Source of the DNA: an uncultured Bacilli bacterium
GTDB lineage: Bacteria; Bacillota_I; Bacilli_A; RF39; UBA660
Reading direction: 5' to 3'
NCBI GenBank assembly: GCA_944332735.1
Contig: CALVKP010000114.1
Coordinates: 1-35,876, forward strand
DNA: 35,876 nt
The notes beneath the pieces are model-generated. The model was not told the origin of the DNA, did no database searches, and saw only the letters and a program-made list of their open reading frames with translations. Within the stretch, counting starts at the first letter, position 1. Every line of letters begins with the position of its first letter. The translations under genes and the position numbers were made by a program. Positions 1 to 35,876 of this stretch are shown here, piece by piece.

Positions 1-71
1 CGTTGATCATTGTTTATTTTGTTTCTCCTTGATCATTGTTTATTTAGTTTCTCGTGTATCATTGTTTATTT

Positions 72-87
72 AGTTTCACGTGGAACA
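72..87. other. parS: parS-like site 1
   Basis: AGTTTCACGTGGAACA, 15 of 16 identical to the Bacillus parS site read on this strand; only the first base differs. The central palindrome CACGTG is intact. Confidence 0.75.
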
Positions 88-97
88 TTGTTTATTT

Positions 98-113
98 AGT
101 TTCACGTGGAACA
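98..113. other. parS: parS-like site 2
   Basis: Same 16-mer as the sites at 72 and 124, exactly 26 bp from each neighbour, so the three sites lie about two and a half helical turns apart. Confidence 0.75.
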
Positions 114-123
114 TTGTTTATTT

Positions 124-139
124 AGTTTCACGTGGAACA
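124..139. other. parS: parS-like site 3
   Basis: Third identical 16-mer (AGTTTCACGTGGAACA). It is the last full site before the gyrA terminator region. Confidence 0.75.
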
Positions 140-144
140 TTGTT

Positions 145-174
145 CCTTTTTTATCTCAAATGAGATAAAAAAGG
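145..174. repeat. 14-bp perfect inverted repeat
   Basis: ccttttttatctca and its reverse complement are separated by two bases. The palindrome lies between the parS array and the gyrA terminator and shares bases 173-174 with it. It may act as a second, reverse-direction terminator or as an alternative fold of the gyrA 3' end. No function is assigned. Confidence 0.5.
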
Positions 175-192
175 ACTTTTAGATAAAAGTCC
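165..192 (-). terminator. gyrA rho-independent terminator
   Basis: On the minus strand, directly after the gyrA stop, ggactttt pairs with aaaagtcc around a 4-base loop (173-192) and is followed by six T. It closes the recF-gyrB-gyrA transcript. Confidence 0.75.
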
Positions 193-2634
193 CTAATTAT
201 TGTCATTATCAATCTTATCTTCGATTGTTTCTTCTTTTTCTATTAGTGCAACAGTACTAACAATTTGTTCATCTTTTAAGTTAATTAATTTAACACCTTG
301 AGCAACACGACCTGTTGTTGAAACTTGAGATAATGAAAGACGTATTATAATTCCACTATCAGTAATAATCATCAAATCTTCATCACCACTTACTATTTTA
401 AATGCAACAATATTTCCATTTTTTTCTGTGATATTTAATGCTTTAACTCCCTTACTGCCACGATGAGTTTTTCTATACTCATCAATTTTAGTACGCTTTC
501 CATAACCTTTTTCAGTTACAACAAGTACTTCTTGCATTTCTTCTGCAATCTCACAGCCTACGGCATATCCTCCGTCCATATCAATACCTCTAACTCCAGA
601 AGCAGTTCTTCCCATTGTACGAAGTTCCTTTTCATCAAAACGAATCATGCGACCATTAGATGAAGCAATTAATATTTCACTATTTCCATCTGTTTTTTTG
701 ACAGAAATTAATTCATCATTTTCTTTTAATGTAATTGCAATCTTACCATTCGAACGAATGTTCTCAAATTCACTAACAGCAGTTTTCTTTACTATTCCAT
801 TTTTAGTACAGAATACAACATATTTTGCTTCATCATGAGCACTTACTTTTAACATTGTTTTAATTTTTTCGTCTTTATCTAAAGGCAATAAATTTATAAT
901 TGGTAAGCCTTTAGATTGACGACTAAATAATGGAATTTCGTATCCTTTCATACGATATACTTTTCCTTTGTCACTAAAGAACATGATATAATCATGCGTT
1001 GTCATTGAAATTAAACTATCAACAAAATCCTCTTCATTTGTAGACATACCTTTAATTCCTACTCCACCACGATTTTGTGTGTTATAATTTTCACTATTCA
1101 TTCGTTTAATATAACCTTTGTTTGTTAACGTAACAACAATATTTTCAACAGGAATTAATGATTCGTCTTCAATATAATCTATTGCAGACATATCAATATA
1201 AGTTCTTCTTTCATCGGCATATTTTTTCTTAATTTCTAACAATTCTTCTTTAATAATATTTAAAATCTTTGTATTGCTTTCTAAAATTGAACGTAATTCT
1301 TGAATCAGTTTTAACAATTCTGCTAATTCGTTTTCAATTTTTTCTCTTTCTAATCCAGTTAAACGACGTAATTTCATTTCAAGAATTGCGTTTGCTTGAA
1401 TTTCACTCAAACCAAATCTTTCCATTAAATCTTGGCGCGCAATATCATCAGATTTAGCGGCTTTAATCAATTTAATGATTTCATCGATATTATCAAGTGC
1501 AATTTTTAATCCTTCCAAAATATGCACTCTTTTTTCTGCGGCATTTAAATCGAATCTTGTTCTTCTTATAATAACTTCTTTTTGGAAATCAATATATTTT
1601 GAAATAATATCTTTTAAACCTAAAGTTTTTGGAACCCCTTGATCTAACATCAAGAAAGTGATTCCATAATTTGTTTGAAAAGAGGTATGTTTATATAATT
1701 TATTTAAAACAACCTGAGCATTTGCATCTTTTTTTAAAGTAATTGTTATTTTAATACCATTTTTTAAATCTGAATGATAATCTGAAATACCTTCTATTAC
1801 TTTGTTATGAACCAATTCTGCAACTTTATTTTTTAATTCTGATGTGTTAACTCCATATGGTACTTCATCAATTATAATATAATTTCTACCATTTTTTTCT
1901 TCAATATGAGCTTTACTTCGAACAGTAATTGTTCCTTTTCCAGTTTCATATGCTTTTTTGATTCCACTATTTCCTAAAATTGTTGCTCCAGTTGGAAAAT
2001 CAGGCCCTTTAATATATTGCATTAATCCAGTTACATCTATATCTGGATTATCGATGTAAGCAACACAACCATCTATTACTTCACCTAAATTATGTGGTGG
2101 AATATTAGTAGCCATACCAACAGCAATTCCTGTTGTTCCATTTACTAAAATATTAGGAAAACGAGAAGGTAAAACTTTTGGTTCTTGTTCCAATTCATCA
2201 AAATTTGGTACAAAATCTACAGTATCTTTATTAATATTTCTTAATAATTCCAATGAAATTTTTGATAATCGCGATTCGGTATAACGCATTGCTGCTGCAC
2301 CATATCCTTCAATGTTACCAAAATTTCCATGGCCATCAACTAGCATATAACGATATGAGAAATCTTGTGCCATACGAACCATTGCTTCATATATGGAAGA
2401 ATCACCATGTGGGTGAAATTTTCCCATAACATCTCCGACAATTCTGGCACTCTTTTTATGAGGTTTATCTGGCGTAATTCCTGATGCATACATAGAATAT
2501 AAGATACGTCTATGAACAGGTTTTAATCCATCTCTAAGATCTGGTAAAGCACGTGAAGTAATTACACTCATAGAGTATTCTAAGAATGATTTTCGTACTT
2601 CTTCTACGATATTTTGTTCTTTTAATTGATCCAT
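193..2634 (-). CDS. gyrA: DNA gyrase subunit A
   Basis: GyrA forms the A2B2 gyrase that introduces negative supercoils, and carries the DNA-cleaving tyrosine. The catalytic Tyr is Y118 in [10 protein letters not shown]. The quinolone-determining region [17 protein letters not shown] (74-90) has Ser79 and Glu83 at the two classical resistance positions, so it looks wild type. The C-terminal beta-pinwheel carries a GyrA-box, QNRGGVG, near residue 520, which favours gyrase over topoisomerase IV. The length of 813 residues is close to Bacillus GyrA. An in-frame ATG at 2650-2652 exists, but ATG at 2632-2634 has AGGAGTGATAG at good spacing and gives the usual MDQLKEQ-type start, so I use it. It lies 10 nt after gyrB and ends in a terminator. 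Confidence 0.97.
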
Positions 2635-2644
2635 TCTATCACTC

Positions 2645-4573
2645 CTATACATCTATCATTTCTGCAAATTTTGCATTTGTTTCAATAAAATTACGACGTG
2701 GTTCTACTTCTTCTCCCATGAGTTGCGAGAATACTTGATCTGCTCGAACCATATCATCTACAGTAATTTGTCTTAATACGCGTTTATGAATATCCATCGT
2801 TGTTTCGTTTAACTCTTCGGCATCCATTTCTCCTAAACCTTTCATACGGGCAATTTCATATTTTGTATTAGGGTTTAAGCTTGCAATATATTCATCTCTT
2901 TCAGCTTCATTTAATACGTATTTAATGGTTTTACCATGCTTAATAACGAACAAAGGTGGTTGAGCTGCATAAACGTGTCCTGCCTCTACAATTGGTCTAA
3001 AAAAGCGGTAAAATAGAGTTAAAAGAAGCACTCGAATATGAGAACCATCAACATCAGCATCAGTCATAATAATAATTTTGTCATATCTAAGTTTTGATAA
3101 ATCAAATTCTTCTCCAATACCAGTTCCAAAAGCAGTAATAATTGTTCTAATTTCTTCATTTCCCAAAGCACGATCTAATCTTGCTTTTTCTACATTTAAA
3201 ATCTTTCCACGTAATGGAAGAATTGCTTGTGTCATACTATCTCTACCTTTAATAGCACTACCCCCAGCAGAATCCCCTTCTACTAAAAATATTTCACATT
3301 CACTTGCATCTTTACTCTTACAATCAGATAATTTTCCCCATGTATTAGTCATATCTAAATCACCTTTACGGCGTGTTAATTCACGTGCTCTTTTTGCTGC
3401 TACTCTAGCTTTAGCTGCAAGCATTGCTTTTTCAACAATTGCTTTTGCTTGATTAGGATTTTCAAGTAAAAATCTTTCTAACCCTTCTCCAAATATACTA
3501 GAAGCAATTTTACGAACTTCAGAATTACCTAATTTTGTTTTAGTTTGACCTTCAAATTGAGGGTCTGGATGTTTACAAGATACAATTAATGTTAATCCTT
3601 CTTTTACATCTTCAGAACTCAAATTATCATCTTTTTCTTTTAATATATTATTTTTTCTAGCATAATTATTTAATACACGGGTTAAAGCCATTCTAACTCC
3701 ATCTTCATGAGTTCCTCCTTCTGGTGTATGAATATTATTTACAAATGAATAAATACTAGCAGAATATCCTGTATTATATTGTAGTGCAACTTCAATGCTA
3801 ATATCATTTTCCACACTACCTATATGAATAATACTTTCATGAATTGGGGTTTTATTTTTATTTAAAAATTTAACATACTCACTTAATCCACCTTCATAAA
3901 CAAATTCTTCACGTTTTTTCTCTGCTTCATTTCTATCATCACATAAAATAATACGAAGTCCTTTATTTAAGAAAGCAAGTTCTCTTACTCTTTCTTTTAA
4001 AATATCATAATCAAAAGAAGTTGTTTCTGTAAAAATCGTAGGATCTGGTTTAAATGTAACTGTTGTACCAGTTCGTTCTATATCACATTCACCAATAACT
4101 TTCAAACGATCAACCGTTTTTCCTCCATTTTCAAAACGAATAAAGTAAATTTTACCATCTTGATAAACTTTTACTTCCACCCAGCTACTTAATGCATTAA
4201 CTACAGAAGCACCAACACCATGAAGACCACCAGAAACTTTATATCCGCCGCCTCCAAACTTACCACCAGCATGTAATACTGTATAAACTGTTTCTACAGT
4301 TGAAATACCGGTTTTTGGGTGAATACCTGTGGGAATGCCACGCCCATCATCTTTTACTGTTACAGACTCATCTTTATTAACAATAATTTCAATATCATCA
4401 CAATATCCAGCTAACGCTTCATCAATCGCATTATCTACAATTTCCCATACCAAATGATGTAAGCCACGAGAACTTGTAGATCCAATATACATACCAGGAC
4501 GTTTTCTAACAGCTTCCAATCCTTCTAATACTTGAATATCAGACGCATTATAATGTTCAATCTTTTCTTCCAT
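2645..4573 (-). CDS. gyrB: DNA gyrase subunit B
   Basis: This is the ATPase subunit of gyrase. The N-terminal GHKL ATPase carries [13 protein letters not shown] (Mg-binding Asn), [11 protein letters not shown] and the glycine-rich lid [15 protein letters not shown]. The TOPRIM domain has [12 protein letters not shown] and the DADVDGSHI metal motif, with [12 protein letters not shown] between them. The C-terminal tail [18 protein letters not shown] is typical. The length of 642 residues is normal for the Gram-positive form without the Enterobacteria insertion. The start ATG is preceded by GAGGTG inside the end of recF, with 3 nt between recF stop and gyrB start, so the two are transcribed and probably translated together. 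Confidence 0.97.
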
Positions 4574-4576
4574 AAT

Positions 4577-5689
4577 TTACACCTCATCTTTACTGACTAA
4601 TTTTCCATCATGAATATGAATTAAAGATGCATTTTCGATTAATTTTGAATCTAATAATTCTAATTCAGTTGTTGTAATAATTGTTTGTGTATTATGATTA
4701 ATATGTTTTAGTAAATTATTTCTCTTATGAAAATCCAATTCACTAAAAACATCATCTAATAATAATATTGGAGTATCTTTCTTATAATCTTGAAATAATT
4801 TAATTTCTGCTAATTTTAAAGCAAGCACAGCCATTCTTTGTTGGCCTTGAGAACCGTAAGATTTTAACAAATTCCCATCTAAAAGAAATTCTAAATCATC
4901 TTTATGTGGACCAACTAACGTAACACCTAGCCTTTTTTCTACTTCTTGATGTTTCTTTAATTTTTCTAACAACTGTATTTGATAGGAAATATCACTTTCT
5001 AAATCAATATTTGTATGATAATTCAAAGAAAATGATTTTAATCCTGATATATCTTCAAATATAACAGGAACATACTGATTTAATTTATCGACAAATTTTT
5101 TCCTCATTCGATAAATTAATTCGGCTTTCATTACAAAATATTGATTCAATATAGATAAATATCCTTCATCTACATATTCGCCTTTAACATATTGTTTTAA
5201 ACAATCATTTCTCATTTTTAGTAATTTATTATAATCGTTTAATACATCTAAATATGTAGAATATAATTGTGATAATTCAAGATTCATAAATCTTCTACGA
5301 AATGATGGACCTGCTTTAATTAAATCTAAATCTTCGGGATAAAAAATAATAAGATTCATATGTGAAATATAATCACTCATTTTTTTTATCTCATTATGAT
5401 TAATCTTTAATAATTTCTTTGTTTTTGAAATTCCTATTTCTAATGTTTCAGTTTGATCTTGAAAAAAAACATTTCCTTTAATATATGCAGCTGATTCATT
5501 CTTTTGAATTAATGTATTATCAATAAAAGATCTATGAGATTTTGTCATTCCTAATACATAAATTGCCTCTAACAAATTTGTTTTTCCCTGAGCATTATTT
5601 CCATAAATAATATTAATGGAGGGTTGAAATGAAATTTGAAAGTCGTTGTAATTACGAAAATGACTCACATAAATATTTTCTAAATACAT
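4577..5689 (-). CDS. recF: DNA replication and repair protein RecF
   Basis: RecF is an SMC-like ATPase that helps load RecA at single-strand gaps. Visible parts are Walker A in YGNNAQGKTNLLEA, the ABC signature SQGQQRMAVLALKLAE and Walker B ILLLDDVFSELD near the C terminus. Two upstream in-frame ATGs exist (5714-5716 and 5699-5701). ATG at 5687-5689 gives the family start MYLENIYVSHFRNY, a 370-residue protein (the Bacillus length) and a GAGGGAGG purine stretch just upstream. It is the first gene of recF-gyrB-gyrA and has its own promoter. The small S4-domain gene rlbA (yaaA), normally between dnaN and recF in Bacilli, is absent here. Confidence 0.95.
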   Translation of the reverse strand: MYLENIYVSHFRNYNDFQISFQPSINIIYGNNAQGKTNLLEAIYVLGMTKSHRSFIDNTLIQKNESAAYIKGNVFFQDQTETLEIGISKTKKLLKINHNEIKKMSDYISHMNLIIFYPEDLDLIKAGPSFRRRFMNLELSQLYSTYLDVLNDYNKLLKMRNDCLKQYVKGEYVDEGYLSILNQYFVMKAELIYRMRKKFVDKLNQYVPVIFEDISGLKSFSLNYHTNIDLESDISYQIQLLEKLKKHQEVEKRLGVTLVGPHKDDLEFLLDGNLLKSYGSQGQQRMAVLALKLAEIKLFQDYKKDTPILLLDDVFSELDFHKRNNLLKHINHNTQTIITTTELELLDSKLIENASLIHIHDGKLVSKDEV

Positions 5690-5764
5690 ATCCTCCCTCA
5701 TTTCTAGAAAAAACACTGTTATTTTGAAATTAGTATATAAAAGGTACTCCTATACACACTTACT

Positions 5765-5773
5765 ATTATACCA
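5765..5773 (-). promoter_or_regulatory. extended -10 promoter for recF-gyrB-gyrA
   Basis: On the minus strand TGGTATAAT (extended TG plus perfect TATAAT) lies 76 nt before the recF start. The -35 region is only T-rich. It sits just after the terminator of the upstream gene, so this operon is separately transcribed. Confidence 0.65.
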
Positions 5774-5793
5774 TAGAAATGACGTAAAAAATA

Positions 5794-5820
5794 AAAAAAC
5801 AAGCAAAATGCTTGTTTTTT
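5794..5820 (-). terminator. comK terminator (symmetrical)
   Basis: aaaaaacaagca pairs with tgcttgtttttt around an aaa loop, with T-runs on both strands. It abuts the stop codon of the comK-family gene and isolates it from recF. Confidence 0.8.
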
Positions 5821-6269
5821 TAAAATATTTTTCGTTTTCTTAAAACTGATTCTAACTTTGTTGCTCTTAAAATTTGATTTTCCAACGAACCATATGAAAT
5901 ATCTAATTCAATATTTTTTCCGCAGTGAAAATATAATATTGATTTTTCCTCACAACGAATATGATTCTTAACATGATTTAAAGCTATCCAAGCACATTTA
6001 GGAAATCTTGGTGAAGCTGTTGGAAAAAAAATAATAGATTGAGTTTCTTCAATAATAATTGGTGCTTTATAATTAATACCTGTCAGATGTTTTGTTCCTT
6101 CATGTCTACCTAGATAAGAACTGCCAAAAGAACGACAACTATAATCAATAATTTGACTTGGAGTTTGATTTACCAAAAAACTATCTTGTTTCTCAATAAC
6201 TTTTGTTACGTTTGTTCCTACTGGTAGCAAAGCCAATGTATTTGAATTTACTTCATATTCATTTATCAT
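5820..6269 (-). CDS. comK: ComK-family competence transcription factor
   Basis: ComK is the master activator of DNA-uptake genes in Bacillus and relatives and binds paired AT-boxes. The 149-residue product follows the family from end to end of the conserved part: NEYEVNSNTLALLP (3-16), KVIEKQDSFLVNQTPSQIID (23-42), SCRSFGSSYLGRHEGT (44-59), FFPTASPRFPKCAWI (81-95), HV at 99-100 and ELDISYGSLENQILR (121-135). It ends soon after this and lacks about 40 C-terminal residues of Bacillus ComK (192 aa), a part involved there in degradation control and assembly. Start ATG at 6267-6269 has GGAGGTG six bases upstream; longer in-frame readings lack a site. The gene is monocistronic between two terminators. 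Confidence 0.88.
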   Translation of the reverse strand: MINEYEVNSNTLALLPVGTNVTKVIEKQDSFLVNQTPSQIIDYSCRSFGSSYLGRHEGTKHLTGINYKAPIIIEETQSIIFFPTASPRFPKCAWIALNHVKNHIRCEEKSILYFHCGKNIELDISYGSLENQILRATKLESVLRKRKIF

Positions 6270-6294
6270 TTTTTCACCTCCTCTATTAATAATG

Positions 6295-6313
6295 TTCGAC
6301 AAAATAAGTCGAA
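6295..6313. promoter_or_regulatory. Spo0A-box palindrome upstream of comK
   Basis: TTCGAC and GTCGAA flank a 7-base AT centre. The left arm, read on the minus strand, is TTTTGTCGAACA, containing the perfect 0A-box heptamer TGTCGAA (6295-6301). The right arm has AGTCGAA (one mismatch, 6307-6313). It lies 25-45 nt upstream of the comK start, in its promoter or leader. A hairpin in the leader RNA is an alternative reading. Confidence 0.5.
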
Positions 6314-6347
6314 TGTCCTTTACTTTATCAAAAAAAAGTGAAAAAAA

Positions 6348-6365
6348 TGTCATTTTTTGTCGACA
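6348..6365 (+). promoter_or_regulatory. degenerate tandem Spo0A-like boxes upstream of comK
   Basis: TGTCATT at 6348 and TGTCGAC at 6358 are spaced exactly 10 bp, the spacing of tandem 0A boxes. They match the TGTCGAA heptamer 5/7 and 6/7. The overlapping AAAATGTCATTTT (6344-6356) also fits a single ComK AT-box (AAAA-N5-TTTT). Both motifs are weak in such AT-rich DNA. Confidence 0.3.
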
Positions 6366-6370
6366 CTAAA

Positions 6371-6393
6371 AAAAAAAGAACAAAATGTTCTTT
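6371..6393 (-). terminator. dnaN terminator
   Basis: Minus-strand AAAGAACA pairs with TGTTCTTT around a 3-base loop and is followed by a run of T. The stem overlaps the dnaN stop codon. Confidence 0.75.
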
Positions 6394-7513
6394 AATATGT
6401 ACGAATCGGTAAAATTAGTTGTATTAGATTATCACTCTCAGGATTTTTAAGAATAATTGGCTTAATCTCCCCATTAAATAATAATTCTACTTCTTCACTT
6501 TCAAATGATTTTAAAGCATCCATCATATATTTACTACTAAATGCAATTTTTATTTCTTTATCATTGTTTTTTTGCACACTCAATTTTTCTTCTACATTCC
6601 CAATTTCTGGAATATTAGATGACACAATAATTTCTGTTCCTTTACTCTGTAATTTGATTGTATTTTTATCTGCTTCATTTGTTAATAAAGACGCACGATC
6701 GATAGAATTAAAGAAATCTCTGTAATTAACACGCATCGTCAATTCAAAGTCTGTAGGAATTAATTTTGATGTATTTGGATATGTTCCATTAATTAAACGA
6801 GACATCATTATAATAGAATTAAATTTAAATATAACTTTATTATTAAATACATGCATTTCTAATTGTTCATCTTCATCATTAAATAAACGAATTAATTCAT
6901 TTAAATTTTTTGTAGGAATAACAATATCTGTCGCATCTTGTAATAAACTTTGAATCTCAACAGTTTTTTTAGCTAAACGATATGAATCAGTTGCTGTACA
7001 TTCTAATAAATTTCCTTCAAAATGGAAATTAATACCTGTTAAAATAGGTCTAGATTCTTGTGTAGAAGTAGCAAATGAAGTTTGTGTAATAATGTTTTTA
7101 AATAATTTTTGAGAAATATAAACTGGTGTTTTACTATCTTCTAATTCTAAATTAGGAAATTCTGATACATTATTACAATTCAAATGAAACGAAGAATTTT
7201 GTGTATAAATATAAAGTTTAGAATCAACAACTTCTTCTATATTAATTAATTCATTAGGTAATTTTCTAATAATTTCGTATATATATCTACCAGATACAAC
7301 TATTTCTCCTGTAGTATCAATATTATCAATATCTTTTTTATCAATAAAAGTTTTAATAGCTACTTCATTATCAGTACTCATTAAATAAAGTCCCTCATTT
7401 GTTAATTCAAATTTAATACAATTTAATATTGGTATTAAATTTTTATTAGATATACCCCTAATTACATAATTTAAATGTTCCATTAATTTGTTTTGTTTAA
7501 TTGTCAATTTCAT
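6392..7513 (-). CDS. dnaN: DNA polymerase III beta subunit (sliding clamp)
   Basis: DnaN is the ring-shaped dimer that tethers polymerase III to DNA. The 373-residue protein has the three repeated clamp folds: MKLTIKQNKLMEHLNYVIRG at the start, the middle-domain signature RPILTGINFHFEGNLLECTATDSYRLAKK, and the C-terminal hydrophobic-pocket tail IQLILPIRTY. AAGGT lies nine bases before the ATG. It sits 151 nt downstream of dnaA in the canonical order. It has its own promoter containing a DnaA box and ends in a hairpin terminator. Confidence 0.97.
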   Translation of the reverse strand: MKLTIKQNKLMEHLNYVIRGISNKNLIPILNCIKFELTNEGLYLMSTDNEVAIKTFIDKKDIDNIDTTGEIVVSGRYIYEIIRKLPNELINIEEVVDSKLYIYTQNSSFHLNCNNVSEFPNLELEDSKTPVYISQKLFKNIITQTSFATSTQESRPILTGINFHFEGNLLECTATDSYRLAKKTVEIQSLLQDATDIVIPTKNLNELIRLFNDEDEQLEMHVFNNKVIFKFNSIIMMSRLINGTYPNTSKLIPTDFELTMRVNYRDFFNSIDRASLLTNEADKNTIKLQSKGTEIIVSSNIPEIGNVEEKLSVQKNNDKEIKIAFSSKYMMDALKSFESEEVELLFNGEIKPIILKNPESDNLIQLILPIRTY

Positions 7514-7664
7514 AGTTTATACCTTCTTTCTTGTTATTATTTAATAAATATATTTATATTATAAAAGTGGATTGTGTGGAAAAACAAAATATGATTGAAA
7601 AATAATGTCAAAATGAGAATTAAACATTGTGGAAAAAAAGTATATAAATTTTATTTTTACACAA
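7514..7664. other. dnaA-dnaN intergenic region with DnaA-box-like sites
   Basis: The minus-strand 9-mers TTTTCCACA at 7575-7583 and 7628-7636 each differ from the DnaA box TTATCCACA at one position. Many Firmicutes have a bipartite origin with box clusters on both sides of dnaA, and this would be the second, smaller part. The rest of the 151 bp is almost pure AT. Confidence 0.6.
7558..7587 (-). promoter_or_regulatory. dnaN promoter overlapping a DnaA box
   Basis: On the minus strand TTGTTT, an 18-nt spacer and TATAAT. The TTTTCCACA DnaA-like box (7575-7583) overlaps the end of the -35 and the spacer, so DnaA could regulate dnaN here. Confidence 0.65.
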
Positions 7665-9017
7665 TTATTTGATTTGAGTAATAATTTTTTGTATTTCCAT
7701 CTCTAAAATTGGGTTTTTTTTCATTTCATTTTTAATTTTTTCCACTGAATGCATTACGGTAGTATGATCTTTTCCACCAAATTCGATTCCTATCTTAGGT
7801 AGAGATTCTTCTAATACTGTTCTGCATATATACATAGCAATTTGACGTGGAACTGCAATTGCAGCTATTCTTTTTTTACTTTTTAAATCTTCCACTGTAA
7901 TATTATAATTACTCGCAACTAGCTGTTGTACTTGATCTATTTTGTTTTTTGCAACAACACTTTTTGCAAAATAATCTTTTAACGCTTCAATTGCTAAATC
8001 TAATGTAATATCTGATCCATTCATCATTGTTGCGTAAGCTACCACACGCGTAATAGCACCTTCTAATTTTCGAATATCACTTGTACAATTACTAGCTATG
8101 TATTCTTTTACTTCTTTAGGAAAAGCATTGGACATAACCTGACCTTCTAATTTTTTATCAATAATATCCATTCTTAATTTAAAATCAGGTGGCAAAATAT
8201 CTATTGTAAGCCCCCAGTTAAATCTTGTACGTAATCTATCTTCTAATAATTTTAAATCATCCGGTGAGCGATCAGAAGAAATAATAATTTGTTTATTATT
8301 ACCATATAAATCATTAAAAGTGTTGAAAAATTCTTGTTGTGTTTGATTAGCATTTCCTAAATATTGAATATCATCAATCATTAATACATCAATATCACGA
8401 TATTTTCTTTTAAAGATATCAACGCTATCGAAATTATTTCCGTCTTTATTCTTTTTATTAATTCCAATAAAATCAGAGACAAATTTTTCACTTGTTACAT
8501 ATAAAACTCTTTTTTTACTATTTTTAATAATATAATTTCCAATTGCATGCATCAAATGTGTTTTACCTAAACCACTATTTCCATATATAAATAAAGGATT
8601 ATACATAAATCCAGGTTTTTCTGCAACAGCAAGAGAAGTTGCTTTAGCAAATTTATTACTTGATCCAACAATGAAGTTATCAAATGTATATAAAGGATTT
8701 AAATTTGTTTCATATTCATTAATAGAAGGAACTCCAACATTATCTGTATTTATTTCAATATTTTTCTCTATTTCTTCATTTGTTACATATTCAAATTGAA
8801 AATTAGTTCCCGTAATTTCTGCAAAAGTTTCTTGAATTAAGTCATTATAATTTTCTTTTAAATGTTTTTTATGAACATGCATTGGAACTAATACAGTAGC
8901 GTGATTTTCTTTTAGTTCAATTAACTCTGTTTCCATAAACCATGTTTCAAAAAGCATCGGTGATATATTTTCTTTCATTTTCTCTAAAAAAGTTTTCCAC
9001 AATGTTTTGTTATCCAT
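7665..9017 (-). CDS. dnaA: chromosomal replication initiator DnaA
   Basis: DnaA is an AAA+ ATPase that binds DnaA boxes and melts the origin. Domain I (LWKTFLEKMKENISPMLFETW) is at the N terminus. Domain III has Walker A GNSGLGKTHLMHAIGNY and Walker B VLMIDDIQYL, plus sensor and arginine-finger segments. Domain IV carries the DNA-binding signature GGKDHTTVMHSVEKIK. The linker (domain II) is short. Length is 450 residues. An upstream in-frame ATG at 9042-9044 lacks a ribosome site; ATG at 9015-9017 follows GAGGTGG, ten bases away, and gives MDNKTLW. No clean sigma-A promoter was recognised upstream, where DnaA boxes start. Confidence 0.97.
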   Translation of the reverse strand: MDNKTLWKTFLEKMKENISPMLFETWFMETELIELKENHATVLVPMHVHKKHLKENYNDLIQETFAEITGTNFQFEYVTNEEIEKNIEINTDNVGVPSINEYETNLNPLYTFDNFIVGSSNKFAKATSLAVAEKPGFMYNPLFIYGNSGLGKTHLMHAIGNYIIKNSKKRVLYVTSEKFVSDFIGINKKNKDGNNFDSVDIFKRKYRDIDVLMIDDIQYLGNANQTQQEFFNTFNDLYGNNKQIIISSDRSPDDLKLLEDRLRTRFNWGLTIDILPPDFKLRMDIIDKKLEGQVMSNAFPKEVKEYIASNCTSDIRKLEGAITRVVAYATMMNGSDITLDLAIEALKDYFAKSVVAKNKIDQVQQLVASNYNITVEDLKSKKRIAAIAVPRQIAMYICRTVLEESLPKIGIEFGGKDHTTVMHSVEKIKNEMKKNPILEMEIQKIITQIK

Positions 9018-9169
9018 AGAAAAAATACCACCTCGATTTCTCATTAACTACCAATATTCTACATTATTTTTAATGAAAATACTAGTAAAATCAATAAAAA
9101 ATGTGGAAAAACAGAAACACACATACTTTTCCACACATTAAAATAATAAAAAACAATAAAAAAACATAG

Positions 9170-9191
9170 TTATCCACAAAAATGTGGATAA
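9170..9191. other. divergent pair of perfect DnaA boxes
   Basis: TTATCCACA on plus (9170-9178) and its reverse complement at 9183-9191, separated by 4 bp. This is the only pair of exact consensus boxes seen in the window and probably the core of DnaA assembly. Confidence 0.85.
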
Positions 9192-9297
9192 AAAAGTTAA
9201 AAAGAATTAACAACGTGAAAAATTTTTCCACAATTAAGTGTAAAAAGCTGGGAAATATTTAAAACAAAAGAAAAAAAAGTAGAAAAACATGTTAATA

Positions 9298-9314
9298 AAT
9301 CGAATTTTGTCGAA
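9298..9314 (+). promoter_or_regulatory. tandem Spo0A-like boxes in oriC
   Basis: AATCGAA (9298) and TGTCGAA (9308) start 10 bp apart, with the direct repeat TCGAAT at 9300 and 9310. The downstream box is the exact 0A-box heptamer in the context TTTTGTCGAATA. Head-to-tail boxes 10 bp apart are the known arrangement for Spo0A dimers at abrB. The site lies between DnaA boxes. Confidence 0.45.
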
Positions 9315-9400
9315 TAAGATAATTTTTAAATTGTGGATATAATAAAGTAACGGTAGTTTTCCACACATAAATCCAATTATTAAAAAAAATTATTTTTTGT

Positions 9401-9429
9401 TTGACAAAACAACGATATATATATATAAT
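9401..9429 (+). promoter_or_regulatory. consensus sigma-A promoter of rpmH
   Basis: TTGACA (9401-9406), exactly 17 nt, TATAAT (9424-9429). It is a perfect consensus promoter at the right edge of oriC. The DnaA-like box at 9357-9365 lies upstream of it. Confidence 0.9.
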
Positions 9430-9472
9430 TGATAAAGCAAAGCGAAAAAGAAAAAACCAGGAGGTGTATAAA

Positions 9473-9607
9473 ATGAGAGGAAATCACGGAACTACGTTTC
9501 AACCAAATAATAGAAAAAGAAAGAAAAAACACGGTTTCTTCGCTAGAGTGAAAACAAATGTTATGACTCGTAGAAGAAAAAAAGGTCGTAAAGTTTTATC
9601 TCACTAA
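9473..9607 (+). CDS. rpmH: 50S ribosomal protein L34
   Basis: L34 is a short basic protein of the large subunit that binds 23S rRNA. The 44-residue product has the core [18 protein letters not shown] and the tail [12 protein letters not shown]. The start follows AGGAGGTG at 9459-9466. Compared with the usual MKRTFQP start, it begins [11 protein letters not shown], four residues longer. The middle ([11 protein letters not shown]) is about four residues shorter than the usual KNGRKVLARRRRKG region, so total length is unchanged. A longer reading from 9401 would overlap the promoter and is rejected. Confidence 0.95.
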
Positions 9608-9637
9608 AAATCGCAAGAATCATTTTGTGATTTTTTT
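9606..9637 (+). terminator. rpmH terminator or attenuator
   Basis: aaaaatcgcaa pairs with ttgtgattttt with one G-U wobble around an 8-base loop and is followed by further T. It overlaps the rpmH stop. Readthrough to rnpA is possible, since no strong promoter was seen before rnpA. Confidence 0.6.
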
Positions 9638-9660
9638 ATTATGTGAATTCCCATTTATAT

Positions 9661-9684
9661 CTTTATTTTTTTTAAAAAATAAAG
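9661..9684. repeat. AT-only inverted repeat upstream of rnpA
   Basis: ctttattttt and aaaaataaag flank a 4-base centre. It is a weak hairpin with only one G-C pair at the base. A TAAAAT hexamer at 9685-9690 just after it is a poor promoter candidate for rnpA. Confidence 0.3.
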
Positions 9685-9726
9685 TAAAATAGATTTAATT
9701 AGTGAGTTTTGAAAGATGGTGAAAAA

Positions 9727-10080
9727 TTGAAGAAAATTAATAGCCTAAAAAAAAGCACTGATTTTGAACGTATAATCAAACACAATCGTTCATATAAATA
9801 TAGAGATTATTTTATTTATGTTGAAAGAGAAACAAATGATATTTATCATTTCGGATTATCTGTTGGCAAGAAGTTAGGAAATGCAGTAAAAAGAAATAAA
9901 GTAAAAAGACAACTTCGCTCTATATTAGACCAAATGCAATTTATAAATCATTTTAACTGTATTATTATTGTTAGAAAAAGTTATCTTGAAAATGATTTTT
10001 CAACTAATCGAGATAATTTAATAAAAGCAATGAAACAATTAAATTTAGTGAAAGGAATTAACAAACATGAAGAAAAATAA
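9727..10080 (+). CDS. rnpA: ribonuclease P protein component
   Basis: RnpA is the protein cofactor of RNase P, which trims tRNA 5' leaders. The 117-residue product shows the usual order: LKKSTDFERIIK near the start, FGLSVGKKLGNAVKRNKVKRQLRSIL (the RNR-type RNA-binding motif) and IIIVRKSYL. The start is a TTG. I prefer TTG at 9727-9729, which gives MKKINSLKK and has GGTGA six bases upstream, over TTG at 9709, which has no good site. It is followed by yidC, overlapping by 14 nt, as in most Bacteria. Confidence 0.9.
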   Translation: MKKINSLKKSTDFERIIKHNRSYKYRDYFIYVERETNDIYHFGLSVGKKLGNAVKRNKVKRQLRSILDQMQFINHFNCIIIVRKSYLENDFSTNRDNLIKAMKQLNLVKGINKHEEK

Positions 10081-11002
10081 TTATCGTAATTTAAAAAAAC
10101 TTTTAATTATGCTGATCTTAATTTTTTCTCTAACTGGTTGTACTACTATTTTAAAAGATTCTGATGGAAAAGCAGTTCAGAATAAAAAGACTGGTCAAAG
10201 TCTTACAAAAAACATTTTATGTCAACCATTAGAAAAAGAAACAATTAAATTATATGAAAAAAACGATGTTGATGTTTCTGAATTACCAAAATGTGCAGAA
10301 ATGAATATTGTTTCGGGTAATTATGAAGGAATATGGACAACAGTTTTTGTAAAACCATTAGCATGGGTTATTATTCAAATGGGAGAAATTTTTAAAAATT
10401 ACGGATTAGCCATTATTATTACAACATTGTTAATTCGTTTAATAACGATGCCATTTACAAAAAAAGCAGCACTTCAATCAGAAAATTTAAAGAAAGCTCA
10501 ACCTGAATTAGAAAAATTAGAAAGAAAATATAAAAATAAAACAGATCAAAACAGCATGCTTCAAAAGAATCAAGAAATGTTAGGAATTTATAAAAAATAT
10601 GAAATAAATCCAATGAGTAGTTGTTTATTTTCAATATTACAAGTTCCATTGTTTTTTGCTTTTTATGAAGCAATTAATCGTTTACCAGCTATTTTTGAAT
10701 CTAGTTTTTTAGGATTCCAATTAGGAACAACTCCAGTTACTGGATTATCTCACGGTAATTATCTATATTTAATAATTGTTGTGTTGGTAATCGCAACAAG
10801 TTTCTTCTCATTTAAATTAAATAGTGGAGCAAGTATTAGTGAAGATCAAGCAAAACAAATGAAAATGATGACAAATTTTATGACAATTTTTATTGGAGTT
10901 GCATCATTAACTTTATCAACTGGAATTGCAATTTATTGGATTATTAATAGTGGATTCACAATTTTACAAAATTTATGGGTGAAAAGGAGAAAAGCACAAT
11001 GA
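10067..11002 (+). CDS. yidC: YidC/SpoIIIJ-type membrane insertase (lipoprotein)
   Basis: YidC inserts and folds membrane proteins, alone or with SecYEG. The N terminus is a lipoprotein signal with lipobox LTGC, giving acylation at Cys25. The hydrophilic-groove arginine is R124 in TTLLIRLITMPFTKKA. Cytoplasmic helices follow (KKAQPELEKLERKYKN), then LFSILQVPLFFAFYEAI and three more membrane segments ending in KRRKAQ. The length of 311 residues fits the Gram-positive YidC1 class. Start lies within rnpA, and its stop overlaps the jag start as ATGA, so the three genes are translationally linked. Lipidation requires Lgt, also encoded in this window. Confidence 0.95.
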   Translation: MKKNNYRNLKKLLIMLILIFSLTGCTTILKDSDGKAVQNKKTGQSLTKNILCQPLEKETIKLYEKNDVDVSELPKCAEMNIVSGNYEGIWTTVFVKPLAWVIIQMGEIFKNYGLAIIITTLLIRLITMPFTKKAALQSENLKKAQPELEKLERKYKNKTDQNSMLQKNQEMLGIYKKYEINPMSSCLFSILQVPLFFAFYEAINRLPAIFESSFLGFQLGTTPVTGLSHGNYLYLIIVVLVIATSFFSFKLNSGASISEDQAKQMKMMTNFMTIFIGVASLTLSTGIAIYWIINSGFTILQNLWVKRRKAQ

Positions 11003-11619
11003 TAGAAAAGTATGTATTAGAAGCTAAAACAGAAGAAGAGTTATTACCTTTAGCGGAAGAAAAATTAAATACAAAAGAAGAAAATTTATTTTATCAAATC
11101 AAAGAAATAGAAAGTGGAAAATTATTTAAATCAAAAAAATATCAGATAGAAGTCTATAAAAAAGATGATGTAGTTCAATATATTAAAAATTATATAAAAG
11201 AATTATCTCAAACAATGGATTTACCAATTCAAACAGAAATTAGTATAGAAGATACGAATTTTCAAATTCAATTATATTCAGAAAATAATGCAATTTTAAT
11301 TGGTAAAGAAGGTCGTACTATGAATGCCATTCAAACAATGTTAAAACAAGCAGTTCAAAATCAAATTGATTATCCATTACATATTCATGTCGATGTATCC
11401 AATTATAGAGCAAAACAAGAACATAATTTTGAGTATGAAATAAAAAAATTAATGAAGGAAGTTCAAAAAACAAAGATAGATATGAAGCTTGAACCAATGA
11501 ATTCTTATCAACGTCGTATCATCCATAATTTAGCACCGAAATTTACAAACATCACAACATTTAGTACAGGAGAAGGAAAAGAAAGATATATAACAATACA
11601 TTATGAAGAAGAGAAGTAA
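10999..11619 (+). CDS. jag: RNA-binding protein Jag (KhpB)
   Basis: Jag/KhpB binds RNA with KhpA and affects cell elongation and division in Firmicutes. The 206-residue protein has an N-terminal Jag domain (1-53, VLEAKTEEELLPLAEEKL), a type II KH domain with the loop IGKEGR (101-106) and an R3H domain with QRRIIHNLAP (171-180, R172-R173-x-x-H176). ATG at 10999 has AAGGAG upstream. It overlaps the yidC stop by four bases and closes the operon with a hairpin that includes its own stop codon. Confidence 0.93.
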   Translation: MIEKYVLEAKTEEELLPLAEEKLNTKEENLFYQIKEIESGKLFKSKKYQIEVYKKDDVVQYIKNYIKELSQTMDLPIQTEISIEDTNFQIQLYSENNAILIGKEGRTMNAIQTMLKQAVQNQIDYPLHIHVDVSNYRAKQEHNFEYEIKKLMKEVQKTKIDMKLEPMNSYQRRIIHNLAPKFTNITTFSTGEGKERYITIHYEEEK

Positions 11620-11632
11620 AGCTTCTCTTTTC
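11609..11632 (+). terminator. jag terminator
   Basis: aagagaag pairs with cttctctt around taaag, followed by T. It overlaps the jag stop codon and is directly followed by the next promoter. Confidence 0.7.
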
Positions 11633-11661
11633 TTGACGATAAAAAAAAAATAGTTTAAAAT
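11633..11661 (+). promoter_or_regulatory. promoter of the HD gene-mnmE operon
   Basis: TTGACG (11633-11638), 17 nt, TAAAAT (11656-11661). The spacer is nearly all A. The start codon lies 22 nt further on. Confidence 0.75.
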
Positions 11662-11682
11662 GCACTTGAAGAGAGGAATAAT

Positions 11683-12189
11683 ATGAAGAAGAAAACAATA
11701 TCAGAAGAGTATTTAGAAATCGTTTCAAATATTTTAGAACATCCAGAATTTCAGCGACGTAAAGATTTTCCTCATCATGGGAATATAAGTGTTTATGATC
11801 ATTGTTTAGCTGTATCATATACTGCATATTGTATAGCAAAAAAGATGGGTGTCGATTATAAAAGTGCAGCAATTGGAGGCTTATTACATGATTTTTATAC
11901 ATCTCCCTGGCAAGATTGTACAGAAAAAAAGAAAATATTTGAGAAACATGGTTTTGCTCATGCAAAAGAAGCAGCTCACAATGCATGGAAATATTTTCCT
12001 GAGCATATGAATGAAAAAAGAGAAGATATTATTTTAAGACATATGTTTCCATTAAATATAAAACCTCCAAAATATATTGAAAGTTGGATTGTGACTATGT
12101 CAGATAAATATGTTTCATTAGAAGTTGTAAAAGATATAAAACATTTACCAAGATATGTTGGTTTTGGACCAAAAAAAAGAAAGAAGTGA
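11683..12189 (+). CDS. HD-domain phosphohydrolase family protein
   Basis: The 168-residue protein has the metal-binding pattern of an HD domain: H40 (VYDHCLAVS), H69-D70 (GLLHDFY), further His at H93 (FAHAKEA) and H120 (LRHMFP), and D141 (TMSDKY). HD enzymes cleave phosphoester bonds in nucleotides or related substrates, but nothing here fixes the substrate. No membrane segment or signal is visible, so it should be cytoplasmic. AGAGAGG precedes the ATG. It has its own promoter and lies four bases ahead of mnmE, so the two are co-transcribed. The spot between jag and mnmE is often empty in Bacilli, so this is lineage-specific content. Confidence 0.8.
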   Translation: MKKKTISEEYLEIVSNILEHPEFQRRKDFPHHGNISVYDHCLAVSYTAYCIAKKMGVDYKSAAIGGLLHDFYTSPWQDCTEKKKIFEKHGFAHAKEAAHNAWKYFPEHMNEKREDIILRHMFPLNIKPPKYIESWIVTMSDKYVSLEVVKDIKHLPRYVGFGPKKRKK

Positions 12190-12193
12190 TAAT

Positions 12194-13552
12194 ATGGAAG
12201 ATACAATTGCAGCAATTTCTACTGCTCTTGGAGTAGGAGCAATATCAATTGTAAGAGTAAGTGGGAGTGAGGCTATTCAAATCGTTAATAAAATATTTCA
12301 AGGAAAAGATTTAACTAAAGTCAATACACATACCATTCATTATGGAAAAATCATAGAAAAAGAAAAAGAAATTGATGAGGTATTGGTTTCAGTTATGAAA
12401 TCTCCAAATACTTATACAAGTGAAGATATTGTAGAAATTAATTGTCATGGTGGAATAGCTACTACTAATAAAATATTGGAATTAGTTTTAGAAAATGGAT
12501 GTCGAATGGCACGACCTGGAGAATTCACAGAACGTCGTTTTTTAAACGGAAAAATTGATTTAATTCAAGCCCAAGGTATTAAAGACTTAATTGATGCTAC
12601 CAGTGATGAAAAAAGAGTTTTAGCTATGAATCAATTAAGTGGGAAAGTATCTTCTATGATTGAAAAATTAAGACAGGAAATATTAGAAGATGTTTTAGCA
12701 AATATAGAAGTAAATATTGATTATCCAGAATATGAAGATATAAAAAAATTAACAAATGAAGACATTCTTCCAAATTTGAAAAAAATAAGAAAAAAAATGG
12801 AAGATATTTTAAAAGAAAGTAGAAATGGAATTATGATCCAACAAGGAATTAAAACTTCTATCGTCGGAAGACCTAATGTTGGGAAAAGTAGTTTATTAAA
12901 TGCTTTATTAGAAGAAAATAAAGCCATTGTTACAGATATCGAAGGAACAACAAGAGATATCGTGGAAGGAGAAATACTAGTTTGTGGAGTACCTTTTCAT
13001 ATTATAGATACAGCAGGAATACGTAAATCAGATCATTTAGTAGAACAAATAGGAATTCAAAAAAGTTTAGAATTAATTGACCAATCAGAATTAGTGTTAT
13101 TTGTTTTAAATAATAATGAACCATTAACGGAAGATGATAGAAAAATATGGAATAAATTAAAAGACAAAAATAAAATTGTAATTATAAATAAAACAGATTT
13201 ACCAACAAAGTTAAAATTAGATCAGATTCCAAAAGAGGAATGTGTTTGGATTAGTGCAGAGCACAAAGAAGGAATAGATTTAGTAAAAGCTAAAATGAAA
13301 GAAATATTTTCCTTAGAGAAAATTCAAACAGAAGATCCTACTTATTTGACAAACGCAAATAGTATTTCTTCTTTAAAAAATGCCATTACAAGTATGGATC
13401 AAGCAATCACAGGAATTTATCAAAATATGCCAATTGATATGGTAGAAATTGATATAAAAAATGCATGGGATGAGTTGGGATTAATTATAGGTAAAACCTA
13501 TCAAGACGAATTAATTAATCAGCTATTCAGCCAATTTTGCTTAGGAAAATAG
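12194..13552 (+). CDS. mnmE: tRNA uridine-5-carboxymethylaminomethyl GTPase MnmE
   Basis: With MnmG it modifies the wobble uridine (cmnm5U34) of several tRNAs. The N-terminal tetrahydrofolate-binding domain starts DTIAAISTALGVGAISIVRV. The inserted G domain has G1 GRPNVGKSS, G2 GTTRD, G3 DTAGIR and G4 NKTD. The conserved C-terminal motif is FCLGK (C449 to K452). The 452 residues are near the 459 of Bacillus. An in-frame start at 12155 would overlap the HD gene; ATG at 12194 gives the family start and has GAAGTGATA before it. Confidence 0.96.
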   Translation: MEDTIAAISTALGVGAISIVRVSGSEAIQIVNKIFQGKDLTKVNTHTIHYGKIIEKEKEIDEVLVSVMKSPNTYTSEDIVEINCHGGIATTNKILELVLENGCRMARPGEFTERRFLNGKIDLIQAQGIKDLIDATSDEKRVLAMNQLSGKVSSMIEKLRQEILEDVLANIEVNIDYPEYEDIKKLTNEDILPNLKKIRKKMEDILKESRNGIMIQQGIKTSIVGRPNVGKSSLLNALLEENKAIVTDIEGTTRDIVEGEILVCGVPFHIIDTAGIRKSDHLVEQIGIQKSLELIDQSELVLFVLNNNEPLTEDDRKIWNKLKDKNKIVIINKTDLPTKLKLDQIPKEECVWISAEHKEGIDLVKAKMKEIFSLEKIQTEDPTYLTNANSISSLKNAITSMDQAITGIYQNMPIDMVEIDIKNAWDELGLIIGKTYQDELINQLFSQFCLGK

Positions 13553-13586
13553 AATTTTTTATAATTCTATTTTCCTTTATTGTTTT
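13544..13586 (+). terminator. mnmE terminator
   Basis: ggaaaatagaat pairs perfectly over 12 bp with attctattttcc, followed by a T-rich tract. It includes the mnmE stop codon. Confidence 0.8.
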
Positions 13587-13608
13587 TTAATTTTGTTTAA
13601 GATATAAT
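13580..13608 (+). promoter_or_regulatory. mnmG-rsmG promoter
   Basis: TTGTTT (13580-13585), 17 nt, TATAAT (13603-13608), immediately after the mnmE terminator. It separates mnmG from mnmE transcriptionally. Confidence 0.75.
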
Positions 13609-13634
13609 AGTTTCGTTAAAAAGGACGTGGGAAT

Positions 13635-15500
13635 ATGAAATATGATTGTATTGTAGTTGGTGGGGGTCATGCTGGATGTGAAGCCTGTCTTGCTACTGCT
13701 CGTATGGGAATGAAAACATTATTAGTAACAGGAAATATAAATAATATAGCTGATATGCCATGTAATCCATCAATTGGAGGAAGTGCAAAAGGAATCGTTG
13801 TTCGTGAAATTGATGCACTAGGTGGAGAGATGGGAAAAAATGCTGATAAAACACAAATTCAAATGAAGATGTTAAATAATAAAAAAGGACCTGCTGTTCA
13901 AGCATTAAGAGCCCAAGCTGATAATATTTCATATCCAAAACATATGCAAGAAACTCTTTTCAAACAAACTAATTTGACTGTTCTAGAAGGAATGGTTGAA
14001 GATTTGATAGTTGAAGAAAATAAAGTAAAAGGAATTGTACTTGAAGATGGAGAAAAAAAATATAGTAAAGCTGTAATTTTAACAACAGGTACTTATTTAA
14101 AAGCCGATATTTTGGTGGGTGATACCCGTCATCGTGAAGGACCTCATGGAGAAAAACCAAGTCAATATTTGAGTGATTGTTTAAAAAGATTAGGATTTCA
14201 GATGATTCGTTTGAAAACAGGAACCCCTCAAAGAATAGATAAGAATTCAATTCATTATGAGAAAACAAAACGAGAAGATGGTGATATTACTCCATATACA
14301 TTTAGTTTTGATGATGTTCCAGATTATGATGTAACAAAACAAATACCATGTTATTTAACTTATACTACTAAGGAAACACATCAAATTATTCGTGATAATT
14401 TATCAAAATCAAGTATGTATGGTGGATTAGATGATATCAAAGGAATAGGTCCAAGATATTGTCCATCTATTGAAGATAAAATTGTACGCTTTGCAGATAA
14501 AGAACGTCATCAATTATTTTTAGAACCTACTAGTTTAGAATCAAATGAAATTTATATTCAAGGATTTTCAACCAGTATGCCACATGATATTCAAATTCAA
14601 ATGGTACATAGTATTCCAGGATTAGAAGATGCTAAAATATTAAAATATGCTTATGCCATTGAATATGATTCAATTTATCCAACACAAATTAAGCAAACAT
14701 TAGAAACAAAGATAATTAGTAATTTATATACAGCTGGACAGATTAATGGAACAAGTGGATATGAAGAGGCAGCTTGTCAAGGTTTAATGGCAGGTATTAA
14801 TGCTGCTTTGAAAATTCAAGGGAAAGAACCATTAATATTAAAAAGAAGTGATGGTTATATAGGAGTTTTAATTGATGACTTAGTTACAAAGGGTGTAAGA
14901 GACCCATATCGATTATTAACATCAAGAGCAGAATATCGTCTCTTATTACGTCATGATAATGCTGATTTAAGATTGAGAGAATATGGATATCAAGTTGGTT
15001 TGATTTCAGAAGTACAACATAAAAAATTATTAAAAAAGAAACAAGCAATTAAAGATGTCTTAGATCAATTAAAAAATTATAAAATAACACCAATCAAAGA
15101 AGTAAGTGAGTATTTAAATACAATTCCAACTGCACCATTAAAGGATGGGATTACTTTATATGATTTATTAAAAAGACCAGAAATTAAGATGGAAAACATT
15201 CAACATTTTATAAATTTAGAATCCGACTCATCAATATTAGAACAAGTAGAAATTCATGTAAAATATGAAGGATATATTAAGAAAGCTGAACGGGAAGCAG
15301 AAAAAATGGAACGTTTAGAGGAAAAGAAAATACCTGATGATATTGATTATAACAAAGTAAAAAATATTGCTAGTGAGGCACGTCAAAAATTACAAGAAGT
15401 TCGCCCTACTTCCATTGGTCAAGCTCTTCGGATTAGTGGAGTTAACCCCGCAGATATATCTATATTGATGATTTATTTAAAAAAGGGGGAAAAACATTGA
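13635..15500 (+). CDS. mnmG: tRNA uridine-5-carboxymethylaminomethyl synthesis enzyme MnmG
   Basis: MnmG (GidA) is the FAD-dependent partner of MnmE. The Rossmann FAD motif [12 protein letters not shown] is at 7-18. The family signature [20 protein letters not shown] follows, and the second signature [20 protein letters not shown] lies near residue 370. [19 protein letters not shown] starts the C-terminal helical domain that contacts MnmE and tRNA. The 621 residues are full length. AAAGGACG precedes the ATG. Its TGA stop overlaps the TTG start of rsmG by four bases. Confidence 0.96.
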
Positions 15501-16204
15501 GTCCAGAAGAATTTGTTTATGAGTTAGGTGAACTAGGTATTAAGTTAACTAAACTTCAAATAGACCAATTAAATAAATATTATGAAATGCTAGTAGAATA
15601 TAATAAACATATGAATTTAACAGGTATTACATCAAAACCAGATGTTTATTTGAAACATTTTTATGACAGTCTTACTTTAGAAAAAGCAATTCATTTGGAA
15701 AAAATGAATACTTTGTGTGATATTGGAACAGGAGCTGGTTTTCCAGGTTTAGTTTTAAAAATTGTTTTTCCAAATTTAAAAGTAACGTTAGTAGACTCTT
15801 TAAATAAAAGAATTTTATTTTTAAAAGAGGTAATTCAAGCACTTGGATTAAAAGATGTAGAAGCCGAACATATACGTGCTGAAGAATTTGCTAAAAAACA
15901 TCGCGAACAATATGATGTTGTTACCTCAAGAGCAGTTGCTAATTTATCTTTATTATCAGAAATATCATTGCCGTTAGTACGTGAAAATGGATATTTTATT
16001 CCAATGAAAGCACATTTAGAATTAGATATAGAAACGTTAAATTCAATTGTTAAAAAATTAAATGGAAAGTTAGAAGAAATTGTTTCTTTTGATTTACCAA
16101 AAGAACACAGTGTTAGAAATTTATTAAAGATACGTAAACTTGATAAGACAAATTTAAAATATCCAAGAAAATTTTCAGACATAAAAAAGAAACCACTTCA
16201 ATAA
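15497..16204 (+). CDS. rsmG: 16S rRNA (guanine-N7)-methyltransferase RsmG
   Basis: RsmG (GidB) methylates G527 (E. coli numbering) of 16S rRNA; its loss is known to give low-level streptomycin resistance. The SAM-binding motif [10 protein letters not shown] is at 75-84. [14 protein letters not shown] and [12 protein letters not shown] are further family blocks. The start is TTG at 15497, overlapping the mnmG stop as TTGA, with AAAGGGGG upstream, so translation is likely coupled. The length of 235 residues is normal. A terminator covers its stop. Confidence 0.94.
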
Positions 16205-16214
16205 GGTGGTTTTT
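16190..16214 (+). terminator. rsmG terminator
   Basis: aaaccac pairs with gtggttt around a 9-base loop, followed by TT. It includes the rsmG stop codon. Confidence 0.65.
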
Positions 16215-16216
16215 GT

Positions 16217-16237
16217 TTGGGAAATAATTGGGAAATA
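16217..16237. repeat. short direct repeat upstream of noc
   Basis: TTGGGAAATA occurs twice with an 11-bp period (16217-16226 and 16228-16237), just before the noc promoter. The GGGAAAT part equals the half-site of the Bacillus Noc binding sequence ATTTCCCGGGAAAT, but no palindrome is formed. The 12-mer TGGGAAATATTT recurs in oriC at 9249-9260. Confidence 0.3.
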
Positions 16238-16249
16238 TTTTTTTAATTC

Positions 16250-16278
16250 TTGTAAAAGAAAAAAAATTATAGTACAAT
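16250..16278 (+). promoter_or_regulatory. noc promoter
   Basis: TTGTAA (16250-16255), 17 nt, TACAAT (16273-16278), after the rsmG terminator. Confidence 0.65.
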
Positions 16279-16324
16279 AATAGAAAAGAATAGTAAATAA
16301 TAGATAAAAAGGGGCATGAGAGTT

Positions 16325-18514
16325 ATGAATGAAGCTGGACAAGTAAGAAAATTACCAATTGATGATGTTCTTCCAAATAGATTCCAACCTCGAATTAAGT
16401 TTTCGGAGTCGGAAGTTTTGGCGTTGGCAGATTCTATTAAAAATCACGGAGTGATTCAACCAATCTTAGTACGTCCAATCGGTGATAAATATGAAATAAT
16501 AGCCGGAGAAAGAAGATATAAAGCGAGTGTTATGGCAGGATTAAAAGAAATACCAGCAATTGTAAGACAGCTTGATGATAAACAAAGTGCAGAATTAGCA
16601 CTGATAGAAAATGTCCAAAGAAAAGATTTAACACCAATTGAAGAAGCCCTATCTTATAAAAAAATATTAGATATGGGATATTTGACCCAAGAACAATTGG
16701 CTTTAAAATTAGGTAAAAAGCAATCAACGATTGCTAATAAATTAAGACTTTTAAATTTAGATGAAGATGTTCAAAACGCTTTGTTATATGAGAAAATATC
16801 AGAAAGACATGCTCGTTCATTATTAAAATTAGAACAAAAAGATCAAAAAGAGATGTTAAAAAGAATTATTAATGAACGATTGACAGTAAGACAAACAGAT
16901 TTGGAAATTCAAAAGCTGTTGGCAGAAAAGGAAAAACAAAATCAAAATCAACAGACAAATATTTTAAATGAAGAAATCGAAATATTAGATTTTCCAGAGG
17001 AAGAGACGGTGAAAAATATGGGAGATAATTCAATAAATCAATCAGCACAGTACAACATACCAAATAATACAATTCAAAATGATATGCCTGAAACAACTGT
17101 ATCTAATCCAGCAGTATCAACAAATCAGCAAGTAGTTACTCCAGAATCTAATATAACTTCATCAACTCAAGTTTCAACACCAGTAAATCCAGGATTTATG
17201 GATGTAGATAAAATTGTTGAAACAGCTCAAGATATTAATCGTCCAACACAAAAAGATAAAAAAACAATTGAAGATTTACTAAAACCAGATGAACAAATGT
17301 TAAAAATGGAAGAAGCAGAGAAACAAGCCCAAGAACAAAAAGAAGAACCAGAACCAACATTAAAACCAGGTAAATTCTTTAATTTAGCAGATTTAGAAGA
17401 AGCAGAAAAAGAAGAAAATCAAAATGGATATATAGAAAACTTAGATCAAGCCCAGGCAAATATGGATTTTGGAGTAAAACCAACTCCAGCACCAACAAAT
17501 GGATTTGATTTTGATAAATTCTTTAACCCAAATGAATTTGAAAAAACATTAGAACCTACAAATAATTCTACAAATTTGGGAGAAGAAAATACACAAAAAG
17601 AAGTAGTTAACCAAAATTTAGTATCACCAGAAGTTTCTGTTCAACAACCGAAAGAAGAACATCAGACTGTAGAATTACAACGCAATAACGAACCTACTTC
17701 TAATACGATAAATCAAAATATAACTCCAGAAAGTAATATGGTAGATCAACAATTAGAAGAACAACAACCGAAAGAAGCAGCTCCATCTGTTATGCCTATG
17801 GAATCTATACCTCAACAAGAAATAGCAACAGTTACGAAAGAAGAATTGGAGACACCTGAATCTTTACAGGAACAAATAAAGGTACCTTCTGAAATAGAAC
17901 AAGAAAAAGAACAACAACCTTCATCAATTCCAACTATGAGTGAAGAAGAATTTTTAAAATCAATCCCAGATAGTGATCTGCCACTTTCTTCTCTAAATAC
18001 ATCACCAAAAGAAGAAGTAAAAACACCAGAAATTCATTCAGAAGACTTAGAACCACAATATGATTTTACAAATTTAAATGATTTGGTTTCTAATACATCT
18101 TTAAATCAATCAACACAAGGAGACATAACGCCAACACAAAGTAAAATAAATGAAGAAAATAATGTATCTCCACTTTTAGAACCTGAAATTCCACCAATTG
18201 AACCAGTGATTACAGATCAAGCAAATTCATTCTTGTTTGAACCTGATGTGACAGAAGAAACGATTTCACCAGAAAGTGAAAATGAATTAACTTCTATTTC
18301 ATTACCTGCGCAAGAATCTATTGTACAACCCAATACTGTTTCAAATGAAGAAGATTTGAAAGAACCTGTAAAAGTATTTGATGTTCAAAAAGTAAGTTTA
18401 GAAGCTAAAAATTTTGCACAGGAATTACAGAATAAAGGATATCAAGTAAGAATTGAAGAATATGATTTTGAAGATTTATATCAAGTAGTATTTAAAGTTA
18501 GAAAAGATGTTTAA
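16325..18514 (+). CDS. noc: Noc/ParB-family protein with a giant disordered linker
   Basis: Its place after rsmG is that of Bacillus noc. Residues 1-200 are a ParB-type CTPase and DNA-binding unit: NRFQPR (18-23), GERRYKA (61-67), ENVQRKDLTPIEEA (95-108) and a helix-turn-helix with LGKKQSTIANKLRLLNL (129-145). At the four positions known to separate Noc from ParB specificity it has Q133, K139, N144 and R161, three of which are Noc-type. Residues about 205-683 are a Gln/Glu/Pro/Asn/Thr-rich linker with no recognisable fold. The last 46 residues (AKNFAQELQNKGYQVRIEEY onward) resemble the Noc C-terminal dimerisation domain. The total of 729 residues is over twice the family norm (about 280-300). 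There is no N-terminal amphipathic membrane helix. ATG at 16325 is preferred; 16316 is a possible earlier start. No parA follows. Confidence 0.85.
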   Translation: MNEAGQVRKLPIDDVLPNRFQPRIKFSESEVLALADSIKNHGVIQPILVRPIGDKYEIIAGERRYKASVMAGLKEIPAIVRQLDDKQSAELALIENVQRKDLTPIEEALSYKKILDMGYLTQEQLALKLGKKQSTIANKLRLLNLDEDVQNALLYEKISERHARSLLKLEQKDQKEMLKRIINERLTVRQTDLEIQKLLAEKEKQNQNQQTNILNEEIEILDFPEEETVKNMGDNSINQSAQYNIPNNTIQNDMPETTVSNPAVSTNQQVVTPESNITSSTQVSTPVNPGFMDVDKIVETAQDINRPTQKDKKTIEDLLKPDEQMLKMEEAEKQAQEQKEEPEPTLKPGKFFNLADLEEAEKEENQNGYIENLDQAQANMDFGVKPTPAPTNGFDFDKFFNPNEFEKTLEPTNNSTNLGEENTQKEVVNQNLVSPEVSVQQPKEEHQTVELQRNNEPTSNTINQNITPESNMVDQQLEEQQPKEAAPSVMPMESIPQQEIATVTKEELETPESLQEQIKVPSEIEQEKEQQPSSIPTMSEEEFLKSIPDSDLPLSSLNTSPKEEVKTPEIHSEDLEPQYDFTNLNDLVSNTSLNQSTQGDITPTQSKINEENNVSPLLEPEIPPIEPVITDQANSFLFEPDVTEETISPESENELTSISLPAQESIVQPNTVSNEEDLKEPVKVFDVQKVSLEAKNFAQELQNKGYQVRIEEYDFEDLYQVVFKVRKDV

Positions 18515-18530
18515 TCTTTTCTTTTTTTTT
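18500..18530 (+). terminator. noc terminator
   Basis: agaaaagat pairs with atcttttct around a 5-base loop, followed by a run of T. It includes the noc stop. Confidence 0.75.
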
Positions 18531-18578
18531 GAATTACATAATTTTTCTTTTTTCATATAGTAACATTAGGTGATTATT

Positions 18579-19499
18579 ATGAAAAAAATAAAATGTGAGT
18601 ATTCATTATATCCTAGAAAAGCAATCGATAAAGAATTAAAATGCGAAGAAATCTCTGTATATTTTCCAGCACAACACCAACAAAGACAACCAGGAAAGGA
18701 ATATCTTATGAGGCCGCTTCCTATATATGATAGTCCGAATATATGTAATAATAAGCGTTTACAAGATAAAGTAGCAATTATTACAGGTGGTGATTCTGGA
18801 ATTGGAAGAGCCGTTGCAGTTGCATTTGCTAAAGAAGGAGCAAAACTTATGATTGTTTATTATGATGAACATCAAGATGCTTTTGATACAAAAGAGTATA
18901 TTAAAAACTTAGGAGGAAGTGTAGAACTATTGGCTGGCGATTTAAAGGATCCTTCATTTGCTAAATTTGTAGTAGATAGTACATTAGAAAAATATGGAAA
19001 AATTGATATTTTAGTCAATAATGCAGGTGTTCAATATCCACAGAAATCGTTATTAGACATTACTGAAGAACAGTTTGATTTTACATTGAAAACGAATTTA
19101 TATTCTATGTTTTATTTAACGAAAGAAGTGCTTCCTTATTTAAAAGAAGGATCAAGTATTATTAATACAAGTTCAATTACTACTTATTATGGAGAAGCAG
19201 AACTAATTGATTATGCTGCTTCCAAAGGAGCAATTGTCGGTTTTACAAAATCATTAGCTACTAATTTGGCAAGTAAAAACATTCGTGTCAATGCAGTTGC
19301 TCCAGGAACATTTTGGACACCATTACAACCATCAAGTTGGCCTAGTGATAAAATACCTATGTTTGGTTCAAACAGTGATTTAAAACGTGCTGGAGAACCA
19401 TATGAGATTGCTTCAACTTATGTTTATTTAGCAAGCCCTGATGCATCTTATACGACTGGTCAAGTTCTTCATGTGAATGGTGGTGAATACAAAGCTTAA
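18579..19499 (+). CDS. SDR-family oxidoreductase (YhdF/YghA-like)
   Basis: This is a classical short-chain dehydrogenase using NAD(P)H. Cofactor motif TGGDSGIGRA, the structural NNAG motif, the catalytic Ser in INTSSITTYYG, and the Tyr-Lys pair in YAASKG are all visible, and the tail ASYTTGQVLHVNGGEYKA is typical. The N-terminal extension of about 60 residues before the Rossmann fold (QRQPGKEYLMRPLPIYD) is characteristic of the group containing Bacillus YhdF and general stress protein 39. The substrate is unknown. ATG at 18579 has AGGTGAT upstream; an in-frame GTG at 18570 overlaps that site. It is flanked by terminators, hence monocistronic. Confidence 0.88.
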   Translation: MKKIKCEYSLYPRKAIDKELKCEEISVYFPAQHQQRQPGKEYLMRPLPIYDSPNICNNKRLQDKVAIITGGDSGIGRAVAVAFAKEGAKLMIVYYDEHQDAFDTKEYIKNLGGSVELLAGDLKDPSFAKFVVDSTLEKYGKIDILVNNAGVQYPQKSLLDITEEQFDFTLKTNLYSMFYLTKEVLPYLKEGSSIINTSSITTYYGEAELIDYAASKGAIVGFTKSLATNLASKNIRVNAVAPGTFWTPLQPSSWPSDKIPMFGSNSDLKRAGEPYEIASTYVYLASPDASYTTGQVLHVNGGEYKA

Positions 19500-19514
19500 A
19501 CTTTGTATTTTTTT
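19486..19514 (+). terminator. SDR gene terminator
   Basis: aatacaaag pairs with ctttgtatt around a 6-base loop, followed by a T-run. It includes the stop codon. Confidence 0.8.
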
Positions 19515-19515
19515 C

Positions 19516-19543
19516 TTGTAAATACGTAAAAATATGATATAGT
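19516..19543 (+). promoter_or_regulatory. GH25 gene promoter
   Basis: TTGTAA (19516-19521), 16 nt, TATAGT (19538-19543) with an extended TG one base before it. The -35 begins directly behind the SDR terminator. Confidence 0.6.
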
Positions 19544-19571
19544 AAAGTTAATATAGTAACGAGGTGATCCA

Positions 19572-20783
19572 ATGAAATACAATAAAAAGAAGATACTAGT
19601 TATATTCATAGTTGCTTTCATTATTGTAATATTAGGTTATTTTTTATATCAATATATACGTATTAAAACAGCTAAAATAGAAGTAAAATTAAAATCAAAT
19701 TTAAATGTTGAATTCGCATCGTCTTTAAAGGTGTCTGACATGATTGAAACAATCAACGGAAAAATAATTGATGATTATCAAATAGATACAACGAAATTAG
19801 GAATAAAAAATATTTCCTTTCATTTTATCAATGATGATGGTATTAAAGTTCCATATGAATATCAAATTTCTATTGTAGATACAACTGAACCTCTTATATG
19901 GTTAGGGAATACATATACAGTTACAACAGGAACAAATATCAATCTTACTGATAAAATTTTATGTGGCGATAATTATGATAGCAATCCAAAATGTACAATT
20001 GAAGGTACATATGATATGAATACAGCTGGTAATTATGAATTAGTATTTAAAGCAGTTGATAAGAGTGGAAATATAGAAGAACAACCATTTACTCTTATTG
20101 TACAAGATCCAGTTACTGATGTAGAAAAAAATACGACTACAGAACCAGAAGAACCTGTTTATACTCAATTTACAGATGTTGTTAAACAACATAAGACAAA
20201 CCAAACAAAAATAGGAATTGATTTATCAAGTTTTCAAGGAAATGTAGATTTTAAAAAAATAAAAAAAGCAGGTGTGGAATTTGTAATGATTCGTGTAGGA
20301 GGAACTAAAGGGATAGATACGGATTATTTTGTTGATAAAAAATTTAAATATAATATAGAACAAGCAAACAAATATGGAATTGATGTTGGAATTTATTTTT
20401 ATTCATATGCTGATTCAGTAGAAGCTGCAAGAAAAGACGCAAAATGGGTATTAAAACAAATAAAAAAATATGATGTCCAGTTACCAATTGCATTTGATTG
20501 GGAAAATTGGAAATATTATAATGATTATCATCTTAGCTTTTTTGGATTAACTAGCATGGCAGAAGCTTTTGTAGATGAAATAGAAAAAGCTGGATATGAA
20601 GGTATGATTTATAGTAGCAAAACATATTTAGAAAATATGTGGCTGCCTTTAGAAGATGATGTTTGGTTAGCACATTATACAAATCAAACAAATTATCAAG
20701 GTTCTTATAGAATGTGGCAAATATGTGAAGATGGGCAAGTTGATGGTGTAAATCATCCAGTAGATATTAATATCCTATATTAA
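19572..20783 (+). CDS. membrane-anchored GH25 lysozyme with Ig-like domain
   Basis: GH25 enzymes hydrolyse the MurNAc-GlcNAc bond of peptidoglycan. Residues 8-28 form one uncleaved-looking membrane helix after a lysine-rich start, placing the rest outside. Residues about 100-178 look like a bacterial Ig-like (DUF5011-type) module: IVDTTEPLIWLGNTYTV, then NTAGNYELVFKAVDKSGNI. The catalytic domain starts at KIGIDLSSFQGNVDFKKI (213-230, D217), has the D309-x-E311 pair in AFDWEN, and ends WQICEDGQVDGVNHPVDINI. Such domains occur in phage endolysins, but the membrane anchor and monocistronic setting suggest a host wall-remodelling enzyme. GAGGTGATCC precedes the ATG. Confidence 0.87.
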   Translation: MKYNKKKILVIFIVAFIIVILGYFLYQYIRIKTAKIEVKLKSNLNVEFASSLKVSDMIETINGKIIDDYQIDTTKLGIKNISFHFINDDGIKVPYEYQISIVDTTEPLIWLGNTYTVTTGTNINLTDKILCGDNYDSNPKCTIEGTYDMNTAGNYELVFKAVDKSGNIEEQPFTLIVQDPVTDVEKNTTTEPEEPVYTQFTDVVKQHKTNQTKIGIDLSSFQGNVDFKKIKKAGVEFVMIRVGGTKGIDTDYFVDKKFKYNIEQANKYGIDVGIYFYSYADSVEAARKDAKWVLKQIKKYDVQLPIAFDWENWKYYNDYHLSFFGLTSMAEAFVDEIEKAGYEGMIYSSKTYLENMWLPLEDDVWLAHYTNQTNYQGSYRMWQICEDGQVDGVNHPVDINILY

Positions 20784-20816
20784 AAAAAGAAATAGCTAGT
20801 TTCTAATTTATGGATA

Positions 20817-20825
20817 TGATATAAT
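20817..20825 (+). promoter_or_regulatory. extended -10 promoter of the SGNH gene
   Basis: TGATATAAT at 20817-20825 (TG, one base, perfect TATAAT). The -35 region TAGTTT is poor. Confidence 0.6.
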
Positions 20826-20841
20826 TAAAAGTGGTGATAGA

Positions 20842-21750
20842 ATGAAAAGGTTTATTGTAATGGGAGTCATTCTAGTATTATTTTTATTCACTCCATTTCA
20901 AGTTTTAGGAAAAGAATATGATGTTATTTGTTTTGTAGGTGATTCTAGAACTGTTGGATTAAAAAATAGTATTGAAAGTTCTTCCAAATATGAATTTGTT
21001 GCAAAAGGTAGTATGGGGTACAAATGGTTTGCAGAAACTGGTGTAAAGAAGTTACGTGAACATTTAGATAAAAATTCTAAAGGCGCAGTTGTCTATAATT
21101 TTGGTGTAAATGATTTAGGTCCTAAAGGAGAAACAAATGTATATAAATATATTTCTCTTTATAAACAATTAGAAAAAGAATATCCAGATACTGATTTTTA
21201 TTATATGACAGTAAATCCAGTTCAAAATCATCAAAGTATATCTAATAGTACAATAGAACACTTTAATTCTATCGTAGAAGATAATTTTCCTAATCAAATA
21301 GTTGATACATATTCTAATATTGATTTTCAATTTTCTGACTCAGCACACTATTTACCAGATACTTATCGAGATATATTAGAATATACAGAAGAAGTATTAG
21401 AGAATAAAGTTGGAAAAATTAAGGAATATCATAAAAAACCTTTAATGACAAAATTAAATCCAGATGCTGTAGGATGTAAATTATTTGGTGATAATTTATT
21501 GAGTTTATTAGCTGATATATATCATTGGATTAGAGGAGCCGCAGTCGCTGCAGTTGTGATTCTAGGAATTTTGGATTTTATTAAAGCAGTTGTTGCAAAC
21601 CAAGAAGAAATGGTAAAAAAGGCAGGTTCAACATTTATAAAAAGAATTTTGTTACTTGCAATTTTGATTATGTTACCAGATTTAATAGATTTTGTTTTAG
21701 CACTTATTTTTGGAAAATCAGAAGCAGGAAATTGTTTAGAAAAATTTTAA
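20842..21750 (+). CDS. SGNH-hydrolase-like secreted domain fused to a two-helix pilin-like membrane tail
   Basis: A signal or anchor helix (1-23) leads into an SGNH/GDSL-type fold: the nucleophile block FVGDSRTVG (31-39, S35), an FGVND block (87-91, N90) and the D166-x-x-H169 pair in SDSAHY. SGNH enzymes are esterases or O-acyl-group hydrolases; the substrate is unknown, though cell-wall polymers are plausible for an exported one. From residue 205 the sequence changes to a small module with C212, a helix at 231-252, a KK-rich turn (EEMVKKAGSTFIKR), a helix at 268-290 and C298. This resembles TrbC/VirB2-like two-helix proteins common in Firmicutes. I recognise both halves only at fold-pattern level. 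Confidence 0.7.
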   Translation: MKRFIVMGVILVLFLFTPFQVLGKEYDVICFVGDSRTVGLKNSIESSSKYEFVAKGSMGYKWFAETGVKKLREHLDKNSKGAVVYNFGVNDLGPKGETNVYKYISLYKQLEKEYPDTDFYYMTVNPVQNHQSISNSTIEHFNSIVEDNFPNQIVDTYSNIDFQFSDSAHYLPDTYRDILEYTEEVLENKVGKIKEYHKKPLMTKLNPDAVGCKLFGDNLLSLLADIYHWIRGAAVAAVVILGILDFIKAVVANQEEMVKKAGSTFIKRILLLAILIMLPDLIDFVLALIFGKSEAGNCLEKF

Positions 21751-21774
21751 AGCAGGTAATTTTACCTGCTTTTT
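21749..21774. terminator. bidirectional terminator between convergent genes
   Basis: aaagcaggtaa and ttacctgcttt pair perfectly around two bases, with T-rich tracts on both sides. The kinase-like gene's stop codon lies inside the stem. Confidence 0.85.
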
Positions 21775-22733
21775 ACTTTTTGTTTAGAAATAGTTTTATT
21801 ATTATTTAAAATATAATATTCAGAAGTATTATAGTTATTTATATAATTGATAATTTCTTCATTAGATTTTGGTATTACATCATAGATACTAATTCCTGCT
21901 TGATAAAGAAAAAGTATAAATTGTTTTAATATATCAAGAGAAATTGAATTGGAGTCAATAATAATGATTTTAAAATCTTGTTTTTGTATTATTTCTTTTA
22001 TAAGATATAAATCATGATAAGAAAAATAGGATGGTTGAATCATTAAAAAGTTGTTTTTTGAATGATGTATATCTAAATAATGATATAATTGTTGATAAGT
22101 AATCTTTTCTTGTAAATTGTGAATTTGTTGTTTATGGGTTAAATATTTAGATAAAGAATGATATGATTGAATATGGTGTGCATTTAAAAAACAAATCATT
22201 GTATTTTTAAGTGCAATCATGCTTTCATTTAATAAATTTTCATGTTTGCATATTTTATATTTTGTTAATGGATCATCTAAGTCTATAATTTTTACTTGTT
22301 CATTATTAGTATAAATAATATTATCTAATTTATAATCTAATGGATAAATATGATGATTGGATAATTCTTCTGCATTTTGTAATAACTGTTTTATAATGTT
22401 TTCTTTTTCTTTAAAAGGAAGTTGTTGTAAATGATATAACGTTTTACCTTCATAATATGGATAACATATTCCACAAAATTTTTGATCGATATATAAGCGT
22501 TCGTAATTTAAATCAGTATACTGTAATTTTTTTTGATAGTGTTTTATCAGTTTAAATTTAAGCGGATGAGATTTTAGACATGGATTTTGAATTAATTGAT
22601 ATCCTAAGCTAGAATTTGCTTTTACAAGAGTATGATATCGTTTAAATGCGGTTTTACCATTATGAAAAACAGCTCCGAAAGTTCCAGATGAAATATATAT
22701 AAGTTTTTTAAACTCGTTTTCTGTTAAATTCAT
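21762..22733 (-). CDS. protein-kinase-superfamily protein of unknown target
   Basis: The 323-residue protein has a kinase-like N-terminal half: glycine loop SSGTFGAVF (15-23), the ATP lysine K31 in TAFKRY, catalytic loop D133-x-K135-x-x-N138 in PLDYKLDNII, and a DLD metal motif at 151-153 replacing DFG. All key polar residues are present, so it may be active. The C-terminal half (from about 165) has no fold I recognise. No membrane segment is seen. ATG at 22731-22733 has AAGGAG nine bases upstream; an in-frame TTG at 22757 is rejected. It is the only gene right of oriC that runs against the replication fork, and it is convergent with the SGNH gene. Confidence 0.6.
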   Translation of the reverse strand: MNLTENEFKKLIYISSGTFGAVFHNGKTAFKRYHTLVKANSSLGYQLIQNPCLKSHPLKFKLIKHYQKKLQYTDLNYERLYIDQKFCGICYPYYEGKTLYHLQQLPFKEKENIIKQLLQNAEELSNHHIYPLDYKLDNIIYTNNEQVKIIDLDDPLTKYKICKHENLLNESMIALKNTMICFLNAHHIQSYHSLSKYLTHKQQIHNLQEKITYQQLYHYLDIHHSKNNFLMIQPSYFSYHDLYLIKEIIQKQDFKIIIIDSNSISLDILKQFILFLYQAGISIYDVIPKSNEEIINYINNYNTSEYYILNNNKTISKQKVKSR

Positions 22734-22756
22734 TTTGATTGCTCCTTTTGTTTTCA

Positions 22757-22785
22757 ATCATAACAAAGATTGAAAGGAGAAACAA
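22757..22785 (-). promoter_or_regulatory. promoter of the kinase-like gene
   Basis: On the minus strand TTGTTT, 17 nt, TATGAT. It starts 24 nt upstream of the chosen start codon and supports the gene being real and separately expressed. Confidence 0.7.
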
Positions 22786-22827
22786 TAGAAAATTCAAAAA
22801 TTTGATATTTTACTTCTTTAAATGATG

Positions 22828-22836
22828 TGATAAAAT
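22828..22836 (+). promoter_or_regulatory. extended -10 promoter of uvrB
   Basis: TGATAAAAT at 22828-22836, with a poor T-rich -35. No LexA box of the GAACN4GTTC type was seen. Confidence 0.45.
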
Positions 22837-22869
22837 AAATCTGTATTTATATGAGAGAAGGTGAATGCA

Positions 22870-24819
22870 TTGTTTGAATTAGTATCAAAATATAAACCTA
22901 GTGGAGATCAACCAGAAGCAATAAAGGAATTAACAGAAGGTATTAAAAACAATGTCAAACATCAAGTTTTGCTAGGTGCAACAGGAACAGGAAAAACATT
23001 TACAATTGCAAATGTTATAAAAGAAGTTAATAAACCTACTTTAGTACTTGCTCATAATAAAACTTTAGCAGGTCAATTATATGGTGAATTAAAAGAATTA
23101 TTTCCTAATAATCATGTAGAATATTTTGTTAGTTACTATGATTATTATCAACCAGAAGCATATGTTGCTAAAACAGATACTTATATTGAAAAAGATGCTG
23201 CAATTAATGATGAAATAGATGAATTACGCCACTCTGCTACCTCTGCCCTACTCAAATACAAAGATGTCATAGTTGTAGCGAGTGTTTCTTGTATTTATGG
23301 GATTGGAGATATAGAGGAATATCGAAAAAAAATGCTTACCATAGATGTTGGGGAAACAATTGATCGTGATGAGGTCATTGAGAAATTAATTGAAATGTTA
23401 TATGAACGTAATCAAATGGATTTAAAACGTGGTGCATTTCGTGTTCGTGGAGATACGTTAGAATTAGTGCCAATTAGTCAACACGGAAAGGGAATTCGTA
23501 TTGAATTTTTTGGTGATGAAGTAGAAAAAATTAATGAGTTTGATACTGTAACAGGTGCGGTTTTAAGTTCTAAGAAAACGATTAGTATTTTTCCTGCTAG
23601 TCACTTTGTGACAAGTGAAGAAAAATTGAAAATTGCTGTAAAAAATATAAAAGAAGAATTAGAACAACAATTAGAAAAATTTAAAAAAGAAAATAAGTTA
23701 ATTGAATATCAAAGATTGATGGAAAGAACGAATTATGATATGGAAATGCTTTTAGAAACAGGTTTTTGTCGTGGTGTAGAAAATTATTCAAGACCATTGG
23801 CACTTAAACCTCCAGGAGCAATGCCTACTACATTAATTGATTTCTTTGGTGATGATTTTCTTTTAGTTGTTGATGAATCACATGTTACATTACCACAAGT
23901 AAGAGGGATGTATAATGGAGATAGAGCACGAAAAGAAGTGCTTGTAAATTATGGTTTTCGTTTGCCGAGTGCATTAGATAATAGACCATTACGTTTTGAG
24001 GAGTTTGAGGGAAAAATTCATCAAGCAATATATGTTTCTGCAACGCCTGGTGATTATGAAAAAGCATTAGCTGATAGTCATATTGTAGAACAGATTATTC
24101 GTCCGACAGGTTTACTTGATCCAACCATAGAAGTAAAATCTACAAAAGATCAAATTGACGATTTATTAAATGAAATTCAAAAACGAATTGAGAAAAATGA
24201 AAGAACTTTAGTAACGACTTTAACAATACGAATGGCAGAAGAATTAACGACATATTTGAAAAATGTGGATATCAAAGTCGCATATCTTCATAATGAAATA
24301 AAAACATTAGAACGTATGCGTATTATTCGTGATTTGAGATTAGGAAAATATGACGTAGTAGTAGGAATTAACTTGTTACGTGAAGGAATTGATATTCCAG
24401 AAGTAAGTTTAATCGCAATATTAGATGCAGATAAACAAGGGTTCTTACGTAGTGATAGGAGTTTAATTCAAACAATAGGACGAGCAGCTCGTAATAGTGA
24501 AGGACATGTTATTATGTATGCAGATACAATTAGTGATTCTATGAAAATCGCAATTGAAGAAACAAGAAGACGTCGAGAAATTCAAATGAAATATAATCAA
24601 GAACATGGAATTGTACCTAAAACAATTATAAAAGAAATCCATGAAGTAATTTCTAATAATCAAGAAATAGAAGATAAAAAACCTGAAAAGATGAGTAAGC
24701 ACGAGAAAAAGAAATTAATGATGGATATTGAGTCAGAAATGAATCGTGCTGCTAAAGATTTAGATTTTGAACGAGCTATGGAGTTAAGGGATATTTTATT
24801 TGAATTACAAAGCGAATGA
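22870..24819 (+). CDS. uvrB: excinuclease ABC subunit B
   Basis: UvrB is the damage-verifying helicase of nucleotide excision repair, handed over from UvrA and cut by UvrC. Walker A is [14 protein letters not shown], the beta-hairpin region is [20 protein letters not shown], the DExH-type box is [11 protein letters not shown], helicase motif VI is QTIGRAARN, and the C-terminal UvrC-binding helix pair is [17 protein letters not shown]. About 649 residues, full length. I choose TTG at 22870, which gives [15 protein letters not shown] and has AAGGTG six bases upstream; GTG at 22861 is in frame but would overlap that site. uvrA is not in the window. Confidence 0.95.
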
Positions 24820-24827
24820 AGATCAAA

Positions 24828-24862
24828 AAAATAGAGTATAAGTAAACATATACTCTATTTTT
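24828..24862 (+). terminator. uvrB terminator
   Basis: aaaatagagtata pairs over 13 bp with tatactctatttt around an 8-base loop, followed by T. Confidence 0.85.
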
Positions 24863-24918
24863 GTCTAAATCTGTAATATAGAAAAGAAAAAGTGTAGATA
24901 CTTGTTTACATAGAATTA

Positions 24919-24927
24919 TGATATAAT
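24919..24927 (+). promoter_or_regulatory. extended -10 promoter of yvlD-lgt-trxB
   Basis: TGATATAAT at 24919-24927, about 21 nt before the start codon; the -35 is not clear. Confidence 0.55.
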
Positions 24928-24948
24928 ATAAAACAAGGAAGTGAAATA

Positions 24949-25380
24949 ATGAAAGTAATAATTGAAGATACCAATGACAGAAAAATACGTTTGAATCATA
25001 TCATTGAGTGGTTGATAGGAATGATAGGATATGCAATTATATTAATTGCAGTGTCATTATTATTTCCAAAAACATTACAAATTGATTCTGATTTATTTGG
25101 TATGTGGGCACTTGTTGCTGCAATCATTATATTTATTTTGAATAAAACGATTAAACCTATATTATTTTGGTTAACTTTACCCATTACAGGACTTACTTTA
25201 GGCTTATTTTATCCATTTATTAATGTATTTATTCTTTATATGGTAAGTTTTTTATTACAAGATCATTTTCAAATTCATGGTATATGGATGGCATTTTTCA
25301 TTGCGATTATTATTTCTATTTTAAATATGTTAATGGATAGTATTGTATTAACTCCATTATTTAGGAGAAAAAAAGTATGA
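24949..25380 (+). CDS. YvlD-like small membrane protein (phage holin 4 superfamily)
   Basis: The 143-residue protein has four predicted membrane helices (about 18-40, 50-66, 72-102 and 110-135) and the family stretch NKTIKPILFWLTLPITGLTL. It matches the PF04020-type family that includes Bacillus YvlD. Despite the family name it is usually a chromosomal gene and its role is unknown. In Bacillus yvlD lies just before hprK-lgt; here lgt follows directly with an ATGA overlap, so hprK is missing from the interval. An AGGAAG site precedes the ATG. Confidence 0.8.
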   Translation: MKVIIEDTNDRKIRLNHIIEWLIGMIGYAIILIAVSLLFPKTLQIDSDLFGMWALVAAIIIFILNKTIKPILFWLTLPITGLTLGLFYPFINVFILYMVSFLLQDHFQIHGIWMAFFIAIIISILNMLMDSIVLTPLFRRKKV

Positions 25381-26174
25381 ATCCTATTTTAATACAATTT
25401 GGAAGTATACAAATTTATTGGTATTCAATATTCATTGCGATTGGATTAATATTAGGAGGTTATCTTGTTTTACAAGAAGCGAAACATCATGGAATCACAG
25501 AAGATAAGATGATAGACTTCTTTTTCTTTTTATTACCTATCGCATTTATTGGAGCAAGAATGTATTTTGTATTATTTCATTTAGATTATTATATAAGTGA
25601 ACCATTAGATATCCTAAAAGTCTGGGAAGGTGGTCTTGCCATTCATGGTGGTATTATTGCAGGATTTTTATACTTATTATATTTTACAAAAAAGAATAAT
25701 TACTCTCCCCTATTTTTTTGTGATATGATTGTTATAGGATTAATTTTAGGACAAGCGATTGGACGATGGGGAAATTTTATGAACAATGAAGCTTATGGAC
25801 CTGTTACTACTCTATCATTTTTAGAAAGTATGCATCTTCCTAAATTTATCATAGATGGAATGTATATTAATGGAGTGTATCATCAACCAACATTTTTATA
25901 TGAATCTTTGTGGTGTTTTTTAGGCTTTATCATTTTAGTTTGTATACACAAAATAAAAAAATTAAAATTAGGAATGTTAACCAGTTTTTATTTAATATGG
26001 TATGGAATTGAGCGTTTCTTTGTGGAAGGACTTAGAACGGATAGTTTAATGTTAGGAAATTTTAAAATTGCTCAAATTGTATCACTTTTATTTGTAGTAT
26101 CAGGAATTGTTTTATGTATCTTATGTTTGAAAAAGCGAAAAAAATATTATTGGGAGGAAACGTATGAGAAATAA
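25377..26174 (+). CDS. lgt: phosphatidylglycerol-prolipoprotein diacylglyceryl transferase
   Basis: Lgt attaches diacylglycerol to the lipobox cysteine, the first step of lipoprotein maturation in the membrane. Seven hydrophobic segments are visible. Key motifs are AIHGGIIAG (H90-G91-G92), the Lgt signature GRWGNFMNNEAYG (129-141) and the late block YGIERFFVEGLRTD. The 265 residues are full length. It overlaps the upstream gene by four bases and the trxB start by eleven. A substrate encoded nearby is the YidC lipoprotein. Confidence 0.95.
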   Translation: MNPILIQFGSIQIYWYSIFIAIGLILGGYLVLQEAKHHGITEDKMIDFFFFLLPIAFIGARMYFVLFHLDYYISEPLDILKVWEGGLAIHGGIIAGFLYLLYFTKKNNYSPLFFCDMIVIGLILGQAIGRWGNFMNNEAYGPVTTLSFLESMHLPKFIIDGMYINGVYHQPTFLYESLWCFLGFIILVCIHKIKKLKLGMLTSFYLIWYGIERFFVEGLRTDSLMLGNFKIAQIVSLLFVVSGIVLCILCLKKRKKYYWEETYEK

Positions 26175-27069
26175 TACTTATCCATTTATTGTAATTGGTG
26201 GTGGTGTGAGTGGTATGACAGCCGCTATTTATTTAAAAAGAGCAGGACATGATGTCATGATATTAGAACATGAAATTCCCGGTGGCCAAATTAATCGTAC
26301 AGCAGAAATAGAAAATTATCCTGGATTTTTAAAAATAGATGGTCCAAGTTTAGCAATGAATATCTATCAACAAGTTCAAAATCTAAATATTCCAATAATT
26401 TTTGAAAATGTGATAGAGATAAATAAAGAACGAGAAATTACAGTGAAAACAACACAAAATGAATATATTTGTAAGCGCTTAATTATTGCGTCAGGAAGAA
26501 CATCCAAAAAATTAGAATTACAAGATGAAGAAAAATATATAGGACATGGTATTAGTTATTGTGCCTTATGTGATGGAGCATTTTTCAAAGATAAGACAGT
26601 TGCTGTTATAGGAAGTGGAAATAGTGCTTTGGAAGAAGCTCTCTATTTAACAAAAATTTGTAAAAAAGTAATTATGATTAACCGTAGTGAGAAATTTAAA
26701 GGTAGTAAAATACTTTATGAGAAGTTAAAATCATGTTCTCAAGTACAATTTTTGTATCAAACTCATGTTGTAGGAATTTTGGGAGACGAAACAAAATTAA
26801 CGGGAATAGAAATCATGAAACAAGAAAAAAAATCAATACTACGATTAGATGGATTATTTGTTTATATAGGATCTACTCCAAATACTTCCTTTTTAAAAAA
26901 TATAGATATTCATCTTGATCAGGGTTTTATTGTGACAGATCAAAATATGCATACCAATATAGAGGGAATTTATGCATGTGGTGATTGTGTGAAAAAAGAA
27001 GTTTATCAATTAACAACTGCAGTGGGGGATGGAGCAACCGCTGCAACAACAGCCGAAAAAGAGTTATAA
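26164..27069 (+). CDS. trxB: thioredoxin-reductase-like flavoprotein
   Basis: The FAD motif VIGGGVSGMTAA (10-21) and redox pair C133-A-L-C136 in YCALCDGAFF place it in the low-molecular-weight TrxB family (canonical centre CATC), and GIYACGDC is the second FAD motif. The nucleotide domain has GSGNSALEEA (150-159), but the segment that grips the NADPH 2'-phosphate, HRRxxFR in standard TrxB, reads NRSEKFK (173-179). The electron donor may therefore differ from NADPH. Length is 301 residues. GGGAGG precedes the ATG inside the lgt end. In Bacillus trxB sits near the yvcJ-yvcK-whiA cluster, as here without yvcJ. Confidence 0.85.
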   Translation: MRNNTYPFIVIGGGVSGMTAAIYLKRAGHDVMILEHEIPGGQINRTAEIENYPGFLKIDGPSLAMNIYQQVQNLNIPIIFENVIEINKEREITVKTTQNEYICKRLIIASGRTSKKLELQDEEKYIGHGISYCALCDGAFFKDKTVAVIGSGNSALEEALYLTKICKKVIMINRSEKFKGSKILYEKLKSCSQVQFLYQTHVVGILGDETKLTGIEIMKQEKKSILRLDGLFVYIGSTPNTSFLKNIDIHLDQGFIVTDQNMHTNIEGIYACGDCVKKEVYQLTTAVGDGATAATTAEKEL

Positions 27070-27085
27070 AATTCTTTTTCGTTTT
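27055..27085 (+). terminator. trxB terminator
   Basis: gaaaaaga pairs with tctttttc around a 10-base loop, followed by gttttt. It includes the trxB stop. Confidence 0.6.
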
Positions 27086-27092
27086 TCTTTAA

Positions 27093-27122
27093 TTATCAAA
27101 ATAGTAAAAAATATAGTATAAT
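27093..27122 (+). promoter_or_regulatory. yvcK-whiA promoter
   Basis: TTATCA (27093-27098), 18 nt, TATAAT (27117-27122), shortly before the GGTGATAG ribosome site of yvcK. Confidence 0.6.
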
Positions 27123-27137
27123 AATAGTGGTGATAGA

Positions 27138-28082
27138 ATGAAGAAGAAGATTGTTGTGTTAGGTGGAGGAACAGGAATGTCTACTCTACTTCGAGGCTTA
27201 AAACAATTTCCAGTAGATATTACAGCAATTGTATCTGTTTGTGATGATGGAAAAAGTACAGGACGTTTACGTCAGGAATTTAATACTATTGCTGTTGGCG
27301 ATATGAGACGTGTTTTAGTTGCTCTTTCCGAGGTTGAACCGCTTGTTGAGAAATTATTTAATTACCGTTTTCATACAACAAGTGATTTAGATGGGCATAC
27401 TGTAGGTAATTTATTATTAACAGCAATGTCTAATATTAATGGTAATTTATCAGAAGGAATAGAAGCATTAGCTAAAATATTGAATTTAAAAGGTAGAGTA
27501 TTACCACTCACAGAAGATAATGTTGTATTAATGGCAAAAATGGAAGATGGAAGAATTATTGAGGGAGAACATAATATTACAGAAACACATGGTGTAATTA
27601 AAAAAGTATATTATAAAGAAGAACCAGTCGTTAGTTCTGAAGTGATTCGATCTATTAAAGAAGCTGATTTAATATTGTTATCTATGGGTAGTTTATATAC
27701 AAGTATTATTCCTAATTTGATATGTAAAGATGTGATTCATGCGATTGATAAAAGTCATGCCCAAGTGATGTATGTATGTAATATGATGACTCAACCAGGA
27801 GAAACAGATAATTTTACAGTGGCAGATCATATAAAAGTATTAAATCATTATTTAGGAAAACATAAAGTGGATAAAGTAATTGCCAATGAAGGTAAAATAG
27901 ATAAGATTTTAAGAGATAAATATGCAGATTTAGAGCAAAAGGACCCTGTAAAAGTTGATATTGCTGCTTTGAGAAAATTAAATGTTAAAATAATTGAAGA
28001 TGATTTTGTAATTATAGAAGATGGAGTTTTGAGACATAACTCTATGAAGTTAGCATTTCACATCTTCTCTAACTTGTTATAA
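27138..28082 (+). CDS. yvcK: YvcK/GlmR family protein (CofD-like fold)
   Basis: YvcK (GlmR) binds UDP-GlcNAc and steers carbon into cell-wall precursors, being required on gluconeogenic carbon in Bacillus. Family blocks are VVLGGGTGMSTLLRGLK at the start, VCDDGKSTGRLR, VGDMRRVLVALS, DLDGHTVGNLLLTAM, LLSMGSLYTSIIPNL and MTQPGETDNFTVADH. The 314 residues are full length. Its stop shares one base with the whiA start (TAATG). The rapZ-type gene yvcJ that usually precedes it is absent. Confidence 0.94.
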   Translation: MKKKIVVLGGGTGMSTLLRGLKQFPVDITAIVSVCDDGKSTGRLRQEFNTIAVGDMRRVLVALSEVEPLVEKLFNYRFHTTSDLDGHTVGNLLLTAMSNINGNLSEGIEALAKILNLKGRVLPLTEDNVVLMAKMEDGRIIEGEHNITETHGVIKKVYYKEEPVVSSEVIRSIKEADLILLSMGSLYTSIIPNLICKDVIHAIDKSHAQVMYVCNMMTQPGETDNFTVADHIKVLNHYLGKHKVDKVIANEGKIDKILRDKYADLEQKDPVKVDIAALRKLNVKIIEDDFVIIEDGVLRHNSMKLAFHIFSNLL

Positions 28083-29008
28083 TGTCATTTACAGGTACGA
28101 TTAAAGAAGAAGTATGCAATTTAAAAACAACTAAAACAGATGAAATATCAGAATTATCCGCTTTAGTACGAAATCTTGCTACAATTTATGATCAATATTT
28201 TCAAGTTGTTACAGAAAATGAAAATGTTTCTCGTCGCATATTTCAATTAATTAAAAAAAATTATGACGTAACAAGTAAAATTATTGTCCGTCGTGGATAT
28301 AATTTTAATAAAAATTTACAATATATATTAGAAGTAAAATATAAAGAAAATGAAATATTAGAAGATTTATCAATTATAGAAAATGGTAAGATGAGAATGA
28401 TTCCTCATTCTTATATCTATGATGATTTTGAATTGAAACGATCTTATATGAGAGGTGTATTTTTATCTTGTGGGAGTATGAATGACCCTAAAACATCTCG
28501 CTATCATTTAGAATTTGTTTTTATTGATTTAGAGTATGCTGAATTTATTGTAGATTTGTTAAATGGATTTCGTTTAAATGCCAAACTTTTAAAAAGAGAT
28601 AATAAGTATATGGTATATATGAAAGAAGCTGAAAAAATTGGTGACTTTTTGAGAATAATTGGCGCCGATAAGGCAACAATGTATTATGAAGATATCCGTA
28701 TTTATCGTGAAGAAAAAAATAGAACAAATCGTTTAAATAATTGTGAACAAGCAAATGTAGAAAAACTAATGGAGACTGCGAATCAACAAATAAAAGATAT
28801 TCAGTATTTGAAAGATCATGATGGGTTTGAATTACTAGATAATAAAGTACAAGAAGTAGCAAATTACCGATTAAAATATCCAGAAGTATCTTTGTTAGAG
28901 TTAAGTGAAATAATAAGCATAGAAACAGGTAATAAAATAACGAAATCAGGATTACACCATCGTTTTAAAAAGATAAAAGATTTAGTAAATAAGATAAAAA
29001 TAAAATGA
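28082..29008 (+). CDS. whiA: WhiA DNA-binding protein
   Basis: WhiA combines a degenerate LAGLIDADG homing-endonuclease fold with a C-terminal helix-turn-helix. It controls sporulation in actinomycetes and affects division and chromosome segregation in Firmicutes. The N terminus SFTGTIKEEVCNL and the block KRSYMRGVFLSCGSMNDPKT (119-138) are typical, as is the C-terminal KSGLHHRFKKI recognition segment. The 308 residues are full length. It is coupled to yvcK by a one-base overlap and ends with a hairpin. Confidence 0.94.
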   Translation: MSFTGTIKEEVCNLKTTKTDEISELSALVRNLATIYDQYFQVVTENENVSRRIFQLIKKNYDVTSKIIVRRGYNFNKNLQYILEVKYKENEILEDLSIIENGKMRMIPHSYIYDDFELKRSYMRGVFLSCGSMNDPKTSRYHLEFVFIDLEYAEFIVDLLNGFRLNAKLLKRDNKYMVYMKEAEKIGDFLRIIGADKATMYYEDIRIYREEKNRTNRLNNCEQANVEKLMETANQQIKDIQYLKDHDGFELLDNKVQEVANYRLKYPEVSLLELSEIISIETGNKITKSGLHHRFKKIKDLVNKIKIK

Positions 29009-29036
29009 ATTTGCAAAATTGCATTTTCATTTTTTT
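29002..29036 (+). terminator. whiA terminator
   Basis: aaaatgaa and ttcatttt form the outer stem and tgcaa/ttgca an inner stem, followed by a T-run. It includes the whiA stop. Confidence 0.7.
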
Positions 29037-29058
29037 GTTTTTGTTATAAGATATGAGG

Positions 29059-29087
29059 AAGACATATTTGAAAAAATATAGTATAAT
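29059..29087 (+). promoter_or_regulatory. promoter of the DHH gene-rplI-dnaB operon
   Basis: AAGACA (29059-29064), 17 nt, TATAAT (29082-29087). The start codon follows 17 nt later with AGGTGA in between. Confidence 0.6.
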
Positions 29088-29104
29088 GATGTATAGGTGA
29101 TTCC

Positions 29105-30079
29105 ATGGAAACAATGTTTAAAAAATTAACATCTTTAATTCGTGAAAGTGACAATGTGATGATTATGGCCCATCATGATATTGATATGGATGCTTTTGGA
29201 TCATCTTTAGCACTTTATGAAATTGTTAGAAGTTTTGATAAAAATTCATACGTTTTTTTGGAAAGTTTGAAGGATAATGTAGCTATTTCTCATGCTTTAG
29301 AAAGCTTAGAAAAAGCCAAAATAGATATTACTTTTTTATCCGAAAAGAATTATCTAAAATATAAAAGAAAAAATAGTTTACTTGTTATATTAGATGTATA
29401 TAAAAAAGAAATGTTAGAGTTTCCAGATGTGGTAAATCAATTTGAAAATATTGTAGTAATTGATCACCATGTTAAAAATACACCGACACAGTATCCCACA
29501 TTATTTGAATATACCGCACCCGATATATCAAGTGTTAATGAAATTATCGTTTCCTATTTAAAATATTTAAATAAAACTGTAAATCCAGTTATTGCAACCA
29601 TTATGTTAGCTGGAATTGAAATTGATACCAATCAATTTAATGTCAAAACAACTGATAAAACATATGAAGCAGCAGCTTTCTTAACAAAGATAGGTGCAGA
29701 TCATGTGTTAAAACAAGAATTATTAAAAGAAGATAGAAACAGTTATTTAAAAAGACAACAATTTGTGAAAAAAAGTTTTATGATAAATCAAAATATAGCA
29801 ATGTGTGTTTTAGATGAACAACATTATGAAAGGAAAGATTTAGCAGTCATTGCAGAAGAACTTTTAAAACTTGATAATGTTGAGGCGTCTTTTGTGATAG
29901 GACGATTAGATAAAGAAACAATATATATCAGTGCACGTTCTATCGGTAAAATAAATGTGGAAGCATATATGGAGCAACTAGGCGGTGGAGGTCATATGAC
30001 AGAAGCAGCTACAAGTATTAAAAATAAGACTATTATTGAAGTAAAAGAAGAATTAATTCAAGTGTTAAATGGAAGGTGA
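29105..30079 (+). CDS. stand-alone DHH-DHHA1 phosphodiesterase (GdpP catalytic part)
   Basis: The gene sits where Bacillus has gdpP (yybT), before rplI and dnaC/dnaB. GdpP degrades c-di-AMP. The 324 residues cover only the DHH and DHHA1 domains: H24-D25-x-D27-x-D29 (MAHHDIDMDA), D97 (VILDVYK), D120-H121-H122 (VIDHHVK), D174 (AGIEIDT) and the substrate loop GGGGH at 293-297. The two membrane helices, PAS-type and degenerate GGDEF domains of full GdpP (about 650 residues) are absent, and no remnant lies upstream. It is therefore probably soluble and lacks that sensory input. A nanoRNase-type role is an alternative. Four bases separate it from rplI. Confidence 0.82.
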   Translation: METMFKKLTSLIRESDNVMIMAHHDIDMDAFGSSLALYEIVRSFDKNSYVFLESLKDNVAISHALESLEKAKIDITFLSEKNYLKYKRKNSLLVILDVYKKEMLEFPDVVNQFENIVVIDHHVKNTPTQYPTLFEYTAPDISSVNEIIVSYLKYLNKTVNPVIATIMLAGIEIDTNQFNVKTTDKTYEAAAFLTKIGADHVLKQELLKEDRNSYLKRQQFVKKSFMINQNIAMCVLDEQHYERKDLAVIAEELLKLDNVEASFVIGRLDKETIYISARSIGKINVEAYMEQLGGGGHMTEAATSIKNKTIIEVKEELIQVLNGR

Positions 30080-30083
30080 AACA

Positions 30084-30521
30084 ATGAAAGTAATATTTGT
30101 TCGAGATTTAAAAGGTCAAGGCAAAAAAGGAGATATTAAAGAAGTAAAAGATGGCTATGGAAATAATTTTTTGATAAAGAATGGATATGCTGTTTTGGCA
30201 AACTCTGGAAATATGACAAAATTAAAAAATGATGAAGCGCGTCGTGGAATAGCTGAAACTTTAAAAGTACATGATATGGAAGATATCAAAAAAGAATTAG
30301 AATTAAAAACATTTGAATTTAATGCTAAAACTGGGAAAGAAGGAAGGATGTTTGGGCAAATTTCCGTAAAACAAATCAAAGAAGCTTTAAATAAAGAAGG
30401 ATTCCATATTGATAAAAAACAGATTCATTTAGATCATCCAATTCAAAGTTTAGGGATTCATTTTGTAGAAATTGAATTACATAAAAAAGTAATTGCAAAA
30501 ATGAAAGTTCATGTAAAATAG
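30084..30521 (+). CDS. rplI: 50S ribosomal protein L9
   Basis: L9 is a two-domain protein with a long connecting helix that reaches between neighbouring ribosomes. The N-terminal signature is GQGKKGDIKEVKDGYGNNFL and the C-terminal domain has GRMFGQISVKQIKEAL. Length is 145 residues. ATG at 30084, with GGAAGGTG upstream, is preferred over an in-frame ATG at 30069 that would overlap the DHH gene. Confidence 0.95.
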   Translation: MKVIFVRDLKGQGKKGDIKEVKDGYGNNFLIKNGYAVLANSGNMTKLKNDEARRGIAETLKVHDMEDIKKELELKTFEFNAKTGKEGRMFGQISVKQIKEALNKEGFHIDKKQIHLDHPIQSLGIHFVEIELHKKVIAKMKVHVK

Positions 30522-30542
30522 ATATAGTTCGGGGGGATTTCT

Positions 30543-31886
30543 ATGAAGGAGAGAGTTACACCGCATAATATTGAAGCAGAACAATCTGTACTAGGTTCTA
30601 TGTTTTTATCTAAGTATGCTGCTCAAAAGTGTGTAGAAAATTTGGATAAAGACTTATTTTATTCTGATCAACACAAAAAAATATTTGAAGTAATGTGTGA
30701 TTTATTAGAGAAACAAGTTCCAATTGATTTTACTACAGTAAGTGCTGAATTAGATAAAAGAAAATGGTTAAAACAAGTCGGGGATGTAGAATATTTAAGT
30801 GAGTTAACCAACATTGTTCCAAGTGCTGCAAATGTAGATAATTACATCCAAATTGTTGAAGAAAATGCTATTTTAAGACGTTTAATAGAAGAGTCTACAG
30901 AAATTGCCAATGATTGTTTTGGTGCAACAGGTGATATCAGTGAATTATTAGATAATGCTGAAAAAAAGATTTTAAATGTTGTTAAAACCAGAAAAGGAAC
31001 AGAGTTTCGTAGTTTATCTGAAGTATTAAATAAAACACAGTTGGACTTGGAAAAATTATCAAAAAACAAAGGTGAAATTACAGGCCTTGCAACAGGATTT
31101 TATGATTTAGATAGAATTACATCTGGTTTTCATGAGAATGAATTAATTATTATTGCAGCACGTCCAGCAATGGGTAAAACAGCCTTTGCTTTAAATTTAG
31201 CTATGAATATGGCAAATAATACAGATAAGGCAGTTGCTATTTTTAACTTGGAAATGGGTGCAGAACAATTAGCAATGCGTATGATTGCTAGTGCAGGTCA
31301 AATTGATAGTAGAAAATTGCGTACTGGACGTTTAGAACATCAAGATTGGAAACGTGTTAATGAAGCAATGAGTAGGCTTGCCAATAAGAGAATATATATA
31401 GATGATACACCAGGACGTTCTATTAGTGATATCCGTTCTAAATGTCGTCGTTTAGCGGCAAGTGATACAGGTCTTTCAGCGGTTATTATTGACTATTTAC
31501 AGTTAATTAGTGGTTCTAGTAAATATGCTGGACAAAGACAACAAGAAGTATCAGAAATCTCTCGTTCATTAAAAACGATGGCAATGGAATTAAATATTCC
31601 TGTCATTGCTTTAGCACAACTTTCACGTAGTGTGGAAGGACGTGATGACAAAAGACCAATTTTAAGTGATTTAAGAGAATCTGGTTCTATTGAACAAGAT
31701 GCAGATTTAGTTGCTTTCTTATATCGTGATGATTATTATCATAAAGAAAATGCAATTGATGAAAATACAAGTCGTAGTGAATTGTTAATTAGAAAAAATC
31801 GTAGTGGACCTACTGCAACAGTAGATTTAATATTTAAGCTACAAACATCTACGTTTTTGAATTTTATCAATCGAGAAGAATCATAG
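30543..31886 (+). CDS. dnaB: replicative DNA helicase DnaB (DnaC of Bacillus)
   Basis: This is the hexameric fork helicase. The N-terminal domain begins PHNIEAEQSVLGSM. The RecA-like core has Walker A AARPAMGKTAFALNLA, Walker B VIIDYLQLISG, and SDLRESGSIEQDADLVAFLYR. Full length at 447 residues, with no intein. GGGGGG lies seven bases before the ATG. Order DHH gene-rplI-dnaB matches Bacilli. Its loaders (dnaD, dnaI, dnaB of Bacillus) are not in the window. Confidence 0.96.
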   Translation: MKERVTPHNIEAEQSVLGSMFLSKYAAQKCVENLDKDLFYSDQHKKIFEVMCDLLEKQVPIDFTTVSAELDKRKWLKQVGDVEYLSELTNIVPSAANVDNYIQIVEENAILRRLIEESTEIANDCFGATGDISELLDNAEKKILNVVKTRKGTEFRSLSEVLNKTQLDLEKLSKNKGEITGLATGFYDLDRITSGFHENELIIIAARPAMGKTAFALNLAMNMANNTDKAVAIFNLEMGAEQLAMRMIASAGQIDSRKLRTGRLEHQDWKRVNEAMSRLANKRIYIDDTPGRSISDIRSKCRRLAASDTGLSAVIIDYLQLISGSSKYAGQRQQEVSEISRSLKTMAMELNIPVIALAQLSRSVEGRDDKRPILSDLRESGSIEQDADLVAFLYRDDYYHKENAIDENTSRSELLIRKNRSGPTATVDLIFKLQTSTFLNFINREES

Positions 31887-31917
31887 TAAATTGTTAGAAT
31901 AGAAAGGTATGTGATTT

Positions 31918-33366
31918 ATGAAGAAACTAGGTTTATTATTATTAGCAGTTATTCTAATTAGTACTTTATTTGTATCAGGATTCCAGTCAAAAGGAGCTCT
32001 GGAGCCAAATACAGTATATGAAGTATATTTAGATGATGAAGTAATTGGAAGAGTGAAATCGAAAGATTCATTAGAAGAGTATATTGATCAAAAAGGTGAA
32101 GCTTATAAGAAAAAATTACATGCAGATAGAGTATATGCTCCGAATGGTTTAGAAATAAAAAAAGTAATCACATACGATGAAAAAGTAGACCGTGTTGCTG
32201 ATATTTATCAAAAAATTTCTGAAAAGAAACCATTTACGATTAAAGGATATCGCCTAACAATTCAAAATGGTAAAAAGAAGACAAGATTATATATAGATAA
32301 AAAATCAGTTGCCAAAGAAGCATTAGAAAATACAGTAAAAACATTTGTTGGTATAGAAGAATATGAATCGTATATGGAAGATACGCAAACACCAGTAACA
32401 ACGACTGGTAGTTATATTGATAATATTTATATTAACAATAATATGACTATGAGTGAAAGTTATATTCCTGTAACAGAGAAAATTTATACAGATTCTAAAG
32501 AATTATCTCAATATTTATTATTTGGAAAAAATAACAATAAGAAAAATTACACTGTTCAAGTAGGAGATACAATTAGTCAAGTAGCTTTTAATAATCAAAT
32601 TAGTGTGAATGAATTTTTAATATCAAATCCAGAATTTACAAGTGAGAAAAGTTTACTATTTCCAGGACAAACAGTTGTAATTGGAATGACAGATCCTCAA
32701 ATTCAAGTAGTATCAGTAGTAAATCAAACATCAGATGTTGTAAATAACTACTCTACAGAAGAAAGATATGATTCTAGTAAATTAGTAGGAGAAGATGAGG
32801 TGATTCAAGAAGGGGAAGATGGATTAGACCGTGTAAAACAAGAATTAACTTATGTGAATGGAGATGTTATATCTACAGAAATTCAATCACGTGAAGAGTT
32901 AAAACCATCTATTAAGAAAATTGTTGTGAAAGGTGATAAAGTGATTCCTTCTGTAGGATATGGTGCATGGTATTGGCCGGTACCAAGTCATTATGTGATT
33001 AGTCCGATGGGATATCGTGTAGATCCAATTAGTGGAGCACGTTCACTCCATACTGGAGCAGATATTGCTGAAAGTTGTGGAAAACCAATTTGGGCTGCTA
33101 ATAATGGAGTTGTTACGGAAGCAGCATACCGTCCAGATTTAGGTAATGGTAATTATGTAACAATTAATCATAATAACGGATATTATACGTTATATGCTCA
33201 TATGTCTAAATATATAGTTCGTGTAGGTCAAGTTGTAGAAAAAGGTCAGTTAATTGGATATGTTGGAAGAACAGGTAGAGCTACTGGATGTCATTTACAT
33301 TTCGAAGCATGGAGAAATGGCGCACCACGACGTGGTCAAGTTTATAACGCTCTTCTCTTGTATTAA
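31918..33366 (+). CDS. secreted LysM-G5-M23 peptidoglycan endopeptidase
   Basis: After a signal peptide (about 1-24), an N-terminal region of unclear fold is followed by a LysM wall-binding domain (about 222-268, YTVQVGDTISQVAFNNQ), a G5 domain (about 270-345) and a C-terminal M23 (LytM-type) peptidase. Zinc ligands are H378 and D382 (HTGAD) and H461 (HLH), with H428 in YAHMS, all intact. It should cut peptide cross-links or stem peptides. The layout resembles SpoIIQ/LytM-type enzymes with G5 domains. An extended -10-like TGTTAGAAT at 31892-31900 could give it its own promoter. The stop shares one base with walJ. Confidence 0.88.
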   Translation: MKKLGLLLLAVILISTLFVSGFQSKGALEPNTVYEVYLDDEVIGRVKSKDSLEEYIDQKGEAYKKKLHADRVYAPNGLEIKKVITYDEKVDRVADIYQKISEKKPFTIKGYRLTIQNGKKKTRLYIDKKSVAKEALENTVKTFVGIEEYESYMEDTQTPVTTTGSYIDNIYINNNMTMSESYIPVTEKIYTDSKELSQYLLFGKNNNKKNYTVQVGDTISQVAFNNQISVNEFLISNPEFTSEKSLLFPGQTVVIGMTDPQIQVVSVVNQTSDVVNNYSTEERYDSSKLVGEDEVIQEGEDGLDRVKQELTYVNGDVISTEIQSREELKPSIKKIVVKGDKVIPSVGYGAWYWPVPSHYVISPMGYRVDPISGARSLHTGADIAESCGKPIWAANNGVVTEAAYRPDLGNGNYVTINHNNGYYTLYAHMSKYIVRVGQVVEKGQLIGYVGRTGRATGCHLHFEAWRNGAPRRGQVYNALLLY

Positions 33367-34118
33367 TGAAAGTAAGTGTTTTAGCAAGTGGTAGTAAGGG
33401 AAATTCTACTTATATAGAAACAAGTCATCATAAATTTTTAGTAGATCTTGGAACAACTTCTACTTATGTAGAGAAAAAATTAAAAGAGTTAGAAATTGAT
33501 CCAAATGAAATTGAGGGAATTTTCCTTACTCATACACATGTAGATCATATTAGTGGTTTACGTGTATTTATTAAAAGATATCATCCAGAATTATATGTAA
33601 GTCAAATTATGTATGATGAATTAGTAAAAACCTATCCTGATTTCTCATATACAATTATCGATAAATATTTTGAACTAGATTCTTTTCATATTACTATTTT
33701 TAAGACAAGTCACGATGTAGATGATTCTAATGGATATTTATTTGAAGAAAATCATGCTTCTATTGTCTATATTACTGATACAGGATATTTAAATAAAAAA
33801 TATTTTAATATGTTAACTGATAGAAGTATTTATATTATGGAAAGCAATCATGATATTAATTTATTAATGAATGGAACATATCCTTATCACTTAAAACAAC
33901 GTATTTTAGGTGATAGAGGTCATTTGTCAAATGTGGATAGCAGTTATTATTTATCAAAACTTATTGGCAAAAATACAGAAAAAATAATATTAATTCACTT
34001 AAGTGAAGAAAATAATGATGCCAAACTCGCATATGATACTTGTGTTGAAAAAATAAATGATCAAGTTCCTGTAATTATATCAACACAAAAAGAGCAAACA
34101 GAATTGGTGGAAGTATGA
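33366..34118 (+). CDS. walJ: WalJ (YycJ) metallo-beta-lactamase-fold protein
   Basis: This is a metallo-beta-lactamase-fold hydrolase with metal motif H56-x-H58-x-D60-H61 (LTHTHVDHISGL) and later histidines in TSHDVDD and GDRGHLSN. The family start is VSVLASGSKGNSTYIE. In Bacillus walJ is the last gene of walRK-yycHI-walJ and is linked to coordination of division and replication. Here the WalRK two-component genes are not adjacent; a wall endopeptidase takes the upstream place. Overlaps: one base with the peptidase gene (TAATG) and four with rlmH (ATGA). Confidence 0.9.
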   Translation: MKVSVLASGSKGNSTYIETSHHKFLVDLGTTSTYVEKKLKELEIDPNEIEGIFLTHTHVDHISGLRVFIKRYHPELYVSQIMYDELVKTYPDFSYTIIDKYFELDSFHITIFKTSHDVDDSNGYLFEENHASIVYITDTGYLNKKYFNMLTDRSIYIMESNHDINLLMNGTYPYHLKQRILGDRGHLSNVDSSYYLSKLIGKNTEKIILIHLSEENNDAKLAYDTCVEKINDQVPVIISTQKEQTELVEV

Positions 34119-34570
34119 TTAAAATAATTTGTGTTGGAAAAATAAAAGAATCATTCTATCGTGAAGCAATCATAGAATATCAAAAGAGATTATCAAAATA
34201 TACGAAATTGGAAGTAATTGAACTTCCCGATATTACAACATCCAATATTGAAGAAAACATTAAGAAAGAAGCAATAATGATACAAAAATATATTGGACCA
34301 AAAGATTATGTAATTACATTAGAAATAGAGGGAACACAAGTTTCTAGTGAAAAATTCGCCCAAAAAATCGATTCAATTTATCAAACAAATTCGACCATTA
34401 CTTTTATTATTGGTGGTTCCTATGGTTTATCACAAAACATAAAACAGATGAGCAATTGGTCTTTATCCTTTAGTAAAATGACTTTTCCTCATCAATTGTT
34501 TCGTATTGTGTTATTAGAGCAAATATATCGTGCATATAAAATAAACCATCATGAATCATATCATAAATAA
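34115..34570 (+). CDS. rlmH: 23S rRNA (pseudouridine-1915-N3)-methyltransferase RlmH
   Basis: RlmH is a SPOUT methyltransferase acting on pseudouridine 1915 in helix 69 of 23S rRNA. MIKIICVGKIKESFY at the start, the knot segment ITFIIGGSYGLS, and the C-terminal block FPHQLFRIVLLEQIYRAYKI plus the invariant HHESYHK tail are all present. The length of 151 residues is normal. It overlaps walJ by four bases. Confidence 0.95.
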   Translation: MIKIICVGKIKESFYREAIIEYQKRLSKYTKLEVIELPDITTSNIEENIKKEAIMIQKYIGPKDYVITLEIEGTQVSSEKFAQKIDSIYQTNSTITFIIGGSYGLSQNIKQMSNWSLSFSKMTFPHQLFRIVLLEQIYRAYKINHHESYHK

Positions 34571-34583
34571 TTGAATAAAATTT

Positions 34584-34624
34584 AAAAAATCGCTCACTAT
34601 GATTGTGTAAGGGAGCGATTTTTT
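34584..34624 (+). terminator. rlmH terminator that covers the spoIIR ribosome site
   Basis: AAAAAATCGCTC (34584-34595) pairs perfectly over 12 bp with GAGCGATTTTTT (34613-34624) around a 17-base loop. The right arm ends at the base before the spoIIR ATG and contains most of its GGGAGCG purine ribosome site. Confidence 0.75.
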
Positions 34625-35155
34625 ATGAAAAAATACATTCTGATTGGATTAATATCTGTTTTGTTTTTTCAAGCATTCAACACAAAATCTACGAATGTTT
34701 TAATTCCAGAAGAAGCCATTCGTTTACGTGTATTAGCAAATTCTAATAACGGAGAAGATCAACAGTTAAAAATGGAAGTAAGTGAAGTACTTCAAAGCAA
34801 ATTATATACCTTGTTAAAAGATACAAAGGGAATCAATGAAGCTCGAAAGGAAATTCATTCTCATTTACCTAATTTAAGAACAAAAGTAGCCACAACACTA
34901 CAACAACAAAATAGTTCCTTATCTTTTCAATTAGATTATGGAATACATTATTTTCCTAAAAAAGTATATAAAGGAATTACATATCCGGAAGGAAATTATG
35001 AATCTTTATTAGTCACTTTAGGAAAAGGAGAAGGAGAAAATTGGTGGTGTGTTCTTTTTCCACCATTATGTATTATGGAAGCTGAAGAAAAAGAAGATAC
35101 AGAAAATACAGAATATAAATTTTTTATCCAAGAACTTATAGAAAAATATTTATAG
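34625..35155 (+). CDS. spoIIR: stage II sporulation protein R
   Basis: SpoIIR is made in the forespore and exported to trigger SpoIIGA-dependent processing of pro-sigma-E in the mother cell. A signal peptide (about 1-20) is followed by the family hallmark IPEEAIRLRVLANSNNGEDQ (27-46), then FQLDYGIHYFPKKVYKGITYPEGNY with a second hallmark ENWWCVLFPPLC. The 176 residues are shorter than the 224 of Bacillus but include the whole core. Its presence implies an endospore-forming ancestry or ability. I saw no convincing sigma-F promoter in the 54 nt before it. Confidence 0.93.
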   Translation: MKKYILIGLISVLFFQAFNTKSTNVLIPEEAIRLRVLANSNNGEDQQLKMEVSEVLQSKLYTLLKDTKGINEARKEIHSHLPNLRTKVATTLQQQNSSLSFQLDYGIHYFPKKVYKGITYPEGNYESLLVTLGKGEGENWWCVLFPPLCIMEAEEKEDTENTEYKFFIQELIEKYL

Positions 35156-35160
35156 TTAGG

Positions 35161-35192
35161 ATGCATAGAATTATTTAGGTGATTCTATGCAT
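35161..35192 (+). promoter_or_regulatory. start-codon hairpin of mntP / possible spoIIR terminator
   Basis: ATGCATAGAAT (35161-35171) pairs perfectly over 11 bp with ATTCTATGCAT (35182-35192). The mntP ATG (35187-35189) is inside the 3' arm and the AGGTG ribosome site (35177-35181) is in the 10-base loop. A following GTTTTTG makes a terminator role for spoIIR possible. Confidence 0.65.
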
Positions 35193-35717
35193 GTTTTTGT
35201 CATATTTTTAATTGCAATCAGTTTATCTATGGATGCTTTTTCATTGTCGCTTTTATATGGAACTTTAAATTTAAAAAAGTCTTTTGTTTGGAATTTATCT
35301 CTGATTGTCGCTTTTTATCATTTTTTTATGCCCTTATGTGGACATTTTTTTGGAAAATTGTTATTTCAAATATTTCCATTAAACCCAGAATTTATTGTTT
35401 CAATTATTTTATGTTTGATTGGAATTCAAATGATATTGGAAAGTTTAAAGCAGGAAAAAGAAGTAAAAGAATTTCATTTTGCAGAGTTATTATTGTTTGG
35501 ATTTGCAGTCTCAATGGATAGTTTTTCTATTGGAATTGGTATTTCAGCTATTTCTCCACATTTACTGTTGTGTGCTCTTACCTTTTCTATTTGTAGTGGC
35601 TTTTTTACTTGGTTAGGATTAAATTTAGGAAAGAAGTTAAATGATGTTTTTGGAATATTAGCTTCTTTTATTGGTGGAATTATATTAATTGTTTTAGGTA
35701 TTATATATGGTCTATAA
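35187..35717 (+). CDS. mntP: MntP-family manganese efflux protein
   Basis: MntP pumps out Mn2+. The 176-residue protein has six hydrophobic helices in two repeats, each opening with the family acidic motif: SMDAFSLSLLYG (14-25, D16) and SMDSFSIGIGIS (109-120, D111). Bacillus mntP (ywlD) lies a few genes after spoIIR, so the neighbourhood supports MntP over the related sporulation protein YtaF, which remains the alternative. AGGTG lies five bases before the ATG. The only regulatory structure seen is the start-codon hairpin; no yybP-ykoY-type riboswitch fits in the 31-nt gap. Confidence 0.8.
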   Translation: MHVFVIFLIAISLSMDAFSLSLLYGTLNLKKSFVWNLSLIVAFYHFFMPLCGHFFGKLLFQIFPLNPEFIVSIILCLIGIQMILESLKQEKEVKEFHFAELLLFGFAVSMDSFSIGIGISAISPHLLLCALTFSICSGFFTWLGLNLGKKLNDVFGILASFIGGIILIVLGIIYGL

Positions 35718-35746
35718 TTGTTTTCTGTGTTAAAAATTGTTATAAT
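35718..35746 (+). promoter_or_regulatory. strong promoter reading out of the window
   Basis: TTGTTT (35718-35723), 17 nt, TATAAT (35741-35746), with an extended TG (35738-35739). It starts just past the mntP stop. Confidence 0.75.
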
Positions 35747-35876
35747 AAGAAAGGTGACTAACTATTAAAAGTCAACCATATTTTTCAAATAAATGAAAAA
35801 AATTAATAATTGGAACAGAATCCCATGCCAAAAGACTCCAAAAACCAGAATTTTTAAAAATTTTTGGAGTTAAATA
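35747..35876 (+). other. uncharacterised leader or RNA at the right edge
   Basis: No open frame of useful length starts here. ggtgact and agtcaacc form an imperfect hairpin (35754-35779). Further on, actccaaaaa (35835-35844) and tttttggagt (35861-35870) form a perfect 10-bp stem around an AT-rich loop. With the upstream promoter this could be a structured leader, a short RNA with terminator, or an operator; the window ends before the next gene. Confidence 0.4.

Follow-up and report, generated by a model that had tools for sequence, protein, structure and literature searches.

Predicted Spo0A control of a short, origin-linked comK gene in an uncultured family of Bacilli

In an uncultured lineage of small-genome Bacilli the competence regulator gene comK lies between dnaN and recF, and the DNA ahead of it carries exact Spo0A boxes at a frequency that lends strong sequence support to a predicted control of comK by Spo0A. 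This is the main point of the analysis, and it was missed by the first-pass annotation of the window, by which we mean the whole 35,876 nucleotide stretch analysed (contig CALVKP010000114.1). The family carrying the origin-linked comK probably corresponds to GTDB order RF39, and on balance we favor the view that it possesses a working Spo0A-driven, MecA-free ComK switch alongside its sporulation genes.

Spo0A boxes ahead of comK

The repeat TTCGACA was first seen on reading the comK upstream regions and was taken as the Spo0A box, the core of which is TGTCGAA (PMC3485338). Among all 7-mers of 39 non-redundant comK upstream regions TTCGACA/TGTCGAA ranks at the top, occurring in 19 regions against 0.42 expected, and thereby outranks the Shine-Dalgarno sequence. 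The first set of 49 distinct upstream regions holds 36 exact boxes, as compared to 0.7 in shuffled sequences (maximum 4 in 200 shuffles), and 23 of the 49 have no exact box. A hold-out set, composed of regions from genomes unused for motif discovery and cleared of those similar to the first set, comprises 34 non-redundant regions, of which 23 contain exact boxes, 28 in all, where shuffles give 0.34 and at most 2. The comK upstream regions are related by descent, and the shuffle figures therefore overstate independence, an effect lessened, though not abolished, by thinning and by the hold-out. As for the control intervals, exact boxes are found in none of those between comK and recF (0/34 and 0/35) and in few of those between dnaA and dnaN (3/29 and 2/25).

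The boxes are furthermore arranged in a recurrent manner, often occurring in pairs at a distance of 10 or 20 bp and closely preceding a -10-like element; the 20 bp spacing is seen in 12 of the 39 regions, and the pair GACA-11-TATA, in which the box lies 11 bp ahead of TATA, in 11 of the 39 against 0.07 expected. In the window an exact box TTCGACA (6295-6301, plus strand) forms one half of the inverted repeat TTCGACAAAATAAGTCGAA, the other half of which (6307-6313) has one mismatch, while a near-consensus box TGTCGAC, likewise with one mismatch, is found at 6358-6364 (plus strand) with a degenerate TGTCATT ten bases off at 6348-6354. At the position matching the 6358-6364 box a sister species (G001) has TTCGACA-AAA-TTCGACA. 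An extended -10-like element TGATAAAGT is located at 6322-6330 on the minus strand. In the window's own species the sole exact comK box is thus the one near the start codon, the tandem register being degenerate, and since the 3 exact TTCGACA in the window equal the chance level (3.02 expected), the case for Spo0A boxes rests on the family comparison.

If TTCGACA is read as a Spo0A box, the family is predicted to possess Spo0A, and this was then found, the Spo0A_C domain being above cut-off in 34 of 37 family genomes; SpoIVA is likewise present in 34 of 37. The Spo0A of the window's own genome scores 268.4 bits with TIGR02875 (cut-off 200), has both receiver and C-terminal domains, and its recognition helix is identical to that of 1lq1 over SRVERAIRHAIEV. 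RF39 has been predicted to be spore-forming in PMC10868615, in which neither ComK nor competence is mentioned. In a genome-wide scan, pairs of exact boxes with 3-14 bp between them occur in 27 of 60 genomes. Within the family such pairs are found before spo0A (L194, L216), before comK (L196, L208) and in other places, some of them intragenic, and one further pair (L215) belongs to the spo0A of another family. Paired exact boxes also lie about 33-42 bp ahead of a membrane histidine kinase of about 410 aa, in the own genome (L209:1559-2797 on G000:C4; 42 bp) as well as in L202, L203, L211-L213 and others, and this protein is likely a phosphorelay kinase under predicted Spo0A feedback. The family accordingly resembles the Spo0A regulon of spore formers in the TGTCGAA box, in its occurrence before spo0A and a histidine kinase and in the DNA-recognition helix, but differs in having an origin-sited comK as a regular target family-wide. 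As in B. subtilis, Spo0A boxes are found in the promoter region of a gene encoding a ComK domain protein; the B. subtilis comK promoter, however, has five putative Spo0A sites with up to 2 of 7 mismatches each (PMC3297582), whereas the boxes of the family are exact consensus and often paired.

Some further signals near comK and the origin were considered. A weak Spo0A-like box TTCGACA lies in the dnaA-rpmH (oriC) interval at 9308-9314 (minus strand), and 7 exact boxes were counted in 6 of 26 such intervals as compared to 1.2 in shuffles (maximum 7), mostly in the window's genus; boxes at oriC are not claimed. A candidate sigma-H type promoter AGGACAT-N12-GTCGAACAT (6292-6319, minus strand) is a lead only, the family mean score of 18.26 lying close to that of shuffles (mean 17.72, maximum 18.23 in 50), with good matches in some genera. 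A SigH-like sigma factor gene (G000:C99:2580-3176; L247:2063-2746) adjoins an rlmB-like methyltransferase gene, and its product is below every SigH cut-off. Inverted repeats in many upstream regions hint at an RNA hairpin between the -10 element and the Shine-Dalgarno sequence; this was dropped for the window, where the segment is no more stably folded than its shuffles (z -0.54).

The comK gene and its place between dnaN and recF

The comK gene of the window (5820-6269, minus strand, ATG at 6269) encodes 149 aa, and its assignment as a clear ComK homologue by the first-pass annotation is borne out by a Pfam match to PF06338 of 162.4 bits (cut-off 22.3, E 8.2e-48) spanning positions 2-150 of the 152 in the profile. 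The mechanical open reading frame is 177 aa and starts at an ATG further upstream, but the 149-aa start is preferred since it is backed by the Shine-Dalgarno sequence GGAGGTG (6275-6281, minus strand), a motif also enriched across the family, and by the family alignment (alignment A1). ComK is present in a single copy in the own genome (1.04 Mb, 126 contigs, 77% complete). The gene order there is dnaA-dnaN-comK-recF-gyrB-gyrA, where dnaA (7665-9044), dnaN (6392-7513) and recF (4577-5716) are all on the minus strand like comK. The suggestion that comK is isolated by terminators is well supported downstream only, where a strong terminator of 14 pairs is found (5792-5822, minus strand; -14.0 kcal/mol, z -5.4), since the terminator-like hairpin downstream of dnaN (6376-6393, minus strand) is weak (-5.6 kcal/mol, z -1.2).

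Far from being confined to this one genome, ComK is found in 68 of 71 distinct family genomes, a figure that combines two sets (36/37 and 41/43, with 9 shared). The first of these, which includes the own genome, belongs to a genome collection in which ComK also occurs in 8 of the 23 genomes from elsewhere in the class, and the second to a wider draw of 296 genomes of the class, 131 of which have a ComK match. Conservation of the gene between dnaN and recF in the lineage, which the first-pass annotation had proposed to check, holds for 60 of the 68 ComK-bearing family genomes, in which both neighbors lie within 500 bp of comK on the same strand. In another six (L039, L046, L049, L186, L259, L261) one side of comK is contig-cut, stretched or missing, and in two (G029 = L242 and G008 = L243) comK is located away from dnaN-recF. 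Counted by loci the arrangement is seen in 83 of 91, which includes 23 named records that partly repeat the same species. Outside the family neither dnaN nor recF is found near ComK in any of 20 loci from other families of the class, judged on stretches of 4.6-11 kb; tblastn with the window ComK recovered the gene in 11 of these 20, the remainder being profile matches alone. In the limited collection of PMC literature searched there are no reports of the dnaN-comK-recF arrangement.

The notion that comK takes the place of rlbA (yaaA) likewise holds up, since full-length RlbA (PF13275) is found in none of 37 family genomes whereas it is present in 20 of 23 class relatives (E <= 1e-15). Weak partial PF13275 matches occur in 18 of the 37, within longer frames of 209-421 aa. 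Probably comK was fixed in the rlbA place before the family diversified.

A short ComK, no MecA, and the DNA-uptake genes

The first-pass annotation had described ComK as C-terminally shortened with loss of the MecA-linked region, and the degron region is indeed absent, but the shortness is not local to the window. All but one of the 91 family loci encode a ComK of 142-158 aa, the remaining copy being interrupted at 106 aa, and in the rest of the class the matches lie mostly in open frames of 128-202 aa with two longer ones of 244 and 286 aa. Alignment A1 has 30 invariant columns in 19 ComK sequences with identity down to 43%. In B. subtilis the MecA degron sits at the ComK C terminus (PMC8138137), and the family proteins end upstream of that position, at residue 149 in the window. 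A mecA gene, which the first-pass annotation suggested looking for, was found in none of 60 genomes, 37 of them from the family, while the positive control matched in B. subtilis and L. lactis. The ComK tail and the MecA adaptor are thus absent together, and we read this as control of competence that would be exerted by Spo0A-dependent transcription instead of MecA proteolysis. A shortened ComK C terminus without the conserved MecA site is known from Bacillus coagulans (PMC3536758), but there merely 11 C-terminal residues are lost and MecA is present. B. subtilis ComK deprived of 25-35 C-terminal residues fails to induce comG (PMC3536758), which counts against a working switch here since the family proteins lack this part too; either the short ComK has another mode of action, or it is in Bacillales alone that the tail is required. 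Phage and plasmid searches gave only ComK copies from records of Listeria, Staphylococcus, Priestia and Planococcus, and the two of these that were examined, one a plasmid copy of 159 aa and the other a fragment ended by the edge of its record, provided no tail-bearing reference.

The AlphaFold model of the window ComK, made with alignment A1, has a pLDDT of 91.0 and a pTM of 0.87, and a Foldseek search with it placed LytTR domains first, weakly, at E 8.8e-3. In a second structural comparison six LytTR chains come out at Z 7.0-8.0 over 88-103 residues, with ComE of S. pneumoniae first and a B. cereus protein and AgrA among the others, and the next unrelated row has Z 5.0. The likeness is nonetheless to be regarded as a lead, because models of this kind may commonly reach Z values of 7-8, and sequence searches gave neither a match to LytTR in Pfam nor one to any chain of a solved structure. 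Although the predicted fold of the window ComK may resemble the LytTR domain of ComE and AgrA, the protein has no receiver domain.

Late competence genes, on which the first-pass annotation made its reading depend, do exist in the family, where pilB, pilC, pilD, comEA and comEC are found; a PilB-type ATPase of at least 300 bits is present in 34 of 37 genomes and ComEC in 32 of 37. In a member of the window's genus (L095) comEA-comEC, dnaG-rpoD, pilC-pilD, pilB and prepilin-like genes lie inside 14 kb, and the own genome has pilB, pilC and pilD (L094), while ComEC was not found in this 77% complete assembly, in which the L094 contig ends about 0.8 kb beyond dnaG. The family PilB-type ATPase is mostly 430-500 aa as against about 325-370 aa for the ComGA type, as in class relatives. 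In most family genomes PF00437 matches of about 200 bits and 440-460 aa furthermore point to a second secretion ATPase beside PilB, possibly of a Tad-type pilus, a guess from size and profile range. The pilin operon of L095 also encodes (4440-6047) a prepilin-like protein with Ig-like and glycine-rich ALK/LTK-type domains (PF12810, E 2.3e-40), a candidate for an unusual pilus tip or adhesin.

By analogy with B. subtilis, ComK may activate these uptake genes, but the step is without motif support, since the late-gene promoters show no enrichment of K-boxes (0/32 pilB and 0/12 comEA upstream regions), in which they differ from the B. subtilis ComK regulon; at comK itself K-boxes are weakly enriched (6 of 39 regions, shuffles 1.5, sd 1.2). 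As to other elements at these promoters, a palindrome TAGNATWWATNCTA considered for pilB fitted merely 3 of 32 regions and was rejected. Between pilB and the divergent pilin operon (L095:6597-6658) the common palindromic TATTATATAATA constitutes overlapping -10-like elements on both strands, and in many genera it is followed by a AGGATAAATnCTAGTC-like block.

A predicted switch, its rivals and its meaning

In the mechanism that we tend to favor, Spo0A~P, supplied by the box-preceded membrane histidine kinase, would turn comK on, and boxes close to the comK start codon would perhaps turn it off again; in B. subtilis Spo0A~P both activates and represses the comK promoter (PMC3297582). The decision on comK would thus be made by transcription and phosphorelay instead of ComS/MecA/ClpCP proteolysis, upon which ComK would boost the type IV pilus (PilB, PilC, PilD and prepilins) and the ComEA/ComEC uptake machine, while the position near oriC would give comK top copy number during replication. 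A more far-reaching version seems unlikely in its entirety: that the family has rebuilt the competence switch, with MecA and degron control gone, Spo0A boxes driving ComK, the origin cluster joining copy number with Spo0A, uptake proceeding without DprA, and ComK acting as a stand-alone LytTR-fold activator.

With regard to the boxes themselves, it might be argued from the vicinity of dnaA that they belong to another regulator such as DnaA, whose box TTxTCCACA differs by one base from Spo0A-type boxes, and one-mismatch matches indeed abound in the dnaA-dnaN intervals (33 against 5.2 in shuffles), where they are probably TTCCACA. The exact boxes, however, are rare in those intervals and common before comK, and the same box pairs precede spo0A and the histidine kinase away from the origin, which makes this a very unlikely explanation. 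Even less credible is the idea that comK is a decaying leftover devoid of function; the protein is short, one family genome (G237) has an interrupted copy and in 3 of 71 none was found, but the invariant columns of the alignment, the open frames in nearly all genomes and the conserved promoter boxes all speak against decay.

The significance of the origin position is a different matter. We are evenly divided as to whether it is a neutral remnant left by a single insertion event, unlinked to replication and occupied by an ordinary Spo0A-responsive gene, as may be suggested by the separate upstream region and the strong terminator of the gene, by its location elsewhere in two family genomes and by the lack of neighboring dnaN or recF at all 20 loci outside the family. 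The retention of the arrangement across many genera argues against this, yet conservation extends to the entire dnaA-gyrB cluster, which would freeze any insert. What the uptake machine is for may also be questioned. Only one of the 37 family genomes, G019, has DprA, which there accompanies ComK; the lack of DprA in the other 36 is a further difference from B. subtilis, and for this reason ordinary transformation is not assured. Among the 23 class relatives the two proteins furthermore exclude each other, ComK alone being found in 8, DprA alone in 13, neither in 2 and both in none; these counts are uncorrected for shared ancestry, and taken by family the first two become 6 and 7. With genomes of about 1 Mb, the ComK programme could then serve feeding, attachment or repair, DNA being taken as nucleotides and left unrecombined. 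ComEC and ComEA are retained, however, and a RecA loader other than DprA could substitute, so that we regard this purpose as possible but the less probable one.

The Spo0A-driven, MecA-free switch that we prefer places the link between ComK and Spo0A in an uncultured small-genome gut lineage near the mycoplasmas. The mutual exclusion of ComK and DprA in class relatives raises the question of why it exists, and if the structural lead is true, a LytTR-fold ComK would unite the Bacillus ComK and Streptococcus ComE regulators in one fold. The family furthermore constitutes a natural case in which to ask whether a cellular decision is tied to replication through a regulator gene near the origin. 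Two layers of competence control that are difficult to tease apart in B. subtilis come separated here, in that gating by Spo0A appears kept and sharpened while MecA proteolysis is absent, and the boxes suggest that in this uncultured family DNA uptake and sporulation are governed by one control protein.

Follow-up and report, generated by a model that had tools for sequence, protein, structure and literature searches.

What the linker of a Noc/ParB clamp does when it grows from a short connection to several hundred residues is the question raised by one open reading frame of an uncultured Bacilli bacterium. The ParB linker between the DNA-binding and C-terminal domains is described as invariably about 20 residues long and lysine-rich, and it forms the compartment that holds DNA; the significance of its length and charge is unknown (PMC8367383). 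The original prediction, made from the letters of the window (the whole stretch of 35,876 nucleotides analysed here), described a Noc/ParB protein whose two ends are preserved on either side of a huge disordered linker with recurring short islands.

The Noc orthologue and its place near the origin

The frame at 16325-18514 (plus strand) translates into 729 residues with no internal stop. Formally the open reading frame opens at 16316, and ATG 16325 was preferred as the start because the spacing of a ribosome-binding-like AAAAAGGGGC run suits it better: the run lies about 10 nt before ATG 16325 and nearly abuts ATG 16316. The protein is divided as follows.

16325..16942, plus strand: Noc core, aa 1-206, ParB_N CTPase domain and HTH (Pfam, NCBIfam and PDB matches, motif positions, pLDDT)
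16943..18370, plus strand: acidic disordered linker, about aa 207-682 (composition and disorder test, pLDDT)
18371..18511, plus strand: Noc C-terminal dimerisation domain, aa 683-729 (hhalign, AlphaFold)

Residues 9-201 matched ParB_N and HTH_ParB in Pfam, and the top PDB matches were the Noc proteins of Geobacillus and Bacillus. The top NCBIfam match was nucleoid_noc (TIGR04285) at 274 bits, which is under the curated cut-off of 315 bits, a value that none of the family genomes sampled passed. The core carries the C-motif GERRYKA (aa 61-67) and ENVQRKDLTPIEEA (aa 95-108), and its recognition residues, QSTIANK (aa 133-139) together with ERHAR, are of the NBS type and not of the parS type, following the specificity residues (Q, K, R) defined in PMC7383237. 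Among the relatives, Q..K..R is present in 150 of the 152 readable family members and the C-motif, as GERRxxA, in 156/160, from which CTP binding is predicted.

At the other end of the protein, the alignment of family C-termini matched that of 29 Nocs belonging to other Bacilli families with an hhalign probability of 97 (E 2e-11), and did not match the Spo0J C-terminal domain (probability 0.2). The last 46 residues, for which a failure to match had been named as a possible objection, are thus of the Noc type by hhalign. In the full-length AlphaFold model most of the core has a pLDDT of about 76-98, and the C-terminal domain one of 92-96. Modelled alone, the latter reaches 88 and folds as helix-strand-strand (H8-24, E29-35, E40-46). 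A Foldseek search with this model found no PDB structure that significantly resembles the 50-residue fold, and the assignment of the domain therefore rests on sequence profiles. The domain matches and the disorder tests agree with the predicted design of two preserved Noc ends and a huge disordered stretch between them.

From gene order, CTPase motifs, NBS-specificity residues and C-terminal domain, all read from sequence, we identify the open reading frame as a Noc orthologue; this is the name used here, and a role in nucleoid occlusion is putative. The recognition residues and the C-terminal domain rule out a Spo0J identity, and contig C12 of this genome carries a separate soj-spo0J pair. 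Across the family Spo0J likewise keeps its normal size (about 292-306 aa), with no growth comparable to that of Noc. One ParB-like match in another genome (G010:C8:21719-22489) contains three stop codons and is possibly a decaying spo0J or a mobile-element ParB.

The gene order in the window is yidC-jag-mnmE-mnmG-rsmG-noc, with gyrA-gyrB-recF-dnaN-dnaA on the other side, which by NCBIfam matches is the canonical origin order; rsmG adjoins the Noc match in 77 of 80 relatives. Two features mark the origin side.

7665..9044, minus strand: dnaA (NCBIfam DnaA)
1..144, no strand: parS tandem array beyond gyrA, at the contig edge (tandem repeat finder, pattern scan)

The replication origin is predicted to lie in 9045-9700, which would place noc, in the canonical setting of this gene, about 7 kb from oriC. 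The parS array is made of 5.5 copies of a 26-bp unit with three intact AGTTTCACGTGGAACA sites at 72, 98 and 124, and its upstream units have decayed. At the end of contig C120 of the same genome assembly (G000; about 13950-14011 of L212) there is a 26-bp parS unit identical to that of the window. Since the two contig ends share this unit, the assembly very probably breaks inside the parS array, with C120 as the likely neighbour. On the far side of noc, two genes downstream and preceded by a GH25 lysozyme that has a bacterial Ig-like domain, a 302-aa open reading frame (20842-21750, plus strand) had no Pfam or NCBIfam match.

The linker and its conserved motifs

The window linker has 478 residues, close to the 480 or so disordered residues expected, and a net charge of -69. 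It consists of 15% E, 10% N, 9% P and 9% Q with 0.4% R, and its aromatic residues are 2.9% F and 0.6% Y, W being absent. It is predicted to be disordered by charge-hydropathy, and its pLDDT is mostly 35-50 in the AlphaFold model, in which a helical stretch at aa 291-340 (pLDDT 55-80) and a short helix at 540-545 stand out. The protein does not follow the canonical rule of the ParB/Noc clamp, namely about 20 lysine-rich residues between DBD and CTD.

This design is not confined to one protein. All 5 genomes of the genus carry an enlarged Noc (728-773 aa), as does nearly every family genome having a Noc, and the design is found in all 160 full family proteins extracted (316-768 aa, median 462). 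A frameshift or fusion artefact, the other objection that had been foreseen, is ruled out by this family-wide occurrence. The linkers span 69-521 aa; 158/158 are net negative and 150/158 are disordered by charge-hydropathy. Outside the family, Nocs from other Bacilli families (n = 29) have a linker of 10-24 aa, mostly of positive charge. The relatives are MAGs named as uncultured Bacilli, Tenericutes or Mycoplasmatota, and many come from the gut or the rumen; Candidatus Pelethosoma and Candidatus Faecisoma are among them, and the family includes no laboratory model organism. Most of the family genomes are fragmented. We take the family group to be the GTDB order RF39. Small genomes and a thin wall have been predicted for RF39 (PMC10868615).

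A Noc of another Bacilli family (L099 in G284) shares the Noc core, the C-terminal domain and a long acidic low-complexity stretch. There, however, the stretch is a tail of about 380 aa that follows the C-terminal domain and ends in GFWNLFK, whereas in the window's family it precedes that domain, and the tail is apparently an independent gain.

Conservation in the linker was evaluated by an unbiased scan, in which each 16-residue window of the linker was compared with 153 linkers of other genera and with shuffled controls. The peaks were confined to aa 277-308, 341-364 and, lower, 365-384. Pattern counts in the 158 family linkers and in shuffles gave the following motifs, and the last two lines are islands of the original prediction.

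16973..17005, plus strand: motif m1, EIEILDFPEEE, aa 217-227, weakly conserved (regex in 14/158 linkers against 1.1 in shuffles)
17051..17083, plus strand: motif m2, YNIPNNTIQND, aa 243-253, weakly conserved (regex in 17/158 against 0.1)
17186..17290, plus strand: motif m3, NPGFMDVDKIVETAQDIN...TIEDLLKPD, aa 288-322 (84/158 against 0.6; profile mean z 3.4)
17363..17410, plus strand: motif m4, KPGKFFNLADLEEAEK, aa 347-362 (83/158 against 9.2; profile mean z 1.9)
17426..17473, plus strand: motif m5, GYIENLDQAQANMDFG, aa 368-383 (21/158 against 5.2; profile mean z 1.3)
17501..17551, plus strand: motif m6, GFDFDKFFNPNEFEKTL, aa 393-409 (9/158 against 2.4)
17942..17983, plus strand: island EEEFLKSIPDSDLP, aa 540-553 (family profile z about 0; genus-level only)
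18059..18091, plus strand: island YDFTNLNDLVS, aa 579-589 (family profile z about 0.5; genus-level only)

The most conserved element of the linker is m3 (NPGFMDVDKIVETAQDI...DLL), whose family form is NPGFMDVDKI-x3-AQDI...(D/E)xLL and for which AlphaFold predicts a short helix at 294-300. The family form of m4, the KFF motif, is [KR]FF[NST][FML]..(E/D). By pattern, m3 and m4 were detected in about half of the members, and the rare motifs m1, m2, m5 and m6 were seen in few genera; several of the motifs are missing from the shortest linkers (about 70-130 aa). The order is fixed, with m3 before KFF in 46/46 linkers having both.

The dN/dS values separate the motifs from their surroundings. For m3 the window gave 0.02 against L055, 0.01 against L056 and 0.13 against L057. 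Against L055 and L056, the core lies at 0.02-0.05 and the C-terminal domain at 0.05-0.14, and the longest drifting stretch, aa 405-530, reaches 0.54-1.17. Within the genus, m5 has 0.06-0.15 and m6 about 0-0.13. On the conservation of the motifs, and on the low dN/dS of m3 against the drifting rest, we take the motifs as functional elements and the remainder as spacer.

These results divide the four islands that had been picked out by eye. Two of them, KFFNLADLEEAE and DFDKFFN, fall within the series conserved across the family. The conservation of the other two ends with the genus: EEEFLKSIPDSDLP is 68-89% identical in three of four congeners and 28% in the fourth, and YDFTNLNDLVS has 23-69% identity in congeners. 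The dominant motif, m3, was absent from that list. The idea of repeated docking peptides survives in part, in that the elements are short, docking-like and under strong purifying selection; repeated copies of one peptide are ruled out, as the motifs are distinct and stand in a set order.

A profile search with m3 was also performed in 10 genomes. Noc was the sole match in 8 of them, a weak second match occurred in G097, and one genome had no match. In the window's own genome the profile matched Noc alone. As the profile matched essentially Noc alone in the genomes searched, m3 is regarded as a motif private to Noc. The same search yielded no partner protein bearing m3, that single weak match apart.

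Binding sites, parS and the Min system

The NBS consensus ATTTCCCGGGAAAT was scanned at no more than 1 mismatch together with a control pattern; matches with 2 mismatches were close to the control level and were excluded as evidence. Of the 145 family genomes, 128 have NBS, as a rule 1-8 each, with almost no control matches; the other 17 have none at this threshold. The window's own genome has one exact NBS, on C120 and 1.8 kb from the parS unit array there, and the window itself has none at up to 2 mismatches. In the window's genus the detected NBS lie at least 1.8 kb from the parS array and not within it.

For the position on the chromosome we used 13 contigs of at least 100 kb, picked because they carry both noc and NBS; they include the single-contig genome G193 and a 1.04-Mb contig of G097, two near-complete chromosomes. 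None of the 42 NBS on these contigs is more than 27 kb from noc; most lie on the gyrA side at a distance of 15-25 kb, and no chromosome-wide spread that spares the terminus was seen on them. A few genomes of the wider set depart from this: G018, for example, has distant NBS, and G025 has 23 NBS-like sites at up to 1 mismatch, far above the other family genomes scanned.

The sites also keep company with parS. Just beyond gyrA in one relative (G016:C6:755-1374, L209), parS and NBS alternate with a 62-bp period, an arrangement that we read from its sequence as a mixed ParB/Noc loading array. Similar mixtures occur in G193 and G117, and in G041 an NBS adjoins the parS cluster. In another set of 30 NBS loci, parS was present within about 1.5 kb at 7, against 0 for the control. 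NBS are mixed with or beside parS in at least 11 genomes. In 24 of 80 relatives (L255-L321) an NBS sits 50-320 bp upstream of the noc match, with 0 matches to the control pattern in 1.22 Mb; this placement is suggestive of autoregulation or of loading of Noc at its own gene.

MinC was not found in 58 family genomes, with the B. subtilis and E. coli controls positive, and the Min system is therefore probably missing. Of the known site-selection factors, Noc may be the only one present in these genomes, which belong to a large group of gut bacteria.

What the linker may do

When compared with the Noc of Bacillus subtilis, Geobacillus and Staphylococcus aureus, the family has the same place after rsmG, the same ParB_N CTPase domain and HTH with NBS-specificity residues, the cognate NBS in the genome and a homologous C-terminal dimerisation domain. 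The differences are the lack of an N-terminal amphipathic helix, the acidic linker and the number of sites: the usual 1-8 NBS near the origin contrast with about 70 over most of the B. subtilis chromosome (PMC4331003) and with 41 Noc loci in S. aureus, nearly all in the origin half (PMC5540599). ParB/Spo0J at parS shares with the family Noc the CTPase clamp fold and an origin-proximal, centromere-like array, which in some genera is common to both, but it is a distinct protein, with parS-type reading residues and a C-terminal domain of its own. According to one survey the ParB fold has frequently acquired additional domains and Noc retains the canonical architecture, and the survey passages searched do not report a long disordered Noc linker (PMC12704722). 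In the open-access literature searched no characterised Noc of the present design is described, as had been stated at the outset. The family-wide spread, the lost N-terminal helix, the uniform acidity and the origin-proximal NBS beside parS are additions to the original prediction, and the last of them bears most on function.

The explanation to which we give roughly even credence is that the Noc orthologue of a genome-reduced Bacilli family has been turned into a clamp that sits near the origin and bears long docking arms. The clamp would load at the predicted NBS near the origin, close with CTP and slide nearby. The two flexible linkers of a dimer would then expose m3 above all, and also m4 and the others, to a putative partner, so that a component of the division, membrane or segregation machinery would be recruited to the newly replicated origin. 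The acidic charge should hold the arms off the clamped DNA. Judged from its sequence pattern, the most likely use of the arm is such a coupling of the origin to one of these machineries. Recruitment is favoured over lumen widening and condensation because the motifs are conserved while the linker length and the remaining sequence are not; the latter two may add to recruitment but leave the motifs unexplained.

There is a precedent for a contact of this kind. The Nocs of S. aureus and B. subtilis bind the same sites and do not replace each other, for which species-specific protein contacts were proposed (PMC5540599); by analogy, the linker arms could be such contacts in this family. The division or replication contact of Noc is still missing according to the same paper, and the conserved motifs offer a handle on it. 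The question of linker length and charge also becomes directly testable, since in about 140 genera both have changed within an otherwise conserved clamp, which amounts to a natural experiment.

A more far-reaching form of the docking-arm explanation we advance tentatively, as a possibility worth stating. Here Noc would no longer be a chromosome-wide occlusion factor but a second centromere clamp. It would load together with ParB at the origin, on a common array in which NBS and parS are sometimes interleaved, and its long motif-bearing arms would serve as a kinetochore-like platform that connects the origin with a partner in division, membrane or segregation in cells lacking Min. The neighbourhood of NBS and parS suggests that one centromere can serve both Noc and ParB.

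Another explanation centres on the membrane. In B. subtilis the N-terminal amphipathic helix of Noc is required for membrane binding and function (PMC4331003, PMC8429893); the helix depends on F5, R7, F8 and F9, and inverting its positive charges abolished membrane localisation (PMC4331003). In all 160 family members just 9-22 residues precede the core motif PNRFQPR, and with so few the N-terminal membrane helix is absent. As no member has room for it, the membrane-targeting sequence could have shifted from the N-terminus into the linker as m4, with the arm tethering the origin to the membrane. K-F-F resembles the R7-F8-F9 part of the B. subtilis helix, m4 is enriched about nine-fold over shuffles, and several Nocs of other Bacilli start with peptides such as MFNLF, MNIF and MGLFDFLG. 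However, the residues after m4 are acidic (typical members have a net charge of -3 to -4 there) and the helical moment of m4 is modest, Nocs of other Bacilli that lack the N-terminal helix show no growth of the linker, and the most conserved motif is m3 and not m4. We hold this relocation to be unlikely; charge and helical moment make it a minority hypothesis.

Alternatively, the linker could be a spacer that enlarges the DNA compartment of the clamp, either to slide past obstacles or to hold extra strands. The DBD-CTD linker does form that compartment in ParB (PMC8367383), and its length and charge are both transformed here, but a range of 69-521 aa within one family argues against a tuned lumen, and a spacer has no need of a motif with a dN/dS of about 0.02. 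We doubt this account strongly. It is less probable still that the linker serves as an acidic low-complexity scaffold for condensation or steric crowding at the origin, with the motifs as stickers. Such a scaffold would fit a disordered, acidic stretch with several short aromatic motifs that becomes multivalent through dimerisation and spreading; it fits poorly with so few aromatic residues and with essentially one copy of each motif in fixed order, without tandem stickers. Neutral growth with little function in a genome-reduced lineage, which the near-neutral bulk of the linker (dN/dS 0.5-1.2 at aa 405-530) and its very variable length would allow, is hardly credible given the ordered series of conserved motifs with m3 at a dN/dS of about 0.02, the net negative charge of every one of the 158 linkers and the ungrown Spo0J of the same genomes.
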